From Ruminiclostridium papyrosolvens DSM 2782 (GTDB taxonomy: Bacteria > Bacillota > Clostridia > Acetivibrionales > DSM-1351), in assembly GCF_029318685.1 (NCBI RefSeq), contig NZ_CP119677.1, forward strand, positions 2,657,001-2,721,000: a DNA stretch of 64,000 bases, written 5' to 3'. The notes under the pieces were generated by a model. The model worked only from the letters and a program-made list of their open reading frames with translations, did no database searches and had not been told where the DNA came from. Position numbers and translations under genes: made by a program. Below are positions 1 through 64,000 of this stretch, piece by piece (positions within the stretch are counted from its first letter, which is position 1; each line of letters starts with the position of its first letter).

Positions 1-4
1 TCAT
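1..4 (-). CDS. Start codon of a gene running off the left edge
   Basis: On the minus strand an ATG (positions 4-2) follows a GGAGG at 15-11, a textbook ribosome site six bases upstream. Only four bases of the gene lie in the window, so its product cannot be read. The gene is divergent from the AraC-type regulator at 262 and is a natural candidate for its target; that is inference. A 30-codon open frame (93-1) ends in a TGA that overlaps this ATG as ATGA. Confidence 0.45.
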
Positions 5-211
5 ACTTTTCCTCCTATAATATTATCTACTTCTACCAATATGCCTGAAGAAATAATATCCACCCCCTTTTCTATTAATAATGTAAAAAGCATATCAGTT
101 GAACTTTAGAACCAGAGATATAATTACACTCTTGTTTTGATGTGTATATTGTAATTGATAAGAGTCAGATTAACTTTTATTTAAATATATAACAAAAATA
201 TACAATATTCC

Positions 212-240
212 TTGACTTTCTAGTCTAAAAATAGCATTAT
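212..240 (+). promoter_or_regulatory. Possible sigma-A promoter of the AraC-type regulator
   Basis: TTGACT (212-217) and CATTAT (235-240) are separated by 17 bases. Transcription would begin near 247, giving a leader of only about 15 nt with the AAGGAG ribosome site at its very start. The -10 match is modest, so this is tentative. Confidence 0.35.
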
Positions 241-261
241 TTAGACAAGGAGATGAAATAA

Positions 262-1152
262 ATGGAGTATATGTATCTTCATTATTTTACGCAAGACCCC
301 AGCTTTCCCTTTTTTATTCAGTATGGATTCCATGACGATGCTATGCCTGAACATTTCCACCACGATTTTTTTGAACTTGTGATAGTTTTAAACGGAACCG
401 CCACTCATATTGTCAATTCAGAGGAATTCTTTATAAAAAAAGGTGATGTTTTTGTTTTTAATATGGATTTATCTCACGGGTATAAAGATCCACATAACTT
501 TAAAATAATAAATATAATGTACAAACCAGAACGGCTCGACGAAATCTGTAATGATATAAAGAAATCTCCCGGTTACCAGGCTCTTTTTGTATTGGAGCCT
601 TTTTTCAGAAAAAAGTACAGTTTCAGTAATACCCTGTCACTCTCTATTTCCAGTCTGGAATATGTAGCAGAACTTGGAGCTCGTATTAACGAAGAATACA
701 AAAGAAAAGATCAGGGCTATCAAACCATGATCTACGCTCGTTTTATGGAAATGGTTGTATACTTATCAAGACAATACATTATTGAAAATAAACTCTTGCA
801 CGATACATTTGTACATCTGGCAAAAGCTATATTGTTTTTAGAAGATAATTACCTTAACCCGATAAAACTTGAAAAGTTAGCAGATGAAGCACATATGTCC
901 GTAAGGCATTTTAACAGAATATTTAAGGAGAATTATGGAACTACCCCCTTTAATTGTATTCTGCACCTCAGGGTTAATCATGCCTGTTCACTGCTTAAAA
1001 ACAGCAACTTATGTATTGCTGATATAGCACTGGAGAGCGGCTTTTCTGACAGCAACTATTTTTCAAGGCAATTCAAGAAGATTACCGGTATAACCCCCAA
1101 GGAATACCGGGCAAGGTATAAATTAATTTATTCAAATATAGATTTAAATTAA
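262..1152 (+). CDS. AraC-family transcriptional regulator with N-terminal cupin domain
   Basis: A 296-aa transcriptional regulator. Residues about 20-110 form a cupin-like sensing domain: a His-rich segment (HFHHDFFELV) is followed by the G-rich strand pattern ending in KKGDVFVFN, as in the AraC_binding family. Residues about 185-290 hold the two helix-turn-helix units of AraC/XylS proteins, with LADEAHMSVRHFNRIFK in the first and IALESGFSDSNYFSRQFKK in the second, ending in GITPKEYR. This architecture usually senses a sugar or other small metabolite and controls an adjacent transporter or glycosidase; the ligand here is unknown. The start is set by AAGGAG eight bases upstream. The gene is divergent from the gene leaving the left edge and convergent with the P-type ATPase, whose stop lies six bases beyond its own. 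Confidence 0.9.
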   Translation: MEYMYLHYFTQDPSFPFFIQYGFHDDAMPEHFHHDFFELVIVLNGTATHIVNSEEFFIKKGDVFVFNMDLSHGYKDPHNFKIINIMYKPERLDEICNDIKKSPGYQALFVLEPFFRKKYSFSNTLSLSISSLEYVAELGARINEEYKRKDQGYQTMIYARFMEMVVYLSRQYIIENKLLHDTFVHLAKAILFLEDNYLNPIKLEKLADEAHMSVRHFNRIFKENYGTTPFNCILHLRVNHACSLLKNSNLCIADIALESGFSDSNYFSRQFKKITGITPKEYRARYKLIYSNIDLN

Positions 1153-1157
1153 AATTA

Positions 1158-3662
1158 TTAAATTTTTCTCCGTTTAATTAGTTTTACGATTTCCCACCAC
1201 ATTGTAGCCACAACTGAAACAGCTATAGCAAACAAGAAATTTTTTGCACTAAGTGGCGCAGTTTGTACAATCCCATTTATTGTCGGTACATAGGTTATGA
1301 TAATCAGTACTGCAATTATTATAGAATTAACAGTTATAACAACCTTATCCTTAAAATTAACCATATTTCTGAAAGCAAACTCTGTATCTGATTGGTTTAT
1401 GTAAACAAGTAACAAATTGGATATACCCAGTACAAGCACCGCGAAGGTTCTTGCTTCCGGCTCACCTGCACCACTTTTAAAGAAGTAGGTAAATGCTCCG
1501 AAAGCCGCAGCAAAAATTATCAGTCCCTGTAATATAGATTTTAATATAAGCGAGCCGGTTATAAGTGCTTCGTTATTGGATCGTGGTTTTCTATGCATAA
1601 TGTCCTTTTCTGCCGGCAATCGTTCAAATACAATAGAACAGGTAGGGTCTATAATGAGTTCCAGCAAAACGACGTTTACAGGCAATAAAACCAAAGGCAT
1701 GTGAAGCAGTGGTGCCAAAAGCGCTATTAAAGCTATTGGTATATGTATTACAAGGATATATTCTATTGCTTTTCGGATGTTATCGTAAATTCTTCTTCCA
1801 TCCCCAACCGATTCGACAATGGTAGTAAAATTATCATCCAGAAGAATCATATCCGAGGCTTCCTTGGCAACACCTGTTCCCCTTTTACCCATGGCTATTC
1901 CGATATCAGCATACTTTAAGGCAGGTGCATCATTTACACCATCTCCTGTCATTGCAACGATTTCCCCATTATCACGCAGGGCCTTTACAATCCGCATCTT
2001 GTGTCTTGGCATAACTCTAGCAAATATATTCGTATCCTTGACTTTGTCCAGTAATACCTCATCCGGCATTAATTCAAGCTCCGGCCCTGTTATTACGTTA
2101 CTGCTGTGCGATATGCCTATTTCGCGGGCTATGGATTGTGCCGTAATACCATTATCTCCGGTTATCATAACTACTCTTAATCCTGCCGACTTACAAACCT
2201 TAATTGATTCCAGCACTTCATCTCTGGGAGGGTCTTGTAAACCTATAAGACCAACAAAGTCTAACTTACATTCCTTCAATGTGTCAGGATATTCTTTCAT
2301 ATCTATACTTCTTGCAACAGCAATTACTCTATAACCCTTGGATGCCAACCTTGTTTGTTGCTCGGCAACATTGTCCGTAGCTTCTTTGGTAAGGCAGCAT
2401 AAGGGTAATATACTTTCAGGACTTCCCTTTGCGGCTAAGGTTGCTGAGTTTTCTATACTCCACACATGCCCCATCATTTTAGTATCTGAGCTAAATGAAT
2501 ATTCAAATAACAACGGGTTTTTAAAAACATCTTCTTTATCAGAACCGTTATTCTCAATGTAATTTAGTATTGCTTTTTCCATTGGATCATAAGGCTCCGT
2601 TTCACATGCCAAGGCTGCCCAATAACCTAATTCATTAGCATCAAAACCATTATGAGGACATGTCTCCTTTACAGTCATTTGATTTTTGGTTAATGTTCCG
2701 GTTTTATCGACACATAATACAGAAACTGACCCCAGCGTTTCAACAGAAGGCATTTTTCTTACAAGTGAATTTTTCTTGGCAAGTCTCCATGCGCCCATTG
2801 CCAAAAATACAGTCAGAACAACCGGAAACTCCTCAGGTATCATTGCCATAGCCAGAGTAATACCTGAAAGAATACTGTCAACTATACTTCCTGTATGAAT
2901 AAGTGTAATTAGCGAAACCAATATGAAAAAGCCCAACCCTATTAAAGCACAAATCTTCACAAGGTGTCTGGTTTGCTTTTCAAGAGGTGTTGGCCGTTCC
3001 GGCACGCCTTGAATATCTAATCCGATTTTACCATATTGCGTATCCCTGCCTATTGAAATTACTTTTGCAATAGCACTGCCTTGTATTACTGTTGTCCCTG
3101 CATAGCAAACATCTTTTCTCCAAAAATCTTCAGAAATTTTATTAACATCATTATCACTGCATACCTTTTTCCATACGATTTCGGATTCACCTGTCAGTGA
3201 AGATTCATCGACTCCAAAGTCAAACATCTCAATGATTCTGGCATCGGCGGGTATTTTCTCACCCTCCTCCAATATCATTAAATCGTTAATGGTAATTTCT
3301 TTGCTTTCAATATTTATAATACGATTATTCCTGACTACACGTATTCTTGGAGAGGCTAATTCTTTTAGCGCCTCAAGAGTTTTGTCCGTTCTCCATTCCT
3401 GAATAAAGCTGATACCTGTCATAAATGTAACAAAGCATAGCATAATAATACCGTCTCGTGCTTCTCCCAAAAAAAAGTATATAATTGCAGTACAAAATAG
3501 AAGTATAAACATTGGTTCTTTAAAAACACCCAAAATCCTTATAAATAGGTTCTTCTTTTTCTCAGGACTAAGTTCATTCATACCATATTTTATTTGATTT
3601 TCCATGGCTTGATTGTCAGTGAGTCCTGAATAGTCCCCTTTAAAACCAAAAAATTTTGACAT
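1158..3662 (-). CDS. P-type cation-transporting ATPase, probable divalent metal exporter
   Basis: An 834-aa P-type ATPase that uses ATP to move a cation across the cell membrane. It shows an N-terminal cation-ATPase domain (about 5-75), the actuator loop TGES (157-160), a fourth membrane helix with PEEFP (276-280) where Ca pumps have PEGLP, the phosphorylation site DKTGTLT (Asp319), the hinge TGDGVNDAP, and a C-terminal group of membrane helices as in the P2 (Ca-type) branch. No N-terminal metal-binding CxxC domain is present. I chose the start at 3662 because AAGGAGG lies five bases upstream; a 14-codon extension upstream has no ribosome site. The gene has its own promoter and a NiCo-type riboswitch with a terminator, so the exported ion is more likely Co, Ni or Fe(II) than Ca. 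Specificity is inference from that switch. Confidence 0.9.
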   Translation of the reverse strand: MSKFFGFKGDYSGLTDNQAMENQIKYGMNELSPEKKKNLFIRILGVFKEPMFILLFCTAIIYFFLGEARDGIIMLCFVTFMTGISFIQEWRTDKTLEALKELASPRIRVVRNNRIINIESKEITINDLMILEEGEKIPADARIIEMFDFGVDESSLTGESEIVWKKVCSDNDVNKISEDFWRKDVCYAGTTVIQGSAIAKVISIGRDTQYGKIGLDIQGVPERPTPLEKQTRHLVKICALIGLGFFILVSLITLIHTGSIVDSILSGITLAMAMIPEEFPVVLTVFLAMGAWRLAKKNSLVRKMPSVETLGSVSVLCVDKTGTLTKNQMTVKETCPHNGFDANELGYWAALACETEPYDPMEKAILNYIENNGSDKEDVFKNPLLFEYSFSSDTKMMGHVWSIENSATLAAKGSPESILPLCCLTKEATDNVAEQQTRLASKGYRVIAVARSIDMKEYPDTLKECKLDFVGLIGLQDPPRDEVLESIKVCKSAGLRVVMITGDNGITAQSIAREIGISHSSNVITGPELELMPDEVLLDKVKDTNIFARVMPRHKMRIVKALRDNGEIVAMTGDGVNDAPALKYADIGIAMGKRGTGVAKEASDMILLDDNFTTIVESVGDGRRIYDNIRKAIEYILVIHIPIALIALLAPLLHMPLVLLPVNVVLLELIIDPTCSIVFERLPAEKDIMHRKPRSNNEALITGSLILKSILQGLIIFAAAFGAFTYFFKSGAGEPEARTFAVLVLGISNLLLVYINQSDTEFAFRNMVNFKDKVVITVNSIIIAVLIIITYVPTINGIVQTAPLSAKNFLFAIAVSVVATMWWEIVKLIKRRKI

Positions 3663-3702
3663 ACTTCCTCCTTGATTATAAAAATAATAATAACATTGGC
3701 AC

Positions 3703-3743
3703 AAAAAAACCTGTGAGACTAAAAATACTTAGTCCCACAGGTT
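3703..3743 (-). terminator. Rho-independent terminator inside the ATPase leader
   Basis: A 13-bp stem (arms 3743-3731 and 3720-3708, with one G-U pair) and a 10-nt loop are followed on the minus strand by seven U residues. It lies about 40 nt before the ATPase start, within its leader. The ascending arm reuses the 3' end of the riboswitch (P4/P1 region). Aptamer folding and terminator folding are therefore mutually exclusive, so ligand binding should prevent termination: an ON switch. Confidence 0.85.
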
Positions 3744-3818
3744 TATATCCTGTTGCCGTTTCGGCCCAGCCCCACACAACTGTCTTAAAAGGTCTACAGC
3801 TGCATCGCCTGCTCTAAA
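3728..3818 (-). ncRNA. NiCo (czcD-type) riboswitch
   Basis: The minus-strand RNA carries, in order, UUUAGAGCAGGCGAUGCAG, a variable stem, GGGCUGGGCC-GAAA-CGGCAACAG, a variable hairpin and CUGUGGGACUAAG. From memory this matches the NiCo riboswitch family: the AGCAGGC, GGCAACAG and CUGUGGGAC blocks sit around a four-way junction. P1 forms between UUUAG and CUAAG, and P4 is ACAGG/CCUGU. The family binds Co(II) and Ni(II) cooperatively, and Fe(II) has also been reported as a ligand. Position upstream of a cation ATPase and overlap with a terminator both agree. A covariance-model search would confirm it. Confidence 0.85.
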
Positions 3819-3846
3819 TTATAGTTTTATTTAATTAATATAATAT

Positions 3847-3876
3847 ATTGTATTATATTAATATTAAAAGTGTCAA
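3847..3876 (-). promoter_or_regulatory. Sigma-A promoter of the riboswitch-ATPase transcript
   Basis: On the minus strand TTGACA (3876-3871) and TACAAT (3852-3847) are separated by 18 bases. This starts transcription just ahead of the riboswitch. A TATAAT with a 13-base spacer also exists but is too close. Confidence 0.6.
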
Positions 3877-3992
3877 CAAATTCATTAAAAAAATATTAAT
3901 ATATTTAAGCTTATGCTTAATATTATTAATTAGTTGAGAATTATTATTAATTATTAATGATAATTAATATCAATTTTCAGTCCTGCTAAAAA

Positions 3993-4027
3993 CAAAAAAC
4001 CTATACCGGCTTGTCACCGATATAGGC
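3993..4027 (-). terminator. Terminator of glyA
   Basis: A GCCUAUAUCGG / CCGGUAUAGGU stem with a 7-nt loop is followed on the minus strand by a run of U residues. It lies 17 bases beyond the glyA stop and separates glyA from the riboswitch-ATPase unit. Confidence 0.75.
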
Positions 4028-4043
4028 TTTACTATTTGTAATT

Positions 4044-5282
4044 CTACTTATAAAGAGGATATTTACTGCAAAGAATTTCTGCTCTCTTTGAAACATTGGA
4101 CTTTGAATTTTCATAATCTGTAATTGTAAGATAAATCAAGTCCGCAATTTCCTTCATATCTTCTTCGTTCATTCCTCTGCTTGTTACAGCCGGAGTTCCA
4201 AGTCTTATACCACTGGTGATAAATGGACTCTGAGTATCAAACGGAATACCGTTTTTGTTACATGTTATGCATACTTCGTCCAATCTGTGCTGAGCTTCCT
4301 TACCAGTAATATTCATATTAGTCAGGTTTACAAGCATAAGGTGATTGTCTGTACCGTCAGAAACCAGTTTGAAACCTTTTTTCATAAGTGCGGAAGCCAA
4401 AGCTTTTGCATTTTTAACAATGTTCTGCTGATATGTTTTAAATTCATCAGTAAGTGCTTCCTTGAAGCTAACTGCTTTAGCAGCAATAACATGCATTAAT
4501 GGGCCACCCTGATTTCCGGGGAACACAGCACTGTCGATTTTCTTAGCATACTCCTGCTTACAGAGAATCATACCGCCTCTTGGGCCTCTTAAGGTCTTGT
4601 GTGTTGTAGTTGTTACAACGTCAGCATATGGAACAGGACTTGGATGCAATCCTGCAGCAACAAGACCTGCAATGTGAGCCATATCAACCATAAGTATTGC
4701 GCCAACTTCGTCTGCAATCTCCCTAAATGCCTTAAAATCAAGTGTTCTTGGATATGCGCTTGCTCCTGCTACAATTATTTTGGGTGAGTTGTCCTTAGCG
4801 GTTTTTCTCAGCTCCTCATAATCTATGTAGCAGTTGTCCTCTCTTACTCCATATGGTACAACATTGTAGTATTTTCCTGATATATTAACAGGACTACCAT
4901 GGCTTAAATGTCCTCCATGTGCAAGATTCATTCCGAGAATAGTATCTCCCGGATTAAGGAAAGCGAAATAAACTGCGGTGTTAGCCTGTGCTCCTGAATG
5001 TGGTTGAACATTTGCATGCTCTGCACCAAAAATTTGTTTAGCTCTGTCAATAGCCAACTGTTCAACTATATCAACGTACTCGCATCCACCATAATATCTT
5101 TTGCCGGGGTATCCCTCAGCATATTTATTTGTTAATGGTGTGCCAAGTGCCTCTATAACAGCATCACTTACAAAATTCTCTGAAGCAATCAATTCTATCT
5201 TATTTCTTTGTCTGTTAACTTCTAACTCAATAGCCTCTGCTAATTGAGGGTCCATCTTCTTTATTGTATCAATATTGTACAT
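4044..5282 (-). CDS. glyA: Serine hydroxymethyltransferase
   Basis: A 412-aa PLP enzyme that interconverts serine and glycine while charging tetrahydrofolate with a one-carbon unit, in the cytoplasm. It shows the family start ([23 protein letters not shown]), [16 protein letters not shown], the PLP-binding Lys in [14 protein letters not shown], and [11 protein letters not shown]. Length is typical. I set the start at 5282 ([13 protein letters not shown]), where GGAGG lies seven bases upstream; the 32 extra upstream codons look non-coding. A strong promoter lies at 5349-5378 and a palindrome at 5299-5320 between promoter and gene. It is monocistronic, ended by the terminator at 3993-4027. Confidence 0.97.
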
Positions 5283-5298
5283 AAAATGCCTCCACTCC

Positions 5299-5320
5299 AA
5301 TGTCAATAATTTATGACATT
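5299..5320. promoter_or_regulatory. Inverted repeat in the glyA leader
   Basis: AATGTCA and TGACATT form a perfect 7-bp inverted repeat with 8 bases between arms. It lies between the glyA promoter and ribosome site. It could be an operator or a small RNA hairpin. I do not recognise the binding protein. Confidence 0.3.
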
Positions 5321-5348
5321 TGCTCGTTATTTTATCCACGCAAGTAAA

Positions 5349-5378
5349 ATTATAATAAAATAACCATATAAATGTCAA
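5349..5378 (-). promoter_or_regulatory. Sigma-A promoter of glyA
   Basis: TTGACA (5378-5373) and TATAAT (5354-5349) are both perfect hexamers, separated by 18 bases, giving a leader of about 65 nt before glyA. Confidence 0.65.
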
Positions 5379-5420
5379 TTAAATATGCAAAATATCGCAC
5401 TTATATTACATATTTATGCA

Positions 5421-6413
5421 TTATTTAATTACTTTGTACAGTTCATCAGGGCCGGGAGCATCAATTTCAACTACAGTCCCTTCTTCCTTGCTCATCAGTA
5501 TTCTTTCGGAATTTTTGTCAGTAATTATTCCGATTATGGTTGCCTTAACATTATTTTTTTCAAGAAGCTTTACCAAACCTTCGCCATCCTGACAGGTTAT
5601 AATCATACATCCACTGGAAATCAGTCTTAAAGGACTTATTCCGAAGTAGTCACAAATCCGGCGAGTAACCGGTTCAATGGGTATTGAATCCTTATTTACA
5701 GTTATTCCCGTACCAGATGCTTCTGCGATTTCCCAAGCAGCTCCAAGTACTCCTCCTTCAGTAATATCATGCATTGACGTTGCGCCAAACTTTCCTGCAA
5801 GAACCCCTTCGGGAACAACACTCAAGGAATTGATTAAACTCTTTGCATACTCAAGTTCGTTTTTACCCAGATAACTCAATAATTCATTTTCAAAATCACC
5901 TGCAATAATTGCAGTACCCTCAAGTCCGGCAGTTTTGGTTAATATAACACTATCTCCCGGTTTTGCCCCCGTAGATGATATAACTTTATCTTTAAGCGCT
6001 TTACCTACACAGGTGGTAGACAAAATAATCTTATTAACCGCAGGTGTCACCTCAGTATGTCCTCCGATAACTTCTACATTGAGTTGTCCGGCGGTTTCGC
6101 AAACCTGTTCCATAAGCTGTTCCAGCTCAATTTCTGTCGTACCCACGGGACACAATATAGTAACCATAATACCCAAGGGCTCTACACCGGAAGAAGCTAT
6201 GTCATTACAGGATATATGAACGGCAAGCCGTCCTGCATTATTGCCGGCAGCTGTTATTGGGTCGGTAGACATGACACATGCATATTTATCAAATTCTATT
6301 GCCGAACAGTCCTCACCAATTCCGGGACGCATTATAACTTCTTTTCTGAAGGTATTAATTTTTCCAATAATAATTTTATTTAATATGTCGTTTGGTATTT
6401 TACCAGCTTCCAT
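5421..6413 (-). CDS. AIR synthase-related protein (HypE/ThiL-like superfamily)
   Basis: A 330-aa protein of the PurM/HypE/ThiL/SelD fold. It has an N-terminal AIRS domain with the nucleotide-binding pattern PGIGEDCSAIEF (about 30-41) and STDPITAA, then VIGGHTEV, and a C-terminal AIRS domain with MHDITEGGVLGAAWEIAEASG and LISSGCMIIT. Superfamily members bind ATP or an aminoimidazole ribotide. This subgroup is usually annotated AIR synthase-related or hydrogenase expression protein, but no hyp or purine genes are nearby and the membrane complex to its right lacks NiFe ligands. The true substrate is unknown. AGGAGG lies 14 bases before the ATG, a rather long gap, and no better start exists. Confidence 0.75.
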   Translation of the reverse strand: MEAGKIPNDILNKIIIGKINTFRKEVIMRPGIGEDCSAIEFDKYACVMSTDPITAAGNNAGRLAVHISCNDIASSGVEPLGIMVTILCPVGTTEIELEQLMEQVCETAGQLNVEVIGGHTEVTPAVNKIILSTTCVGKALKDKVISSTGAKPGDSVILTKTAGLEGTAIIAGDFENELLSYLGKNELEYAKSLINSLSVVPEGVLAGKFGATSMHDITEGGVLGAAWEIAEASGTGITVNKDSIPIEPVTRRICDYFGISPLRLISSGCMIITCQDGEGLVKLLEKNNVKATIIGIITDKNSERILMSKEEGTVVEIDAPGPDELYKVIK

Positions 6414-6487
6414 GTATTATCTTTTAGCCTCCTGAGCCGATAACCGGCCTTAATGTTGCAGTTATTTAAATAGTATAGCATAAGAAA

Positions 6488-6520
6488 CGGATTAAAACAG
6501 GGATATACTGTTTTAATCCG
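6488..6520 (-). terminator. Probable terminator of the DUF2225 gene
   Basis: A 13-bp perfect inverted repeat (CGGATTAAAACAG arms, 7-nt loop) is followed on the minus strand by TTTCTT. It lies 34 bases past the DUF2225 stop. The U-tract is weak. Confidence 0.5.
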
Positions 6521-6553
6521 CTAAGTTTGAATTTTCAGTGGATGCTTCGATGC

Positions 6554-7246
6554 TTACGTTTCAACACTACCTTCATTAGCTGCCAATTGGTCTTTCGCCA
6601 ACTGATACTGTTCCCTTGCCATATCTATTAATTTTGGATTACTTCTGGCACCACTGGAGGAAACAATTCTGCTGAACCAAAGTACTGATTCATTGAGTTT
6701 TCCTATTCTCCTGTACAGCTCTGCTATTATGTACATACAGGTGTATTCATCAAGTTTGTCCAGCGGAAACCTCTCTTTTTGATAGGCATCATTATAAGCT
6801 TCTGCTGCAAAAGTTAGAAAATCTATTTCCTTTTTGTCCTCTTTCGCTCTGTAAAGCCAAGCAATTCTAAGACAAACCTTAGCTATTTCACTACTTTTGG
6901 CCTTTCTTACCTGAAGATTAAGAAGAGCAAGTTTAAATGCTTCCAAAGCATGTTCAACATCTCTTTCCCCTAAAAAGCTTCTTCTGGTCCAATGGCCTGA
7001 AATCTTATCTCTTATTACTGGAATGTCCCTTGTGAATATATTATCAAACTTATCCTGCAAAGCAGCATAACCGCAATTTTCACAAACCCACACATCATAA
7101 AAGAGTACATTAATACCTTCGTAATATACACATAAATCCGTATCTCTGGATTTTACTCTGCACCCTTTAGTCTTAACTTTCGTAACTTCAATTTCCCTGT
7201 TACAAACAGGGCATACAACTTTTTTGTTGTAAAGTAAATCATTCAT
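6554..7246 (-). CDS. DUF2225 family protein
   Basis: A 230-aa protein matching the DUF2225 family. The N-terminal third holds two CxxC pairs: CPVC near residue 13 and CENCGY near residue 56. This resembles a zinc ribbon. The remainder is helical and TPR-like (repeats around LRIAWLYRAKEDKKE and YTCMYIIAELYRRIG). The family is common in Clostridia and Bacilli and has no established function. The start is supported by AGGGG eight bases upstream. It appears monocistronic, with a hairpin after its stop and a 305-base non-coding stretch before it. Confidence 0.75.
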   Translation of the reverse strand: MNDLLYNKKVVCPVCNREIEVTKVKTKGCRVKSRDTDLCVYYEGINVLFYDVWVCENCGYAALQDKFDNIFTRDIPVIRDKISGHWTRRSFLGERDVEHALEAFKLALLNLQVRKAKSSEIAKVCLRIAWLYRAKEDKKEIDFLTFAAEAYNDAYQKERFPLDKLDEYTCMYIIAELYRRIGKLNESVLWFSRIVSSSGARSNPKLIDMAREQYQLAKDQLAANEGSVET

Positions 7247-7551
7247 GGCAATACCCCTAGTCTTTTTAATCAGTCAAATTCAATAATTCATAAGTTTTTT
7301 GATCCACAGCATATTCCCCTCTGACAGGCTTATAAATATCTACACTTCTACACTAATTTTTCAACTATTTATTTTGCCGCCCTTATCATTCTATGATTCC
7401 CTATACAATATTTCTAATTTATGGAAACATTTAATCGAATAAATTCCAGCAAATTCTCTGCTAAAATTATTTTACCATAATTATAAATGTATATGGGCAT
7501 TTTGCTAAAAAATCACTCAGGTTTTATTATTTCCCTGTAAGTTAAGTTAAA
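7247..7551. other. Intergenic region between thiI and the DUF2225 gene
   Basis: 305 bases without a convincing gene, mostly A/T. It must contain the DUF2225 promoter, but no clear consensus pair stands out. A tiny minus-strand frame (GTG at 7307, stop at 7266, 13 codons) follows an AGAGGGG eight bases upstream and could be a leader peptide; support is thin. I see no RNA gene or repeat here. Confidence 0.3.
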
Positions 7552-8727
7552 TTAAGGTTTTATAATAATAACTTCAATATTTTCAACAGCAGTATTAATA
7601 AGAGGCTCAAAATCAACAGCCGACTCGGACTGTAGTATCTTCTCAAGCTTTGGCTTGGTTTGAGGATGTTTTGCAACAAATACCGTACAGCAATCTTCAT
7701 ACGGAAGTACTGAGGTATCAAAAGTATCAATCCTCCGCGCTATGTCTACCACTTCAACTTTGTCCATGCCAATCAAAGGCCTGAAAACCGGCATATTTAC
7801 AGCAGCATCGGTACAATAAAGGCTCTGCATAGTCTGGCTGGCAACCTGTCCCATACTTTCTCCTGTAATAAGTGCCATGGCATTTACTTTTGCTGCTACT
7901 TTCTCGGCAATCTGCATCATAATCCTTCGCATAATTATAGTAAGCTGTTCTTCAGGACAATTGTCGTTGATTTTAAGTTGTATTTCGGTAAATGGAACCA
8001 CATGCAAGCGGATTTTACCGCAGTACTGGGCCATTATTTGAGCCAAATCAATTACTTTCTGCTTTGCTCTTTCGCTTGTATAAGGGTAGCTATAGAAATG
8101 TATCGCTTCAATCTCCACACCTCTTTTACCCATCATCCATCCCGCAACGGGACTGTCTATTCCTCCTGAAAGCAGCAGAAGTGCTTTACCGTTTGAGCCG
8201 AGAGGCATACCTCCCTGTGCCTTTAGTGTTTCAGAATAAACATAAGTGCTTTCTCTTACTTCAAGATACAGTATAAAATCAGGATTTTTAACATCAACAG
8301 ATAAGCCCTCTATATTTTCCAATATAAAGCCTCCAACATCGGCACTTATTTCAGGGGATTGCATAGGAAACCTTTTGTTACCTCTTTTAGTCTCAACCTT
8401 AAAAGTCTTATAGCCCTTTTCTTCAATCAGTTTGGAGGCCATTTTAAGGGAGGTCGCCTTGATTGTCTCATACTCGGTTTCAATCTTCCAGACCGGGCTT
8501 ACCGAAACAACACCAAATACTTTGGCTACCTTTGCAAGGACTGAATCAAAGTCATAGTTTTCTTCCTGAGGTTCAATGTAAATTCTGCCCTGAGATTTCA
8601 TTACCTTTGCTTTTCCAAATTTATAAATCGCACTCTTTATGTTTCCAATAAGTTTATCTTCAAAAACAGGCCTGTTTAATCCCTTTAGAATTATCTCGCC
8701 ATAGCGTACCAATATTATTTTATTCAT
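7552..8727 (-). CDS. thiI: tRNA 4-thiouridine synthase / thiamine sulfurtransferase ThiI
   Basis: A 391-aa enzyme that adenylates U8 of tRNA and transfers sulfur to make 4-thiouridine. It can also feed thiazole synthesis. The order is an N-terminal ferredoxin-like region (MNKIILVRYGEIILKG), a THUMP domain (about 60-165), and a PP-loop ATPase with SGGIDS (187-192) and a GESMGQVASQT loop. The protein ends soon after YEDCCTVF, so it lacks the rhodanese domain of the E. coli enzyme, as in most Firmicutes. It must take sulfur directly from a desulfurase. That desulfurase is encoded immediately upstream and its stop overlaps this start as ATGA, so the two are co-translated. Confidence 0.95.
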   Translation of the reverse strand: MNKIILVRYGEIILKGLNRPVFEDKLIGNIKSAIYKFGKAKVMKSQGRIYIEPQEENYDFDSVLAKVAKVFGVVSVSPVWKIETEYETIKATSLKMASKLIEEKGYKTFKVETKRGNKRFPMQSPEISADVGGFILENIEGLSVDVKNPDFILYLEVRESTYVYSETLKAQGGMPLGSNGKALLLLSGGIDSPVAGWMMGKRGVEIEAIHFYSYPYTSERAKQKVIDLAQIMAQYCGKIRLHVVPFTEIQLKINDNCPEEQLTIIMRRIMMQIAEKVAAKVNAMALITGESMGQVASQTMQSLYCTDAAVNMPVFRPLIGMDKVEVVDIARRIDTFDTSVLPYEDCCTVFVAKHPQTKPKLEKILQSESAVDFEPLINTAVENIEVIIIKP

Positions 8728-9887
8728 CTTTTACCTCCACGTTTTATACTTATAATCGGAATAATTTCTTTCAGTGCCTCAATTGTCTCATCCATTTCAC
8801 ATATATTGTTGGTATGTGATAAGCTGAAACGTATTGCACCGTCTATATACTTGGAGCTTACACCCATGGCTTTTAATACATGACTGTGATGTGTCTTGCG
8901 TGAAGAACATGCCGAGCCCGTTGAAACATATATATTTTTTTGTTCAAGGTGATGCAGCAGTACTTCTGATTTCAGATTTGGGAATGAAACATTTATAATG
9001 TACGGTGAAGCATTTTCGGGTGAATTGACAACCGCATCCTCAAAGGTATCATTTACCCTTTTTACAAAATGGTTTCTAAGTTCATTTGTTATTTTATAAT
9101 TATCATCAAGCTTTGAAAATATAATTTCTGCTGCCAATCCAAAGCCACAAATACCCGGTACATTCTCGGTACCCGACCTCAATGCTGATTCCTGACCTCC
9201 GCCTATTAAAACAGGTTTCAATCTTAGTCCTTTACGTATATAAAGCCCTCCAACTCCTTTTGGACCGTGTATTTTATGAGAACTAATTGACATCAAGTCG
9301 ACATTACAGGTTGACGGGTTTATTAGTGTTTTGCCAAAGGCCTGAACCGCATCAACATGAATTACAGCATTGGGACACAGCTTTTTTCTAAGGCTGCAAA
9401 TTTCTTCTATTGGTTGTATAGCACCCGTTTCATTGTTTGTATGAATAATACTTATTATGGATGTATCAGCTGAAACAATATCCTTTAAAAAATCCAATCT
9501 GATAACTCCATCCTTGTCTACAGGAATATAATCTACCTTATATCCTTCCTGAGCTAATTGCTTGTATACTTCTAAAACGGACGGATGTTCAATTTCACTG
9601 GTTATGACATGCTTACCTGCTCTCGGGTTTGCCTTCAGATAACCTAATATTGCCAGATTATTTGATTCGGTTCCTCCCGATGTAAAACAAATATCTTTTG
9701 AATCTGTTTTTAAAGCTTCAGCAATCTGACCTCTTGCCTTCTTTACCAGATTTTCTGATTCTATACCTTTTGTATGTAAGGAAGATGGGTTTCCATAAAA
9801 CTCTCTGCTTACTTTTGCAATATACTCGATAACTTCATCGTATGGCTTTGTGGTAGCACTGTTATCGAGATAAATCTCTCTGTCCAT
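8724..9887 (-). CDS. Cysteine desulfurase (NifS/IscS-like), partner of ThiI
   Basis: A 387-aa class V aminotransferase-fold PLP enzyme that removes sulfur from cysteine as a persulfide. PLP Lys205 lies in SSHKIHGPKG; HVDAVQAFG binds the cofactor; the catalytic Cys327 lies in STGSACSSRK. The Cys loop is short, and the pairing with ThiI is like Bacillus NifZ-ThiI. It probably supplies sulfur for s4U rather than acting as the general Fe-S enzyme. The start has GAGAGG seven bases upstream. An inverted repeat at 9905-9935 lies in its leader. It follows the Cys-rich gene on the same strand and may be read from the same transcript. Confidence 0.9.
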   Translation of the reverse strand: MDREIYLDNSATTKPYDEVIEYIAKVSREFYGNPSSLHTKGIESENLVKKARGQIAEALKTDSKDICFTSGGTESNNLAILGYLKANPRAGKHVITSEIEHPSVLEVYKQLAQEGYKVDYIPVDKDGVIRLDFLKDIVSADTSIISIIHTNNETGAIQPIEEICSLRKKLCPNAVIHVDAVQAFGKTLINPSTCNVDLMSISSHKIHGPKGVGGLYIRKGLRLKPVLIGGGQESALRSGTENVPGICGFGLAAEIIFSKLDDNYKITNELRNHFVKRVNDTFEDAVVNSPENASPYIINVSFPNLKSEVLLHHLEQKNIYVSTGSACSSRKTHHSHVLKAMGVSSKYIDGAIRFSLSHTNNICEMDETIEALKEIIPIISIKRGGKR

Positions 9888-9904
9888 ATATAACCTCTCA
9901 TAAT

Positions 9905-9935
9905 TATAACTCGAGCAGCTTTATCCCGAGTTATA
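9905..9935. promoter_or_regulatory. Inverted repeat in the cysteine desulfurase leader
   Basis: TATAACTCG and CGAGTTATA are perfect 9-bp arms with 13 bases between them. It lies just upstream of the desulfurase ribosome site. It has no U-run and so is not an evident terminator. Either a dimeric repressor site or an mRNA stem is possible. Confidence 0.35.
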
Positions 9936-9974
9936 TAACTGATTCAAATATATTATTAGTATATATTAATTTTT

Positions 9975-10232
9975 TTATTTCTTTTGGCTATTGTCTTTTT
10001 CTTCTAATTTCTTGCTTAGTTTCTTTACCTGATCCTTTGTTATGTGCTCCTTCATAAAGTCCTGAATAGTAACACTGCGATATTCATCAACTTCATCAAT
10101 ACACATCCCGCAATCATCACAACGCTTTGTAGAATCAAGATCACACAAATCACATTCTCCGCAATCTATACATTCTCTGTCATATAGCTCACATTGGTCT
10201 GTCATTATAGCTTGCACGATTTCAATCCTCAA
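9975..10232 (-). CDS. Small cysteine-rich acidic protein, possible Fe-S protein
   Basis: A protein of about 75-85 aa. It has eight cysteines in a dense cluster (CELYDRECIDCGECDLC, then RCDDCGMC) among acidic residues, enough for two 4Fe-4S clusters or for zinc. A lysine-rich helical tail ends in KDNSQKK. I do not recognise the family. It is the last gene of the Ehr-like complex, 34 bases or more after the fused HyfH/HyfI gene, so it may be an electron carrier or assembly factor for it. The start is ambiguous. TTG at 10232 lies ten bases after GGAGG but inside a 9-bp hairpin. ATG at 10205 lies just past the hairpin, which if folded would bring the GGAGG within ten bases. The ATG at 10256 precedes the GGAGG and is unlikely. 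Confidence 0.6.
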   Translation of the reverse strand: MRIEIVQAIMTDQCELYDRECIDCGECDLCDLDSTKRCDDCGMCIDEVDEYRSVTIQDFMKEHITKDQVKKLSKKLEEKDNSQKK

Positions 10233-10240
10233 AATCGTGC
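10214..10240 (-). promoter_or_regulatory. Hairpin between ribosome site and start of the Cys-rich gene
   Basis: GCACGATTT and AAATCGTGC form a perfect 9-bp stem with a 9-nt loop. It begins two bases after GGAGG (10247-10243) and ends eight bases before an ATG. It either masks a TTG start or spaces the ribosome site from the ATG, a likely translational control point. An operator is the alternative. Confidence 0.45.
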
Positions 10241-10266
10241 TACCTCCTTCTGGCAAAATATATATC

Positions 10267-11067
10267 TTATAATCGTCCGATTCCTTTTAGTATACCATAA
10301 ATTAATGCCTGAGGCCTAGGGGGACAGCCCGGAATATATACATCTACCGGTAAAATCGTGTCAATTCCATTTCTTCCTGCATAGCTGTCCTTGAAAAGTC
10401 CGCCGCTGCAAGCACAGGCTCCTGCAGCTACTACCAGTTTTGGAGATGGCGTTGCATTATAGGTTTTGACCAATGCTTCTTCCATATTTCTAGAAACACA
10501 GCCCGTCACCAGAAGCATATCTGCATGCCTTGGCGATGCTACAAAGTGTATCCCAAACCTTTCGATATCGTTATATGGCCCGTTAAGTGCCTGAATTTCA
10601 TAATCACAACCATTACAAGAGCCGGCATCAACTTCTCTGATATTAAGGCTTCTTCCAAACTTCTTGGCGACTTTTTCATTTAACTTTTTACCAATGAGCT
10701 CATAATCAGTACCATTTATTTCTTCATCTATGACATATAAAGGTGTAGCTCTTAGCAAATCTCTGCTTTTCTGGGCAAGCTCAAAATTATTGGATAATTT
10801 TAAGGCCTGATTTGTACAAGCTTCTTCACAAAACCTGCAAAATATACACTCATCAGCATTTACTGCCGGCAATTTCTCTCTTTCGCCGTCTTTGTCAACA
10901 AGAACCAATGCCCCTGTGGGACAAGCAGAAATACATTTACCGCATCGCTCACATTTTGAATAATCAAATTCCGGAATACCTGTAATATAAGTACTTTTTG
11001 TATTCTTTTTGGGATATTGTAGTGTAACCGTACCATGCTGTATCATCTTTTTTACTATGTTATACAT
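10267..11067 (-). CDS. Fused 2[4Fe-4S] ferredoxin and NuoB/HyfI-like subunit of an Ehr-like complex
   Basis: 266 aa joining two subunits that are separate in E. coli hydrogenase-4. Residues 30-90 are a HyfH/NuoI-like ferredoxin with CxxCxxCxxxC at 39-49 and 74-84. Residues 140-266 are a HyfI/NuoB-like small subunit with CNGC (151-154), Cys190, GACACSGG (216-223) and PGCPPRP (247-252), which carry the cluster nearest the catalytic subunit. All cluster ligands are kept, so the electron-transfer path appears intact even though the partner large subunit has lost its NiFe site. AGGAGG lies five bases before the ATG. The gene lies 24 bases after the large-subunit stop. Confidence 0.88.
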   Translation of the reverse strand: MYNIVKKMIQHGTVTLQYPKKNTKSTYITGIPEFDYSKCERCGKCISACPTGALVLVDKDGEREKLPAVNADECIFCRFCEEACTNQALKLSNNFELAQKSRDLLRATPLYVIDEEINGTDYELIGKKLNEKVAKKFGRSLNIREVDAGSCNGCDYEIQALNGPYNDIERFGIHFVASPRHADMLLVTGCVSRNMEEALVKTYNATPSPKLVVAAGACACSGGLFKDSYAGRNGIDTILPVDVYIPGCPPRPQALIYGILKGIGRL

Positions 11068-11091
11068 TTATTCCTCCTAATACGTGCAGTT

Positions 11092-12684
11092 CTATAAATC
11101 GTTTCCTGCATACGAGAGATTAAAACTCTTATTTATTAACGGAAAGTCCGTCAAAGTATTAGTATTTACCGCGTGACAAAGGGCCGGCCAGTTACAGAAA
11201 GACGGTGTTCTTACTTTATAGCGGAAAATAGTGTTATTTTCACCTGTCATTACAAAATGTATATTTTCACCTCTGGGAGACTCTGTCATCCCAAAGCCAT
11301 AGGAGTATGGCTTAAGCTCGCCAATATCAACGTGAACAAGCCCCTCCTCCGGCATTTTTCCCAATGCCTGCTTTATGATATTTATAGACTCCATTACTTC
11401 TTCTATTTTTACATTCATTCTGCAATTAACGTCACAATTACCGTGTTCCGGAATATTAAATTTAAGTTTTGAATATGCATCGTACGGGAATTCTTTTCTC
11501 ACATCAGTTTTCAGGCCACTGGCTCTTCCTGCAGGTCCAACCACATTCAAATCAGCTGCAATAGAATTAGCTAATATTCCGGTGTGCTCGACCCTATCTA
11601 TAAACATTCCGTTGTTTTTAATTATAGCTACTGTTTCCCTAAACTCTTTATCCAGCTTGTTAATGCATTCCAGAATAATTTTCTCATTATTACGTATAAA
11701 GTCACGTCTTAAGCCACCGGGTTTATTGGTATTTCTAAGAAACCTGCTCCCTGTAAGCTGTTCATTCAGAAGCTGTATCCATCTTCTCATCATCCCCAAC
11801 TGACCTGAAGGAAATATGTAAGCCGTATCTACACATAGTCCTGATATATCCCCCAGATGGCCGCATATACGTTCAAGTTCCGCAAATATTACCCTGGAAT
11901 ATGCCGCACGTTCGGGAATATATGTTATACCGTTCAGTTTTTCAATTGCATGACAGAAGGCCAGTGAATTGGTAAATGTCTCGTCCCCTGAAATTCTTTC
12001 AGAAAACAAAAGGGCCTTCATATAATGCTGATTCTCACATAGTTTTTCAAGTCCACGGTGTACATAATATAATTTTGCTTCAAGGTTTATTATGGGTTCC
12101 CCTGCCACACTAAATCTAAAATGACCCGGCTCGATAATACCGGCATGTACAGGCCCAACGGGCACTTCAAAAACGCCTTTACCTGAAATATTTGAAAATT
12201 CCAAATCTCTATGCTGAAACGGCAGATGTTTATTGACCTTGAAGTCCCTTTTTAAAGGGTGAACGTTCTGAGGAAAATTTCCGTGATGAACCAACTCCCT
12301 GCTGTCAGGACACCCTTTAAAGTCTATTCCATACATATCATGAATCTCACGTTCGTACAAACTTGCAGCCGGTACCTCCAAAGCTATGGAATCAAGCATT
12401 GCTGAACCGTCATTCTCAAGTTTCGAATACAGTGTAACTATCGTATTGGATGATCTTACCGCAAATGTGTAATATACAGTAAGCTTATTGTTAATTGGCG
12501 TAGTATCATTTGCAAATAAATCAACAAGCACACATTCAATATTTTCATATACATTGATACAGTCTTCCTTCACAGTGGAAGGAGAAATGCAGAAGTAGAC
12601 TTCATTTTCATTGATAAGCCTGCCTTCTTGTACATGAGGGGCTAATAATCTATTTATAGTATCAAATATAGCTTCCGAAACCAT
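11092..12684 (-). CDS. HyfG-like (NuoC-NuoD fusion) large subunit lacking NiFe-binding cysteines
   Basis: 530 aa. The N-terminal ~150 residues are NuoC/HycE-N-like (REIHDMYGIDFKGCP, PLKRDF). The rest is NuoD/HyfG-like (GPVHAGIIEPGHFRFSVAGE, YYVHRGLEKL, AELERICGHLGD). NiFe enzymes of group 4 have ERICGIC at the first site and DPCxxC near the C-terminus. Here the first reads ERISGDE (229-235), and the C-terminus ends NKSFNLSYAGNDL with no CxxC. All four metal-binding cysteines are thus absent, so it cannot hold a NiFe centre. That is the mark of Ehr (energy-converting hydrogenase-related) complexes. The physiological redox partner is unknown. I start at ATG 12684 (GGAGG eight bases upstream); the TTG five codons earlier overlaps the ribosome site. 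Confidence 0.85.
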   Translation of the reverse strand: MVSEAIFDTINRLLAPHVQEGRLINENEVYFCISPSTVKEDCINVYENIECVLVDLFANDTTPINNKLTVYYTFAVRSSNTIVTLYSKLENDGSAMLDSIALEVPAASLYEREIHDMYGIDFKGCPDSRELVHHGNFPQNVHPLKRDFKVNKHLPFQHRDLEFSNISGKGVFEVPVGPVHAGIIEPGHFRFSVAGEPIINLEAKLYYVHRGLEKLCENQHYMKALLFSERISGDETFTNSLAFCHAIEKLNGITYIPERAAYSRVIFAELERICGHLGDISGLCVDTAYIFPSGQLGMMRRWIQLLNEQLTGSRFLRNTNKPGGLRRDFIRNNEKIILECINKLDKEFRETVAIIKNNGMFIDRVEHTGILANSIAADLNVVGPAGRASGLKTDVRKEFPYDAYSKLKFNIPEHGNCDVNCRMNVKIEEVMESINIIKQALGKMPEEGLVHVDIGELKPYSYGFGMTESPRGENIHFVMTGENNTIFRYKVRTPSFCNWPALCHAVNTNTLTDFPLINKSFNLSYAGNDL

Positions 12685-12688
12685 AAAG

Positions 12689-14176
12689 TTAACCTCCAAT
12701 TCCCAGTATAATATCTGTTGTATTATCCATTAACTCTTTGAAAGGCGTCGGAATATATACCCCTGCCAATACTATAATACATAATAGAATAATAAGTACA
12801 GTAGGCCCGATAATGTCCAGTTCCCCCGGCTTTATCTCAGGGTTGCTATTTTTACCATAAAACATTTTTCCCAACTGTTTAGTAAATCCGGCAAAAACCA
12901 TTGAAAGAAATATCAGAAGCAAAGCCGTTACCAGATATTTTTTTGCAAACAGTGCTCCCACGACAGTATTAAATTCACTCATAAACACACCAAAAGGAGG
13001 CATACCCGTTATTGCAAAAGTACCCAGTACAAAAACAATTCCTGTTACAGGCATTGTTTTTATTAGACCATGGATACTGGAAATCTTTTTGGTGTGGTGT
13101 TTTAAATAAACATTTCCCGTCGCCAGAAACAACATCAATTTTGTCATTGCATGATTAAATATGTGATAAAGTGCCGCGAAAATGCTCACAGGTGTACATA
13201 TACCAAGGCCTAAAGCAATGATTCCCATATGCTCTATACTGGAATATGCCAATATACGTTTATAATCCTGCTGAACCAATATGAATACAGCAGCGGTACC
13301 AATTGAAAGTACACTTAGGACAATAAGAAGATTTCCCGTATAATTACTGCTTCCCAGACATTTATTCACAATGGACATAACCCTTATTACCCCATACATA
13401 GCAGTATTGAGCAATACTCCTGATAAAAGTGCACTTACAGGCGAAGGTGCCTGACTGTGAGCATCCGGAAGCCATGTATGCATAGGTGAAAAACCAACCT
13501 TTGTACCAAAACCTATTAATATAAATATAAATGCGATTTTTAATATACTGGGGTCAAGTGCAGCAGCATATTTTATAAGATAACTCCAATCAAGCCCTGA
13601 AATCCTAGCCCCTCCCAATTTAACAGTAGACGAATAAAACAGGAGAATAATTCCAAGCAGGGCAAACGCAATACCAACCGAGCAAATAATAAGGTACTTC
13701 CACGCAGCTTCAATTGCACGCTTATTATTGTAAAAGCCAACCAAAAACGCAGAAGCCAGAGTAGTAGCTTCAATAGAAATCCACATGACTCCCATATTGC
13801 GAGTAGTTAATGCCAGTATCATTGACAGTACAAATGCATTGGATAATGAATAATATAACTTTAGCTTACCAATTGTAATAACCTTTTTCTTCAGTTCTTG
13901 TCCAAAATAACTTATTGAATAGAGTGAAACTAAAAAGAACGCCAATGTAGTTATAAACAATATGTAACCGCTAAGTGAATCCATATAAAAAAGATTCTTG
14001 AATAAACCGGAGCTTGCAATCACCTTATTATTATTAATATCAATAAGTGACAGGATTGATATTATCAGTAATCCTGCTGCCCCAATTAAGTTTATAGCAT
14101 GTATAAATAATTTATTTCTGCTAATCCATACCAGCCCACCTGCCAGCACCGGTATAACTATAAATGCCGGAATCAT
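12689..14176 (-). CDS. HyfF/NuoN-like proton-translocating membrane subunit
   Basis: A 495-aa integral membrane protein of the Mrp-antiporter/NuoLMN family with about 13-14 hydrophobic helices. The proton_antipo_M core (about 125-410) includes a conserved Glu in ISIEATTLASAFLVG, GFGTKVGFSPMHTWLPDAHSQAPSPVSALLSGVLLNTAMYG with its Lys and His, YSSIEHMG and the broken-helix region LYHIFNHAMTKLMLFL. It should move ions across the membrane as part of the Ehr-like complex. It sits four bases before the large-subunit start, so the two are translationally coupled. GGAGG lies only four bases before its ATG. Confidence 0.88.
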   Translation of the reverse strand: MIPAFIVIPVLAGGLVWISRNKLFIHAINLIGAAGLLIISILSLIDINNNKVIASSGLFKNLFYMDSLSGYILFITTLAFFLVSLYSISYFGQELKKKVITIGKLKLYYSLSNAFVLSMILALTTRNMGVMWISIEATTLASAFLVGFYNNKRAIEAAWKYLIICSVGIAFALLGIILLFYSSTVKLGGARISGLDWSYLIKYAAALDPSILKIAFIFILIGFGTKVGFSPMHTWLPDAHSQAPSPVSALLSGVLLNTAMYGVIRVMSIVNKCLGSSNYTGNLLIVLSVLSIGTAAVFILVQQDYKRILAYSSIEHMGIIALGLGICTPVSIFAALYHIFNHAMTKLMLFLATGNVYLKHHTKKISSIHGLIKTMPVTGIVFVLGTFAITGMPPFGVFMSEFNTVVGALFAKKYLVTALLLIFLSMVFAGFTKQLGKMFYGKNSNPEIKPGELDIIGPTVLIILLCIIVLAGVYIPTPFKELMDNTTDIILGIGG

Positions 14177-14201
14177 ATGCCCTCCATGAAACTTAAATAA
14201 T

Positions 14202-14864
14202 TTAACCTTTTAAGTGCTTTAATTTGTTTACATCTATTGAATCAAAAGTGCTATTGATTTTGAAAACAAATATACCCATAATCAAAAACGCAGTTAATAA
14301 ATCAAAGAAAAGACCAAGCTCAACAATCATTGGCATTCCGTCTGTAGTCATCATTGCAGCCAGAAATAATCCGTTTTCAATAACAAGAAATCCAATAATC
14401 TGTCCCAATGCCTTTTTCCTGCTTATCATGAAGAATAGCCCAATCATCACAACGGATAAAGAATAAATAAGATAATTTTCTGTTGTTGGATTTGTTATAC
14501 CTTCTACATTATGAACTACGTACCAACAAAGAACAACCAGTCCGCAGCAGATAAGCATTGAAATAGGAATATTTATAAAAAAATCCTTTTCAACCTTATA
14601 TTCAACCCTGTCGGAGGTTCTTCTCATAGCCAGTGGAATTACTATTACTTTAAATACTACAATTAACAAAAATATAAAAATAACCTCATCAAACTTCTTT
14701 GTTTCAACCATACTTTTAACTGAAATAAGCAGTGAAATCAAAGCAAGTATGAGTGATTGAAATCGGAATGTTGTAATATAGGCATTTTGACGCTTATTTG
14801 CCACAAGCGAAAAAGACGAAATTAATATAAGAATTGCTAAAAGGTTTAAAGCATTATTGTACAT
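14202..14864 (-). CDS. HyfE-like membrane subunit
   Basis: A 220-aa hydrophobic protein with about seven transmembrane segments. It matches the HyfE family, which combines NuoK-like elements with extra helices; GFLVIENGLFLAAMMTTDGMPMIVELG keeps the typical membrane Glu residues. The C-terminus is soluble and charged (FDSIDVNKLKHLKG). By position between the HyfC-like and HyfF-like genes it is part of the ion-translocating arm. GGAGG lies seven bases before the ATG. Confidence 0.82.
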   Translation of the reverse strand: MYNNALNLLAILILISSFSLVANKRQNAYITTFRFQSLILALISLLISVKSMVETKKFDEVIFIFLLIVVFKVIVIPLAMRRTSDRVEYKVEKDFFINIPISMLICCGLVVLCWYVVHNVEGITNPTTENYLIYSLSVVMIGLFFMISRKKALGQIIGFLVIENGLFLAAMMTTDGMPMIVELGLFFDLLTAFLIMGIFVFKINSTFDSIDVNKLKHLKG

Positions 14865-14890
14865 TTGTTTTCCTCCATACCATATTGTTT

Positions 14891-15829
14891 TTATCTTAAA
14901 ACAAACCGGGTCAAAAACCCTAAAACGGCTATAATGAGAGCAATTGCAGCATAGTTTGGAAGACTGAAAAGCCTGAATTTGACTGTATTAATCTCAATAA
15001 AACCCACTAATAAGGTAATTATTACTAACTTTAACAGATATATGCCAAGTCCAACTAATACATTTTCCATGTTTAAACCAACAGGAAGTAATATGTTGGC
15101 CATAAATGTCATAAATACCAATTGCTTTATATATGTACCCATTTCTATAAAAGCAAGATGTCTGCCTGAGTATTCCAAAGTCATTGCTTCGTGAACCATT
15201 GTAAGCTCAAGATGTGTTGAAGGGTCATCAACCGGAATTCTGGAGGATTCTGCAATCATTACCATCAGCATAGCTGCAAACAATAATATATTTATAGTTG
15301 AAAATATACCGGAGCTGTTTTTTACTGAATAATCATATATTGAAAAAACACTGGTTGAAGTAATTTCAGGGTTTGCGCCTACCGTAATGATAATAAGGAA
15401 TAGCGCAGGTTCTACCAAAGCCGAAACCAACAATTCTCTGCTGCTTCCCATTCCTCCGAAGGTACTTCCGGTGTCCAGCCCTGCCAGTGCCATGAAAATA
15501 CGTCCGGCTACCAATAGATAAACTATTACCAGAAGGTCAGAATAGAAGGAAAACCCTTTAAGTTGATAAACTGCAGGCAAACACATAACTGCAGCAAGAG
15601 AAGTTATAAAATAAACGTATGGAGCAACATTATAAATCCACGAAGAAGTGCTTGATATCACCAAATCTTTTTTAAGCAACTTTATCAAATCATAATAAGG
15701 CTGAAAAATCGAAGCACCTATTTTATGCTGTATTTTTGCTTTGATTTTCCTTATTACTCCGGTAAATATGGGAGCTATTAAAAGTATAAAAAACATTTGA
15801 AATAAAAACTTTAATAATGACACTAACAT
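14891..15829 (-). CDS. HyfC/NuoH-like membrane subunit
   Basis: A 312-aa membrane protein of the NuoH/EchB family with about eight helices. It shows IRKIKAKIQHKIGASIFQPYYDLIKLLKKD in the first cytoplasmic loop, DTGSTFGGMGSSRELLVSALVEPALFL, and MIAESSRIPVDDPSTHLELTMVHEAMTLEYSGRHLAFIE. This subunit docks the soluble arm and links electron transfer to the antiporter-like subunits. The charged loop residues typical of the family are intact. AAAGGA lies eight bases before the ATG. Confidence 0.9.
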   Translation of the reverse strand: MLVSLLKFLFQMFFILLIAPIFTGVIRKIKAKIQHKIGASIFQPYYDLIKLLKKDLVISSTSSWIYNVAPYVYFITSLAAVMCLPAVYQLKGFSFYSDLLVIVYLLVAGRIFMALAGLDTGSTFGGMGSSRELLVSALVEPALFLIIITVGANPEITSTSVFSIYDYSVKNSSGIFSTINILLFAAMLMVMIAESSRIPVDDPSTHLELTMVHEAMTLEYSGRHLAFIEMGTYIKQLVFMTFMANILLPVGLNMENVLVGLGIYLLKLVIITLLVGFIEINTVKFRLFSLPNYAAIALIIAVLGFLTRFVLR

Positions 15830-15865
15830 ATTAACAATCCTTTTATCGTTGATAAATTTTTATAA

Positions 15866-17932
15866 TCATGCCGTAATTGAATAATATAAAAGCATAAGCA
15901 CCATAATCACAAAGAAATACATTAAATAGGCATGTATACTCCCTGTCTGAATTGTAAAACGCATTTTCCTTGAAAAATAAATTATAGTACTAACAAAAGG
16001 TTGATACAGATATTTTTCAAAAAATTTCACCGTAGATGTTGTATATCTGCCCGCTTTAATATGATAAGGTGCTACTCCTTCTGTTATTTTTAAGTCCCTT
16101 GCAGGTTTAAATAACCCTCTGAATATAATTCTCAAAGATTTTGAAAATCCTGTGGCAGAATACTGCATTTTAGAATTTAGCTTTGTATATCCGCAATCCC
16201 AAGTATTGTAACGCTCTACAGAGGTTCTTTTTCTTAGTGCCATTACCACCAATAAGGATAAAGCTCCCAATATTACCAACAATATGGCAATAAGACCCGA
16301 AGATATATTCAAACTACTGTTATGTACCGGTAATTCACGAGGTACGGTTAACGGCAAGGCCGCACCTAAAGTCTTTATTCCAACCAATTGACTGTCAACA
16401 CTGTGTATAAGATTTATGGCAAAATTCGGGAATATGCCAAGCAATAAACAAAGCACTGCTGCTATTGCAAGTGCCACAAGCATTGGTTTTCCCGGCTCCT
16501 TGGCAGTATCTGCCACTTTACTTCTTGGCATTCCAAGGAAGCTTATACCGAAAAATTTAACAAAGCAAAATGCAACCAAAGCCCCGGTTAAGGCAAGTGC
16601 AGCTGCAGCAATCATCAGGACAACAACCATCAGGAAGCTTTGGGATGATGCAAAATAGCTTATACTGCTAATAATCGTCTTAAAAATCATATATTCGCTT
16701 ATGAAGCCGTTAAAGGGCGGTACTGCAGAAATAGAAAGGCAACCAACGAAAATAAGCACTGAGGCAATAGGCATTTTTTTTATCAGCCCGCCCAGTTTCT
16801 CCATATTTTTTGTATGTACAGAATATTGAACTGCACCTGCCCCCATGAAAAGCAGTGACTTGAAAACAGCGTGATTCAGTGTATGCAGAAGTGTTGCCGT
16901 TAAGGACAGGGAAAGCAGAAAATAATTCCCCGATGCTCTGGCAATAAGCATTATTCCAAGGCCTGCCAAAATAATCCCCATATTCTCTATGCTGGAATAT
17001 GCCAATAATCTTTTAATATTTGTAGTTGAAGCGATAGAATATGTAATTCCGAATAATGCTGAAGCAATACCTACGCAAAGTAATACTACTCCCCACCACA
17101 AATGACCCATAGGAAGAATGTTAAAAATAAATCTTATGAGACCATAAACAGCCATCTTTATCATTACACCTGACATCAACGCTGATATATTACTTGGAGC
17201 TACCGGGTGGGCATATGGCAACCAGATATGTACAGGAATAATACCTGCTTTGGTACCAAACCCAATCAGCAGCAGCACAAAAATAATATTAGCAGCACCT
17301 TGAGGTATTGACTGTAAATTAATTGATGTAAAATTAAAACTGCCTGTATAGGCTGCAATTAAAACAAAGGCTGCCGTAATACAAGCTGTTCCGGTATAGG
17401 TCATAATAATGTATATCCTGCCGGCTTTCTGCACCTCCTCTTTTTCATGCTCATATATAACAAGAAAATAAGAAAGAAGAGACATCAATTCCCAAAAAAC
17501 CAAAAAGAGCAGAAGATTACTGCTTGAGACCAAAAGAACCATTGAAGCGATAAACAGATTATATAAACAACCGAATACAGATATATTTTTTTCAGAAAAG
17601 TAGTGGGACATATATGTATATGAGAATAACGAAACAATAATTGCTACTATTGAAATAATCATTATAAAAAATGCAGATAGATTATCAATATTAAACTTCA
17701 TATCTAAAAAAGGAATATTTGTATTAAAATCTATATTTATAGATACGTCTCCGGAATATGTTAACTTGTAAATCATTAAATATGTAAGTAAGCTGCTCGC
17801 TAAAAGTGCAAAGGTATTTGACAACCTGTTTGACCACTTTGAACTTGAGAATGAAGATAGAGATGCCAATGCTCCGATTATATAAAAGATTACACTTACT
17901 ATGAAGAACACTGCTAATTGATTTGACGACAT
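15866..17932 (-). CDS. HyfB/NuoL-like proton-translocating membrane subunit
   Basis: 688 aa, with about 15-16 transmembrane helices. The antiporter core contains FWELMSLLSYFLVIYE (conserved Glu), GFGTKAGIIPVHIWLPYAHPVAPSNISALMSGVMIKMAVYG, YSSIENMGIILAGLG and TLNHAVFKSLLFMGAG. The C-terminal extension has a cytoplasmic segment (YNTWDCGYT) seen in HyfB proteins. It heads the Ehr-like operon. The start at 17932 is supported by GGAGG ten bases upstream; 23 upstream codons have no ribosome site. A sigma-A-type promoter lies about 60 bases upstream. Confidence 0.9.
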   Translation of the reverse strand: MSSNQLAVFFIVSVIFYIIGALASLSSFSSSKWSNRLSNTFALLASSLLTYLMIYKLTYSGDVSINIDFNTNIPFLDMKFNIDNLSAFFIMIISIVAIIVSLFSYTYMSHYFSEKNISVFGCLYNLFIASMVLLVSSSNLLLFLVFWELMSLLSYFLVIYEHEKEEVQKAGRIYIIMTYTGTACITAAFVLIAAYTGSFNFTSINLQSIPQGAANIIFVLLLIGFGTKAGIIPVHIWLPYAHPVAPSNISALMSGVMIKMAVYGLIRFIFNILPMGHLWWGVVLLCVGIASALFGITYSIASTTNIKRLLAYSSIENMGIILAGLGIMLIARASGNYFLLSLSLTATLLHTLNHAVFKSLLFMGAGAVQYSVHTKNMEKLGGLIKKMPIASVLIFVGCLSISAVPPFNGFISEYMIFKTIISSISYFASSQSFLMVVVLMIAAAALALTGALVAFCFVKFFGISFLGMPRSKVADTAKEPGKPMLVALAIAAVLCLLLGIFPNFAINLIHSVDSQLVGIKTLGAALPLTVPRELPVHNSSLNISSGLIAILLVILGALSLLVVMALRKRTSVERYNTWDCGYTKLNSKMQYSATGFSKSLRIIFRGLFKPARDLKITEGVAPYHIKAGRYTTSTVKFFEKYLYQPFVSTIIYFSRKMRFTIQTGSIHAYLMYFFVIMVLMLLYYSITA

Positions 17933-17988
17933 TGACCACAAACCTCCAAAGAACCCCTTATTATAAAGACTTAATAAACACAGGTTAT

Positions 17989-18017
17989 ATAATACTACCA
18001 TGAATTTTAAATGTCAA
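17989..18017 (-). promoter_or_regulatory. Sigma-A promoter of the Ehr-like operon
   Basis: TTGACA (18017-18012) and TATTAT (17994-17989) are separated by 17 bases. This is the only good promoter I see for the six-gene operon. Confidence 0.6.
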
Positions 18018-18087
18018 ATAAGCGCGACTCTTTGTAGGATAATTGCATGTTTTTATCTAATTAATCAAAAAATATTAAATTATATAT

Positions 18088-18378
18088 TTATTTGTCGACA
18101 GGAACAAGCAGAGATACATTCTCACTTAAATCACTTGAACTCATGTGATTTATCTTTTTTATCAAATATACCTTCTTTCTGATATCAGTATTACCGCCGT
18201 ACTTGGAGGCTATAGACCATAAAGAATCACCCTCGCCTACCGTAACTGTAATGTACTGCGTATCAGTAAAACCTGCCACTTTGACTGTATAAATAAGAGT
18301 AAATGTAAGAAACAAAGTAAAGAACAAAAAACATAGAAATCTTTTTTTATTTTTCAAAACATATTTCTTTCTCACCAT
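18088..18378 (-). CDS. YneA-like single-pass membrane protein with LysM domain
   Basis: A 96-aa protein: a short basic N-terminus, one transmembrane helix (about 15-36, FLCFLFFTLFLTFTLIYTV) and a C-terminal LysM domain (VTVGEGDSLWSIASKYGG). In Bacillus subtilis the SOS-induced division inhibitor YneA has this same layout and is divergent from lexA. The position here is identical, with LexA boxes in the shared region, so a role in halting division during DNA damage is likely by analogy. The start at 18378 has GGGAGGG five bases upstream; the 24 extra upstream codons run through a LexA half-site and are not coding. Confidence 0.75.
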   Translation of the reverse strand: MVRKKYVLKNKKRFLCFLFFTLFLTFTLIYTVKVAGFTDTQYITVTVGEGDSLWSIASKYGGNTDIRKKVYLIKKINHMSSSDLSENVSLLVPVDK

Positions 18379-18397
18379 ATTAACCCTCCCAAGCAAC

Positions 18398-18409
18398 AAA
18401 CATACGTTC
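18398..18409. promoter_or_regulatory. Degenerate LexA box near the yneA-like start
   Basis: AAACATACGTTC matches the Gram-positive box GAACNNNNGTTC at all but the first base. It lies 20 bases upstream of the yneA-like start. Confidence 0.4.
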
Positions 18410-18429
18410 TTTATATTTATTATTTTAAG

Positions 18430-18441
18430 GAACGTGTGTTC
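18430..18441. promoter_or_regulatory. LexA box
   Basis: GAACGTGTGTTC fits GAACNNNNGTTC exactly. It is positioned to control the yneA-like gene and possibly lexA. Confidence 0.7.
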
Positions 18442-18469
18442 TTTTGTCAATAGCTTTTGGAAAATTATC

Positions 18470-18483
18470 CGAACATTAGTTTG
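18470..18483. promoter_or_regulatory. LexA box overlapping the lexA -35
   Basis: CGAACATTAGTTTG fits the consensus CGAACRNRYGTTYG. Its last three bases overlap the lexA -35 hexamer, as expected for autorepression. Confidence 0.75.
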
Positions 18484-18509
18484 ATTTTCTGGTTTTCATG
18501 TGTTATACT
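18481..18509 (+). promoter_or_regulatory. lexA promoter
   Basis: TTGATT (18481-18486) and TATACT (18504-18509) have a 17-base spacer. The promoter at 58136-58164 has the same two hexamers, the same spacing and an overlapping LexA box. Confidence 0.7.
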
Positions 18510-18588
18510 ATAGCAGTAATAACTGTGCTTTTTGAATATAAGACTTTTATTACATAAAAACTATGGGCATTCGCTCAGGGAGGTCTTT

Positions 18589-19236
18589 ATGGCAAAAAAG
18601 AATTCTAACAAACAACAGGAAATTCTTGATTATGTTTATAAATGTGTTCATGAAAACGGTTATCCGCCTTCTGTAAGGGAAATATGTTCAGCGGTAGGTT
18701 TCAAGTCAACTTCTACAGTACATTCCTATCTGCAAAAGCTTATTGATAGCGGACTTCTTCAAAAGGATCCTACTAAGCCGAGAGCAATCAAAATTTTAAA
18801 TAGAGCAAGTCAGGTTAAAGAAAGCCGCACTAGTAAAGACGGGTATTATACTTCACGAGAAATGGTAGATGTTCCTGTTGTGGGAAGAGTTACAGCAGGC
18901 CAGCCTATCCTTGCCGTTGAAAACATTACTGATACTTTCCCCCTCCCTGTAGATTTCGTACAAAACAGTGATGCATTTATGCTAAGAATTCAAGGTGAGA
19001 GTATGGTAGAAGCAGGAATACTTGACAAGGACTTTGTACTGGTAAGACAGCAATCTTCGGCAAATAATGGTGACATTGTTGTAGCTTTGATTGGTGATGA
19101 GGCCACATGTAAAACCTTTTACCGTGAAAAAGACTATATAAGGCTCCAACCCCAGAACAGCAGTATGGAACCCATCCTTGTAAAAGATGATTTGTCAATT
19201 CTGGGAAAAGTAATTGGTGTCTTCAGACGCATGTAG
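18589..19236 (+). CDS. lexA: SOS repressor LexA
   Basis: A 215-aa repressor. The N-terminal winged helix-turn-helix (about 1-70) contains YPPSVREICSAVGFKSTSTVHSYLQKL. A linker leads to the S24 self-cleavage domain with cleavage site Ala103-Gly104 (VTAGQP), catalytic Ser138 (QGESM) and Lys175 (ATCKTF). RecA filaments trigger its cleavage, which de-represses DNA-repair genes. The start at 18589 has GGGAGG five bases upstream; an in-frame ATG 19 codons earlier lacks a ribosome site. It is autoregulated through the box at 18470 and is divergent from the yneA-like gene. Targets recognisable in this window are itself, yneA-like and the radical-SAM operon at 58.2 kb. Confidence 0.97.
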   Translation: MAKKNSNKQQEILDYVYKCVHENGYPPSVREICSAVGFKSTSTVHSYLQKLIDSGLLQKDPTKPRAIKILNRASQVKESRTSKDGYYTSREMVDVPVVGRVTAGQPILAVENITDTFPLPVDFVQNSDAFMLRIQGESMVEAGILDKDFVLVRQQSSANNGDIVVALIGDEATCKTFYREKDYIRLQPQNSSMEPILVKDDLSILGKVIGVFRRM

Positions 19237-19262
19237 CTATAATACTTTACATAACAAATAAA

Positions 19263-19298
19263 AAACGCAAAAGGAAAATTTGTTATCCTTTTGCGTTT
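19263..19298 (+). terminator. Bidirectional terminator between lexA and hfq
   Basis: AAACGCAAAAGGA and TCCTTTTGCGTTT form a long stem followed by TTATTATTT on the plus strand. On the minus strand it can also end the hfq transcript. Confidence 0.75.
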
Positions 19299-19328
19299 TA
19301 TTATTTACATATTTACAATATGTAGCTA

Positions 19329-19571
19329 TTATTCTTTTCCCTGCTCATTAAATATAAGATTCACCGATTTCATTGGACTTATAGTGGAAATTGCATGCTT
19401 GTATACTAACTGCTGCTTTCCGTCACTGTCAAGAACCACAGTGAAATTATCAAACCCCTTAACCATACCCTTTAATTGAAACCCATTTGTAAGATAGATA
19501 GTAACAGCAATGTGTTCCTTTCTTACCTGATTCAAAAAAATGTCCTGCAAATTAATAGTATTCTTTACCAA
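19329..19571 (-). CDS. hfq: RNA chaperone Hfq
   Basis: An 80-aa Sm-like protein that forms a hexameric ring and binds small RNAs and mRNAs. The Sm1 motif is [24 protein letters not shown], and the Sm2 motif is [12 protein letters not shown], where most Hfq proteins have (V/I)YKHAIST. The start codon is TTG (19571-19569), with AAAGGAG nine bases upstream; no ATG exists in a suitable place. It is the last gene of the miaB-ylbF-mutS-mutL-miaA-hfq block, a conserved Firmicute order, 153 bases after miaA. Confidence 0.95.
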
Positions 19572-19723
19572 AGTAATTCACTCCTTTGTTATATATATAT
19601 TTATCCACATAAGCTATCCCCACAGAAACGGGCTTAACTTAAATTTGATATATTAAGATTACTCTTTTTATTTTACTAGATAATGCCATTTCATGCAACA
19701 AGAATATAGTTCTACCAAGGTTT

Positions 19724-20650
19724 TTAGCCTTTTGCGTATTCATAAATCTCATTTATTACATTTATATTATTTCCACAATTATCTACATTAAACCAATTAA
19801 TTCCATGAATTCGCTTAAACCATGTAATCTGTCTTTTTGCATATCTTCTGGTTCCCTGTTTAATATTATCTATTGCCTGCTCGAGTGTTATATTATTTCT
19901 CAAAAACTCCAGTATTTCTTTATATCCAATACCCTGCATGGATATTATGCTATCGGCATAGCCAAGGTCTACAAGCCTTTTTACTTCATCTACAAGACCA
20001 TTTTGTATCATAATATCCACTCTTTTATTTATTCGTTCATATAAAACCTGCCTGTCCATATTCAAACCAACAAGAACAAATTGGTATTTTGGAGGTATGC
20101 TCCTTGATATCTCATTATGATAAGAAATAGGCTTTTGCGTCTGATAGTACACTTCCAAAGCTCTTATTACTCTTTTTATATTATTGGGGTGAATACTTAA
20201 CGCTGAATTCGGGTCAACTTCCTGTAACTTTTTATGGAGATACTCAGGCCCGAATTCTTCTGCCTCTTTTTTTAAAGCCTCCCGGAGTTCCCAGTCGCTT
20301 TCACTTTCACTAAAATTAATATTGTTTATCAAAGAACTGATATAAAGTCCTGTGCCCCCTGCAACAATTGGCTGTTTACCATTTTCAAGAATGTTGTCTA
20401 TATATTTTTCGGCTAGTTCCTTGAACCTTACAACATTAAAGTCTTCATTGGGAAGTACTTCGTCAATGAGATAATGACTTATATCCTGCATTTCTTCTTT
20501 TGTGGGTTTTGCAGTCCCAATATCCATATATTTATAAATCTGCATAGAATCGGCAGAAATAATTTCTCCATTCATTCTTTTTGCAAGCTCAATAGATAAA
20601 TTTGTTTTTCCTGATGCAGTAGGCCCAACTATAACTATAACTCGGTTCAT
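19724..20650 (-). CDS. miaA: tRNA dimethylallyltransferase MiaA
   Basis: A 308-aa enzyme that adds a dimethylallyl group to N6 of A37 in tRNAs reading codons that begin with U. The P-loop is GPTASGKT (8-15); ISADSMQIYKYMDIGTAKP and AGGTGLYISSLI follow, and the tRNA-binding region includes GIGYKEILEFL and RRYAKRQITWFKR. MiaB, encoded upstream in the same block, adds a methylthio group to the MiaA product, so both steps of ms2i6A synthesis are encoded together. AAAGGG lies five bases before the ATG, 11 bases after mutL. Confidence 0.96.
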   Translation of the reverse strand: MNRVIVIVGPTASGKTNLSIELAKRMNGEIISADSMQIYKYMDIGTAKPTKEEMQDISHYLIDEVLPNEDFNVVRFKELAEKYIDNILENGKQPIVAGGTGLYISSLINNINFSESESDWELREALKKEAEEFGPEYLHKKLQEVDPNSALSIHPNNIKRVIRALEVYYQTQKPISYHNEISRSIPPKYQFVLVGLNMDRQVLYERINKRVDIMIQNGLVDEVKRLVDLGYADSIISMQGIGYKEILEFLRNNITLEQAIDNIKQGTRRYAKRQITWFKRIHGINWFNVDNCGNNINVINEIYEYAKG

Positions 20651-20661
20651 AAAATCCCTTT

Positions 20662-22656
20662 CTAAACAATTCTTTTAAACATTTTCTCTATTTCATATTT
20701 TGTCAGGCGTATTACGGTAGGGCGTCCGTGAGGACAGGTATACCTTCGTCCTGTTTTGGAGAGCTCAATTAACAGTTGATGTACTTCTTTTTCATCAAGT
20801 TTTTTATTTGCCTTTATAGCAGCCTTGCACGCAATAGTATGAATTATTTCGTCTGCCAGAGGTGTGCTGACAGGCCTTATTGATTCCTGAAGCTTTTGTG
20901 TCAGTTCTATAAATATATCTCTTGGGGAGCAGTCCCCTACCATATATGGAATTCCTCTGATAATAATGGAATTATTTCCAAAATCCTCAAAAACAAATCC
21001 TATTCCCTTCAAAAGTTCATGCTTGGATTTTACTGCATCCAGTTCAAATGGCTGTAGTTGTATGACTACAGGCTCCAACAACAGCTGGGTTGTGTTCTCC
21101 TGAGAATCAAATTTTACTCTGAGCTTTTCATATATTATTCTTTCATGTGCGGCATGTTGGTCTACCATAACAAGCTCATCATTACTCTGCAAAAGAATAT
21201 ATGTAGAAAAGGCCTGGCCTATATATTTCATGTCGGCAAGTTCAGGATGTACATTTTCTGTATGTATTTCTCCGTCATCTTCACTTAAAACTGCTGCAAC
21301 CTCCTCAGAAAAATCAGCCTCTTTTATTACCTCAGAATTATTGTTAAGTTCTGTAGTTTTTTCCTGTTTCACTTCAACTGTAACTTCCTGTGGCTGCCTT
21401 ACATTATACTCTTCAGACTTTGTAAAAGTGAAGGAGGATGTATCTGTCTGAGGCTTCTCCAAGGACGTACTTACTTTATTTACATCAGTCTTTGCCAAAG
21501 GTTCCAGAGCTTTTGTAAATAACCGTATTTCCTCGGCTTTTTTATAGTCCTCCTGCTTATTCAATTCAATTTCCTTTTGAAGATATTCCACTTTATTTTG
21601 GGAATTGCCTGTGAACTTAAACAGCTCTCTGTCTTTATTAGGAACCGATACAGGATTAAACAGGCTTCCACCTGTAGTAAGCGCATTTGAAACAGCCATG
21701 TATATGGTTCTGGACAGATTGCTTTCATCGGCAAACCGTACCTCGGTTTTTGCGGGATGCACGTTGGCATCTACCAATACAGGGTTAATATCAATATTCA
21801 ATACAAAAAAAGGAAATCTGTTTTTCATTAGTATGCTTGTAAAAGCTTGTTCAACAGAATAAGATACCATTTTACTTTTTACGTATCTTTTATTTATATA
21901 AAGGGACTGATAGTTTCTGTTTGATCTGGCAGCCTCAGGTTTCCCTACATACCCGCTTATCTTTATCTTTTCATCAGCATACTCTACCGCAACAAGATCT
22001 TTTATTAATTCTTTTCCGTATATGCTGTAAATTACACTTTTTAAGTCATTATTTCCCGGGGTATGAATTAATGTTGTTTTTCCGTTTGTCAGTTTAAAAG
22101 AAATATCCGGATTACCCAAAGCTATTCTTGATATTGTATCTGAGATATAACCCGCTTCTGTAGAATCCTTCTTCAAAAACTTATAACGTGCAGGAGTATT
22201 GAAAAACAAATCTTTAATAATAAAGGTTGTCCCGACAGGACATCCTGTCTGCCTTACATCTTGAAAAACTCCACCTCTTATGTGTACATACATTCCGTAC
22301 GTACTTGCTGCTGTCTTTGTCATAAGCTCAACAGATGCGACTGAGGCTATACTTGCCAGAGCTTCTCCTCTGAAACCCATTGTTATGACAGAATCAAGAT
22401 CCTCTGCCCTTTTAATTTTGCTTGTGGCATGACGCTCAAAGGCAATTTCTACATCGTCCTCATCCATGCCACTTCCGTTATCGGTTATCTTTATATATGA
22501 TATACCGCCATTCTTTATATCTACTGAGATGCTGGTTGCACCGGCATCAATAGAGTTCTCCACTAATTCCTTTACAACGGAAGCAGGCTTTTCAACAACT
22601 TCCCCCGCAGCTATTTTATTTGAAGTATTTTCATCCAGTACAATTATGCGCCCCAT
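20662..22656 (-). CDS. mutL: DNA mismatch repair protein MutL
   Basis: A 664-aa mismatch-repair protein. The N-terminal GHKL ATPase shows ELVENSIDAGA, DNGSGMD, ATSKI and GFRGEALASIASV. A variable, acidic, low-complexity linker spans about 360-480. The C-terminal domain carries the endonuclease motif DQHAAHE (499-505), ACKAAIKANKKL (609-620) and CPHGRP (641-646). It therefore belongs to the nicking MutL type used by bacteria without MutH. It follows mutS by 25 bases. The ribosome site (GGGGTG) is weaker than those of its neighbours. Confidence 0.96.
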   Translation of the reverse strand: MGRIIVLDENTSNKIAAGEVVEKPASVVKELVENSIDAGATSISVDIKNGGISYIKITDNGSGMDEDDVEIAFERHATSKIKRAEDLDSVITMGFRGEALASIASVASVELMTKTAASTYGMYVHIRGGVFQDVRQTGCPVGTTFIIKDLFFNTPARYKFLKKDSTEAGYISDTISRIALGNPDISFKLTNGKTTLIHTPGNNDLKSVIYSIYGKELIKDLVAVEYADEKIKISGYVGKPEAARSNRNYQSLYINKRYVKSKMVSYSVEQAFTSILMKNRFPFFVLNIDINPVLVDANVHPAKTEVRFADESNLSRTIYMAVSNALTTGGSLFNPVSVPNKDRELFKFTGNSQNKVEYLQKEIELNKQEDYKKAEEIRLFTKALEPLAKTDVNKVSTSLEKPQTDTSSFTFTKSEEYNVRQPQEVTVEVKQEKTTELNNNSEVIKEADFSEEVAAVLSEDDGEIHTENVHPELADMKYIGQAFSTYILLQSNDELVMVDQHAAHERIIYEKLRVKFDSQENTTQLLLEPVVIQLQPFELDAVKSKHELLKGIGFVFEDFGNNSIIIRGIPYMVGDCSPRDIFIELTQKLQESIRPVSTPLADEIIHTIACKAAIKANKKLDEKEVHQLLIELSKTGRRYTCPHGRPTVIRLTKYEIEKMFKRIV

Positions 22657-22681
22657 AATTCACCCCATATCATATCAAAAA

Positions 22682-25303
22682 CTATTCCCGGTTGTTCATT
22701 TTCCTTTGAAGCTCATATAATATGTTCATTGCATCAATGGGAGTAAGCCTTGATATATCAATTTTTCTTATCTCCTCAAGTATTTCGGCATCAGCAGATG
22801 CTTTTGCTGCTTGCGCAAATAAATCCAGCTGTCCGTCAACTTGTTTCTTTATTTTTCGTACTTTTCCGTTCCTGTTAATGTCGGCATCATCCAAGTTTGC
22901 CAGTATTTCTTTTGCCCTGTCAATAACGCCCTGAGGTACTCCGGCAAGCTTTGCCACCTGTATGCCATAGCTTCCGTCGGCACCGCCCCGGATTATTTTT
23001 CTTAAGAATATTACATCGTCTCCCTTTTCCTTGACTGTTATACAATAGTTCTTAATACCGGAGAGCTTTCCTTCAAGCTCGGTTAATTCATGGTAATGAG
23101 TTGCAAAAAGTGTTCTGCAGCCCAGTTGTTCCTTGCTTACAATGTACTCAATCACTGCCCACGCTATACTTAATCCGTCAAAGGTGCTTGTCCCCCTGCC
23201 TATCTCATCAAGAACAAGCAGGCTTCTTTTTGTTGCATTAGTTAATATATTTGCTACCTCAGACATTTCCACCATAAAAGTACTTTGTCCCGATGCCAAA
23301 TCATCTGAAGCCCCTACTCTAGTAAAAATCCTGTCAACTAAACCGATTTTTGCTGAGGAGGCTGGGACAAAGCTCCCTATTTGAGCCATCAAAACAATAA
23401 GCGCACTTTGCCTCATGTATGTTGATTTACCAGCCATGTTAGGGCCTGTTATTATAGCAAGTCTGTCCTCTTCCATGTCAAGGACGGTATCATTTGGAAC
23501 AAAGCCGCTTTTGTCAGTCATTTTTTCTACGACAGGGTGTCTTCCGTCCACTATTTCTATCTTGTCAGAAACAGAAATCTCAGGTTTACAGTAGCCTTCC
23601 CTGTCGGCTACTTCCGCAAGGGAAGCCAGTACGTCAATTTCCGCAAGAGCTCTTGCAGTTGACTTAATTCTTGATAATTGCTCAGCAATTTTGTCCTTTA
23701 TTTGTACAAATAGGCTGTACTCCAACAGTACTATCTTTTCTTCCGCTCCAAGAATATTATCCTCGATTTCTTTAAGTTCAGGTGTTATATACCTTTCACA
23801 ATTGGCAAGAGTCTGCTTTCTGATATATTCCTCAGGTACTAAGGAAAAATATGATTTAGTTACTTCGATATAATAGCCGAATACCCTGTTAAAACCTACC
23901 TTGAGGTTTTTTATTCCTGTTTTTTCACGTTCTGAGGCCTCAAGAGCCGCTATCCAGTCTTTACCCTGTATTGAAGCGCTTCTGAGCTTATCTACTTCGG
24001 GGTTGTATCCGTCTTTTATTATTCCACCCTCTTTTATTGTTACAGGAGGGTCGTCAATTATTGATATATCTATAAGATTGCAAACATCCTCAAGAGAATC
24101 CAGCTGCTCGTAACAACTGCTTATATACTCTGTTTCAAATCCGTTAAGGATTTCTTTTATGTAAGGTATTTGACTAATGGAATTTTTAAGTGCTATCAAG
24201 TCTCTGCAATTTACACTTCCCAGTATTACCTTTCCCATAAGTCTTTCAATGTCATATACCCTTTTAAGAAGCTCTCTTGCTTCTACTCTTGCCATAAACT
24301 TATTTTTAAGCTCTTCTACAGCATTGAGACGAAGAGATATATCGCCGTGATTAATTAATGGCTGTTCAATCCATTTTCTAAGCAATCTTCCTCCCATTGA
24401 GGTCATGGTTTTATCCAGTACCCACAAAAGAGAACCCTTCTTTGATTTTTCACGCATGGTTTCAGTAAGTTCAAGGTTTCTACGGGAGGACGCATCCAGA
24501 ATCATGTATTCTTCAAGTGCATATAAATTAAAATTCTGAATGTGACTCAAATTTACTTTTTGAGTACTTTCCAGATATGTCAGAAGGGCTCCTGACGCAT
24601 TAACCGCAATGTCATATTCCTGAATATTCAATGCCCTGTTTTCAAATTGATTTCTCAAGGTATCCATTGCATTTCCATACTCAAATGAACCCTCTTCAAA
24701 GGTTGACACATATGTATTAAATCTTTGCTTTATCTCGCACGTAAGCTCATTGTCAGCACATAGCTCGGTATTAACAATTATTTCAGAAGGAAGGTACTTT
24801 GCAATCTCATCAAAAAGTTTTTCCCTTGTATTGCCCCAGGTTATTCTTGTTCCATAGAAATCACCTGTAGTTATGTCTACCGACGCCAAGCCGTAAAAAT
24901 TACCGTTTTTATAAATTGACATAAGATAATTGTTTTTTCTTTCGTCCAGCATAGTAATGTCGGTAACAGTACCTGGTGTAACGACCTTTATTACATCCCT
25001 TTTAACAATTCCCTTTGCCAGTGCAGGATCTTCGACCTGCTCGCAAATTGCAACCTTGTACCCCTTTGATACCAAACGGGCTACATAGTTATTGGCAGCA
25101 TGAAAAGGAACACCACACATAGGTGCACGTTCCTCTAGGCCGCAATCCCTTCCGGTTAGTGTAATTTCCAGTTCTCTGGACGCCAGTTCCGCATCTGAGA
25201 AAAACATCTCGTAGAAGTCTCCCAGCCGGAAAAATAAAATGCAATCTTTATATTGTTCCTTTATATCCAGGTACTGCTGCATCATTGGCGTGACAGTTCC
25301 CAT
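22682..25303 (-). CDS. mutS: DNA mismatch repair protein MutS
   Basis: An 873-aa mismatch-recognition ATPase. The mismatch-binding domain starts at TPMMQQYLDIKEQYKDCILFFRLGDFYEMF, whose Phe-x-Glu stacks on the mispair. Connector, lever and clamp domains follow, then the ATPase with Walker A GPNMAGKST, LDEIGRGTSTFDG, and ATHYHELTELE. A short C-terminal region follows. The start at 25303 has GGAGG six bases upstream; the 17 preceding codons lack one. It is co-transcribed with mutL. A small stem (25324-25353) of unknown role lies in the 81-base gap before it. Confidence 0.97.
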   Translation of the reverse strand: MGTVTPMMQQYLDIKEQYKDCILFFRLGDFYEMFFSDAELASRELEITLTGRDCGLEERAPMCGVPFHAANNYVARLVSKGYKVAICEQVEDPALAKGIVKRDVIKVVTPGTVTDITMLDERKNNYLMSIYKNGNFYGLASVDITTGDFYGTRITWGNTREKLFDEIAKYLPSEIIVNTELCADNELTCEIKQRFNTYVSTFEEGSFEYGNAMDTLRNQFENRALNIQEYDIAVNASGALLTYLESTQKVNLSHIQNFNLYALEEYMILDASSRRNLELTETMREKSKKGSLLWVLDKTMTSMGGRLLRKWIEQPLINHGDISLRLNAVEELKNKFMARVEARELLKRVYDIERLMGKVILGSVNCRDLIALKNSISQIPYIKEILNGFETEYISSCYEQLDSLEDVCNLIDISIIDDPPVTIKEGGIIKDGYNPEVDKLRSASIQGKDWIAALEASEREKTGIKNLKVGFNRVFGYYIEVTKSYFSLVPEEYIRKQTLANCERYITPELKEIEDNILGAEEKIVLLEYSLFVQIKDKIAEQLSRIKSTARALAEIDVLASLAEVADREGYCKPEISVSDKIEIVDGRHPVVEKMTDKSGFVPNDTVLDMEEDRLAIITGPNMAGKSTYMRQSALIVLMAQIGSFVPASSAKIGLVDRIFTRVGASDDLASGQSTFMVEMSEVANILTNATKRSLLVLDEIGRGTSTFDGLSIAWAVIEYIVSKEQLGCRTLFATHYHELTELEGKLSGIKNYCITVKEKGDDVIFLRKIIRGGADGSYGIQVAKLAGVPQGVIDRAKEILANLDDADINRNGKVRKIKKQVDGQLDLFAQAAKASADAEILEEIRKIDISRLTPIDAMNILYELQRKMNNRE

Positions 25304-25384
25304 TTTTATCCTCCATCTATTAATGTACCTGATGTAAACAACCATCAGGCACATTGGTAAATTTAATATAGTTATTTAATAATA

Positions 25385-25771
25385 TTAGCCTTTACAGCCC
25401 CCACCGCAGCTCTTACACTTATCATCTGAGCATTCTGACTCTCCGGTTATTGAATAAATTAAAATATCATTTACCTTCTTCATTAGTGCTTCAAGGTTTG
25501 CTTTGGCTGTCAGGTAGTTAAAAGTGACAGAGTATTCGTTGATTTCAAGCTGTTTTGCAAGTAATTTTTCCTTCGTTTCTTCTATTTCCTTTGTTTCGGC
25601 TCCGCCTCTTGTGAGCTTAACCATTTCTATCTGGAGTTGTTTGTATTCGCTCATAAGTGTTGCTGATTTATCATCAGATTTCATTGCAGCTTCAGCATTG
25701 TTGTATTGCTGCATCTCCGGCGAACTTGCCAGAAGTTTCCCCAATTCTCTTGCTTTTTCTATAATATCCAT
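25385..25771 (-). CDS. YlbF/YmcA family protein with C-terminal cysteine cluster
   Basis: A 128-aa mostly helical protein matching the YlbF/YmcA family (MDIIEKARELGKLLASSPEM at the start, long amphipathic helices to about 108). The last 20 residues carry five cysteines (ECSDDKCKSCGGGCKG). In Bacillus YlbF, YmcA and YaaT form a complex that binds Fe-S clusters and assists RNase Y-dependent mRNA maturation and development. The Cys tail agrees with a cluster ligand role. It sits between miaB (an Fe-S enzyme) and mutS. GAGG lies seven bases before the ATG. Confidence 0.8.
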   Translation of the reverse strand: MDIIEKARELGKLLASSPEMQQYNNAEAAMKSDDKSATLMSEYKQLQIEMVKLTRGGAETKEIEETKEKLLAKQLEINEYSVTFNYLTAKANLEALMKKVNDILIYSITGESECSDDKCKSCGGGCKG

Positions 25772-25813
25772 TTTAATTACCTCGCTATATATTTATTTAT
25801 TATTATTAATTAA

Positions 25814-27247
25814 TCAAACCTTTGTACCTAACAGAGACCAAGTTTGAATTTCATCAATTTTAACTTTTACAAGCTTTCCTACCATATCAGGGTTTCCTTT
25901 GAAATTCACAATCTTATTTTCTCTGGTTCTTCCTGTGTAGGTGGTTTTACTGCTTTTACTCAGGCCTTCAACCAATACTTCCATTTCCTTGCCAAGAAAC
26001 TCATCATTTATTTCTTTACTGATTTTATTTTGCAGCTCTAAAAGCTTATCGAACCTTTGCTTTTTAACGCTTTCAGGTACTTGTTCCGGATTTTTGGCAG
26101 CAGGAGTACCCGTTCTCTTAGAATAAAGAAAGGTGTAAGCCATATCAAACCTTGCTTTAGCAACAACATCCAGAGTTTCATCAAAGTCTTCTTCCGTTTC
26201 GCCGGGAAAACCAACTATTATATCCGTAGATAATGCAATACCCGGTATGTTGCTCTTAACCTTCTCAATAAGTTTGAGATACTGCTCTTTTGTATACTTT
26301 CTGTTCATTTCGTCCAGTACCTTAGAACTTCCTGACTGTACCGGCAAATGAAGATGTTCACATACTTTTTCACAATCCCTAATTGCGTATATTAATTCCT
26401 CAGACAAATCCTTGGGATGAGAAGTCATGAATCTGATTCTCTCAATACCCTGAATCTTGTTGAGTTCTCTTAGCAGTCCCGCAAAGGTTAAGTCTCCTTC
26501 AAGGTCTTTGCCATAGGAATTTACGTTCTGTCCCAACAGGGTTATTTCTTTGCAGCCGTCTACAGCCAGTTTTTCAACCTCATTTTTTATTTCTTCCAAG
26601 CTTCTACTGCGTTCTCTTCCTCTGACATATGGAACAATACAATAGGAACAGAAATTGTCACAGCCATACATTACGGTAACCCATGCCTTTATATTGTCTT
26701 TTCTTGATATGGGCATGTTTTCTGCTATTGACCCCGTAGAGTCCCATACATCTATGACCGTACTTCTTGTAGTAATCGCCGTATTCAGCAGTTCCGGAAA
26801 TTTATATAGATTATGAGTTCCAAATATTATGTCAACATGTTTATATGTCTTTTTAATGTGCTCAACAACTTCCTTCTGCTGCATCATGCAGCCACATATG
26901 GCAATTACAAGGTTGGGATTTGTCTCCTTTAGCTTTTTCAATGCACCCAGATGGCCATAAACCTTTTGTTCGGCGTTTTCACGAACACAACAGGTATTGA
27001 ATATTATCAGGTCGCTGTCCTTTCTTTCTGAACATTCCGAATAACCCATTTCTGAAAGCATCCCTGATAATCTTTCAGAATCGTTTTCATTCATCTGACA
27101 GCCAAAGGTCTCTATATTGTATCTTGCAGGCTTTCCCGAACCGGATATAACACTCTGATTATACTGCTTCATTGTTTCTATATATTTGTACTGCTGATTT
27201 ATTTCTTCAGCAGATACTTTTGTGGTAATTCTCTTGCCCTCGCTCAA
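25814..27247 (-). CDS. miaB: tRNA-2-methylthio-N6-dimethylallyladenosine synthase MiaB
   Basis: A 477-aa radical-SAM methylthiotransferase that makes ms2i6A37 in tRNA. The N-terminal UPF0004 domain has three cluster cysteines (YNIETFGCQMNEND, FNTCCVRENAE, ICGCMMQQ). The radical-SAM core has YGCDNFCSYCIVPYVRGRE. A C-terminal TRAM domain (EMEVLVEGLSKSSKTTYTGRTRENKIVNF) binds tRNA. I place the start at TTG 27247, seven bases after GGAGG; the ATG nine codons earlier has no ribosome site. It heads the mutS-mutL-miaA-hfq block. Confidence 0.95.
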   Translation of the reverse strand: MSEGKRITTKVSAEEINQQYKYIETMKQYNQSVISGSGKPARYNIETFGCQMNENDSERLSGMLSEMGYSECSERKDSDLIIFNTCCVRENAEQKVYGHLGALKKLKETNPNLVIAICGCMMQQKEVVEHIKKTYKHVDIIFGTHNLYKFPELLNTAITTRSTVIDVWDSTGSIAENMPISRKDNIKAWVTVMYGCDNFCSYCIVPYVRGRERSRSLEEIKNEVEKLAVDGCKEITLLGQNVNSYGKDLEGDLTFAGLLRELNKIQGIERIRFMTSHPKDLSEELIYAIRDCEKVCEHLHLPVQSGSSKVLDEMNRKYTKEQYLKLIEKVKSNIPGIALSTDIIVGFPGETEEDFDETLDVVAKARFDMAYTFLYSKRTGTPAAKNPEQVPESVKKQRFDKLLELQNKISKEINDEFLGKEMEVLVEGLSKSSKTTYTGRTRENKIVNFKGNPDMVGKLVKVKIDEIQTWSLLGTKV

Positions 27248-27312
27248 GTAAATTCCTCCATTGATATAAACCATGTATATTTTTATACAAAAGCTATTAT
27301 AACATAATTTTA

Positions 27313-27876
27313 TTAAATAAATATATAATTGTATTTTTCCTCTGTAATATCTCTTCCGCCAAGGTTAACAGTTGTAAAGGTATTTGTACTTTTAAAGCCA
27401 AAATTTCTATAAAAGGCTTTAGCACGATGGTTATCCTTAATAACCCACAGATAGCAATCATTAAAGCCTTGCTGTTTAAGCCTTTCCAACGCATACTTTG
27501 TCAACTCAAAGCCTTGCTTTGAATTCCAGTGTTCCGGAAGTACATAGAGGGATATTATCTCACCTGAATTACAGTTGCAGCAGTCTGTTGTATCGGAACC
27601 ATCAAAAATACCTGATTTTGGAATGGTACAGGTTTGACCAACCCGTCCTTTGCCGAAGGTTATACAGCCTGTAATTTTGTTATCCAGTTCAAATACAGCA
27701 GCTTCGTGTATATTTTCAAGTAATTCTCTCTTAAAAATTGGTATCCACCCCTCAGCCGTTACATTATCAAGATACTCTTTAGTAAGAAAGTCCCTGTAGG
27801 CTGTTTTCCATGTTATCGAATGAATATAGCTCATGGCTGCTGCATCATCTGCAGTTGCAAGTCTGATTGTTTTCAT
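27313..27876 (-). CDS. GNAT-family N-acetyltransferase
   Basis: A 187-aa GNAT protein. The opening IRLATADDAAAMSYIHSITWKTAYRDFL is typical of this group. The acetyl-CoA-binding strand-loop is seen at ISLYVLPEHWNSKQGFELTKYALERLKQQGF, and LWVIKDNHRAKAFYRNFGFK is motif B. The substrate is unknown. An insert with CNCNSG around residue 95 is unusual. GGAGA lies four bases before the ATG, and a good promoter lies about 40 bases upstream. It is transcribed alone and faces away from the thioesterase gene. Confidence 0.88.
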   Translation of the reverse strand: MKTIRLATADDAAAMSYIHSITWKTAYRDFLTKEYLDNVTAEGWIPIFKRELLENIHEAAVFELDNKITGCITFGKGRVGQTCTIPKSGIFDGSDTTDCCNCNSGEIISLYVLPEHWNSKQGFELTKYALERLKQQGFNDCYLWVIKDNHRAKAFYRNFGFKSTNTFTTVNLGGRDITEEKYNYIFI

Positions 27877-27908
27877 ATGCTCTCCGTAGGAAAATTAAAT
27901 TCCACCTT

Positions 27909-27937
27909 ATTGTATCAAAGTAGTTTGTTTGTATCAA
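27909..27937 (-). promoter_or_regulatory. Sigma-A promoter of the GNAT gene
   Basis: TTGATA (27937-27932) and TACAAT (27914-27909) are separated by 17 bases. Confidence 0.55.
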
Positions 27938-27961
27938 CTAACCCAGTTTTTAGAAGCTATA

Positions 27962-27989
27962 TTTACTTTTGCAGTTATTGTTGTATAAT
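27962..27989 (+). promoter_or_regulatory. Sigma-A promoter of the thioesterase gene
   Basis: TTTACT (27962-27967) and a perfect TATAAT (27984-27989) have a 16-base spacer, with the start codon 36 bases further on. Confidence 0.5.
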
Positions 27990-28024
27990 TATTGTAATAA
28001 ATTCCCTAAACAAGGAGTACACAC

Positions 28025-28453
28025 ATGGAAAAAGACATTATTAAATTTTTTGATAAGGACAGGTTTGCTCATTTTGTTGGAATTGAACTAACTAAAGTAG
28101 GAATGGGCTATGCCGAGACAAGTCTGGACTTATCTGAAAAACATTTAAACGGCTTGGATGTTGTTCAAGGCGGAGCTATTTTTACTCTTGCGGACTTTGC
28201 ATTTGCAGCAGCCACAAATTCTAACGGCTCAGCTACTGTAGGAATTAATTCTAATATTACATATTTCAAAGCTCCAAAAGGTAATAAAATTACTGCGGTT
28301 GCCAAGGAAACATCCGCAGGTAATAAAATCTGCGGATGTGATGTAGATGTATTTGACGAAGACGGCACTCTTATAGCTAAATTCAGCGGAACAGGCTACA
28401 GAAAAGGTTTAAAAATAGATTTTGCTACAGGAGTACTTACGAAAATTAAGTAA
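28025..28453 (+). CDS. PaaI-type hotdog-fold thioesterase
   Basis: A 142-aa single hotdog domain of the PaaI family (acyl-CoA thioesterase). GIELTKVGMGYAETSLDL is followed by HLNGLDVVQGGAIFTLADFAFAAATNS, which holds the GG-containing active-site helix, then INSNITYFKAPKGNKITAVAKE and CDVDVFDEDGTLIAKFSGTGYRK. It hydrolyses some acyl- or aryl-CoA in the cytoplasm; the substrate cannot be told. AAGGAG lies eight bases before the ATG. It is convergent with ylzJ, whose stop begins at the next base. Confidence 0.88.
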   Translation: MEKDIIKFFDKDRFAHFVGIELTKVGMGYAETSLDLSEKHLNGLDVVQGGAIFTLADFAFAAATNSNGSATVGINSNITYFKAPKGNKITAVAKETSAGNKICGCDVDVFDEDGTLIAKFSGTGYRKGLKIDFATGVLTKIK

Positions 28454-28675
28454 TTATTTTTGTATTATTGTACCCGGTTGAATTCTTGGGTTTAAATAGT
28501 CGTAGGGGTTGGTGCTTAGTATTCTTTGAACCTGATAATCGGAATTGCCAAAACGGGATACTTGTACTTGTACCCCGTCAATTTTCATTTCACTATAGTC
28601 AAGGCTATTCTCCAAATTATCTGTCTGGCCGTTTCCCATGACTACATTGTGGTCATAAATAGTGTAAAGAATCAT
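28454..28675 (-). CDS. ylzJ: YlzJ-like small protein
   Basis: A 73-aa protein with the YlzJ pattern: [14 protein letters not shown] at the start, then the Q-V-Q core ([40 protein letters not shown]). In Bacillus ylzJ directly follows tepA, as here, with a 4-base ATGA overlap. Its function is unknown. The tie with tepA and spoVF genes suggests a sporulation-linked or secretion-linked role. Confidence 0.75.
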
Positions 28676-29427
28676 TGAAGCTTACCTCCCTGCTGTTGGT
28701 TAGAGTTTTCTTTTCGTCTGATTTCAATAAGCTCATTGAGTTTTTTTATTGCATCAGATAATCCGCCTACCTGATCAATTAAACCCGATTGTGTTGCTTC
28801 TTCTCCAAACAGTACTGTACCCACATCGTTTGCCAGTTCACCGGTTTTAAGCATAAGTTCACGGAATTTTTCTCTTTTAATTCCTGAATGGGAACAAACG
28901 AAATTTACAACCCTTTCCTGCATTTTATCAAAATATTCATAAGTTTGGGGTACACCTATCACTAACCCGTTCATCCTGATAGGATGTATTGTCATCGTTG
29001 CAGAACTGGCAATAAAAGAATGATTTGCAGATACTGCCATAGGAACACCAATACTATGCCCGCCCCCCAGCACCAAAGAAACCGTGGGTTTTGACAAACT
29101 CGACACCATTTCTGATATGGCAAGTCCGGCTTCCACATCACCTCCCACAGTATTAAGAACCAAAAGAAGGCCTTCTATTTGTTTGCTTTCTTCAATGGCG
29201 ACCAACTGTGGAATTATATGCTCATATTTTGTAGTTTTATTATGTGGCGGCAATAATATATGTCCTTCTATCTGTCCTATAATCGTAAGACAGTGAATAT
29301 TACTTTCTTCTTTAGGAACCTCAGGTGTTCCCAGCTCTTTTATCTGCTGGAGTTCAGCAGCTTGCTTACTCTGCTCTGCCGGTTGTGTTTCCGGAACTTC
29401 ATTATTTTGATAGTTTTTATTGTTCAC
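28672..29427 (-). CDS. tepA: ClpP-class protease TepA-like
   Basis: A 251-aa ClpP/crotonase-fold protein of the TepA (translocation-enhancing) type. The core contains [45 protein letters not shown], the nucleophile region [15 protein letters not shown] and [13 protein letters not shown] Gln-rich N-terminal tail of about 40 residues and a C-terminal charged tail flank it. In Bacillus TepA aids protein export and spore-related proteolysis; its exact substrate is unclear. The start is GTG 29427, with GAGG eight bases upstream. Confidence 0.82.
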
Positions 29428-29515
29428 GGTTTATACCTCAATTTTTTATAAATTTTGTCCTTCTTATTATCTATTTATTTTTAGAAAAAATACGTAATTC
29501 TATGGAAGATAAGAA

Positions 29516-29560
29516 TTGCCAACTTTAATCAGGCTATATTATCCTGATAAAAATTGGCAA
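29516..29560 (-). terminator. Probable terminator after spoVFB
   Basis: A two-part stem (TTGCCAA/TTGGCAA, then ATCAGG/CCTGAT inside it). It lies ten bases past the spoVFB stop. The U-tract on the minus strand is weak (TTCTTATCTT). Confidence 0.5.
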
Positions 29561-29569
29561 AGATGTATT

Positions 29570-30157
29570 TTAATTTTTATGTATTAATATTGGCTGAATC
29601 TGATTGTTTTTTAAAGCTTCAACAACAGTAGGAACAATTTTATCGAAATCAGCAACCAATGATGTACATTTCTTAATAGGATCATCCTGACCGAAGGGAA
29701 CCATGTATACGTTTTTAGTATTTAGCAGTACACCGATGTTTTTTGCATTTGCACTTAACCCATCGTTGGTTGAAACTGCAATTACAACGGGCCTTGCATT
29801 TCTCAGATGTGCTTTACAAGCCATTGTAACCGAACTGTCGGTAATAGCATTTGCAATTTTGGCAATAGTGTTCCCCGTACATGGGGCTATTACAAGTATA
29901 TCTAATATTGCTTTAGGTCCGAATGGCTCAGCTTCTATAATTGTGCTTATCGGAGTTTTTCCTGTAATTTGTTTTAATTTGGCTTTCAAGTCCTCAGCGG
30001 TTCCAAAACGAGTATCAAAATCATTAACAGCCTGCGAAATTATGGGAATAACTTCGGCACCCTCATTTATCAAATTTTCTATTTGCGGGACTGTTTTATT
30101 AAAGGTACAAAAGGAACCTGTTAATGCGTATCCGATTTTAATTCCTTCCAGTAACAT
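29570..30157 (-). CDS. spoVFB: Dipicolinate synthase subunit B
   Basis: A 195-aa flavoprotein-fold subunit. LEGIKIGYALTGSFCTF opens the flavodoxin-like domain, with LVIAPCTGNTIAKIANAITDSSVTMACKAHLRNARPVVIAVSTNDGLS in the middle. With SpoVFA it converts a dihydrodipicolinate-pathway intermediate to dipicolinic acid in the mother cell; this is the Ca-chelating solute that fills the spore core. The start follows a GGGGG ribosome site, and the gene begins three bases past the spoVFA stop, so the two are coupled. It is direct evidence for an endospore former. Confidence 0.94.
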   Translation of the reverse strand: MLLEGIKIGYALTGSFCTFNKTVPQIENLINEGAEVIPIISQAVNDFDTRFGTAEDLKAKLKQITGKTPISTIIEAEPFGPKAILDILVIAPCTGNTIAKIANAITDSSVTMACKAHLRNARPVVIAVSTNDGLSANAKNIGVLLNTKNVYMVPFGQDDPIKKCTSLVADFDKIVPTVVEALKNNQIQPILIHKN

Positions 30158-30159
30158 GC

Positions 30160-31035
30160 TTATACCCCCAACTCCTCAATAATGTTGTATGTAGTATCTT
30201 TAATAAATCCTGCTGCTGTTACAGGGGCAACTTTTCCCGGAAGTGATAGAGCCCAGATAGCTTTTAATCCAAGTTCTTTAGCCTTGCTGAAATCAACTCC
30301 TCCAGGCTTTGATGCAAGGTCTATTATTAGACATTCGGGATTCAATATTTTTAAAAGCTCATAATTTAGTACCATGGATGGAATAGTATTGAAGATAACA
30401 TCTGCATTTTTAAGAACCTGAGATAAATTACTCAGCATTACAGGACTGTACCCTAAACTTTTTATCCAAGCCAAATCAGCATACTTACGTGCTTCTACAT
30501 AAACATTGGAACCTATACCGTGCAGCATTTTTGCAAGAATTTTGCCTATTCTTCCGTATCCCAAAATCAGCGAATTACTGTTATGTAAAGTTATTGGCAT
30601 TTCTTCCATTGCAATTTGGATAGCGCCCTCAGCGGTGGGTATTGCGTTTAAAACCGCCATTTCTTCTCTCTCCAGCAAATCAACTGTATAAACATTGCAT
30701 ACTTGCGCCAAGTGGGCTATTTTATCACTTATTCTTCCTGCAAGGAAAAGTTGATTTTTATTCATTGCTTTGAATAATTCATTCATATGAATACTCTCAT
30801 TATGAAAGGGAGCATTTATAAATTCATTATCATTTGAACAAGGTATGGGTCCAATTATTACATCTGAGTCTACTACAGCCTTGGCTAATGTTTTGCTTTG
30901 CTCCAGTTTTATTTCAAAACCCGCCGTTGTAAAACCATATATATTAACGGAATTACCATCTTGTGCAATTAATTCTGCCAACTTTACACTTCTTAAATCT
31001 CCCCCTATTACGCTATACCTTTTACCACTCACCAT
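30160..31035 (-). CDS. spoVFA: Dipicolinate synthase subunit A
   Basis: A 291-aa NAD(P)-binding subunit of dipicolinate synthase. The N-terminal domain has YSVIGGDLRSVKLAELIAQDG. The Rossmann domain has NSLILGYGRIGKILAKML near residue 155, then NADVIFNTIPSMVL and LIIDLASKPGGVDF. The start at ATG 31035 has GGGAGGG four bases upstream; a TTG five codons earlier lies too close to it. A sigma-K-like promoter is visible about 45 bases upstream, as expected for a late mother-cell gene. Confidence 0.93.
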   Translation of the reverse strand: MVSGKRYSVIGGDLRSVKLAELIAQDGNSVNIYGFTTAGFEIKLEQSKTLAKAVVDSDVIIGPIPCSNDNEFINAPFHNESIHMNELFKAMNKNQLFLAGRISDKIAHLAQVCNVYTVDLLEREEMAVLNAIPTAEGAIQIAMEEMPITLHNSNSLILGYGRIGKILAKMLHGIGSNVYVEARKYADLAWIKSLGYSPVMLSNLSQVLKNADVIFNTIPSMVLNYELLKILNPECLIIDLASKPGGVDFSKAKELGLKAIWALSLPGKVAPVTAAGFIKDTTYNIIEELGV

Positions 31036-31080
31036 AAGCCCTCCCCACAACGAAGAATAAACTAATTATGACGACTAGTA

Positions 31081-31110
31081 TATCTTATGAAACAAACATA
31101 TACCGAGTGC
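31081..31110 (-). promoter_or_regulatory. Sigma-K-like promoter of spoVFA-spoVFB
   Basis: On the minus strand CATAAGATA (31089-31081) fits the sigma-K -10 pattern CATANNNTA. An AC dinucleotide (31108-31107) lies 17 bases upstream, as in the short -35. The predicted start is about 40 bases before the coding region. Confidence 0.5.
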
Positions 31111-31150
31111 CTGTACCAAATACACTAATTCTGATATTTAAGCATAACAA

Positions 31151-31182
31151 AACAGACCGATGGCTTGCCATCGGTCTGTTTT
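31151..31182 (-). terminator. Terminator after the M16 peptidase gene
   Basis: ACAGACCGATGG and CCATCGGTCTGT form a perfect 12-bp stem with a 4-nt loop. A U-rich tail follows on both strands. It lies just past the peptidase stop, so spoVFA has its own promoter downstream of it. Confidence 0.75.
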
Positions 31183-31194
31183 GTTAATTGACTT

Positions 31195-32430
31195 TTATAT
31201 CTTATTTTTAATATTTCCAACTGCTGAAATACTCATTTTTTCAAAATCTAACACCCTTTTAATCATTTCATCAACGCTGTCCATATTGACTCTGTCAATT
31301 TTCTGCAATACTTCTTCAGGAGTGTTTATTTTGCCAAGCATAAGTTCAGATTTTCCTATACTGTTCATTCTGCTGCTGGTACTTTCCAACCCTAGAATGT
31401 AATTGCCCTTTAGCTGTTCTTTTGTCTTAGACAGTTCATCTTTTGTTATGCCATCTTTTATTATGTTATTCAACTCGCTTTTGGTTAAATCAATTACTGT
31501 CTGGAGATACTCTGGGTTCATTCCCGCATATATTACAAAAAGCCCTGATCCCTGATAAGTAGATGGATATGAATAAATGGAATAAACAAGTCCTCTTTTT
31601 TCTCTTATTGTCTGAAACAGTCGGGAACTCATTCCGCCTCCCAGTATGTTATTCAGAGATAGTAAGGAATATAGCTTCTCATTGCCGTGTTCAACACCTT
31701 CAAAGCCCATACATAAGTGAACCTGTTCTGTATCCTTTTCACGTACAATTTTATTAACCTTGTACTGTGCAGGAGAAAACTTATTACTGAAGGTTTTTCC
31801 GAATTTCCAATCCTGAAAGTACTGATTAACAAGTTCGATAAGCTTTGCTTCGTCAAAATTACCTGCAACAGATATTACTGTGTTATATGGTGTATAAAAT
31901 TCATTCATGTACTTTAATATCATATCTTTGTCAAACTTGTTGATACACATTTCAGTACCGAGAATTGGATATCCTAATGGGTTTCCGTCCCAAACCATTT
32001 CAGAAAAAATATCATGCACCAGTTCCTCAGGGGTATCCTCGTACATACCTATTTCTTCAATTACAACTCGTTTTTCTACGTTAATATCATCACCGGCGAA
32101 GGATGAGTTAAAAAACATGTCAGCCAACACATCCACGGCAATATCAAGATGGGTATCCAGTGTCTTTGTATAGTAGCATGTACATTCTTTCCCGGTAAAC
32201 GCATTTATCTGCCCACCGATGGCGTCTATACATTCAGCAATATCCTTTGCTGACCTTTTAGTAGTACCTTTAAAAAGCATATGCTCAATAAAATGGGATA
32301 TGCCGTTATTTTCTGAAGTTTCATTTCTGGAACCAGTGCCAACCCAAATGCCTACTGAAACTGACCTTACATATGGTATTTTTTCATATACAAGTCTCAA
32401 CCCGTTACTTAATTGTACTTTTTTGAACAT
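31195..32430 (-). CDS. M16 family zinc peptidase (MlpA/YmxG-like)
   Basis: A 411-aa insulinase/pitrilysin-type metallopeptidase. The inverted zinc motif HxxEH is HFIEH (46-50), and the third ligand is in the EEIGMYEDTPEE region. The inactive-half features include the C-terminal R/Y signature LGGGMSSRLFQTIREKRGLVYSIYSY. Length is typical of the single-chain bacterial form that dimerises. In Bacillus this gene (mlpA) also sits between pnp and the spoVF operon. GGAGG lies five bases before the ATG. Confidence 0.92.
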   Translation of the reverse strand: MFKKVQLSNGLRLVYEKIPYVRSVSVGIWVGTGSRNETSENNGISHFIEHMLFKGTTKRSAKDIAECIDAIGGQINAFTGKECTCYYTKTLDTHLDIAVDVLADMFFNSSFAGDDINVEKRVVIEEIGMYEDTPEELVHDIFSEMVWDGNPLGYPILGTEMCINKFDKDMILKYMNEFYTPYNTVISVAGNFDEAKLIELVNQYFQDWKFGKTFSNKFSPAQYKVNKIVREKDTEQVHLCMGFEGVEHGNEKLYSLLSLNNILGGGMSSRLFQTIREKRGLVYSIYSYPSTYQGSGLFVIYAGMNPEYLQTVIDLTKSELNNIIKDGITKDELSKTKEQLKGNYILGLESTSSRMNSIGKSELMLGKINTPEEVLQKIDRVNMDSVDEMIKRVLDFEKMSISAVGNIKNKI

Positions 32431-32539
32431 CTAGTCCTCCGATGTATATTCTCTAAAGCCATAAAATTTTTAAATACATAATTGGGCGTAAACCCAAAGA
32501 AGTCTACGCCCAAAATAATCTATTCACAAAACCAAGGAT

Positions 32540-34660
32540 TTATTTTTCTTCAGTAGTACCTTCCTCAGCCATAGCATCTTTACGTGACAAATTGATTCTT
32601 CCTTGCTTGTCAATCTCAGTTACTTTTACAAGTATTTCATCACCGATATTAACAACATCTTCAACTTTTTCAACTCTCTTTTTATCAAGCTTTGAAATGT
32701 GAACCAAACCGTCTTTACCCGGTAATATTTCTACAAAAGCACCGAAGGTTGTTATTCTTACAACTTTACCAAGGTAAACTTCACCAGGTTCGATATCCTT
32801 TGCTATTCCCTGTATTATTCTAAGAGCCTTTTGTGCTGCTGCACTGTCCGGTGTTAAAATATATACTCTACCGTCTTCTTCAATGTCTATTTTTACACCT
32901 GTTTCAGCAATTATCTTATTTATCATCTTTCCGCCTGGTCCAATGACATCACGAATCTTTTCAGGGTCTATATTTGTAGTAATTATTTTGGGTGCATATT
33001 CTGAAAGTTCTTTTCTTGGTTGGGGTATAGCCTTCAGAATTACATCATTGATAATTTGTAAACGACCTTTTTTTGTTAATTCAAATGCCTGACGTATAAT
33101 TTCATAGTTAAGACCGTCAACCTTTATATCCATTTGAATAGCAGTAATACCTTCTGTAGTTCCGGCAACCTTAAAGTCCATGTCTCCAAAGAAGTCTTCT
33201 ATTCCCTGAATATCCATAAAGGTAACAAAGTTGTCAGGGTTTTCCTCATCTATAACCAATCCTGCTGAAATACCTGCTACAGGTGCCTTGATAGGAACTC
33301 CTGCATCCATGAGTGCAAGTGTACTTCCGCACACACTTCCCTGTGAGGTTGAACCATTTGACATCAAAACTTCTGATACAAGTCTGAATGCATAAGGAAA
33401 TTCGATTTCTGTAGGAATTACAGGTACCAGTGATCTTTCAGCTAAAGCACCGTGTCCGATTTCTCTTCTTCCGGGGCCTCTTGAAGTTTTTGCTTCACCA
33501 ACACTGTAACCCGGGAAGTTGTAATGGTGCATGTATCTCTTAGTTTCTTCAGTGTCAATACCGTCCATCTTCTGAACATCACCCATTGCACCGAGTGTTA
33601 TAGTAGTCAATACCTGAGTCTGTCCTCTCTGGAAAAGACCGGAACCATGTGTTCTAGGCAGTATGCCTACTTCTGCTGAAAGAGGTCTTATCTCATCCAG
33701 ACTTCTGCCGTCAACACGCTTACCTTCCTTTAATATATATTCACGTACTACTTTCTTTTCAAGCTTATATATAGCATCCTTTATTTTGTTTTCCATTTCT
33801 GGGTATTGCTCAGCCAAAGCAGCTTGAGTTTCTTCTGTCAATTCTGAAACCTTGGCATCTCTGTCCTGCTTGTCCGTTGCCAGAACCGCAATACGCATTT
33901 TATCATATGCAAAAGCTTTAACAGCCGCAAATAAGTCCGCAGGAACATCTGCTGATTCATAAGTGAATTTAGGCTTACCAATCTCTTTTACTATTCCATT
34001 AATAAAGTCGCAAATCTGCTTTATTACTTCATGTCCCTTTTTAATGGCATCCAGCATAACATCGTCATCAACTATGTCAGCTCCTGCTTCAATCATTGTT
34101 ATCTTTTCTTTTGTTCCGGCAAGAGTAACGTACATCTTGCTTTTCGCACGTTGTTCTTCATTTGGGTTAACAACCACTTCGCCGTCTACCAAACCGAGAA
34201 CAACTCCGCCGATAGGTCCGTTAAAAGGAATATCTGAAATACTTATAGCAACGGAAGCGCCTATCATTGCAGCTATTTCAGGTGAATTGTCCTGTTCCAC
34301 CGACATTACCGTATTTACAACAGCTACATCATTTCTCAAATCCTTTGGGAAAAGAGGTCTGATTGGTCTGTCTATAACTCTTGAAGTCAATATTGCTTTT
34401 TCAGAAGGTTTTCCTTCTCTCTTGATAAATCCTCCGGGAATTTTTCCTACGGCATATAATCTTTCTTCATAATCAACGCTAAGCGGGAAGAAATCAATAC
34501 CGTCCCTTGGTGAAGCTGATGCGGTTGCAGAAGACATTATTACAGTATCTCCGTATCTGATTAATGCCGACCCGTTTGCCAATTGAGCAAGTTTTCCTGT
34601 TTCAACTGTTAGTGTTCTGCCTGCAAGTTCCATGCTAAATGTTTTAGACATATTAGACAT
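32540..34660 (-). CDS. pnp: Polyribonucleotide nucleotidyltransferase (PNPase)
   Basis: A 706-aa 3'-to-5' phosphorolytic exoribonuclease. It has two RNase PH domains (first at about 10-140, second at about 330-470 with [15 protein letters not shown] and [19 protein letters not shown]), a helical linker, a KH domain ([15 protein letters not shown]) and a C-terminal S1 domain ([31 protein letters not shown]). It degrades mRNA and matures small RNAs as a trimer. GGAGG lies seven bases before the ATG. It follows rpsO with a 260-base gap that contains a 72-nt hairpin, a probable site of leader processing. Confidence 0.97.
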
Positions 34661-34708
34661 ATAAGTCCTCCTAAGTTTTTTAATAGTTTTACATATGCTA
34701 TTTTAAAA

Positions 34709-34780
34709 CTATAGACTGTAGCATGTAGATTCTGCGCCAAAGTGATTTTTGACGCACAATCTACCTTCTACTGTCTATAG
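34709..34780 (-). promoter_or_regulatory. 72-nt imperfect hairpin in the pnp leader
   Basis: The outer arms CTATAGACTGTAG / CTACTGTCTATAG (13 bp, one mismatch) enclose a 3x3 loop, then GTAGATT / AATCTAC, then TGCG / CGCA and CAAA / TTTG. The long double-stranded stem ends 48 bases upstream of the pnp ATG. It looks like an RNase III substrate, as in E. coli pnp autoregulation. A palindromic mobile remnant is the alternative. Confidence 0.55.
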
Positions 34781-34882
34781 CCATATGTGCTTCATTAGTA
34801 TTATTTCATATTTAGCACAACTTATTTCCTATATATTATGCTTAAATATTTCCACAATAAATATGTACTCTGAATGCATATA

Positions 34883-34914
34883 AAAGCAGGCAGGCGGTTA
34901 GCCTGCCTGCTTTT
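34883..34914 (-). terminator. Terminator of rpsO
   Basis: AAAAGCAGGCAGGC and GCCTGCCTGCTTTT form a GC-rich perfect stem with a 4-5 nt loop and a U-tail, seven bases past the rpsO stop. Some read-through to pnp is likely, as in other bacteria. Confidence 0.8.
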
Positions 34915-34920
34915 ATATTA

Positions 34921-35184
34921 TTATTTTCTTAGACCAAGTTTTTCAATAATTGCACGGTATCTTTCGATATCATTCTTTCTAAGATAATTTAACAAGCTTC
35001 TTCTTGCACCAACCATTTTAAGAAGTCCTCTTCCTGAATGGTAATCCTTTTTATGAACCTTTAAGTGGCCATTAAGGTGGTTGATTCTCTCTGTAAGAAT
35101 AGCAACCTGAACTTCCGGTGAACCAGTATCACCTTCATGCAATTGATACTTAGCAATTATTTCTTGCTTTACATCTTTAACCAT
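34921..35184 (-). CDS. rpsO: 30S ribosomal protein S15
   Basis: An 87-aa protein with the S15 signature ([55 protein letters not shown]). It binds the central domain of 16S rRNA and is often its own translational repressor. The start at 35184 (MVKDVKQE) has GGAGG eight bases upstream; 22 further in-frame codons upstream are leader. Length is one residue under the usual 88-89. The leader of about 95 nt could hold an S15 binding site. pnp follows downstream, the usual arrangement. Confidence 0.97.
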
Positions 35185-35286
35185 GTTTTTAATACCTCCA
35201 AAAATTTTGTTTAATCGCCATAAACCAGGTAATTGGATGGAGTAACCCAAAAACGTAGTTAATGGTTAAAAATTTCATACCTATGT

Positions 35287-35315
35287 ATTTTAGCACAATT
35301 CATAATTATTGTAAA
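35287..35315 (-). promoter_or_regulatory. Sigma-A promoter of rpsO
   Basis: TTTACA (35315-35310) and TAAAAT (35292-35287) are separated by 17 bases, about 100 bases upstream of rpsO. Confidence 0.55.
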
Positions 35316-35460
35316 TAAATTGTTTATACTATTGGAAATAGGTCTTAAATGTATTCAAATTAAACATCTATTTCCTATAAATAAATAATTTTCTAGAAAT
35401 TATGGATTATATTTACTTATTCTTATATACTTAATATGTTCTATATTTTATCTCAAGGAG

Positions 35461-36426
35461 ATGGTTTATATTAATAATAATTCTGCTCTATTGAAAAAAA
35501 TTGCCGATAATGTTGAAAATGTTATTGTAGGAAAGAGAAATGCTGTTGAATTAGCAATAATTTCACTTATTAGTAATGGGCATGTTCTTTTAGAGGATGT
35601 TCCCGGTGTAGGTAAAACAAGCCTTGTTTCATCTCTCGCCAAATCTATTTCAGCATCATTTAAAAGAATTCAGTTTACCCCTGATGTTCTTCCTTCTGAT
35701 ATAACAGGCTTTTCAATATTTAATCAAAAAACAGGAGAATTTGAATTCAGGCCCGGAACTGCTATGTGTCAGATTCTTCTTGCCGATGAAATTAACAGAA
35801 CCTCTCCCAAAACTCAGTCCAGTTTGTTGGAGATAATGGAAGAGCACCAAGTCACTGTTGACGGCTCTACATATAAACTTCCAAAACCGTTTATGGTTCT
35901 GGCAACCCAAAATCCCATTGAGTATATTGGTACATATCCTCTTCCTGAGGCACAGATGGACAGGTTTTTTATAAAAATATCCCTTGGCTACCCTCAGCAA
36001 GGTGAAGAAGTTTACATCTTATCAAGATTTTTGGAAGATAATCCATTGGATACTCTTGAAGCTGTTGCAACCAGCGACGATATTCTGCAAATTCAGAAAG
36101 ATGTAAAACAGGTTTACATAGATAAAACCTTAAAAAATTATGTCGTTGATATTGTCAGTATGACAAGGAAGCATCAGTATATTGCACTTGGTGCAAGTCC
36201 GAGAGGTTCAATTGCAGTATGTCGTGCAGCACAGGCATGGGCATATTTCAACGGCAGAGATTTTGTTATCCCGGAGGATATAAAAAAGATGCTTTTGCCT
36301 ACCCTTTCACACAGGCTTGTTTTAAAGCAGGAAGCCAAACTCAAAAAAATGTCTTCCTCAGATATACTAACTTCAATAATTGACAAGGTATACATACCTA
36401 TGGTAGATAACTATGAGAAAAAGTAG
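35461..36426 (+). CDS. MoxR-family AAA+ ATPase
   Basis: A 321-aa AAA+ ATPase of the MoxR type. Walker A is EDVPGVGKTSLV, Walker B is ILLADEINRTSPKTQSSLLEIMEE, sensor 1 is VLATQNPIEYIGTYPLPEAQMDRF, and a C-terminal lid follows. MoxR proteins act as chaperones that mature or activate partner complexes, often with von Willebrand-type or DUF58 proteins, and here a DUF58 gene overlaps it by 14 bases. The start is odd: ATG 35461 touches its AAGGAG directly, with no spacer. An ATT three codons later has nine bases of spacing. The N-terminus is therefore uncertain by a few residues. Confidence 0.92.
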   Translation: MVYINNNSALLKKIADNVENVIVGKRNAVELAIISLISNGHVLLEDVPGVGKTSLVSSLAKSISASFKRIQFTPDVLPSDITGFSIFNQKTGEFEFRPGTAMCQILLADEINRTSPKTQSSLLEIMEEHQVTVDGSTYKLPKPFMVLATQNPIEYIGTYPLPEAQMDRFFIKISLGYPQQGEEVYILSRFLEDNPLDTLEAVATSDDILQIQKDVKQVYIDKTLKNYVVDIVSMTRKHQYIALGASPRGSIAVCRAAQAWAYFNGRDFVIPEDIKKMLLPTLSHRLVLKQEAKLKKMSSSDILTSIIDKVYIPMVDNYEKK

Positions 36427-37618
36427 AATTGCATATGTATTTTTATTAATAGTATCAATTATATTTTTATATAATTTCGGCGGCTTTGTATCCTTCTTCT
36501 TTTTTAACACCCTTGTTGCCTTATTTATCTTGTCACTTGTGTATACCATCTTTGTATTTGTAAGAATTAAATTTATACAGGAAATAGATAAAAGAGTTAT
36601 TGTCAAAGGAGAGACCGTAAGACTTGTTGTAAAGATTTCAAACGAGGATATTTTAGTATACCCTTATGTTTTTGCAACCTTTTTTAGTTCACATTCTTCG
36701 TTTAAAGGCAAAAATTCATCACAAAGTTTGTCAATCAGCCCCAAGTCGGGTAAGGAATTTATCTTTGATATGGAATGCAAATTCAGAGGTGAGTACGAAG
36801 TGGGTCTGAGTGAAATCTACATTGAAGATTTTCTTGGTTTGATAAAGTTAAAGTATAAAATACCTGAGCCGAAAAAAATTATTGTTTACCCCAGGATTGA
36901 ACATCTTTCAAATTTCAGTATTCTGTCCTCGGGAAGCTCCGATTCTCAAAGCACCGAAAACGGCATTCAGAATAATATGAACAATATCAGGGATATACGA
37001 GAATACGTTGCCGGAGACAGTTATAGAAAGATACACTGGAAACTTACGGCAAGAAATGAAAAACTTATGGTTAAAAACTATGAGGGAACCACAGATGCAA
37101 ACGTTAATATACTTCTTGATCTAAGAAAAAACGTTTATAACGACGAAGAAAACATTATAATCGAAGACAAACTAATTGAAGCGACTATTGCAGTGCTGTA
37201 TTTTTATTTATCCAAAGGAGTTTCTGTCAATTATGTATACTTCAATAAAAAGCTTGAAGTATTTAAGGCTACTAACATGATGGACTTTGAGCAAATTTAC
37301 AAATTATTATCATGTGTTATTTTTGATCAGCAGGTACCAATGCCGGATATTCTCAGGCTCCATTCAGAATCCTGTTCAAATTCATCTGATATGATTGTTT
37401 TTACCAGTATACTGGATATTGATTTGTATAACGAAATGTATAAATCGCAGATGGCAAACCATACTGTCACTCTTGTTTATGTATCACCTGACAGTACTGG
37501 AAAAGCCAAATCCGATATTATTGAAGATATAATGGAAAATCTCCCGGAATTAGGTATTCAAGCATATTCCATACATCCAGATGATGATATAAAAATCTTA
37601 CTTGGAGGTTCGGACTGA
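36413..37618 (+). CDS. DUF58 domain-containing protein
   Basis: 401 aa. Two N-terminal transmembrane helices (about 5-50) are followed by a beta-rich periplasm-facing or cytoplasmic segment. The DUF58 domain contains IRDIREYVAGDSYRKIHWKLTARNEKLMVKNYEG near residues 190-225. A von Willebrand A-like C-terminal half follows (VNILLDLRKN, DMIVFTSILD). DUF58 proteins partner with MoxR ATPases, and the triplet with a transglutaminase is widespread. Its molecular role is unproved; envelope protein processing or complex assembly is likely. It overlaps the MoxR gene by 14 bases, and its stop shares a base with the next ATG. Confidence 0.88.
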   Translation: MRKSRIAYVFLLIVSIIFLYNFGGFVSFFFFNTLVALFILSLVYTIFVFVRIKFIQEIDKRVIVKGETVRLVVKISNEDILVYPYVFATFFSSHSSFKGKNSSQSLSISPKSGKEFIFDMECKFRGEYEVGLSEIYIEDFLGLIKLKYKIPEPKKIIVYPRIEHLSNFSILSSGSSDSQSTENGIQNNMNNIRDIREYVAGDSYRKIHWKLTARNEKLMVKNYEGTTDANVNILLDLRKNVYNDEENIIIEDKLIEATIAVLYFYLSKGVSVNYVYFNKKLEVFKATNMMDFEQIYKLLSCVIFDQQVPMPDILRLHSESCSNSSDMIVFTSILDIDLYNEMYKSQMANHTVTLVYVSPDSTGKAKSDIIEDIMENLPELGIQAYSIHPDDDIKILLGGSD

Positions 37619-40044
37619 TGGTACATGAGAATAAATACAGTGTATTTGTTAACTTAATATTAGTAATGCTTTTATCTTTGTCTGTTTGTCAGACCCTGTA
37701 TACATCTCTATTTATGACATACAGATGGGACATAAACATATTTCTTTATGTAATCCCGCTAACTTTTGTTTTTTATATTGCACTTAAAAATAAGGTTAGC
37801 TGCATCATATCAGGTATTTTATTGTTTCTCCTTGCAGGTATAGGTTTTGTTATTGTTTATATATCAAACAACTTTAATCCCTACTCTATCTGGTTGATTG
37901 ATACAATGCAGGGATACCTTAACGAGCCTAACTCCCGATATCAGGCAATAACAATATTTTTTATAGCCTTGATTGTTACTTTTATGATTTATATATTTGC
38001 CGTAAAGCTATATAATATCTATTTAGTCAGTTTTGTAACCTTCAGCCTGTTCTTCGGGCAGGCATATGCCCAAATTTTTGTAAGTAAACCGGCTTTTGTA
38101 CTTTTTCTGTTTTCGTTTCTTCTCTTCTACTTTTTTTATATACTCAAAATAAGGACCGAGGAAAAATCTTACGACCCGGGTAACAGACTAAAATATCTCC
38201 TGTACATAATCCCTGTATGTATAGCCGTATTGATTGTAAGTTCTAACTTTCCAATAGGAAATAAAAGAATATCCTGGCCTTGGTTGGACCACAAGCTGGA
38301 TAAAGCCATTGAGAGCTTTTCTCAGACAAATAACTCGTCTTTTGATTTCTTTTCTTTAAATGCTACGGGTTTTGGAAGTAATGACACTCTCGGAGGTAAT
38401 ATTAGTCCTAGCAAAACTCATGTTATGGATGTAAAATCAGAGTATTACAATCTTTATCTTAAAGCCTCCACAAAAGCATATTATAACGGTCACAGCTGGT
38501 ATGACACCAAGCCTGTTTATAATCCTGTAATTCTCTATGGAAACTCAGTTGATACTTTAAACAATATAAACATGGATGCTAACCAGCTTGAAGTAGGAGC
38601 TCTGATAAACAAATCAAGTTCTAAAGACGAATTATATAAAAGTTCAAAAATAGAGGTTAAATTTAAAAATTTGAAAACCAAATCACTATTTATACCTCCA
38701 AAGACCTTTCAAATCACACCCAAAAAAGAACTTGGATTATTTACAGACAGAGCCGGAATGATTTCTGCCGAAAAACCTCAAAGCAGCAATTTTGAATATA
38801 TTATCAATTTTGATTATATGTTTCTGAACAGTGACAAATTCAAAGACAGTTTAAGAAAAAGCTACAAAGGCTATTGGATGGATAACATAAACGAATATGA
38901 AAAAAATCAATACAAACTTATATTTAATATCGACATAGACAACCAGTCGGATGAAAACAAAAAAATCATCAACAGTGTAAGCATATTCAGTGGCCTTCAG
39001 GAGCAATTACGTGATATTTATTCAAAATATGTTTCCTTGCCAAGTACAGTCCCTGCAAGAGTCAGGGAATTGGCCGAAAATATAACTGCAAATCAAATCA
39101 ATAACTATGACAGGGCAAAGGCTATAGAAACTTATCTGGCTACAAACTATCCTTATACGTTAAAGCCCGGTAACCCTCCTTTGAAAAAGGATTTTGTTGA
39201 CTATTTCCTTTTTGAAGGCAAGAAAGGATACTGTACATATTATGCAACCGCAATGACTGTGTTGCTGAGGTGCATAGGGATACCAGCCCGTTATGTTGAA
39301 GGTTATATTCTGCCTCCCGATAACAGAAATGGTGTTTTTAAGGTTACTAACCAGCAGGCTCACGCATGGGTTGAAGCATATTTCGAAGGATTCGGATGGA
39401 TTCCCTTCGAGCCTACCTCCCCTTTTGTTGCAGCAATGTATCAGGATAATCACATAAGACCTGTTATTGCAAATAACATGGCCGGACAATACTATGATGA
39501 ATATCGGAGAATGATGGAGAAATACCAAAAAGAAGGCAAAAATCAATCCTTGGAGCTTTCCGACAACTTGCCCGTGGGAAATAAGAATAATAATACAACC
39601 CGCATAGCTTTTATTATAGCAGTTTCATTAACTTCATTAATTCTGCTGTCTTTATTGTTTATAGTACTATTTAACAGAATAAGATTTTATTATCTGTTAG
39701 GGAAAATTAAAAAGCAAAATTCAAATGATGCAGTTCTCACCGGCTACAAATATATTATGAAGCTGTTTAAAATCCAGAATGTGACTATTTCAGCAGGAGA
39801 AACACCTTTTCAGTTCGGCAGCAGAGTTGAGAAAACAATGGATTTTAAAGGATACAGTTTTAATAAATATGATTTCAACATAATAACCGACTACTATGTC
39901 AAGGCCAGATACAGCAGAGATACCCTTCCTGATGAAGCAAAGCAGGACACGATTAATTTTATTGAAACTGTATTGAAGCTAACTTCTGAGAAAGTAAGCA
40001 AATTCAAATTTAATCTATATAAATATTTTCTCGGTAAAGTATAA
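37618..40044 (+). CDS. Membrane-anchored transglutaminase-like protein (TgpA type)
   Basis: An 808-aa membrane protein. Six or seven N-terminal transmembrane helices span about 1-210, and a large external region follows. The transglutaminase-like domain has catalytic Cys539 (GYCTYYATAM) and His582 (AHAWVEAYF), and Glu598 (FEPT) stands where Asp is more usual. One more transmembrane helix (about 660-685) and a cytoplasmic DUF4129-type tail end the protein. It may cross-link or cleave extracellular proteins; the true reaction is unknown for this group. It is the last gene of the MoxR-DUF58-transglutaminase operon, starting on the last base of the DUF58 stop. Confidence 0.9.
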   Translation: MVHENKYSVFVNLILVMLLSLSVCQTLYTSLFMTYRWDINIFLYVIPLTFVFYIALKNKVSCIISGILLFLLAGIGFVIVYISNNFNPYSIWLIDTMQGYLNEPNSRYQAITIFFIALIVTFMIYIFAVKLYNIYLVSFVTFSLFFGQAYAQIFVSKPAFVLFLFSFLLFYFFYILKIRTEEKSYDPGNRLKYLLYIIPVCIAVLIVSSNFPIGNKRISWPWLDHKLDKAIESFSQTNNSSFDFFSLNATGFGSNDTLGGNISPSKTHVMDVKSEYYNLYLKASTKAYYNGHSWYDTKPVYNPVILYGNSVDTLNNINMDANQLEVGALINKSSSKDELYKSSKIEVKFKNLKTKSLFIPPKTFQITPKKELGLFTDRAGMISAEKPQSSNFEYIINFDYMFLNSDKFKDSLRKSYKGYWMDNINEYEKNQYKLIFNIDIDNQSDENKKIINSVSIFSGLQEQLRDIYSKYVSLPSTVPARVRELAENITANQINNYDRAKAIETYLATNYPYTLKPGNPPLKKDFVDYFLFEGKKGYCTYYATAMTVLLRCIGIPARYVEGYILPPDNRNGVFKVTNQQAHAWVEAYFEGFGWIPFEPTSPFVAAMYQDNHIRPVIANNMAGQYYDEYRRMMEKYQKEGKNQSLELSDNLPVGNKNNNTTRIAFIIAVSLTSLILLSLLFIVLFNRIRFYYLLGKIKKQNSNDAVLTGYKYIMKLFKIQNVTISAGETPFQFGSRVEKTMDFKGYSFNKYDFNIITDYYVKARYSRDTLPDEAKQDTINFIETVLKLTSEKVSKFKFNLYKYFLGKV

Positions 40045-40051
40045 GAGTTTT

Positions 40052-40092
40052 ACAGGCTGAAAATCATTGATTTCCAGCCTGTTTTGACTTTT
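40052..40092 (+). terminator. Terminator of the MoxR operon
   Basis: ACAGGCTG and CAGCCTGT enclose a smaller A/T stem, followed by TTTTGACTTTTTG. It overlaps the 3' end of the convergent EamA gene. Confidence 0.65.
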
Positions 40093-40945
40093 TGAGAAAT
40101 GACAGCTTCGTTTCAGAGATAACAATTGCAATAAATATAAGCAGAAAGCCCCATACCAGTCTTACTGTCAACTGCTCACCATAAAAAATAATTGAAAACA
40201 TTACGCCGAATACTGATTCAAGGCTTAATATGATTGCAGCAGCAGAAGGGTGTGTGTACTTTTGTCCAATATTCTGGAACAGCAAAGCTACTGCCGTGGC
40301 AAAAACAGCCAAATACAGAATACCTGCAACATTTTGTATACTTACTTCTGTAGGGATATGTTCTGTAGTAAGACCTGTTATCCAAGACAATACAGCGGCA
40401 AATCCGAACTGGATTATGGTAAGTACTATTGGGTCCTTCCCTTTACCCAGTTTTGCAACAGACACAAGATGAGCGGCATATATAAAACCTCCAAGTAAGG
40501 TAAAAGCGTCGCCGATTCCTATGGTAAGGCTTCCTGTAATAGAAACCAGTCCAATACCCGTAAGGCAGATAACTGCAGCGGAGTAGTTGTATATGTCCGG
40601 CTTTGACTTATCAACAAGCCAGAATAAGAACGGTACAATTACACAATAAATTGCTGTAAGAAATGCATTTTTTCCGGGTGTAGTATTTGTTATACCAATA
40701 GTTTGAGTACTATATCCCAAAAACAAAAAAAGTCCTATGACTCCACCCTTCCAAAGATATTCAAAAGTTATACTCTTAAGTCTTCTGCAAAATATCACAC
40801 CAAGCAGAATGCAAGCAATAGTAAATCGAAACCCTAAAAGAATATGCGGTGAAAACACGTCAACGGTATCCTTCATTATAAAAAACGAACTTCCCCATAT
40901 AAATGCAGCACAAAAAAGCGCCAGCTTTGGCATAAATGATTTCAT
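40064..40945 (-). CDS. EamA/DMT-family transporter
   Basis: A 293-aa inner-membrane protein with ten predicted helices in two EamA repeats, each about 135 residues (first at PKLALFCAAFIWGSSFFIMKD, second at GIGDAFTLLGGFIYAAHLVSVAKLG). The drug/metabolite transporter superfamily exports amino acids, nucleobases or other small molecules; the substrate is not predictable. No good ribosome site lies close to the ATG (AAGGA is 24 bases upstream), so expression may be low or the start misplaced. Its last codons overlap the terminator of the convergent operon. Confidence 0.88.
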   Translation of the reverse strand: MKSFMPKLALFCAAFIWGSSFFIMKDTVDVFSPHILLGFRFTIACILLGVIFCRRLKSITFEYLWKGGVIGLFLFLGYSTQTIGITNTTPGKNAFLTAIYCVIVPFLFWLVDKSKPDIYNYSAAVICLTGIGLVSITGSLTIGIGDAFTLLGGFIYAAHLVSVAKLGKGKDPIVLTIIQFGFAAVLSWITGLTTEHIPTEVSIQNVAGILYLAVFATAVALLFQNIGQKYTHPSAAAIILSLESVFGVMFSIIFYGEQLTVRLVWGFLLIFIAIVISETKLSFLKKSKQAGNQ

Positions 40946-41089
40946 ATGTAAGCTGCTAATTTTGAATCAATCCTTTCAGACAACTGTTATGTAAAGTTTT
41001 TTTAATTCAAAGATTTATGTATACTAAAGACACCTTCCTATTCTACCATTAAAATATCAGAAATTGAAGATATTAATAAAGAGATTCTT

Positions 41090-41308
41090 TCAACCTTCAT
41101 ACTTATCAGGATTAGTATCATATCCCTTGCCGTCAAGATACCTTAGTCCTAAAATATATGTTATAAGAGCTATGTATCCACCTATTATACCTAACATAAT
41201 AATAACCGGAGCAAAATCAGTATTAATAATCAAGCAAAGCAACAGACCCAAAAAACCACCCAGAAAAGGCCATGTCCACATATAAAGTTTAAAGTGCTCG
41301 ATGTTCAT
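41090..41308 (-). CDS. Small two-helix membrane protein
   Basis: A 72-aa protein with two transmembrane helices (about 10-28 and 32-54) and a short charged tail (RYLDGKGYDTNPDKYEG). I do not recognise the family. I start at ATG 41308, eight bases after GAGG, rather than at the GTG two codons earlier. It lies downstream of vanT on the same strand, with an 11-bp inverted repeat (41331-41360) between. Whether it belongs to the van transcript is not clear. Confidence 0.6.
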   Translation of the reverse strand: MNIEHFKLYMWTWPFLGGFLGLLLCLIINTDFAPVIIMLGIIGGYIALITYILGLRYLDGKGYDTNPDKYEG

Positions 41309-41330
41309 ATTCACATCCTCTTTCTTTTAA

Positions 41331-41360
41331 TTCTGTAATATTTTTTATTATATTACAGAA
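41331..41360. repeat. Inverted repeat between vanT and the small membrane protein gene
   Basis: TTCTGTAATAT and ATATTACAGAA form perfect 11-bp arms with 8 bases between. It has no clear U-run for a minus-strand terminator. It may be an operator for the small gene or a weak end to the van transcript. Confidence 0.35.
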
Positions 41361-41436
41361 TAATGGTAAAGACAAATATAGAGCAGCTGCAAATTTGCAA
41401 CAACCCTATTTTAAAATTTAAATATTTACATTTTCA

Positions 41437-43596
41437 TCATACAACTTTTTTATATACTCTTTCAATTCTGTTACCCAAACGACTAAGCAATTCATTTGTA
41501 ATAGTCCCTGCCAGTGAAGCCACCTGTTCGGCAGTTATAGCTTCATTTCCGTCATCTCCTATGAGTGTGGCTATATCACCCTGCTGTACATCAGGTATGT
41601 CCGAAATGTCCACCGTAAGCTGATCCATGCATATATTGCCTATTATAGGTGCTTTCTTACCCTTAATAAGCACATATCCTTTTCCGCACGAAAGGCTCCT
41701 TGGTATACCATCTGCATAGCCTATACAAAGTACTGCTATTTTAGTTCTTTTTACGGCTATGAAGCTTCTGCCATAGCCCACAGATTCACCCTCCTGTATT
41801 TCCTTTGTAAGAACGATTCTGGCTTTCAGGGACAGAACAGGCTCCAAAGCGGCACGAATTTTAGTTTTCTCATTTTCTTTGCTCAGTACCCCATATAGTG
41901 CTATTCCTACTCTGGCATAATCACAATCCAGCTCCGGATAATTAAGTATTCCATAGCTACTCTGAATGTGTATTTTACTGGGGTTACGATTATGACTTTT
42001 CAAGTAGTTAAGAGTGCTATAGAATTTCTTAATCTGCTCTTTCGTAAATATAATATTTGAAGGCTCAACACTGTCGGCAGACGACAAATGGGTATATGTC
42101 CCTCCTACTATCAGGTTTTTACAATTATAGGTTCTGTCTAAATTTGTCAATGCATCATTAGTTTCACCCAATCTATGCATTCCTGTATCAATTTTTATGT
42201 GAACCTTTATTTTAAGGCCTGTACTGTCAAGTATTTCTGCATATTCGTAATCTACTACTGTCTGTGTTAAATCATATCTTACAAGGAGTGGTGCTTCATC
42301 AGGATGAGTATATCCAAGTATCAGTATTTCTCCTTTTATTTTATTATTACGCAGTTCTATTCCTTCTGACAGAGTTGCAACTGCAAAAGCATATACACCG
42401 GCTTTGTTCAGTGACTTGGATATTTCAATATCTCCATGTCCATATGCATTTGATTTTACAACAGCCATAAGTTGACAATCATGGGGTAGGAGAAGCTTTA
42501 GCTGATTTACGTTGTGTTTAAGCCTATCCATATCAATTTCCGCCCATGCCCTGCACCTTTCAGGCTGACTTTGCCTTTTATAGGTGTCTAACTGTTTCTT
42601 AATATATATCAAAACAACTGAAATCACAATTGTTGCAACAGTTACAGCAATAAAATGTATTAAGCTGTTACCGATGAGATATACCTCTAATTTCAAAACC
42701 TTTGCAAAGCCTCTGACAAAAATAATGCAAAGTGGATGGAGTATATAAACGAGCATTGAAATATCTCTGAGAATCTTTTGGCTCTCTCCCTTTATTATTA
42801 GCAATATCCTGAACAGAAATAACATTGCCGGAATCAGCATAATATACATGCTGTCATGTCTCTGTAAAGAATAATGGTGCAATATTAAAGCTTCTGCTAT
42901 AAGAGCTGAAAAAGCTAACGCAAATCCAACCAAATTTTTCCTTAATGAATACTCCCTTTTGGATTTTGCTATTATCGCTCCCAAAACAATAAATACGGGA
43001 GCAAAAAACAAACCATTTCTTGTATAATCAAAATATGAGAACAAAGTCCCATAAAAACTATTTGCTGCGTCAAATTTTTCCGATATACCGTAGTAGCTGT
43101 CGCCAAACAAGCCAATCAAGTATAAAATAAAGCTGAGTGTGAATACCTTTTTTAAACTTAGTCTTGTAGTCAAAGTATATACAATCATGAAGCCAATAAT
43201 GCTGGCAGGAATATACCAAAGGTGATAAAAGGTACCGTCAAATACAATATCTTTTGTAATATTTATAATAATTGGTTTCTCTTTGAAATATCCTGAGTAA
43301 ATATTTACGGGTATATAAATTAATATTGCAGCTCCATATAAAAATCCGGTTTTAGAAAGAAATTTTACAAATACCCTTTTTCTGTTTTCTCTGGATTCAG
43401 TACATCCGGGTATAAGGAAATAACCTGTACACATGAAAAAGAAAGGCACTGCGACTCTTGCAATAATCCTTGTCAATACAAAGTCAGCTTCATGGCTGAA
43501 TGAAACCAGTGGTGATGTATGAATAGCAATAATCATTATGGCAGCAGCTATACGAAATATATCTATTCCGGCATATCCTTCCCTTTTATTAGTCAT
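41437..43596 (-). CDS. vanT: VanT-type membrane serine/alanine racemase
   Basis: 719 aa in two parts. Residues 1-340 are an acyltransferase-3-like membrane domain with about ten helices (GYAGIDIFRIAAAIMIIAIHTS; FMCTGYFLI). It is thought to import L-serine in VanT proteins. Residues 345-719 are an alanine-racemase-like PLP domain: RAWAEIDMDRLKHNVNQL, the PLP Lys in AVVKSNAYGHGD, DYARVGIALYG and GNICMDQLTVD. The product D-serine feeds the ligase. Length matches VanTG/VanTC (about 700). The ATG lies eight bases inside the end of vanXY, so the two are coupled. It is the last gene of the vanG-vanXY-vanT operon. Confidence 0.95.
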   Translation of the reverse strand: MTNKREGYAGIDIFRIAAAIMIIAIHTSPLVSFSHEADFVLTRIIARVAVPFFFMCTGYFLIPGCTESRENRKRVFVKFLSKTGFLYGAAILIYIPVNIYSGYFKEKPIIINITKDIVFDGTFYHLWYIPASIIGFMIVYTLTTRLSLKKVFTLSFILYLIGLFGDSYYGISEKFDAANSFYGTLFSYFDYTRNGLFFAPVFIVLGAIIAKSKREYSLRKNLVGFALAFSALIAEALILHHYSLQRHDSMYIMLIPAMLFLFRILLIIKGESQKILRDISMLVYILHPLCIIFVRGFAKVLKLEVYLIGNSLIHFIAVTVATIVISVVLIYIKKQLDTYKRQSQPERCRAWAEIDMDRLKHNVNQLKLLLPHDCQLMAVVKSNAYGHGDIEISKSLNKAGVYAFAVATLSEGIELRNNKIKGEILILGYTHPDEAPLLVRYDLTQTVVDYEYAEILDSTGLKIKVHIKIDTGMHRLGETNDALTNLDRTYNCKNLIVGGTYTHLSSADSVEPSNIIFTKEQIKKFYSTLNYLKSHNRNPSKIHIQSSYGILNYPELDCDYARVGIALYGVLSKENEKTKIRAALEPVLSLKARIVLTKEIQEGESVGYGRSFIAVKRTKIAVLCIGYADGIPRSLSCGKGYVLIKGKKAPIIGNICMDQLTVDISDIPDVQQGDIATLIGDDGNEAITAEQVASLAGTITNELLSRLGNRIERVYKKVV

Positions 43597-44383
43597 TGTA
43601 CTGCCTCCAGACTGTAACTATAAAACCGTCAATGTTATTTCCCGAAACGTCATATAATAAGTTCTCAGTCAGGTAAACTGTCTTGGCCTCTTCTAAAGCA
43701 TTTACATAAAATACTTCCGCTGTCCAGCCTTGGTTTTTAACTTGTAAATGCATACCTTCGTATGGAAACTGCTTCAGATATTCTATATATTCTTCCAAAG
43801 TAAAATTATTATCTGAAATAATTTGGGAATGAGGATTCCCAACATAGCGAAAATGCCATGGTTCATGAGATATTCCTGTAATTGCTTCCTTTCCCTTTGG
43901 ATAACGCTGAATAAAACCGTATTGGGCTGCTTTCTCACGAAAATCCTGACAAATACCTTCGTATGGGAACAAAGGACAAATAAAATCAATATCGGACTCA
44001 TTCTTTGCAACATCTATTGCAAGTCCCGTCTGGTGTTCACTGTGGTTTGGAAGCGCTACATATTTGTTGGTAAAATCCTCACCATTTTCATTCAAGGAAT
44101 CATTATAGATTGCTATCTGCTCACTCAACGGTCTGAAACCGCTAACCGGTACGATTTCATTTTCTCCGCCACAGGCTTGAATCAGTTTTCTGAGCATTAT
44201 TGCCGCTGTTTTATCAAGCAATATTTTTTGGTAATCGGAGTTTACAGTTTCTAAATTTCTAATTGTTAATGATTCAGGCTTGTTAATAGGATTCTTTTTG
44301 TTCACAAGAACAAGATTACCAATATGAATATATGATTTGGCCAGATTCAACCTGACTATATTTGAAATCAGATTTGTACTCAT
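43589..44383 (-). CDS. vanXY: D,D-dipeptidase/D,D-carboxypeptidase VanXY
   Basis: A 264-aa M15 zinc peptidase. Zinc ligands are His117 and Asp124 in SEHQTGLAIDV and His177 in HEPWHFRYV, with catalytic Glu174. GFRPLSEQIAIYNDS precedes them. It has no signal peptide or membrane anchor, which fits the cytoplasmic bifunctional VanXY form that removes D-Ala-D-Ala and trims D-Ala-ended precursors, rather than a membrane VanY. Length matches VanXYG (about 254). Its ATG overlaps the vanG stop as ATGA. Confidence 0.93.
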   Translation of the reverse strand: MSTNLISNIVRLNLAKSYIHIGNLVLVNKKNPINKPESLTIRNLETVNSDYQKILLDKTAAIMLRKLIQACGGENEIVPVSGFRPLSEQIAIYNDSLNENGEDFTNKYVALPNHSEHQTGLAIDVAKNESDIDFICPLFPYEGICQDFREKAAQYGFIQRYPKGKEAITGISHEPWHFRYVGNPHSQIISDNNFTLEEYIEYLKQFPYEGMHLQVKNQGWTAEVFYVNALEEAKTVYLTENLLYDVSGNNIDGFIVTVWRQYND

Positions 44384-45429
44384 TTTTCAATCGCCATCCT
44401 TATCAACCTTTCAACTATGGAAGCAAATGAAAGGCCTACTCCTCTGAGCATATTGGGATAACGGCTGTGAGCTGTAAAGCCTGGTATGGTATTAACTTCA
44501 TTAAATACTATTTCTCCCTTTGGAGTCAGAAACATGTCAACTCTTGCGAATCCGGTACAACACAGAGCATTGTATAAAATCCTTGCAGTATCTTTAATCC
44601 TCTCTGCGGTAACTGTGTCAATTCTGGCAGGCATGTGTATTTTAGACGTCTTTAATGTGTATTTTTCGTTGTAATCAAAAATTCCGCTCTGAAGTTCAAT
44701 TTCATCTACTTCACCTATTACAAGATTATCATTTCCAAGGATGGCACAGCCCACTTCAAAACCATCAATATTCTCTTCAATGACTATTTTACTGTCGTAT
44801 TCAAAAGCATTAATAATTGCCTTTTCAAGCTCAGCTCTGTCAATAACACGTGATATCCCGAAAGAAGACCCGGCTCTTGCTGGTTTTACAAAAACAGGGT
44901 ATCTGAGAGTTTCCGCCTTATTCAAAATATCTTTAAGCAGCATAGCTTTATCAGCAGATATTGATTTTGGAACACATACTCCTGACGACTGTGCAATACG
45001 ATGAGCAATATCCTTGTCCATGCACATGGCAGAACTTAAGACGCCACAGCCTACAAAAGGTATTCCTGCAAGTTTAAGCATACCTTGAACAGTACCGTCT
45101 TCACCGTTTCTTCCATGAAGCACGGGAAAGGCAGCATCAACATAAGTAATGGAGCTTGATTCCTCTGAAAATTCATAGAAACCGTGTATGCTTGGACTTT
45201 GAGAAAAAGCAACAGGGTTACAGCCTTTTTCCTGATACCAAGTATTATTACTGATTTTGTCAACATCTCCAAAGTACCTGAGCCATTCGCCCTCTTTTGT
45301 AATACCTATTAAAATGGTATTATACAAATCATTATTTATATGTTTTATTACAGACGACGCAGAATTAAGTGAGACTTCGTATTCCGGCGAGCAGCCTCCG
45401 AAAATAATTGCAATGTTTTTTCTATCCAT
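44380..45429 (-). CDS. vanG: D-alanine--D-serine ligase VanG
   Basis: A 349-aa ATP-grasp ligase of the Ddl/Van family, exactly the length of VanG. IAIIFGGCSPEYEVSLNSA binds the first D-Ala; FPVLHGRNGEDGTVQGMLKLAGIPFVGCG and YPVFVKPARAGSSFGI follow. The omega loop reads DYNEKYTLKTSKIHMPARI, which resembles VanC/VanG (D-Ser) ligases rather than the His-containing VanA (D-lactate) loop. It would make D-Ala-D-Ser ends that weaken vancomycin binding. AAGGAG lies seven bases before the ATG. It has its own promoter region with phased repeats at 45505-45541, presumably VanR-controlled. Specificity is by sequence analogy only. Confidence 0.93.
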   Translation of the reverse strand: MDRKNIAIIFGGCSPEYEVSLNSASSVIKHINNDLYNTILIGITKEGEWLRYFGDVDKISNNTWYQEKGCNPVAFSQSPSIHGFYEFSEESSSITYVDAAFPVLHGRNGEDGTVQGMLKLAGIPFVGCGVLSSAMCMDKDIAHRIAQSSGVCVPKSISADKAMLLKDILNKAETLRYPVFVKPARAGSSFGISRVIDRAELEKAIINAFEYDSKIVIEENIDGFEVGCAILGNDNLVIGEVDEIELQSGIFDYNEKYTLKTSKIHMPARIDTVTAERIKDTARILYNALCCTGFARVDMFLTPKGEIVFNEVNTIPGFTAHSRYPNMLRGVGLSFASIVERLIRMAIEK

Positions 45430-45504
45430 CTTTATTCTCCTTGAGTTATTATTAATGTATCAAACCCCTATGATTTAATTCTAATAATTTCCCGGCTGCT
45501 CTTT

Positions 45505-45541
45505 ATTAACTTAGTCTTATTGAATTCTTAAGATTTCCTTA
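45505..45541 (-). promoter_or_regulatory. Putative VanR operator upstream of vanG
   Basis: On the minus strand TAAGGAAATCT, TAAGAATTCAA, TAAGACTAAGT and TAAT follow one another with exact 11-bp phasing. This is the pattern of tandem sites for OmpR/PhoB-type regulators. A similar array lies before vanR. The -10 downstream is not obvious. Confidence 0.55.
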
Positions 45542-45563
45542 CGAATTTATTTAGATTTATATA

Positions 45564-46700
45564 TTATGTCTTAGGAAGCGTTACTTTAAACTGCGTAAAT
45601 TCTTCATTACTGGTTGCGGTAATATCTCCTCCATGCAGGTTAACTATTTCTTTAGCAATGGCAAGACCAAGGCCGGTTCCTCCTGTGTGTGAAGACCTTG
45701 CAGAATCAAGTCTGTAAAATTTTTCAAAAATGGATTCAAGCTTATCTGCAGGTATCATCTTGCCACTGTTTCTAAATGTAACTATGGTAACGTTATTAGA
45801 CTGTATTGCAGAAATCACTATTTTGGAATTTTCATAGCTGTATGCAGCAGCATTTTTAAGTATATTATTAAATACTCGCGCCATCTTGTCAGAGTCAGCA
45901 AAAATATGAAGGTTTTCATCAGCAGAAACAATGGCCTCTTTATTTTCAGGTGCAAGAACAGGGTAAAACTCATCCGCCATCTGTTCCAGCATAAGAGTTA
46001 AATTAATATCTTCCTTTTCAAGAACAATACTCTGAAGGTTAAATCGTGTTATCTCAAAAAATTCATTTATAAGCTGCTCTAGGCGATAAGCCTTTTCCAA
46101 AGTAATGCCAGTATATTTTAACCTTTGCTCCAAAGGCATGTCAGGAGCCTCGTTCAGTAGGCTGAGATAGCCTATAACAGAAGTAAGAGGTGTTTTAATA
46201 TCATGGGCCAGATACACTACCAGATCGTTTTTTCTCCGTTCACTTTCAAGGGCTGCATTCTTCCTTTTTTCAAGGGTGTTTTTAACAGTGTTGAGCTTGT
46301 TCTCCATAAATGAAAGCTCAGAAGGAAGAACTATAGGCGTTTCAGATTCCTCCACAAGTGCATCTATTCCTTCACTTATTTTATTAAAGTAACGGGTATA
46401 TCTGGACATTGCAATAAAAACAAATATAATAATCAGTAAGACAAAGCCTATTATTACAAATACATTCTTATTTTCCACAAATATCCTTCGATATATATCT
46501 GCAGCAGAATAATAGCTTGTATGGAAAAGCTTTTCAGCTACTCTTACAAAACCTTCTGCAAAAGGTGCCTGAAAGGCATCATCAATAAGAAAGATAAGAA
46601 CAAAACCTCCGATTATTAAGGCAAGTACCGCACCTAGCAAAATTTGCAACAATATCTTCAATCTTAACTGAGTAAAATCATTTTTCAATTTTATATCCAA
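45564..46700 (-). CDS. vanS: Sensor histidine kinase VanS
   Basis: A 378-aa membrane kinase. Helices at about 15-40 and 80-100 enclose an external loop of about 40 residues that would face the inducer. A HAMP-like linker leads to the dimerisation domain with His166 (LAHDIKTPLTSVIGY) and the HATPase domain (NILKNAAAYS, FEKFYRLDSARSSHTGGTGLGLAIAKEI). The extracellular segment is too short to be a known sensor fold, typical of VanS. It overlaps vanR by 23 bases and is separated from vanG by 134 bases. Confidence 0.92.
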   Translation of the reverse strand: MDIKLKNDFTQLRLKILLQILLGAVLALIIGGFVLIFLIDDAFQAPFAEGFVRVAEKLFHTSYYSAADIYRRIFVENKNVFVIIGFVLLIIIFVFIAMSRYTRYFNKISEGIDALVEESETPIVLPSELSFMENKLNTVKNTLEKRKNAALESERRKNDLVVYLAHDIKTPLTSVIGYLSLLNEAPDMPLEQRLKYTGITLEKAYRLEQLINEFFEITRFNLQSIVLEKEDINLTLMLEQMADEFYPVLAPENKEAIVSADENLHIFADSDKMARVFNNILKNAAAYSYENSKIVISAIQSNNVTIVTFRNSGKMIPADKLESIFEKFYRLDSARSSHTGGTGLGLAIAKEIVNLHGGDITATSNEEFTQFKVTLPKT

Positions 46701-47373
46701 CTCCCCATACTGTTTTAATGAACTTCGGATTGCCTTCCGGCTCCTTCATCTTTTCACGGAGATGCCTTATATGAACCATTACTGTATTATTACTGCCTGA
46801 GAAATACTTCTCTCCCCATACCTCCTGAAAAAGCCTTTCAGAGCTGATAACCTGTCCTCTATTTTCGCAAAGTATCCACAGAATAGAGAACTCCGTAGGT
46901 GTCAGAATAAGTGGCTGTTCATTTAGAGAACATTCATGTGTTGTTTTGTTCATTATAAGACTGGAGACTTCCAATATATCGTTTGATTGCTGTATTCCCT
47001 CATTATATCTTGTGAATCTCCTAAGCTGGGCTTTAACTCTTGCAACCATTTCAAGGGGACTAAAAGGTTTTGTAATATAATCATCGGCGCCCAAAGTAAG
47101 TCCTGTGATTTTATCCATTTCTTCAACCTTTGCTGTTAACATTATAACCGGAAAATTGTATTTCTCCCGTATCTTCTGACATAATTTAAACCCATCCATC
47201 ACAGGCATCATAACATCCAGTATGGCCAAATCATATTTTATCTCATCAATTGATTTAAGTGCCTCTATAGGAGAATAAAACTTGTATATATTATAATTCT
47301 CATTTCTCAGGTACAGCTCAACCAAATCCGCTATCTCTTTTTCATCATCAACCACCAAAATATTTGTACTCAT
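46678..47373 (-). CDS. vanR: Response regulator VanR
   Basis: A 231-aa OmpR/PhoB-type regulator. The receiver domain has the acidic pair DD (9-10), phospho-acceptor Asp53 (LAILDVMMPVMDG), Thr in MLTAK and Lys in DDYITKPF. The winged-helix DNA-binding domain (about 130-231) ends in VWGVGYKIEK. With VanS it should switch on the vanG operon, and also itself: the same phased repeats stand before both units. GAGG lies eight bases before the ATG. Confidence 0.93.
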   Translation of the reverse strand: MSTNILVVDDEKEIADLVELYLRNENYNIYKFYSPIEALKSIDEIKYDLAILDVMMPVMDGFKLCQKIREKYNFPVIMLTAKVEEMDKITGLTLGADDYITKPFSPLEMVARVKAQLRRFTRYNEGIQQSNDILEVSSLIMNKTTHECSLNEQPLILTPTEFSILWILCENRGQVISSERLFQEVWGEKYFSGSNNTVMVHIRHLREKMKEPEGNPKFIKTVWGVGYKIEK

Positions 47374-47414
47374 AAATCGTCCTCTTAAACTCCCATAATA
47401 ATATAGATAAGAAA

Positions 47415-47456
47415 ATTATAGCATTCTAAATTAAAACTTTATTAAGAATTACTTAA
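47415..47456 (-). promoter_or_regulatory. vanR promoter with three phased repeats
   Basis: TTAAGTAATTC, TTAATAAAGTT and TTAATTTAGAA follow at 11-bp phasing (47456-47424). They are followed three bases later by a perfect TATAAT (47420-47415). The repeats occupy the -35 zone, as expected for activation by a PhoB-type regulator. Confidence 0.6.
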
Positions 47457-47461
47457 TTTTT

Positions 47462-48850
47462 TTATATTTTAGGAATTGTAAAGGTAAATTTTGTGCCTTT
47501 GCCGATATTACTCTGTACATTAATACTGCCGCCGTGAGCCAAAACTATGGATTTACAAATAGCAAGGCCTATTCCTGAACCGCCTGTCAGCTTATTACGT
47601 GACTTATCAGCCCTATAAAACCTTTCAAAAATATAAGGTAAATCTTCACCAGGTATACCCGGTCCGTTATCCGTCACTGAAATCTCCGTATTTACATCAT
47701 TATACTGTATATTGATAACGACCATTCCACCTTCAGGAGTGTATTTTAAAGCATTTGAAAGTAAATTTACAAGTACCTGACTTATTTTATCCTTATCTGC
47801 ATACACCCTGCAATCCGCACCTGTTAGTTTTAATTCCAGCCCTTTGCTTAAAAATTCACTTTCAAAATTATGAATCTGCCTTTTTGCCAGTTCAGTAATA
47901 TCAAATGTATCCATATTTAAAACAAAATTTTCGCTTTCATATCTGGCAAGCTTTTCAAGGTCGCCTACCATTTTGCTTATCCTTACAATCTCTTCATGAC
48001 AACTTTTAAGTCTTTCCGAATCAGCAGGCCATATACCATCCATCATTGCTTCTAAATGGCTCTGAAGAGTTGCCAATGGCGTTCTCAGTTCATGTGCAAC
48101 ATCTCCGGTAAGTCTTTTTCTCAATATTTCCTGCTTTTCCATGTTTTCTGCTAAATCATTTATGGTAACAGTAAGCTGATTAATCTCTCGAGTATTTGAC
48201 TTCTCCTTAATTCTGTCTGAATAAAACCCTTTTGATATGGCTTTCGCTGTATTTATTACCCTAGCTATAGGCGAAACCAGTCTTTTTGACATAACAGTAC
48301 CAAATAACAGAGATAGAATTAAAGAAAAAATTCCCACAGCCCAAAGTAAATTGTATAAATCATTTATAAATGCAATATCGTGTTCATTAAGATAATTGTC
48401 TCCATAGGTTCCGATTTCCACAGTTCCTACCTTGTTAAGGTTATAGTTTATGGTATATGGAACCTCTGTGTAGCCCGACTTACCTCTGCCGGGTATTCTG
48501 CTTGCATTATTTGACATGTGTTCTATTATTCTTTGGCACATACCGTTATTGTGAGTTTTTGCATCCCATATAATATTGCCGTTAATATCTTTGACTTTTA
48601 GAATAATTCCATTCTCCATAGAGCTTACGCCAATGGTTTCAATTACTTTTGTATTCCATTTTCCGTTCCCCATATATTGACCTGAAAGAGTAGTAACAAT
48701 TTCACGGTTTTTTTGCTCTGTGTTTTGTTTTACATACTCTTCAAAATGCTTATATACAAAAAGGGTTGTAAAAATACTTATAAGTATAATGCATATAAGA
48801 GCAACGGCAACATATGAAATTGAAAGCTTGGTTCTCAAACTGGAATTCAT
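47462..48850 (-). CDS. Sensor histidine kinase of a second two-component system
   Basis: A 462-aa kinase. Helices at about 12-34 and 165-187 flank a 130-residue external sensor domain. A HAMP domain (about 190-240), His253 in VAHELRTPLATLQ, and the HATPase domain (NLLSNALKYTPEGG, FERFYRADKSRNKLTGGSGIGLAICK) follow. The style is BaeS/ResE-like. The signal is unknown. It follows its regulator gene by 31 bases, and its stop lies five bases before the vanR operator, with no terminator seen between. GAGG lies eight bases before the ATG. Confidence 0.92.
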   Translation of the reverse strand: MNSSLRTKLSISYVAVALICIILISIFTTLFVYKHFEEYVKQNTEQKNREIVTTLSGQYMGNGKWNTKVIETIGVSSMENGIILKVKDINGNIIWDAKTHNNGMCQRIIEHMSNNASRIPGRGKSGYTEVPYTINYNLNKVGTVEIGTYGDNYLNEHDIAFINDLYNLLWAVGIFSLILSLLFGTVMSKRLVSPIARVINTAKAISKGFYSDRIKEKSNTREINQLTVTINDLAENMEKQEILRKRLTGDVAHELRTPLATLQSHLEAMMDGIWPADSERLKSCHEEIVRISKMVGDLEKLARYESENFVLNMDTFDITELAKRQIHNFESEFLSKGLELKLTGADCRVYADKDKISQVLVNLLSNALKYTPEGGMVVINIQYNDVNTEISVTDNGPGIPGEDLPYIFERFYRADKSRNKLTGGSGIGLAICKSIVLAHGGSINVQSNIGKGTKFTFTIPKI

Positions 48851-48881
48851 GTCCTGTACCTCAGTTTATTCATAATAATAA

Positions 48882-49583
48882 CTATTCTCCCGCAAATCTG
48901 TATCCAATTCCATGAACAGTCACCAGATACCTTGGAGTTTTGGGGTCATCCTCTATTTTTTGCCTGAGGTTTTTTATGTGAGTATCAACAGTTCTGTCAA
49001 AACCCTCAAAATCATCACCAAGGGCCATATTTATAAGTTCATCTCTAGTAAAGGTTTTCTTAGGGAAGCCTGCCATGGTAACCAATATTCTGTATTCATT
49101 AGGAGTAACATTTATTGTATTGCCTGCTTTTCTTATTTCATGTACAAAGGTATCTATTACAAGATCTCCATTGTCAAAAATAATTTTGCCGGTATCTGCA
49201 ACAGGTTCTTTGACAACCCGCCTGAGCACTGCTGCAACCCTTGCCAGAAGCTGCCTTGGGCTAAATGGTTTTAAAACATAGTCATCGGCACCAATATCCA
49301 AGCCTGTAATTACTTCGTCATCAGAGACTTTAGCTGTTAACATTATTATTGGAACGGAAGAATTTTTTCTAATCCTTTTACATATTTCTTCACCTGATAT
49401 GTCAGGCAGCATTAAGTCAAGTATTATCAAATGGGGATTGAACTCCTTGTAGCTTTCCATAGCTTCTTTACCGTTTAATGCTGTAACTACCTTGTATCCG
49501 TCATGTTCGAGATAAGATTTTATAACCTCTGATATTTTTACTTCGTCATCAACAACCAGTATTTTTTTCGCAGTATCATTCAA
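48882..49583 (-). CDS. OmpR-type response regulator of the second two-component system
   Basis: A 233-aa regulator. Receiver domain with DD (12-13), Asp56 (LIILDLMLPDISG), MLTAK and DDYVLKPF. A winged-helix domain follows (about 135-233, ending HGIGYRFAGE). Its kinase follows directly. The target is unknown; neighbours upstream are a metallochaperone and a DUF2318 Fe-S protein, so metal or envelope stress is possible. GGAGG lies 12 bases before the ATG, a longish spacer. Confidence 0.93.
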   Translation of the reverse strand: MNDTAKKILVVDDEVKISEVIKSYLEHDGYKVVTALNGKEAMESYKEFNPHLIILDLMLPDISGEEICKRIRKNSSVPIIMLTAKVSDDEVITGLDIGADDYVLKPFSPRQLLARVAAVLRRVVKEPVADTGKIIFDNGDLVIDTFVHEIRKAGNTINVTPNEYRILVTMAGFPKKTFTRDELINMALGDDFEGFDRTVDTHIKNLRQKIEDDPKTPRYLVTVHGIGYRFAGE

Positions 49584-49622
49584 TTAAAAATCCTCCTTCC
49601 ATAGCTTATATATATAAATATA

Positions 49623-49655
49623 CCCCGTTCCACTCATATAATCAGTGAAACGAGG
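49623..49655. terminator. Hairpin between the CopZ-like gene and the second two-component system
   Basis: A 12-bp stem with several G-U pairs (CCTCGTTTCACT / AGTGGAACGGGG on the minus strand). The tail on the minus strand is only U/A mixed, whereas on the plus strand TTTATTTTCC follows. It probably attenuates the upstream transcript. Confidence 0.4.
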
Positions 49656-49686
49656 TTTATTTTCCTTCGGAGCTTGTTGATAAAAC

Positions 49687-49920
49687 TTATACAAAATTAT
49701 TATGTTCCATGGTAACATCATATCCCTGATCTTCAATTGCGTCTTTTATCTGTTTTCCTTTAACAATCTCAGGGTCAAACTCAACTGTTACCTTTTTAGT
49801 AGCGAGGTCAACATCAACCTTTTCTACTCCGTTTAATGAACCGACAGCATTTTTAATACTGTTTACACAGTGATTACAGCTCATTCCCTCAACAACAATA
49901 TCTGTTATTTCCTTAGCCAT
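49687..49920 (-). CDS. Heavy-metal-associated domain protein (CopZ-like metallochaperone)
   Basis: A 77-aa single HMA domain. The metal site is GMSCNHC (Cys15, Cys18), followed by the ferredoxin-like core VEKVDVDLATKKVTVEFDPEIVKGKQIKDAIEDQGYDV. Such proteins carry Cu(I) to P-type ATPases or regulators. No Cu-ATPase or CopY/CsoR gene is close; the ATPase at 1.2 kb belongs to another class. AAGGAGG lies seven or eight bases before the ATG. Confidence 0.9.
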   Translation of the reverse strand: MAKEITDIVVEGMSCNHCVNSIKNAVGSLNGVEKVDVDLATKKVTVEFDPEIVKGKQIKDAIEDQGYDVTMEHNNFV

Positions 49921-49984
49921 AAAAAATACCTCCTTTTTATATTTCTACAATAATATTATTTTTTAGTTTACATTCATTATGTAT

Positions 49985-50039
49985 TCAACTTTTGCAAGTA
50001 TATACCAATGGTTGAAATCATTCAAGCTGCAAAAGTTGA
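49985..50039. repeat. Long-spaced perfect inverted repeat
   Basis: TCAACTTTTGCA (49985-49996) and TGCAAAAGTTGA (50028-50039) are 12-bp perfect arms, 31 bases apart. A smaller TTGAA/TTCAA pair lies between them. They sit between the DUF2318 and CopZ-like genes. They may form an RNA stem ending the DUF2318 transcript (without a U-tract) or two operator half-sites. Confidence 0.4.
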
Positions 50040-50053
50040 TTTATTACTTAATT

Positions 50054-50536
50054 CTACTCTGTTTTCCAATTATCTGTAAACAAGCTCTTATTATTTTGTA
50101 TAAAATCTTTTGGTATAGTAATATTTTCTGCATCTTCTTTTTTGTTTTCCTTATATATAGGAATTGGATTGCAGCCACCTCTTTGCTGCTCTATCATATC
50201 CATAGAAAACCTGTTTCCGCAATTCTGGCAGACAATAACGTCGCCTTCCTGCTTGTAGTATGCTCTTGGGGAGCCTTTACACACCTGACAAGTATTAAAA
50301 GCAGTTCTTATTGTACCATCACTTGCTTTAACTGCAAGAACTTCCATATTGGTCTTTCCTGCTTTTATAGGATAAAATGTAACTTTATCTGTAATCTGAC
50401 TTTTAGGTATTACAATATCTGCCACAGTCACAGTGTTTTGGGAAGCATTTCCCACAAGTTTTAATGTTAAAATTCCTGCTAATACTACTATTATTACTCC
50501 AAATATGATAAAGTTCAACTTGTATGAATTTTTCAA
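50054..50536 (-). CDS. DUF2318 family membrane-anchored Fe-S protein
   Basis: 160 aa. One N-terminal transmembrane helix (about 9-28) is followed by an external domain with Cys83/Cys86 (CQVC), Cys103/Cys106 (CQNCGNRF) and Cys122 (RGGCNP). This CxxC...CxxCG.RF...GGCNP pattern defines DUF2318, annotated as Fe-S-containing membrane protein and often found with Ftr1-type iron permease systems. No permease is present here, so its partner is unclear. It precedes the CopZ-like gene on the same strand, suggesting a metal-related pair. Confidence 0.8.
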   Translation of the reverse strand: MKNSYKLNFIIFGVIIVVLAGILTLKLVGNASQNTVTVADIVIPKSQITDKVTFYPIKAGKTNMEVLAVKASDGTIRTAFNTCQVCKGSPRAYYKQEGDVIVCQNCGNRFSMDMIEQQRGGCNPIPIYKENKKEDAENITIPKDFIQNNKSLFTDNWKTE

Positions 50537-50695
50537 TTTGTACCTCCTTGTATTAAAATTAAAACCACAGCTAAATACTATCAGTAAGATGTGGAGATTT
50601 TATGAAGGTTACAAATTTGAAATAATTGTTTACAAAATTTGCTATGCTAATATATATTTATATTTATCCAATTAAAAAATGTAGGAGTGTGTCAA

Positions 50696-51832
50696 ATGAA
50701 ATCTGCAAAATTATCCTTTTTAATATGTCTTTTTAGCGGAATTACTTTGTTTATAATAGGTTCTGTCTTAATGGTAAATATTCGAACATCGCCTCCCCCT
50801 CAACAAAAAAATACAGTCTTGCCTTCCGGGGAAACAAAAAAAACTATAGATGTAACGGAAACATATCAAAATAGCGGTGATCCTATAAATTTTCTTGTTC
50901 TGATAAAAGAAGCGTCAGGTTTGCATACAGACACCATCATAATAGGAAATTACGAACCGGTGACAAATCAAATCAGTCTGCTGACAGTACCCAGAGACAC
51001 AAAGCCTACCGGTAAATCAACAATAAAAATTAATAACGTATATTCCACAAATTTTAGCAAACATCTCGATTTACCTAAAACCCAACGAAAAACTAAATCT
51101 ATTGAGGATACAACACAGTATATAAGTAACCTTACCAATATTCCAATTGATTATTATGTTTACCTTGAGATTGACACAATCAAGCAAATTGTAGACATGC
51201 TCGGTGGAGTGTATTTTGATGTGCCTGCTGATTTAAGATATCCGGACCCTTCTCAAGGCCTGAATATTAATCTGAAAAAAGGTTATCAGCTCCTTGACGG
51301 TGACAAGGCAGAGCAATTGCTGAGATTCAGGAAAACACCTTATAATATAACTAAAGCACCCGCCGATGTTCGGAAGTACTACGACGGCTCTGACATGAAA
51401 AGAACAGAAATGCAGATAAAATTTGTTAATGAACTTATTAAGCAAAAAGTTACTCTACTAAATATGCCTAAGCTGATTCCTGTAGTAAATTATGCCTTTA
51501 GCAATGTAATTACGAACATTTCACTTTCAGATACACTAAATCTTGCCACCGGGCTTACCAGAGCCAACAAACAGGAAATGAACACTTTCAAGTTATGTGG
51601 TTTAGACAGATATATAAATGATATTTACTATTTCATATACAACCAAAAGGTTGAAAACGTTAAAACAAAAGAGGAGTATAATACTCAGGAGATAATTGAT
51701 AAGTATTTTATATCAAAAACCGGTAAGTTTTCGCCTGATCCAAATAAGAAATATGATTTTCATTCCGTTCTCCCGCCAAATCCTTCGAACACTGAAACTG
51801 AGTCAAGAAGCGACGGGAAAGATAAACCTTAA
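50696..51832 (+). CDS. LytR-CpsA-Psr family protein
   Basis: 378 aa. One N-terminal signal-anchor helix (about 6-28) is followed by an LCP domain of about 240 residues: INFLVLIKEASGLHTDTIIIGNY, LLTVPRDTKP with the conserved Arg, VDMLGGVYFDVP, and YQLLDGDKAEQLLRFRK. LCP proteins transfer undecaprenyl-phosphate-linked glycopolymers to peptidoglycan outside the membrane. A polar C-terminal tail ends it. The start at 50696 follows AGGAG by eight bases; the in-frame GTG three codons earlier is inside the ribosome site region. Confidence 0.92.
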   Translation: MKSAKLSFLICLFSGITLFIIGSVLMVNIRTSPPPQQKNTVLPSGETKKTIDVTETYQNSGDPINFLVLIKEASGLHTDTIIIGNYEPVTNQISLLTVPRDTKPTGKSTIKINNVYSTNFSKHLDLPKTQRKTKSIEDTTQYISNLTNIPIDYYVYLEIDTIKQIVDMLGGVYFDVPADLRYPDPSQGLNINLKKGYQLLDGDKAEQLLRFRKTPYNITKAPADVRKYYDGSDMKRTEMQIKFVNELIKQKVTLLNMPKLIPVVNYAFSNVITNISLSDTLNLATGLTRANKQEMNTFKLCGLDRYINDIYYFIYNQKVENVKTKEEYNTQEIIDKYFISKTGKFSPDPNKKYDFHSVLPPNPSNTETESRSDGKDKP

Positions 51833-51837
51833 AAGAT

Positions 51838-51878
51838 TAAAAGGATAATAGCCTAAAGTCGGCCATTATCCTTTTTTT
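51838..51878 (+). terminator. Bidirectional terminator after the LCP gene
   Basis: AAAGGATAAT and ATTATCCTTT enclose a second GCC/GGC stem, followed by TTTTTTTG on the plus strand. It lies between convergent genes. Confidence 0.75.
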
Positions 51879-51901
51879 GCGCCTATTTAAATATCACTTT
51901 T

Positions 51902-53806
51902 TTATTTCAGGGTGACACTGTTCCAGATGGAGTTTACCAGCTCTCTATTCATAGTTCCATAGTAGAATTTATTTGCAGTAAAGGTAAATTGCATTATTTG
52001 GTTTCCTTTAGACAATACATATACTTCCTGACGGTATTGAGTATCGTTATTAATTATATTAAATATATATTTGTAACCAAAGGTGTCTTTTTCATTTATA
52101 GCAACTTTACTTTCTAACTTTAAATTCTTATTAAGTAATTTGTTAAAGTACTGGTCAAGTCCTGCAAATGCTTCCGTTGATGAAGTAGTCATTTCAGCTG
52201 TTGAAATAGTAAAAACTAAGTCCCCATCGTTATTGTAATAACTTATATAATCAGAATTATTCTCTTGACTTTTTTTCCAGCCGGAAGGCAGTTTAAAAGA
52301 ATATAAATCTTCTTCTATAGTACGTGTCTTTGTTGAACTAGTTACCTTTGAAGGGTCCATCAGCTTGCCGGTTGCTTTTAAATCCAACTGCTCAAATCTA
52401 AATGAATTAGCCATACCTTCAACCATCATTCTCTTTTTGGAATCATTATATGTTTCCTCAGGAATTTCATACGATAAGACATATTTATAATTTTTATCCG
52501 CAAAGAAAATATCACAGCCGTATTTAAGCTTATCTGACTTGGTATATTTGCAATACAACTTGTTACTTTTTACTCCTCCGATAACAGCACTCTCCTGCTT
52601 CTCAAGCTTAAACATTTCAGCATTATAATACCGCTCATAGTTCTTTAATTCTGAAGCAGTAATTGAGTCCAGGTTCTCCCCCTTTTCAAGGGAATAGATT
52701 TTCACTGAAAACTTTTCTCCCTTAGGGCCAAAAAACTGAACTTCATTATGTACATTTTTATCTTTGTACTCACTCCAGTCTGGAAGAATCTTTGCTGACC
52801 ATTTTAGCTGAGTGTCCTGATACTTTCTATACCCTGTGGCTGATACATCTGACAAGTCCTCTGTGCTTCCATCCTTGCTGAACTTAAACTGAAATGAATC
52901 AAGTAAATCCTGATATTTGTTATCAAGATAGGATTTGTCGCTATCTAAAAGCAACAACAGTGAAAATCTCTTTGTATTGGTCATATATACTCTCTTTACA
53001 AAAGTGAAATCACTGTCCTTATAGACTATTTCTGCATATTCAACTCCATTTAACTCGTTAATTCCACAGTCAATAAGTGTTGAATCCTCTGCTTCTTCAC
53101 GAAGATTTTGCTGTTCATCCTCCATAGTTGCATCCTTATCCTTGTCACTGATTGCAATACTCATACTGTAGGTTGAATCCTGTGATATGAAAAAACTATA
53201 GGCTCCGTTAAAGGTTCTTGAACCCATAATAAGCTCACGAGGAAGCTTCATAGACCAGTTATAGTAGCTGTCCCCCACTTTTGACTTATTTGAATTCTTT
53301 ATTAATGTTCCAAAGTCCTTTATGCTGTTTGGGTTAGCAATCTCTTTTGTAAAAGTAACTTTTCCGCCACTGTTAGTAATGTCAGCCCCAAAAACATCAG
53401 CTAAAAAAGTAATAGTTGCCATGAATGATGAATTTTTTATGTAAGGAGTGGCATCCATGTTTGTTTTCTTACCTGCTATTATAGCCTCTTGCTTTTTATC
53501 GGTAATTTTGATTTCCACATCATTATATTTGATAACAGCAGTTTTTTTCTTTAAATCAGGCGTAAATGAAGCACCCAGCGCATCTGCTATAACCTTTACG
53601 GGAACAAAAGTTTTTCCTTTCACAACAGCACTGGCTTCCGCTTTTACTTCCTTACCGTTAACAGTATAGCTTGCTGTACCTGCTTTAAAGGAAACTGTTA
53701 TTACGGTTGACGTATTATTATCAAGAAGCTCATCTGCTGCAAATATACTCACCGAACTTAAAACTAAACAAAAAATTACACTTAACAGTACAAATAACTT
53801 TTTCAT
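51902..53806 (-). CDS. Exported protein with copper-amine-oxidase-N (stalk) domain
   Basis: 634 aa. A signal peptide (MKKLFVLLSVIFCLVLSSVSIFA, cut near ADE) leads to a stalk domain of the copper amine oxidase N-terminal type (about 45-150: YTVNGKEVKAEASAVVKGKTFVPVKVIADALGASF). Three related beta-rich modules follow, at about 175-310, 325-470 and 485-634, each beginning with a W-S-x-K-L-P- or F-K-L-P-S-like segment. It is probably cell-surface bound. The function is unknown. It is followed on the same strand 3' by nothing and preceded by the stalk-protease gene, 42 bases upstream. Confidence 0.7.
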   Translation of the reverse strand: MKKLFVLLSVIFCLVLSSVSIFAADELLDNNTSTVITVSFKAGTASYTVNGKEVKAEASAVVKGKTFVPVKVIADALGASFTPDLKKKTAVIKYNDVEIKITDKKQEAIIAGKKTNMDATPYIKNSSFMATITFLADVFGADITNSGGKVTFTKEIANPNSIKDFGTLIKNSNKSKVGDSYYNWSMKLPRELIMGSRTFNGAYSFFISQDSTYSMSIAISDKDKDATMEDEQQNLREEAEDSTLIDCGINELNGVEYAEIVYKDSDFTFVKRVYMTNTKRFSLLLLLDSDKSYLDNKYQDLLDSFQFKFSKDGSTEDLSDVSATGYRKYQDTQLKWSAKILPDWSEYKDKNVHNEVQFFGPKGEKFSVKIYSLEKGENLDSITASELKNYERYYNAEMFKLEKQESAVIGGVKSNKLYCKYTKSDKLKYGCDIFFADKNYKYVLSYEIPEETYNDSKKRMMVEGMANSFRFEQLDLKATGKLMDPSKVTSSTKTRTIEEDLYSFKLPSGWKKSQENNSDYISYYNNDGDLVFTISTAEMTTSSTEAFAGLDQYFNKLLNKNLKLESKVAINEKDTFGYKYIFNIINNDTQYRQEVYVLSKGNQIMQFTFTANKFYYGTMNRELVNSIWNSVTLK

Positions 53807-53848
53807 TCTTTAAATCCTCCAAGTGCCTCTACCGGGCATTTTTAACTG

Positions 53849-54973
53849 CTATTTTAATTCATCCACAACCACATTGACGCTCTGTACTTTACCGTTTCTT
53901 CTTACACCTACTTTGACTTTATTACCCGGGAGTACAGATTTATATGCCTCATTAAGGTCCACAAGTGTATTTACATATACGCCGTTTATACTGTAAATAA
54001 AATCATCTTTTTTTAATCCATACTTTTCTGCACAAGACCCTTTATCAATGCTTGTTATTTTTAATCCATTTCTACTGGGTAATCCGTAAAGAGCCACATA
54101 ATCTTCCTCAAACTCAGCCCCCATGGTTACTCTTTTTACTTTTCCATATTTATAGAAGTGGTTTAAAACATATTGGACAGTATCTATTGGTATGGCATAG
54201 CTTAATCCTTGCGCGTTAACCGTTGTCATTGAGTTAATACCAATAACTTCTCCCTTTGTAGTAAGAAGTGGCCCGCCACTATTACCTGGGTTTATGGCTG
54301 CATCAGTCTGAATAAGCTTGTACTGATAAAATCCGTCAGCACTTCTGTTAAGCCCGCTGATTACACCAACAGAAGCAGAATTCCTGTTTTGGAATGACAT
54401 AGGTGTTCCAATGGCTATAGCAGTCTTTCCGATTACTATATCCTGCATTTTGCCCAGAGTGGCTGCCGTAAGTCCAATCTTGTCAATCTTTATTACAGCA
54501 AGGTCGCTTGGCTTATCTATGTACTTGATTCTGGCTTGGTATCCCGTACCATCCGTTAGAACAACCACAATTCTGCTCATAGCTTCCACTACATGAGCAT
54601 TGGTAAGTATATCTCCGCCTGATTTGATTATTATGCCTGTTCCCAACGCAACTCCACCGGCAGTGGAATCTCCAGAATCAATATTACCAATAATACCAAC
54701 AACTGATGGACTTATTGACTTGATAATGTTTGGAATGATATCATCATTTTTAGTAGAGATATTGATTGACTTGCTTGTTTTACTTGCATTAAAACCTAGT
54801 TGATTTGCGAGTGCCTCAGCGTCTACATAGATCTTATTATTTACCGTTGCTGTTCCTATATCAGTAGAAATACCGTTTATAGACAGCTTGAACTGAGTTG
54901 CACCTGAAACAATAAAACTGAAACTTAATAATAACACAGTTGCAACCAGAAGAACTAAATACCTTTTTTTCAT
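53849..54973 (-). CDS. HtrA-like exported serine protease with stalk and PDZ domains
   Basis: 374 aa. A signal peptide or anchor (1-24) is followed by a short stalk domain (about 27-75, INGISTDIGTATVNNKIYVDAEALANQLGF). The trypsin-like domain has the triad His127 (TNAHVV), Asp157 (SDLAVIKI) and Ser232 (NPGNSGGPL). A C-terminal PDZ domain follows (about 290-374, LKITSIDKGSCAEKYGLKKDDFIYSING). It should degrade misfolded proteins outside the membrane. Fusion of a stalk domain to the protease is less usual than a plain anchor. GAGG lies eight bases before the ATG. It is probably co-transcribed with the larger stalk protein. Confidence 0.9.
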   Translation of the reverse strand: MKKRYLVLLVATVLLLSFSFIVSGATQFKLSINGISTDIGTATVNNKIYVDAEALANQLGFNASKTSKSINISTKNDDIIPNIIKSISPSVVGIIGNIDSGDSTAGGVALGTGIIIKSGGDILTNAHVVEAMSRIVVVLTDGTGYQARIKYIDKPSDLAVIKIDKIGLTAATLGKMQDIVIGKTAIAIGTPMSFQNRNSASVGVISGLNRSADGFYQYKLIQTDAAINPGNSGGPLLTTKGEVIGINSMTTVNAQGLSYAIPIDTVQYVLNHFYKYGKVKRVTMGAEFEEDYVALYGLPSRNGLKITSIDKGSCAEKYGLKKDDFIYSINGVYVNTLVDLNEAYKSVLPGNKVKVGVRRNGKVQSVNVVVDELK

Positions 54974-55062
54974 ATTGTGACCTCTGTTGGGATTAATATT
55001 GTAATTCTAACACTATTTAGCAATCTGATTCAAGTAAAAATTTTTTTATGTTAAACTTATAT

Positions 55063-55455
55063 TTAAAATGGTCTTATAAAATTTCTTACCACAAAATATA
55101 GTAAAGAAATAGCACCCATTGTCCACCAATAGACACGGCTTCTGGGAAATATCTTTTTATGCCTGCCAAACACATAGGTTATCAACTCAATATATGCCAG
55201 TATCCCAAGAATAATACCCAGCAAGGGTATGGGGTTAAATCTTACAGAGCCTATAATATCGCCTTTTAACAAATGCTGAACACTTCTTGTATTTCCACAT
55301 CCCGGACAATATATGTCAAGATAAGTATAACTTGGGCAGGAAGGGAAAAGTGTCCCCCAGAATATAAGCTGATTTCTCAGGAAATAAGCTGTAATAGCTA
55401 ACGCAAAAGGAAAAATGCAAACTGCAGCCCTTTTCCATTTTAGATTGTTTTTCAA
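55063..55455 (-). CDS. DUF2752 membrane protein
   Basis: About 130 aa, with three transmembrane helices. It has the DUF2752 signature CPSYTYLDIYCPGCGNTRSVQHLLKGD between the first two. Function unknown. I suggest TTG 55455 as start, since AAAGGTG lies eight bases upstream; the GTG at 55473 has no ribosome site before it. It lies 23 bases after the nitrilase-like gene, same strand, so the two are probably co-transcribed. Confidence 0.75.
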   Translation of the reverse strand: MKNNLKWKRAAVCIFPFALAITAYFLRNQLIFWGTLFPSCPSYTYLDIYCPGCGNTRSVQHLLKGDIIGSVRFNPIPLLGIILGILAYIELITYVFGRHKKIFPRSRVYWWTMGAISLLYFVVRNFIRPF

Positions 55456-55478
55456 AATCTGTTCACCTTTCACTTATT

Positions 55479-56282
55479 CTAGTCTATAATCTTGTTTACA
55501 GGAATTTGATTGCGCACACTGTTTACCATATTAAGGTCAATATCCGCTATCAGTATATCCTCTTTTTCCTCCGCCCTTGAAATAACACTTCCCCACGGGT
55601 CACATACCATTGAGTTACCGTAAGAGACATAGTTGGCACTTGTTTCTCTGGCAGAAGAAACCGCTACATGAAATACCTGATTATCAAGGGCTCTGGCTCT
55701 TACAAGCAGTTCCCAATGTGCGGGGCCCGTTGTCATATTAAACGAAGCCGGTGTAATAATGATTTTTGCCCCTTTTTCCGTCATTTCAGAATAAAGCCCG
55801 GCGAAACGCATATCAAAGCAAATTGCAAGCCCTATACACCCAAATTCCGTTTCTGCAACAGTAACCGACCTACCTGCGGTCAAAACATCGGATTCCCTGA
55901 ATGAAATACCATCCTTAACATTTATATCAAAAAGATGTACTTTTCTATGTTTTGCTATTGTATTGCCCTGTCTGTCAAACATTACCGAAGAATTGTATAT
56001 AAATCCATTATTACTCTCAGGTATAGTCCCTGCTACAATATACATATTATTATACTTTGCCGACTTTGAAATGACTGATAAGGTTTTACTGTTTTCTACA
56101 TTTTCAGCGTATAGAGGGAAAAGTTTTGTGTCATAAGGACAAATAAACATTTCAGGAAGTATTGCAATATCTGCTCCTTGCTTACTGCATTCTTCAAGCA
56201 TGGACAGTGCTTTTTCCAAGTTATCCTTTTTCTTATCCGAAACAGTCATTTGACATAAACCAAGTCTAATCTTTGTATTCAT
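55479..56282 (-). CDS. Carbon-nitrogen hydrolase (Nit2/omega-amidase-like)
   Basis: A 267-aa nitrilase-superfamily enzyme. The catalytic triad is Glu44 (ILPEMF), Lys114 (KHRKVHLFDI) and Cys155 (GLAICFDMRF). The close of the active site, ITPASFNMTTGPAHWELLVRARALDNQ, matches the Nit2/omega-amidase branch, which repairs dead-end amides such as 2-oxoglutaramate. The exact substrate is inferred from the branch. GGGGG lies six bases before the ATG. Confidence 0.88.
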   Translation of the reverse strand: MNTKIRLGLCQMTVSDKKKDNLEKALSMLEECSKQGADIAILPEMFICPYDTKLFPLYAENVENSKTLSVISKSAKYNNMYIVAGTIPESNNGFIYNSSVMFDRQGNTIAKHRKVHLFDINVKDGISFRESDVLTAGRSVTVAETEFGCIGLAICFDMRFAGLYSEMTEKGAKIIITPASFNMTTGPAHWELLVRARALDNQVFHVAVSSARETSANYVSYGNSMVCDPWGSVISRAEEKEDILIADIDLNMVNSVRNQIPVNKIID

Positions 56283-56305
56283 GTGATACCCCCTACATAT
56301 ATTTT

Positions 56306-56347
56306 AAGGGTGGTAAATTACCTGTTTTACGGTAATTTGCCACCCTT
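56306..56347 (-). terminator. Hairpin after the UPF0210 gene
   Basis: AAGGGTGG-AAATTACC and GGTAATTT-CCACCCTT form a long stem with one unpaired base on each side and an 8-nt loop. It lies 22 bases past the UPF0210 stop. The minus-strand tail is AU-rich but not a pure U-run. Confidence 0.6.
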
Positions 56348-56369
56348 TATAAAGTTCTGTTCTATAAAC

Positions 56370-57728
56370 TTAGTTTTTCAGGCTGTGCATTGGAGCCGGA
56401 ATTCTTCCGCCTCTTTTAATAAATTCATTACTGCTGAAAGGATTTACTTTCATAACAGGACCTGAACCAAGTAATCCTCCAAATTCAACTGTATCTCCGA
56501 CCTTCTTGCCGGGAGCAGGAATTATTCTGACAGCAGTAGTTTTAGTATTAACTACACCAATTGCAGATTCATCAGCAATAATTGCCGAAATAGTTTCAGC
56601 ACTGGTATCACCGGGAACAACAATCATGTCAAGTCCTACTGAACATACGCAGGTCATTGCTTCAAGCTTTTCTAAAGTTAATGCTCCGCAAAGTGCTGCA
56701 TCAATCATTCCGGCATCTTCACTTACAGGAATGAATGCACCGCTAAGACCTCCAACGTAGGAAGAAGCCATAACTCCTCCCTTTTTAACTGCATCATTTA
56801 AAAGAGCAAGAGCCGCTGTGGTTCCGTGAGTTCCGCACTTCTCAAGACCCATTTCTTCAAGAATATAGGCAACACTGTCACCGATTGCAGGCGTGGGTGC
56901 CAAAGATAAATCAACAATACCAAAAGGAACATTTAACCTTCTGGATGCCTCCTGAGCTACCAGCTGACCCATTCTTGTTATCTTGAAAGCAGTCTTCTTA
57001 ATAGTCTCAGAAACAGTTCCAAAGTCAGCTCCCTTAACTTTTTCCAAAGCACATTTTACAACACCGGGTCCGCTTACACCTACATTAATAACACATTCCG
57101 GTTCTCCGATGCCATGAAAAGCACCTGCCATAAACGGATTATCCTCTACTGCGTTGGCAAAAACAACCAGTTTTGCACATGCCAGAGCTCCGTTATCTGC
57201 GGTTAATTCAGCACATTTCTTTATAACCCTGCCCATTTCAGCCACAGCATCCATATTTATACCTGCTTTTGTGGATGCAACATTTACAGATGAACATACA
57301 AGCTTTGTACGGCTTAATGCTTCAGGAATGGATTGTATAAGTCTCTTATCACCTACTGTATAGCCTTTATGAACCAGTGATGAAAATCCGCCTATAAAAT
57401 TTACACCCACTGTTTGTGCTGCCTTGTCCATAGCTTCAGCAAACTTAACGTATTCGTCGCTTTCACAACTCTCAGCCACAAGAGCAATAGGAGTTACTGA
57501 TATTCTTTTATTAATTATGGGGATACCGAATTCCTTTTCGATATTTTCTCCCGTAACAACAAGCTTTTCAGCATATCTGGTTATCTTATCGTAAATCTTA
57601 CTGCATGAAATATCTATATTGGGATGACAACAATCCCTCAATGAAATACCCATGGTAATAGTTCTTATATCAAGATTTTCTTTTTGAATCATGTCAATTG
57701 TTTCTAGTACTTCAAATGGACCTAGCAT
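56370..57728 (-). CDS. UPF0210 (PFL/DUF711) family protein
   Basis: A 452-aa protein of the UPF0210/DUF711 family. Conserved stretches include [78 protein letters not shown] and [18 protein letters not shown]. It has a pyruvate-formate-lyase-like fold by family annotation, but no glycyl-radical motif is seen and its reaction is unknown. It follows the ACT-domain UPF0237 gene by 11 bases, a pairing seen throughout Firmicutes, so the ACT protein is probably its regulatory partner. AGGTG lies eight bases before the ATG. Confidence 0.9.
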
Positions 57729-57739
57729 TATAGTTCACC

Positions 57740-58009
57740 TCATATTCTATGCATTGAGTTAAAAATATCTTCGTGCTGAATCTGTATTTTCAGGCACAGT
57801 TCAACACCTTTGGCTTCCAATTTTTCAGAAAGATTATGAAATGGTATGTTACATTTGGATATATCTACAAGCATTATCATAGTAAATACATCCTGCAGAA
57901 TTGTCTGGGATATATCAAGTATATTAACATCACTCTCTGCCAATATGTTGCTTACCGCTGCAATTATTCCAACTTTATCTTTACCGATAACTGTTATTAC
58001 TGCTCTCAC
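57740..58009 (-). CDS. ACT domain protein, UPF0237 family
   Basis: An 89-aa single ACT domain (AVITVIGKDKVGIIAAVSNILAESDVNILDISQTILQDVFTMIMLVD). ACT domains bind amino acids or similar effectors, often as dimers. The start codon is GTG 58009, seven bases after GGAGG. It is the first gene of a two-gene unit with UPF0210. The ligand is unknown. Confidence 0.88.
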   Translation of the reverse strand: MRAVITVIGKDKVGIIAAVSNILAESDVNILDISQTILQDVFTMIMLVDISKCNIPFHNLSEKLEAKGVELCLKIQIQHEDIFNSMHRI

Positions 58010-58124
58010 GTTTATACCTCCCGCATATGGTTATATATATTGTTTAAAGCTAAAACTTTCTAATGTAATCAGAATTGGTTTATATTATATATCTTTAATA
58101 TACAAATTTCAATCAAAAACATTT

Positions 58125-58138
58125 CGAACATACGTTTG
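58125..58138. promoter_or_regulatory. LexA box upstream of the radical-SAM operon
   Basis: CGAACATACGTTTG fits CGAACRNRYGTTYG at every position. It overlaps the -35 hexamer of the promoter at 58136-58164 in the same register as the lexA box at 18470-18483. Confidence 0.8.
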
Positions 58139-58164
58139 ATTCATTGGAAAAAGTATGTTATACT
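58136..58164 (+). promoter_or_regulatory. SOS promoter of the radical-SAM operon
   Basis: TTGATT (58136-58141) and TATACT (58159-58164) are separated by 17 bases. These are the same hexamers and spacing as the lexA promoter. Transcription should start about 55 bases before the coding region. Confidence 0.75.
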
Positions 58165-58225
58165 ATTCTTAATAGATAAATCAGCTTGCTTTTGAGTAAA
58201 TTATTTTTACGAGGAAAATAAATAT

Positions 58226-59611
58226 ATGGACTTGAATGAGAAATTAGGAATATTAGCAGATGCAGCAAAATATGACGTTTCATGCTCATCCAGCGGAGGC
58301 ACAAGAAAAAACAAAAACGGAGTAGGAGACAGTCATGCTTGTGGAATATGCCATACATGGGCAGATGACGGAAGGTGTGTTTCTCTGCTTAAAATTCTAT
58401 TGTCAAATGAATGTATATACGATTGCGTATACTGTATAAACAGGTCTTCAAATGATGTTCCCCGTGCCAGTTTTACCGCAGAGGAAGTTATTGAGCTTAC
58501 CATGAATTTTTATCGAAGAAACTATATAGAAGGACTTTTTTTAAGCTCTGCCGTTCTAAAAAATCCCAGCCATACCATGGAGTTAATGCTTGAAATCGTA
58601 AAAAAGCTCCGAAATGAACATGGCTTTTTTGGTTATATACACATCAAAGCAATTCCCGGGGCCGATGAAAGGCTTATAAACGAAGCCGGAATGTACGTTG
58701 ACAGGATGAGCGTAAACATAGAATTGCCGTCTGACAAAGGCCTTGAAGTACTTGCTCCTCAAAAACCAAAAAGAGCTTTACTCAAACCCATGCATCAGAT
58801 AAGCAACAAAATAATTGAAAACAAAGAAAATAAGAGATTATTTAAGAAGGGTGATTCATTTGTTCCGGCTGGACAAAGCACCCAACTTATAGTGGGAGCA
58901 ACACCAGATAAGGATTTAAGCATTCTAAAGCTCTCAGAAGCCTTGTACGGCAATTTTAACCTCAAGAGAGTTTATTACTCGGCTTTTGTCCCAACGGTCA
59001 CAGATCCAAGGCTGCCGGCTCTTATCAAGCCTCCTCTTCTACGCGAACACAGACTGTATCAGGCGGACTGGCTTTTGAGGTTCTACGGTTTTGAGGCTGA
59101 TGAATTACTAAGTAAAAGCAATCCCAATTTTAATCCCGAGCTTGACCCTAAAGCTGACTGGGCTATGAGAAATCTGCATATGTTTCCTATAGAAGTAAAT
59201 TCTGCAGAATATGAATTACTTTTGAGAGTACCGGGTATAGGTGTTAAATCGGCACAGAGGATTATTACCGCCAGAAGAGTGGGAAGACTGACTTTTGACA
59301 ACTTGAAAAAAATCGGAGTAGTCTTGAAACGTGCAGGCCACTTTTTAACCTGTCAGGGGAAGACTTATGACAGTTACAGCTCAAACGAAGCTATTGTAAA
59401 AGAGTCCTTGATAAGTGCCAACCTTCAGCCTAAAAGTAAAAAGTCTGTTTTAGGGCAGATGTCCTTATTCTCACTTGTAAATGATAGCGGAACTGATGAA
59501 AACATCTCAGAGTTTCTTCTAACAGACTCTCCTTCAAATAACCGACAATGGCTGAGCTATTACAATCAACCGCAAGACGGGAGGCTTTTGCTAAGTGATA
59601 TACATTTATGA
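58226..59611 (+). CDS. Radical-SAM / helix-hairpin-helix putative DNA modification or repair protein
   Basis: A 461-aa protein of the family annotated as putative DNA modification/repair radical SAM protein (TIGR03916). Radical-SAM cysteines are Cys63, Cys67 and Cys70 in CIYDCVYC. Three upstream cysteines (39, 42, 51) may hold a second metal centre. The central part is a TIM-barrel with FVPAGQSTQLIVGATPDKD. A helix-hairpin-helix domain follows near 325-375 (LLRVPGIGVKSAQRIITARRVGRLTFDNLKKIGV), suited to bind DNA. The chemistry is not established. A perfect LexA box in its promoter places it in the SOS response. It overlaps the next gene by 17 bases. Confidence 0.88.
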   Translation: MDLNEKLGILADAAKYDVSCSSSGGTRKNKNGVGDSHACGICHTWADDGRCVSLLKILLSNECIYDCVYCINRSSNDVPRASFTAEEVIELTMNFYRRNYIEGLFLSSAVLKNPSHTMELMLEIVKKLRNEHGFFGYIHIKAIPGADERLINEAGMYVDRMSVNIELPSDKGLEVLAPQKPKRALLKPMHQISNKIIENKENKRLFKKGDSFVPAGQSTQLIVGATPDKDLSILKLSEALYGNFNLKRVYYSAFVPTVTDPRLPALIKPPLLREHRLYQADWLLRFYGFEADELLSKSNPNFNPELDPKADWAMRNLHMFPIEVNSAEYELLLRVPGIGVKSAQRIITARRVGRLTFDNLKKIGVVLKRAGHFLTCQGKTYDSYSSNEAIVKESLISANLQPKSKKSVLGQMSLFSLVNDSGTDENISEFLLTDSPSNNRQWLSYYNQPQDGRLLLSDIHL

Positions 59612-60335
59612 TGGAACATGGGACTGCTTTTTAACAGCAGTTCATCATTATTATTATGATAAGCAGGATGTTTCAAATATAGAATCAAGCCTTTGCTATA
59701 TACCAAATCTTATTGACGAATACAGATTTATAACTTCCGATATTATAAAGGCTAAATCAGTAGAAGAAGCAATACTTCATAAGATATCTGCAGAAAGTCT
59801 TGAAAATCTTCAAAAATGTTTCTTTTCGGAAATTGAAGGGCGTGAAATGTGGATTTTAAAATATATCCGTCTGGGTTTTAAAATCGGTTCACGCATAGAC
59901 AGTATGCTGGGAGACAAAACCGTCTTGGATGTATTGATTCCTGCCAGAAAAGTAGGAATGGAGTGTCATAGAATGCTTGGATTGCTTCGTTTTGAGCTTT
60001 TGGATGGCGGTATTTATTATGCAAAAATCCAACCGGACCATAATATAATTTCTTTTATATCTCCCCACTTTAAAAACCGTTTTGCAGACCAGAACTGGAT
60101 AATACACGATACGACACGCAAAATTGCTTCTTTATATAATACAAAAAAAATGCTTCTATCCTATATGGATTTGTCCAATATCCCCGAGCTCCATGCAGAT
60201 GAGCTCAGATTTCAGGCTCTATGGAAAAATTATTATAAGCATATAGCAATTAAAAATAGAATAAATCCAAAACTTCAAAAGAATTTCATGCCTAAGCGAT
60301 ATTGGAAGAACCTTACAGAGAAGAAGTCTGATTAA
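59595..60335 (+). CDS. TIGR03915/DUF4130-type putative DNA repair protein
   Basis: A 246-aa partner of the radical-SAM protein. It opens with IYIYDGTWDCFLTAVHHYYY, the usual family start, and ends with FMPKRYWKNLTE. The family (TIGR03915, DUF4130) is nearly always next to the radical-SAM gene, and in some species is fused to a uracil-DNA-glycosylase domain. No such domain is present here. The activity is unknown. The start is GTG 59595, ten bases after GGAGG, within the end of the upstream gene; the overlap shows coupled translation. Confidence 0.85.
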   Translation: MIYIYDGTWDCFLTAVHHYYYDKQDVSNIESSLCYIPNLIDEYRFITSDIIKAKSVEEAILHKISAESLENLQKCFFSEIEGREMWILKYIRLGFKIGSRIDSMLGDKTVLDVLIPARKVGMECHRMLGLLRFELLDGGIYYAKIQPDHNIISFISPHFKNRFADQNWIIHDTTRKIASLYNTKKMLLSYMDLSNIPELHADELRFQALWKNYYKHIAIKNRINPKLQKNFMPKRYWKNLTEKKSD

Positions 60336-60345
60336 TGTCTGTACT

Positions 60346-60373
60346 AAAAGAGGCTGTTTAAAGCAGCCCCTTT
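60346..60373. terminator. Terminator between the DUF4130 gene and murD
   Basis: AAAGAGGCTG and CAGCCCCTTT form a short stem with one mismatch and a 7-8 nt loop, placed between convergent stops. It may serve both strands. Confidence 0.5.
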
Positions 60374-60382
60374 GAAATAAAA

Positions 60383-61780
60383 CTATTTAAGCTTGTTAAC
60401 CAATTCTTTAAACACATTTCCACGGTGTTCAAAGTTTTTAAACATATCAAAGCTTGTGCTTGCAGGCGACAAAATTATACAGTCACCGGACTTTGCCTGT
60501 CCATAGGCTTCTTTTACAACCTCTTCATAGCTGTCACAATGAATGATTTCTATCTCATTATCTATGTCTCTTTGTTGTAAATAGTTCTTGTATGCTTCCT
60601 CAATTCTTGAAGCAGTTGCGCCTATCAGCAGCAGGCACTTTACCTTCTCAGCAATAATTTCACCTATTGAATCATAGGGTATCCCCTTATCCTTTCCTCC
60701 GGCAATAAGGATTACTTTATTCTTAAAGGTTTTTAGTGCCGCTATTGTTCTTGAAGGGCTGCTGTCAATGGAACTATTGTAGAATTTTATCCCATTTAGC
60801 TCCCTTACCAATTCAATTCTGTGTTCAACACCATTAAACGTAGTTGCAATCTTTGCGATGGTCTCCGGTTTAACATAGTCTATAGTTGCTGCAGTTGCAG
60901 CCATGTAATTTTCTATGTTATGAACCCCGGGTATCTTTATTTTATCACCCTCTACAATTACAGTACTTTCATTTCCTTTTTTGACCATTATCACACCATC
61001 TTGATATACAACACCTTCTTCCAGATTACTTAATCTTGAGAAATAAACATGTTCACCACGAGCCTCATAATTGAAACTCTTTGTAATTTCATTATCATAA
61101 TTCAGAACAAGCTTCTCATTTTCCTTCTGATAAATAAAAATGTTCTTTTTTGCATCAATATACTCTTGCAATGATTTATGAACATCAAGATGATTTGGAG
61201 AAAGGTTTGTTACAACTGCAACTGACGGACAGTCTCTTATGGTCATTAATTGGAAGCTGCTTAGTTCCAAAACTACCTTGTCCGTTTCGGCAACCTCATC
61301 TATTTTACTTAGCAGCGGTATACCTATATTTCCTCCAAGCCAGCAATTGTAGCCTTCCTCTGAAAGTATTTTATAGATCAAGGTTGTAGTAGTTGTTTTT
61401 CCGTCACTTCCGGTTACTGCAAAAACCTGTGCCGGACACAATTTTAAAAACACTTCCATTTCTGATGTAAGCTCGGCACCATTATTCACTGCTTGAACAA
61501 GCTCCGGCAGATCAGGTCTCATTCCGGGCGTACGGAATATCAAATCAAAACCATTCAACTTGGAAAGATAATCAGAGCCAATACTATATTTAACAGGCAA
61601 TCCCTCTAATTGAGTGAAAGCATCTGCGAGTTTTTCTTCAGATGATTTATCAAATGCAGTTATATCTACTCCAAAACTAACGAGATATTTAATCAATGGA
61701 ATATTACTTATACCTATTCCCATAACCGCAACTTTTTTATTTTTAACGTCCTTCTTGAACTGTTCCAGCTTATTATTCAT
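60383..61780 (-). CDS. murD: UDP-N-acetylmuramoyl-L-alanine--D-glutamate ligase MurD
   Basis: A 465-aa cytoplasmic Mur ligase that adds D-glutamate to UDP-MurNAc-L-Ala for peptidoglycan. An N-terminal Rossmann domain (VAVMGIGISNIPLIKYL) is followed by the ATP loop VTGSDGKTTTTTLI (about 119-132), LELSSFQL, TNLSPNHLDVH, and the C-terminal glutamate-binding domain (HRIELVRELNGIKFYNSSIDSSPSRTIAAL, LIAGGKDKG, LLSPASTSFDMF). GGAGG lies five bases before the ATG. It is transcribed alone here, not in a dcw cluster, and ends at a shared hairpin. Confidence 0.96.
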   Translation of the reverse strand: MNNKLEQFKKDVKNKKVAVMGIGISNIPLIKYLVSFGVDITAFDKSSEEKLADAFTQLEGLPVKYSIGSDYLSKLNGFDLIFRTPGMRPDLPELVQAVNNGAELTSEMEVFLKLCPAQVFAVTGSDGKTTTTTLIYKILSEEGYNCWLGGNIGIPLLSKIDEVAETDKVVLELSSFQLMTIRDCPSVAVVTNLSPNHLDVHKSLQEYIDAKKNIFIYQKENEKLVLNYDNEITKSFNYEARGEHVYFSRLSNLEEGVVYQDGVIMVKKGNESTVIVEGDKIKIPGVHNIENYMAATAATIDYVKPETIAKIATTFNGVEHRIELVRELNGIKFYNSSIDSSPSRTIAALKTFKNKVILIAGGKDKGIPYDSIGEIIAEKVKCLLLIGATASRIEEAYKNYLQQRDIDNEIEIIHCDSYEEVVKEAYGQAKSGDCIILSPASTSFDMFKNFEHRGNVFKELVNKLK

Positions 61781-61828
61781 AATTACCTCCGTTATTCTCC
61801 GTAATCCACATAAAATAAATATTGCCTA

Positions 61829-61857
61829 TTGAAAAATCAAAAAACATATAGTAAAAT
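61829..61857 (+). promoter_or_regulatory. Promoter of tRNA-Leu
   Basis: TTGAAA (61829-61834) and TAAAAT (61852-61857) have a 17-base spacer, 19 bases upstream of the mature tRNA. Confidence 0.55.
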
Positions 61858-61876
61858 ACTAATGCAGTTAAGTCGT

Positions 61877-61963
61877 GCGGATATGGCGGAATTGGCAGAC
61901 GCGCATGGTTCAGGTCCATGTGAAAGCAATTTCATGCAGGTTCAACTCCTGTTATCCGCACCA
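61877..61963 (+). tRNA. tRNA-Leu, anticodon CAG
   Basis: An 87-nt class II tRNA. The acceptor is GCGGATA / TATCCGC with discriminator A and an encoded CCA (61961-61963). The anticodon stem CATGG / CCATG encloses loop TTCAGGT, with anticodon CAG at 61911-61913, reading CUG. The long variable arm (TGAAAGCAATTTCA) is typical of tRNA-Leu, and the T-loop TTCAACT is present. It has its own promoter and terminator. Confidence 0.95.
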
Positions 61964-61998
61964 AAAGAGTTTGAATATTAATTTCAAACTCTTTTTTT
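61963..61998 (+). terminator. Terminator of tRNA-Leu, shared with cheR
   Basis: AAAAGAGTTTGAA and TTCAAACTCTTTT form a perfect 13-bp stem, followed by TTTATTTC on the plus strand. On the minus strand it can end cheR. Confidence 0.8.
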
Positions 61999-62012
61999 AT
62001 TTCTCTAATTAA

Positions 62013-62804
62013 TTAAACCGGATAATTAAAATTATCTGAGTCCTTTATATAGAAAAATGTCTTCAGTGATTTAAAATTGTACTTATTTGCCATTATAAGC
62101 TGTTCCGTACTCCCCACAAAAAGTATTCCTTGATGATTTAATGCCATGTTGAACTTTTTGTATATTTCGGTCTTTGCTTCCTCTGTAAAGTAAATTAACA
62201 CATTCCTGCAAACTATTAAATCAATATTGGTAGGATAAGGTTCTCTTAAGAGATTATGTTGCTTGAACTCAACACAATTCTTTACTTCATCCTTAATTTT
62301 ATAACTTTCACCCAATATTGTAAAATACTTGCTTTTAAACTCCTGTGGTAAATTCTCGACACTTTTGGCATTATATATACCAGTTTTTGCCTTTTCTATA
62401 GCTCCCAGGTCAATATCTGTTGCAAGTATCTTTATAGAGCTAAGAGGCATAAGTTTATTGAGTACCATAACAAGGGTATATGGTTCGTCCCCTGTAGAAC
62501 ATGCAGCACTCCAAATTGTAAGCTTCTTTTTTTTGTTCAGCAAAAGTGGAAAAATCTCTTTCTCCAATACAGACCATTGGTCCGGATTTCTGTAAAACTC
62601 AGACACATTTATCGTAAGGTAGTTTATGAATTCCTTGAACAATTCCTTATTGTCTTTTAATGCCTGAACGTAATCCTTGTATGTATTATAATTATTCTTT
62701 CTTATAAGAGCATCTATTCTTCTTTTCATTTGCTTTTCTTTATAGAGAGTAAGATTTATCTTCGTCATTTTGAAAATTTCTTCTTTAAAGCCTTCGTAAT
62801 CCAT
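62013..62804 (-). CDS. cheR: Chemotaxis protein methyltransferase CheR
   Basis: 263 aa. The N-terminal all-helical CheR domain (1-75: YKEKQMKRRIDALIRK) is followed by the SAM-dependent methyltransferase domain with SAACSTGDEPYTLVM, ILATDIDLGAIEKAKTGIY and LIVCRNVLIYF. It methylates glutamates of chemoreceptors and indicates a motile organism. AGGAGG lies six bases before the ATG. No other che gene is in the window, so it stands apart from the main chemotaxis operon. Confidence 0.94.
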   Translation of the reverse strand: MDYEGFKEEIFKMTKINLTLYKEKQMKRRIDALIRKNNYNTYKDYVQALKDNKELFKEFINYLTINVSEFYRNPDQWSVLEKEIFPLLLNKKKKLTIWSAACSTGDEPYTLVMVLNKLMPLSSIKILATDIDLGAIEKAKTGIYNAKSVENLPQEFKSKYFTILGESYKIKDEVKNCVEFKQHNLLREPYPTNIDLIVCRNVLIYFTEEAKTEIYKKFNMALNHQGILFVGSTEQLIMANKYNFKSLKTFFYIKDSDNFNYPV

Positions 62805-62885
62805 ATGAACCTCCTCATTGGTTTAATATTACAATTTTTATACAGTATTATATTCAGAATGAGGTACGATGATGTTTTTACACTT

Positions 62886-62920
62886 AAATAAAGGATGTAC
62901 CAATGTACATCCTTTATTTT
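62886..62920 (-). terminator. Terminator of rpsA
   Basis: AAATAAAGGATGTAC and GTACATCCTTTATTT form a long perfect stem with a small loop. A TTTATTTAAG tail follows on the minus strand, about 30 bases past the rpsA stop. Confidence 0.7.
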
Positions 62921-62951
62921 TATTATTTAAAATGAAAAGTATAATCAAAAA

Positions 62952-64000
62952 TTATCCTTTAACGCTCTCACCAATGGTATTAGTCATATCTTCAACATGT
63001 TCCTTTGGAAGTTCTTCTCCCTCAGCAGCTGAAAGTTCTTCTTCCTTTTTTACGCCTGCAGGGTCGATTGGATTAACTTCCTTTATGCTAAGACTGATTT
63101 TCTTTGTTTCAGCATCAAATTCAATTATCTTTGCTTCAACCTGTTGGCCAACTGTCAAAGCATCTCCAGGCTTGCCCAAGCGAACTGATGAAATTTGGGA
63201 GATATGAACCAATCCGTCAATTCCTTCTTCGAGTTCAACAAATGCGCCAAATGGTACAAGTCTTACAACTTTACCTGTTGCTACATTACCTACCTGATAT
63301 TTTTCTGCAGCCTTAGCCCATGGATTGTCTGCTTGCTTCTTGTAGCCAAGTGAAATACGCTTCTTTTCCTTGTCGAAATCCAGTACGGAAACAATTATCT
63401 CGTCTCCAACTTTAACAACCTCAGAAGGATGCTTTATCTTGCTCCATGAAAGTTCACTAAGGTGTACAAGTCCGTCTACTCCTCCGATATCTACGAAAGC
63501 ACCGAAGTCCATAAGACTCTTTACCTGACCTTTGTAGGTCTTTCCTATTTCAATACTATTCCATATTACGCTGGATGCAGCTTCCTTATTCTTTTCAATT
63601 AAAATTCTTGCTGAACCAACAACTTTTCTTTTTTGCTTGTTTAATTCTATAATTTCAACCTGTAAAACCTGTTTTACAAATTCAGAAAGATCCTTAATGA
63701 ATCTGTCGCTGATTTGTGAAGCAGGAATAAATACTCTAACACCACTTGCATTACCAATTACGCCGCCGTTAACCTTTTCTGTAACTTTGACCTTTACAGG
63801 CTGCTTGCTTTCATATGCACTCTCAATTACATCCCAACCTTTAACAGCATCAACTCTCTTCTTGCTCAGAAGAACGTTACCTTCGCCATCGTTAACCCTT
63901 ACTACGAAAACGTCAATCTCGTCCCCAACTTTAAGTGATTTTTCAGGATTAAAGTCCGGATCATCAGAAAACTCCTGCATTGGAATGATTCCGTCTGATT
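62952..64000 (-). CDS. rpsA: 30S ribosomal protein S1 (or IspH-S1 fusion), 5' part off the edge
   Basis: The reading frame is open to the right edge, so the gene is cut there. Four S1 RNA-binding domains are visible: one partial (GIIPMQEF at the edge to LLSKKR), then ones ending SKKR-like, LVHLSELSWSKIKHPSEVVKVGDEI and LVHISQISSVRLGKPGDALTVGQQ. An acidic tail follows. The protein binds mRNA on the 30S subunit. In many clostridia the S1 part is fused to the isoprenoid enzyme IspH; the missing N-terminus would tell. An apparent ATG near 63980 is an internal Met, not the start. Confidence 0.93.
   Translation of the reverse strand, partial: SDGIIPMQEFSDDPDFNPEKSLKVGDEIDVFVVRVNDGEGNVLLSKKRVDAVKGWDVIESAYESKQPVKVKVTEKVNGGVIGNASGVRVFIPASQISDRFIKDLSEFVKQVLQVEIIELNKQKRKVVGSARILIEKNKEAASSVIWNSIEIGKTYKGQVKSLMDFGAFVDIGGVDGLVHLSELSWSKIKHPSEVVKVGDEIIVSVLDFDKEKKRISLGYKKQADNPWAKAAEKYQVGNVATGKVVRLVPFGAFVELEEGIDGLVHISQISSVRLGKPGDALTVGQQVEAKIIEFDAETKKISLSIKEVNPIDPAGVKKEEELSAAEGEELPKEHVEDMTNTIGESVKG

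Follow-up and report, generated by a model that had tools for sequence, protein, structure and literature searches.

The closest described system to the gene pair studied here is a predicted SOS-regulated COG1573–COG4277 operon in Bacteroidetes, which is also cited for Verrucomicrobia and Alphaproteobacteria (PMC8565304). In NCBIfam the two proteins fall into TIGR03916 and TIGR03915, with a family name of ‘DNA modification/repair’ and with no reaction assigned by NCBI, in agreement with the annotation quoted in the original prediction for this locus. We take COG4277 to be the same family as TIGR03916. That family scored above cut-off in 147 of the 391 Clostridia genomes sampled and is present in several other phyla; this widespread pair stands without an assigned reaction. 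The pair of Ruminiclostridium papyrosolvens DSM 2782 is a plain member, with both proteins well above cut-offs. It shares with the Bacteroidetes operon the radical-SAM family, an adjoining partner gene and predicted LexA-type control, but differs from it in having the Clostridia operator CGAAC-N4-GTTYG and a partner that is apparently unfused to UDG; the Bacteroidetes LexA motif CTAA-N5-TTAG given there was instead borne by nine of 20 Bacteroidota homologues (raw count, without shuffle control). Predicted SOS control of the pair is already in print for other phyla (PMC8565304), and the present claim is not new in kind; a full-text search of the open-licence literature found no Clostridia case.

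The window, here meaning the whole 64-kb stretch of DNA that was analysed, carries the LexA operator CGAACATACGTTTG at positions 58125–58138 of the forward strand, 5′ of the gene pair. As had been predicted, this perfect box overlaps a −35 hexamer, TTGATT (58136–58141, forward strand), with TTG common to the right half-site of the operator, and is followed by the −10 hexamer TATACT (58159–58164, forward strand) 17 nt past the −35, a spacing that is conserved. The same register was seen for lexA (18589–19236, forward strand; TIGR00498, 233.5 bits, match G000:C1:2675601-2676233), with the operator CGAACATTAGTTTG at 18470–18483 on the forward strand, TTGATT at 18481–18486, 17 nt, and TATACT at 18504–18509, and the 14-letter operator upstream of lexA was identical in all 11 genomes of the genus that were searched. 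The description of the pair promoter as a copy of the lexA promoter was thus borne out as shared architecture but not as a duplication, which the 17-nt spacers ruled out: the two have seven of 17 bases in common in the R. papyrosolvens genome, and three to 10 of 17 in the seven genomes giving a valid comparison (G001, G004, G008 and G010 were not comparable, a further-upstream lexA box having been picked).

Exact CGAACNNNNGTTYG sites occurred only twice in the window, namely at the pair and at lexA. With one mismatch allowed there were six matches, a count reached by 7 of 100 shuffles and therefore not significant, so that window statistics were rejected as sole proof of the box and the case rests on register and conservation. 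Over the whole genome, CGAACNNNNGTTCG with at most one mismatch gave 22 sites, compared with 123 for the pattern read backwards. Eight of these precede genes, i.e. recA, lexA, the radical-SAM pair, a Y-family polymerase (two boxes), uvrA and a mobile-looking stretch (two copies), whereas one lies in an intergenic position (893725), one is close to a gene start (570260) and 12 fall within ORFs. The promoter of the pair is one of few under a strict LexA box in this genome.

Lack of conservation in relatives had been named as grounds for abandoning the prediction, and the survey of relatives showed the opposite. Across Clostridia the box was found, with at most one mismatch, at 117 of 139 loci (21 of them exact), compared with 5.8 for shuffled sequences and 14 of 139 for a gene-internal window; these loci were all 141 minus two with <150 nt upstream, with below-cut-off relatives excluded and one genome (G210) contributing two. 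It was found in 35 of 40 families (family codes entered by hand) and, outside the 139, in five of the six lowest of 106 places listed. Named non-Bacteroidota loci had it in 43 of 60 cases, against 17 among 246 windows taken upstream of adjacent genes, and 49 of 70 loci with a box ending in GTTTG had a TATAAT-like hexamer (at least five of six positions) exactly 17 nt after the overlapped −35. The box also tracked the presence of lexA, being found in 100 of 115 lexA-positive near-complete genomes versus one of seven lexA-negative (Fisher p = 8e-5, uncorrected for kinship); for this comparison both lexA status and completeness were assigned manually, and genomes having no match or only below-cut-off matches (G080 and G295) were counted as lexA-negative. 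With an operator that lies in the promoter, is conserved with the gene and is tied to lexA, the pair very probably belongs to the LexA regulon, as judged from the sequences, and it appears to be under DNA-damage control in most Clostridia sampled. With this control conserved, and the operator merged with the −35, the function of the pair becomes accessible to experiment.

Genomes lacking lexA also keep the pair, there without the box, and three genomes belonging to a single genus have the DUF4130 gene at a distance from the radical-SAM gene and not preceded by any convincing box, so that SOS control is not strictly required. Within the 400 nt searched upstream of the split-off genes L302 and L304 there were no matches within one mismatch. 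One-mismatch matches were found for L303 at −138 (inside an apparent upstream gene) and −261, for L305 at −303, and for L306 at −303 and −373.

The first gene (58226–59611, forward strand) encodes a 461-aa protein matching TIGR03916 with 647 bits against a curated cut-off of 343.5. Its Pfam domains are Radical_SAM and HHH_3, the latter a helix-hairpin-helix (residues 322–353; 59189–59284, forward strand) at 27.5 bits, barely above the cut-off of 27; the protein is in these terms the radical-SAM protein with an HhH domain that had been proposed. Six cysteines and one histidine are invariant both in 140 Clostridia sequences and in 74 sequences from several phyla, comprising the CX3CX2C cluster motif within Radical_SAM (C63, C67 and C70; codons at 58412–58435, forward strand) and an N-terminal motif, C20 ... 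C42-H43 ... C51 (codons at 58283–58378, forward strand; conservation 1.00 in the Clostridia set). A motif pattern demanding AAK misses 53 of those 140, with SAK and GAK variants keeping the same cysteines. Among eight solitary relatives that were read, the N-terminal motif was absent in five and rewired in three, and TIGR03915 was absent from all eight genomes whose only radical-SAM matches were such solitary relatives. Relatives with solved structures gave only short matches for this protein, covering no more than the radical-SAM core and HhH motifs. The long N-terminal extensions of two homologues, L215 and L228, look by eye like spurious open frame.

The TIGR03915-type partner, predicted to start inside the first gene, does so with a 17-nt overlap (59595–60335, forward strand; GTG start, 246 aa, 262.5 bits versus a cut-off of 112.25). 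It was detected at 134 of the 141 Clostridia loci; for the seven loci with no adjoining partner, five genomes have it elsewhere, and in two, with contigs ending just past the radical-SAM gene, it was not seen. The predicted structure of this DUF4130 protein tentatively resembles RecJ/NrnA/Cdc45 (DHH)-type proteins, and all 50 structure matches listed for the model are ones that we take to belong to the DHH superfamily. By sequence the relation was not detectable: the PF02272 matches in its genome did not include this gene, hhalign gave a probability of 0.1–0.2 against RecJ/NrnA profiles, and sequence relatives with solved structures yielded nothing below E 0.2. DUF4130 is predicted to fold like a degenerate DNA-end-chewing (RecJ-type) enzyme, which suggests that the pair may repair damaged single-stranded DNA.

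The claim that the pair is SOS-controlled and hence serves repair is strongly supported in its first part; inferring repair from SOS control is plausible, though not proven. That it acts on damaged DNA we consider probable; a substrate that is single-stranded or gapped is a more tentative proposal, somewhat short of an even chance. Our preferred reading, to which we give about equal weight for and against, is that of a LexA-repressed, damage-induced two-subunit enzyme processing a lesion in DNA that is most likely single-stranded or gapped. LexA on the box would cover the −35 and block the promoter, RecA-triggered LexA cleavage would open it, and the 17-nt overlap would tie translation of one subunit to that of the other. 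The DUF4130 subunit, if its model is correct, could grip single-stranded DNA or an end beside the lesion, with the radical-SAM subunit binding DNA with its HhH motif and its [4Fe-4S] cluster and SAM abstracting a hydrogen from a damaged base or deoxyribose. The DUF4130-dependent reaction would require a putative second, N-terminal metal site (C20, C42, H43 and C51), and in some Alphaproteobacteria UdgX on the DUF4130 subunit may be an extra front end. The coupling of the N-terminal cysteine motif to DUF4130, together with the DUF4130 model, points to what to co-purify and which residues to mutate. In a bolder version, which we hold to be unlikely, DUF4130 would be a stripped-down RecJ/Cdc45-type loader of a two-metal-centre radical-SAM enzyme at stalled-fork single-stranded gaps during SOS, where a base, sugar or protein-crosslink lesion would be removed or reversed by a radical reaction new to DNA repair, and UdgX fusions would capture one substrate class.

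UdgX (TIGR03914) is a covalent uracil-DNA glycosylase that traps abasic sites covalently. In Rhizobium and Thioclava, DUF4130–UdgX fusions with family scores above cut-off adjoin the same radical-SAM gene, and the Rhizobium fusion has the UdgX motifs GEQPG and KRRIH intact. A Caulobacter genome used as a control likewise gave matches to TIGR03916, TIGR03915 and TIGR03914. These fusions favour a base-excision module handling uracil, an abasic site or a covalent adduct, with UdgX as an ancestral or optional first step, a view that comes near that of the authors who described the Bacteroidetes SOS network (PMC8565304). At the R. papyrosolvens locus, however, the 246-aa partner had only TIGR03915/DUF4130 matches and no UdgX domain, and the only two UDG-like matches in the genome lie away from the pair and below the UdgX cut-off. 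The partner frames seen at the Clostridia loci are also too short for a UDG fusion, with at most 335 aa between stops versus ~480 for the fusions (the named loci include one 433-aa frame, L242). Moreover, the R. papyrosolvens radical-SAM protein shares 52–53% identity with its Rhizobium and Thioclava counterparts, whose partners are fused to UdgX, and 52–65% with most relatives in set A2; its reaction therefore need not depend on UdgX, and we regard this alternative as rather improbable.

Damage-induced DNA modification, placing a base or backbone mark, would suit the NCBIfam name, and the cysteine trio N-terminal of the radical-SAM motif may resemble that of sulfur-inserting radical-SAM enzymes. 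SOS control, the company of recA, lexA, the polymerase and uvrA, and the UdgX fusion are a better fit to repair, and among neighbour clusters at 82 loci DUF4130 was found at 68 and nothing else in more than seven, though a modification partner may sit among the smaller, unannotated clusters. We consider modification very unlikely. To direct reversal of UV photoproducts in the style of spore photoproduct lyase (SPL, PF20903) we assign a similarly low likelihood. DUF4130 has been tied to ‘SplB-like radical SAM’ proteins in a figure legend (PMC3765255), and a Heliobacterium locus (L171) has a photolyase gene directly downstream. CX3CX2C is common to both families, but the R. papyrosolvens protein had no SPL family match, hhalign against the SPL of its own genome aligned only 20 columns around that motif (probability 1.1), and that separate SPL scores 418.7 bits, which together ruled out the protein as an SPL. 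SPL uses a hydrogen-donor cysteine, and past C70 no invariant cysteine is found as a candidate for that role. A chance box, or one acting solely on the divergent gene at 57740–58009, is hardly credible even though the box sits between two divergent genes, since the promoter is oriented toward the pair and the box accompanies the pair across families and is mostly missing where lexA is.

A Rad3/DinG-like helicase was found near the pair in six Lachnospiraceae loci; it appears to be a unit of its own, since in the one locus read (L176) a further short gene intervenes. In mobile records the radical-SAM family occurred in 10 of 50,697 phage and 158 of 72,556 plasmid entries, with five plasmid stretches read for context. 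Viral contigs held two loci, one of them partial and the other 45% identical over residues 1–415.

The radical-SAM gene (58226-59611, + strand; 461 aa), which matches TIGR03916 at 647 bits (cut-off 343.5), overlaps by 17 nt a partner gene with a GTG start (59595-60335, + strand; 246 aa), which matches TIGR03915/DUF4130 at 262.5 bits (cut-off 112.25). Upstream on the + strand, the LexA box CGAACATACGTTTG (58125-58138) overlaps a -35 element, TTGATT (58136-58141), followed after 17 nt by the -10 element TATACT (58159-58164); re-reading of the sequence gave the same positions and spacings as the original prediction. LexA bound to the box would cover the -35 element. The lexA promoter carries its box, -35 and -10 in the same register, and the pair had been proposed to sit under a copy of that promoter. 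Within the genus the shared design and register held, but the 17-nt spacers of the two promoters agreed at only 3–10 of 17 bases in the seven comparable genomes (7/17 in the own genome), which rules out a recent duplication of the lexA promoter. Across the boxed Clostridia loci the commonest operator was CGAACATATGTTTG, and the right half-site was GTTTG, contributing the TTG of the -35, in 70 of 117. A TATAAT-like hexamer (5 or 6 positions) lay exactly 17 nt past the overlapped -35 in 49 of these 70, the second commonest spacing being found in 8 loci. The imperfect palindrome has probably been kept because this half-site doubles as a promoter element.

The window alone held six box matches at one mismatch, within the range of shuffles and with no excess over chance. 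In a class-wide sample the radical-SAM gene scored over cut-off in 147 of 391 Clostridia genomes, and 141 loci were taken from this list and from the genus genomes. Of these, 139 had 150 nt or more of upstream sequence. Their best match to GAACNNNNGTTC between -200 and +15 had no more than one mismatch at 117 loci (21 exact), two mismatches at 16 and three at 6; at the threshold of one mismatch, Markov shuffles gave 5.8/139 and a gene-internal window 14/139. Boxes were present in 35 of 40 families, so that the conservation across Clostridia on which the original prediction depended was indeed found. Among the named loci outside Bacteroidota, 43/60 had a box (24 exact), as against 17/246 (1 exact) for windows taken upstream of the genes neighbouring them on those stretches. 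All 11 genus genomes contained the radical-SAM gene, one copy being split in two pieces, and in 10 the box differed from CGAACNNNNGTTCG at no more than one position, the remaining genome having AGAACATATGTTTG. The box upstream of the pair thus clearly exceeds chance across genomes, and we consider the pair to be very probably under LexA control.

The box also followed the presence of lexA. Of the 115 near-complete genomes with lexA over cut-off, 100 had it at no more than one mismatch, compared with 1 of the 7 near-complete genomes without lexA (Fisher p = 8e-5, ignoring kinship and with lexA status entered by hand); when incomplete genomes were added, these counts became 111/127 and 6/12. The lexA-negative near-complete genome having a box (G106) possibly lacks lexA only in its assembly. 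The six three-mismatch loci came from four families; four of their genomes gave no lexA match at all, and the other two only a match below cut-off. From this distribution the site seems to be retained only alongside LexA, and the pair regardless of it. Drift of the LexA motif is suggested by upstream sites such as TAAACGTATGTTTA and AAAACATAAGTTTA in three loci (L147, L163, L164) of family f36, some members of which gave no lexA match. Upstream of Bacteroidota homologues a different, published motif, CTAA-N5-TTAG, occurred in 9/20 (a raw count with no shuffle baseline), suggesting independent recruitment of the pair to the SOS response.

In the own genome, 22 sites lay within one mismatch of CGAACNNNNGTTCG, compared with 123 for the reversed pattern, and the operator pattern hence looks depleted. 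Eight of the 22 stood before genes, namely recA, lexA, the pair, a Y-family polymerase (two boxes), uvrA and two copies of one stretch; twelve were inside ORFs, and of the other two one was intergenic (893725) and one near a gene start (570260). The pair thus belongs to a small core set. The two copies (G000:C1:1982082-1984082 and G000:C1:2044853-2046853), alike over the parts read, have a 96-aa ORF on one side of the box CGAACATGTGTTTG and, as judged by eye, an integrase-like ORF on the other; neither ORF, as analyzed in the first copy, had an NCBIfam match. Divergent from lexA lies a LysM-domain ORF (18088-18378, - strand), which resembles SOS cell-division inhibitors of the YneA type; another LexA-like site separates it from lexA (18397-18410, - strand), and further sites upstream of lexA, with one or two mismatches, were seen in 10 of 11 genus genomes.

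SOS control of this family is already known in kind. The text seen of PMC8565304 predicts it for a two-gene COG1573-COG4277 system in Bacteroidetes, citing the same for Verrucomicrobia and Alphaproteobacteria, and in that of PMC3765255 DUF4130 is a predicted enzyme related to mutagenesis and linked with both UDGs and SplB-like radical SAM proteins. PMC7739468 includes 'a radical SAM protein' in the core SOS regulon of Gram-positive bacteria, and PMC9380542 assigns a 'Radical SAM protein' (vnz_31145) to the LexA regulon of Streptomyces; those passages name no family, and an overlap with the one studied here is possible. In the open-licence full-text literature we found no published Clostridia case, and the LexA study of Clostridium difficile (PMC4234289) nowhere uses 'radical', 'modification' or 'uracil' in its main text. 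Added here are the conservation of the box across Clostridia, the operator/-35 design, the link to lexA, the coupling of an N-terminal motif with DUF4130 and a predicted DUF4130 structure model.

Conservation of the radical-SAM protein is high, with 52–65% identity to its aligned relatives and 84% to one near relative. Besides its CX3CX2C cluster motif (C63, C67, C70), it has N-terminal C20, C42, H43 and C51, none of which varied among 74 sequences drawn from mixed phyla and all of which had a conservation of 1.00 in 140 from Clostridia; in two divergent paired loci outside these sets (L318, L319) the first cysteine is shifted one residue. The analysis covered eight solitary relatives that scored below cut-off (L322-L325, L327, L328, L330, L331), leaving out that of G058, which has two stops. 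The motif was missing in five and rewired to CGC...TC in three of one genus, all eight genomes holding only solitary relatives lacked TIGR03915, and three relatives (L327, L330, L331) had LexA-like boxes. These relatives look like separate subfamilies; one genome (G092) holds both kinds, with DUF4130 adjoining its canonical gene. The motif and DUF4130 seem to be gained or lost together, which suggests a second metal site tied to a DUF4130-dependent reaction. In DUF4130 itself E123, R132, F133, F159, R162, D172, R222, N224 and E242 were invariant, and H125 and H158 nearly so.

As originally proposed, the pair is likely to act on damaged DNA, a putative function. The proposal of a single-strand or gap mechanism in which DUF4130 would serve as a RecJ-like grip is tentative and somewhat doubtful. 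In both Rhizobium (L296) and Thioclava (L297), the radical-SAM gene is followed by one that encodes a fusion of TIGR03915 with TIGR03914, each scoring over its cut-off, and the Rhizobium UdgX fusion aligns to solved UdgX structures with GEQPG and KRRIH retained. UdgX removes uracil and then bonds covalently to the abasic site, according to the text seen of PMC10359453; it is absent at the present locus, the genome's two UDG-like hits falling below the UdgX cut-off, and no open-licence full text contained both 'UdgX' and 'radical SAM'. Spore photoproduct lyase, whose gene splB is dealt with in the part seen of PMC3323433, was rejected, as the radical-SAM protein had no SPL family match and shared only 20 aligned columns with the SPL of this genome, which is a separate protein with a strong family score (418.7 bits).

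The partner was found beside the radical-SAM gene in 134 of 141 loci, mostly overlapping or a few tens of bases apart. In two others (G079, G218) the contig ends right after the radical-SAM gene and the partner was absent from the genome's data, and in five (G200, G326, G156, G038, G070) DUF4130 is encoded elsewhere in the genome. In the first three of these five, from one genus (L302-L304), it follows a gene that, judged by eye, is presumably hslO, and nothing upstream makes a convincing LexA box (L303 has weak one-mismatch matches), whereas the distant radical-SAM gene retains its own box. In G038 and G070 DUF4130 is found about 4.3 kb further downstream, and no one-mismatch match occurs closer to it than -300. 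Such splitting off counts against strict co-control of the pair. One named locus (L210) has two extra ORFs (5520-6328), by eye of AbiE toxin-antitoxin type, between the two genes, and the place expected for DUF4130 is taken by a DNA photolyase gene (L171:5622-7022) in Heliobacterium chlorum. Six loci (L176, L178, L193, L199, L212, L244) carry, 1.3-1.5 kb beyond the radical-SAM gene on its downstream side, a gene for a large protein (806-834 aa); Pfam searches with those of L176 and L244 identified a DEAD_2/Helicase_C_2 (Rad3/DinG-like) helicase.
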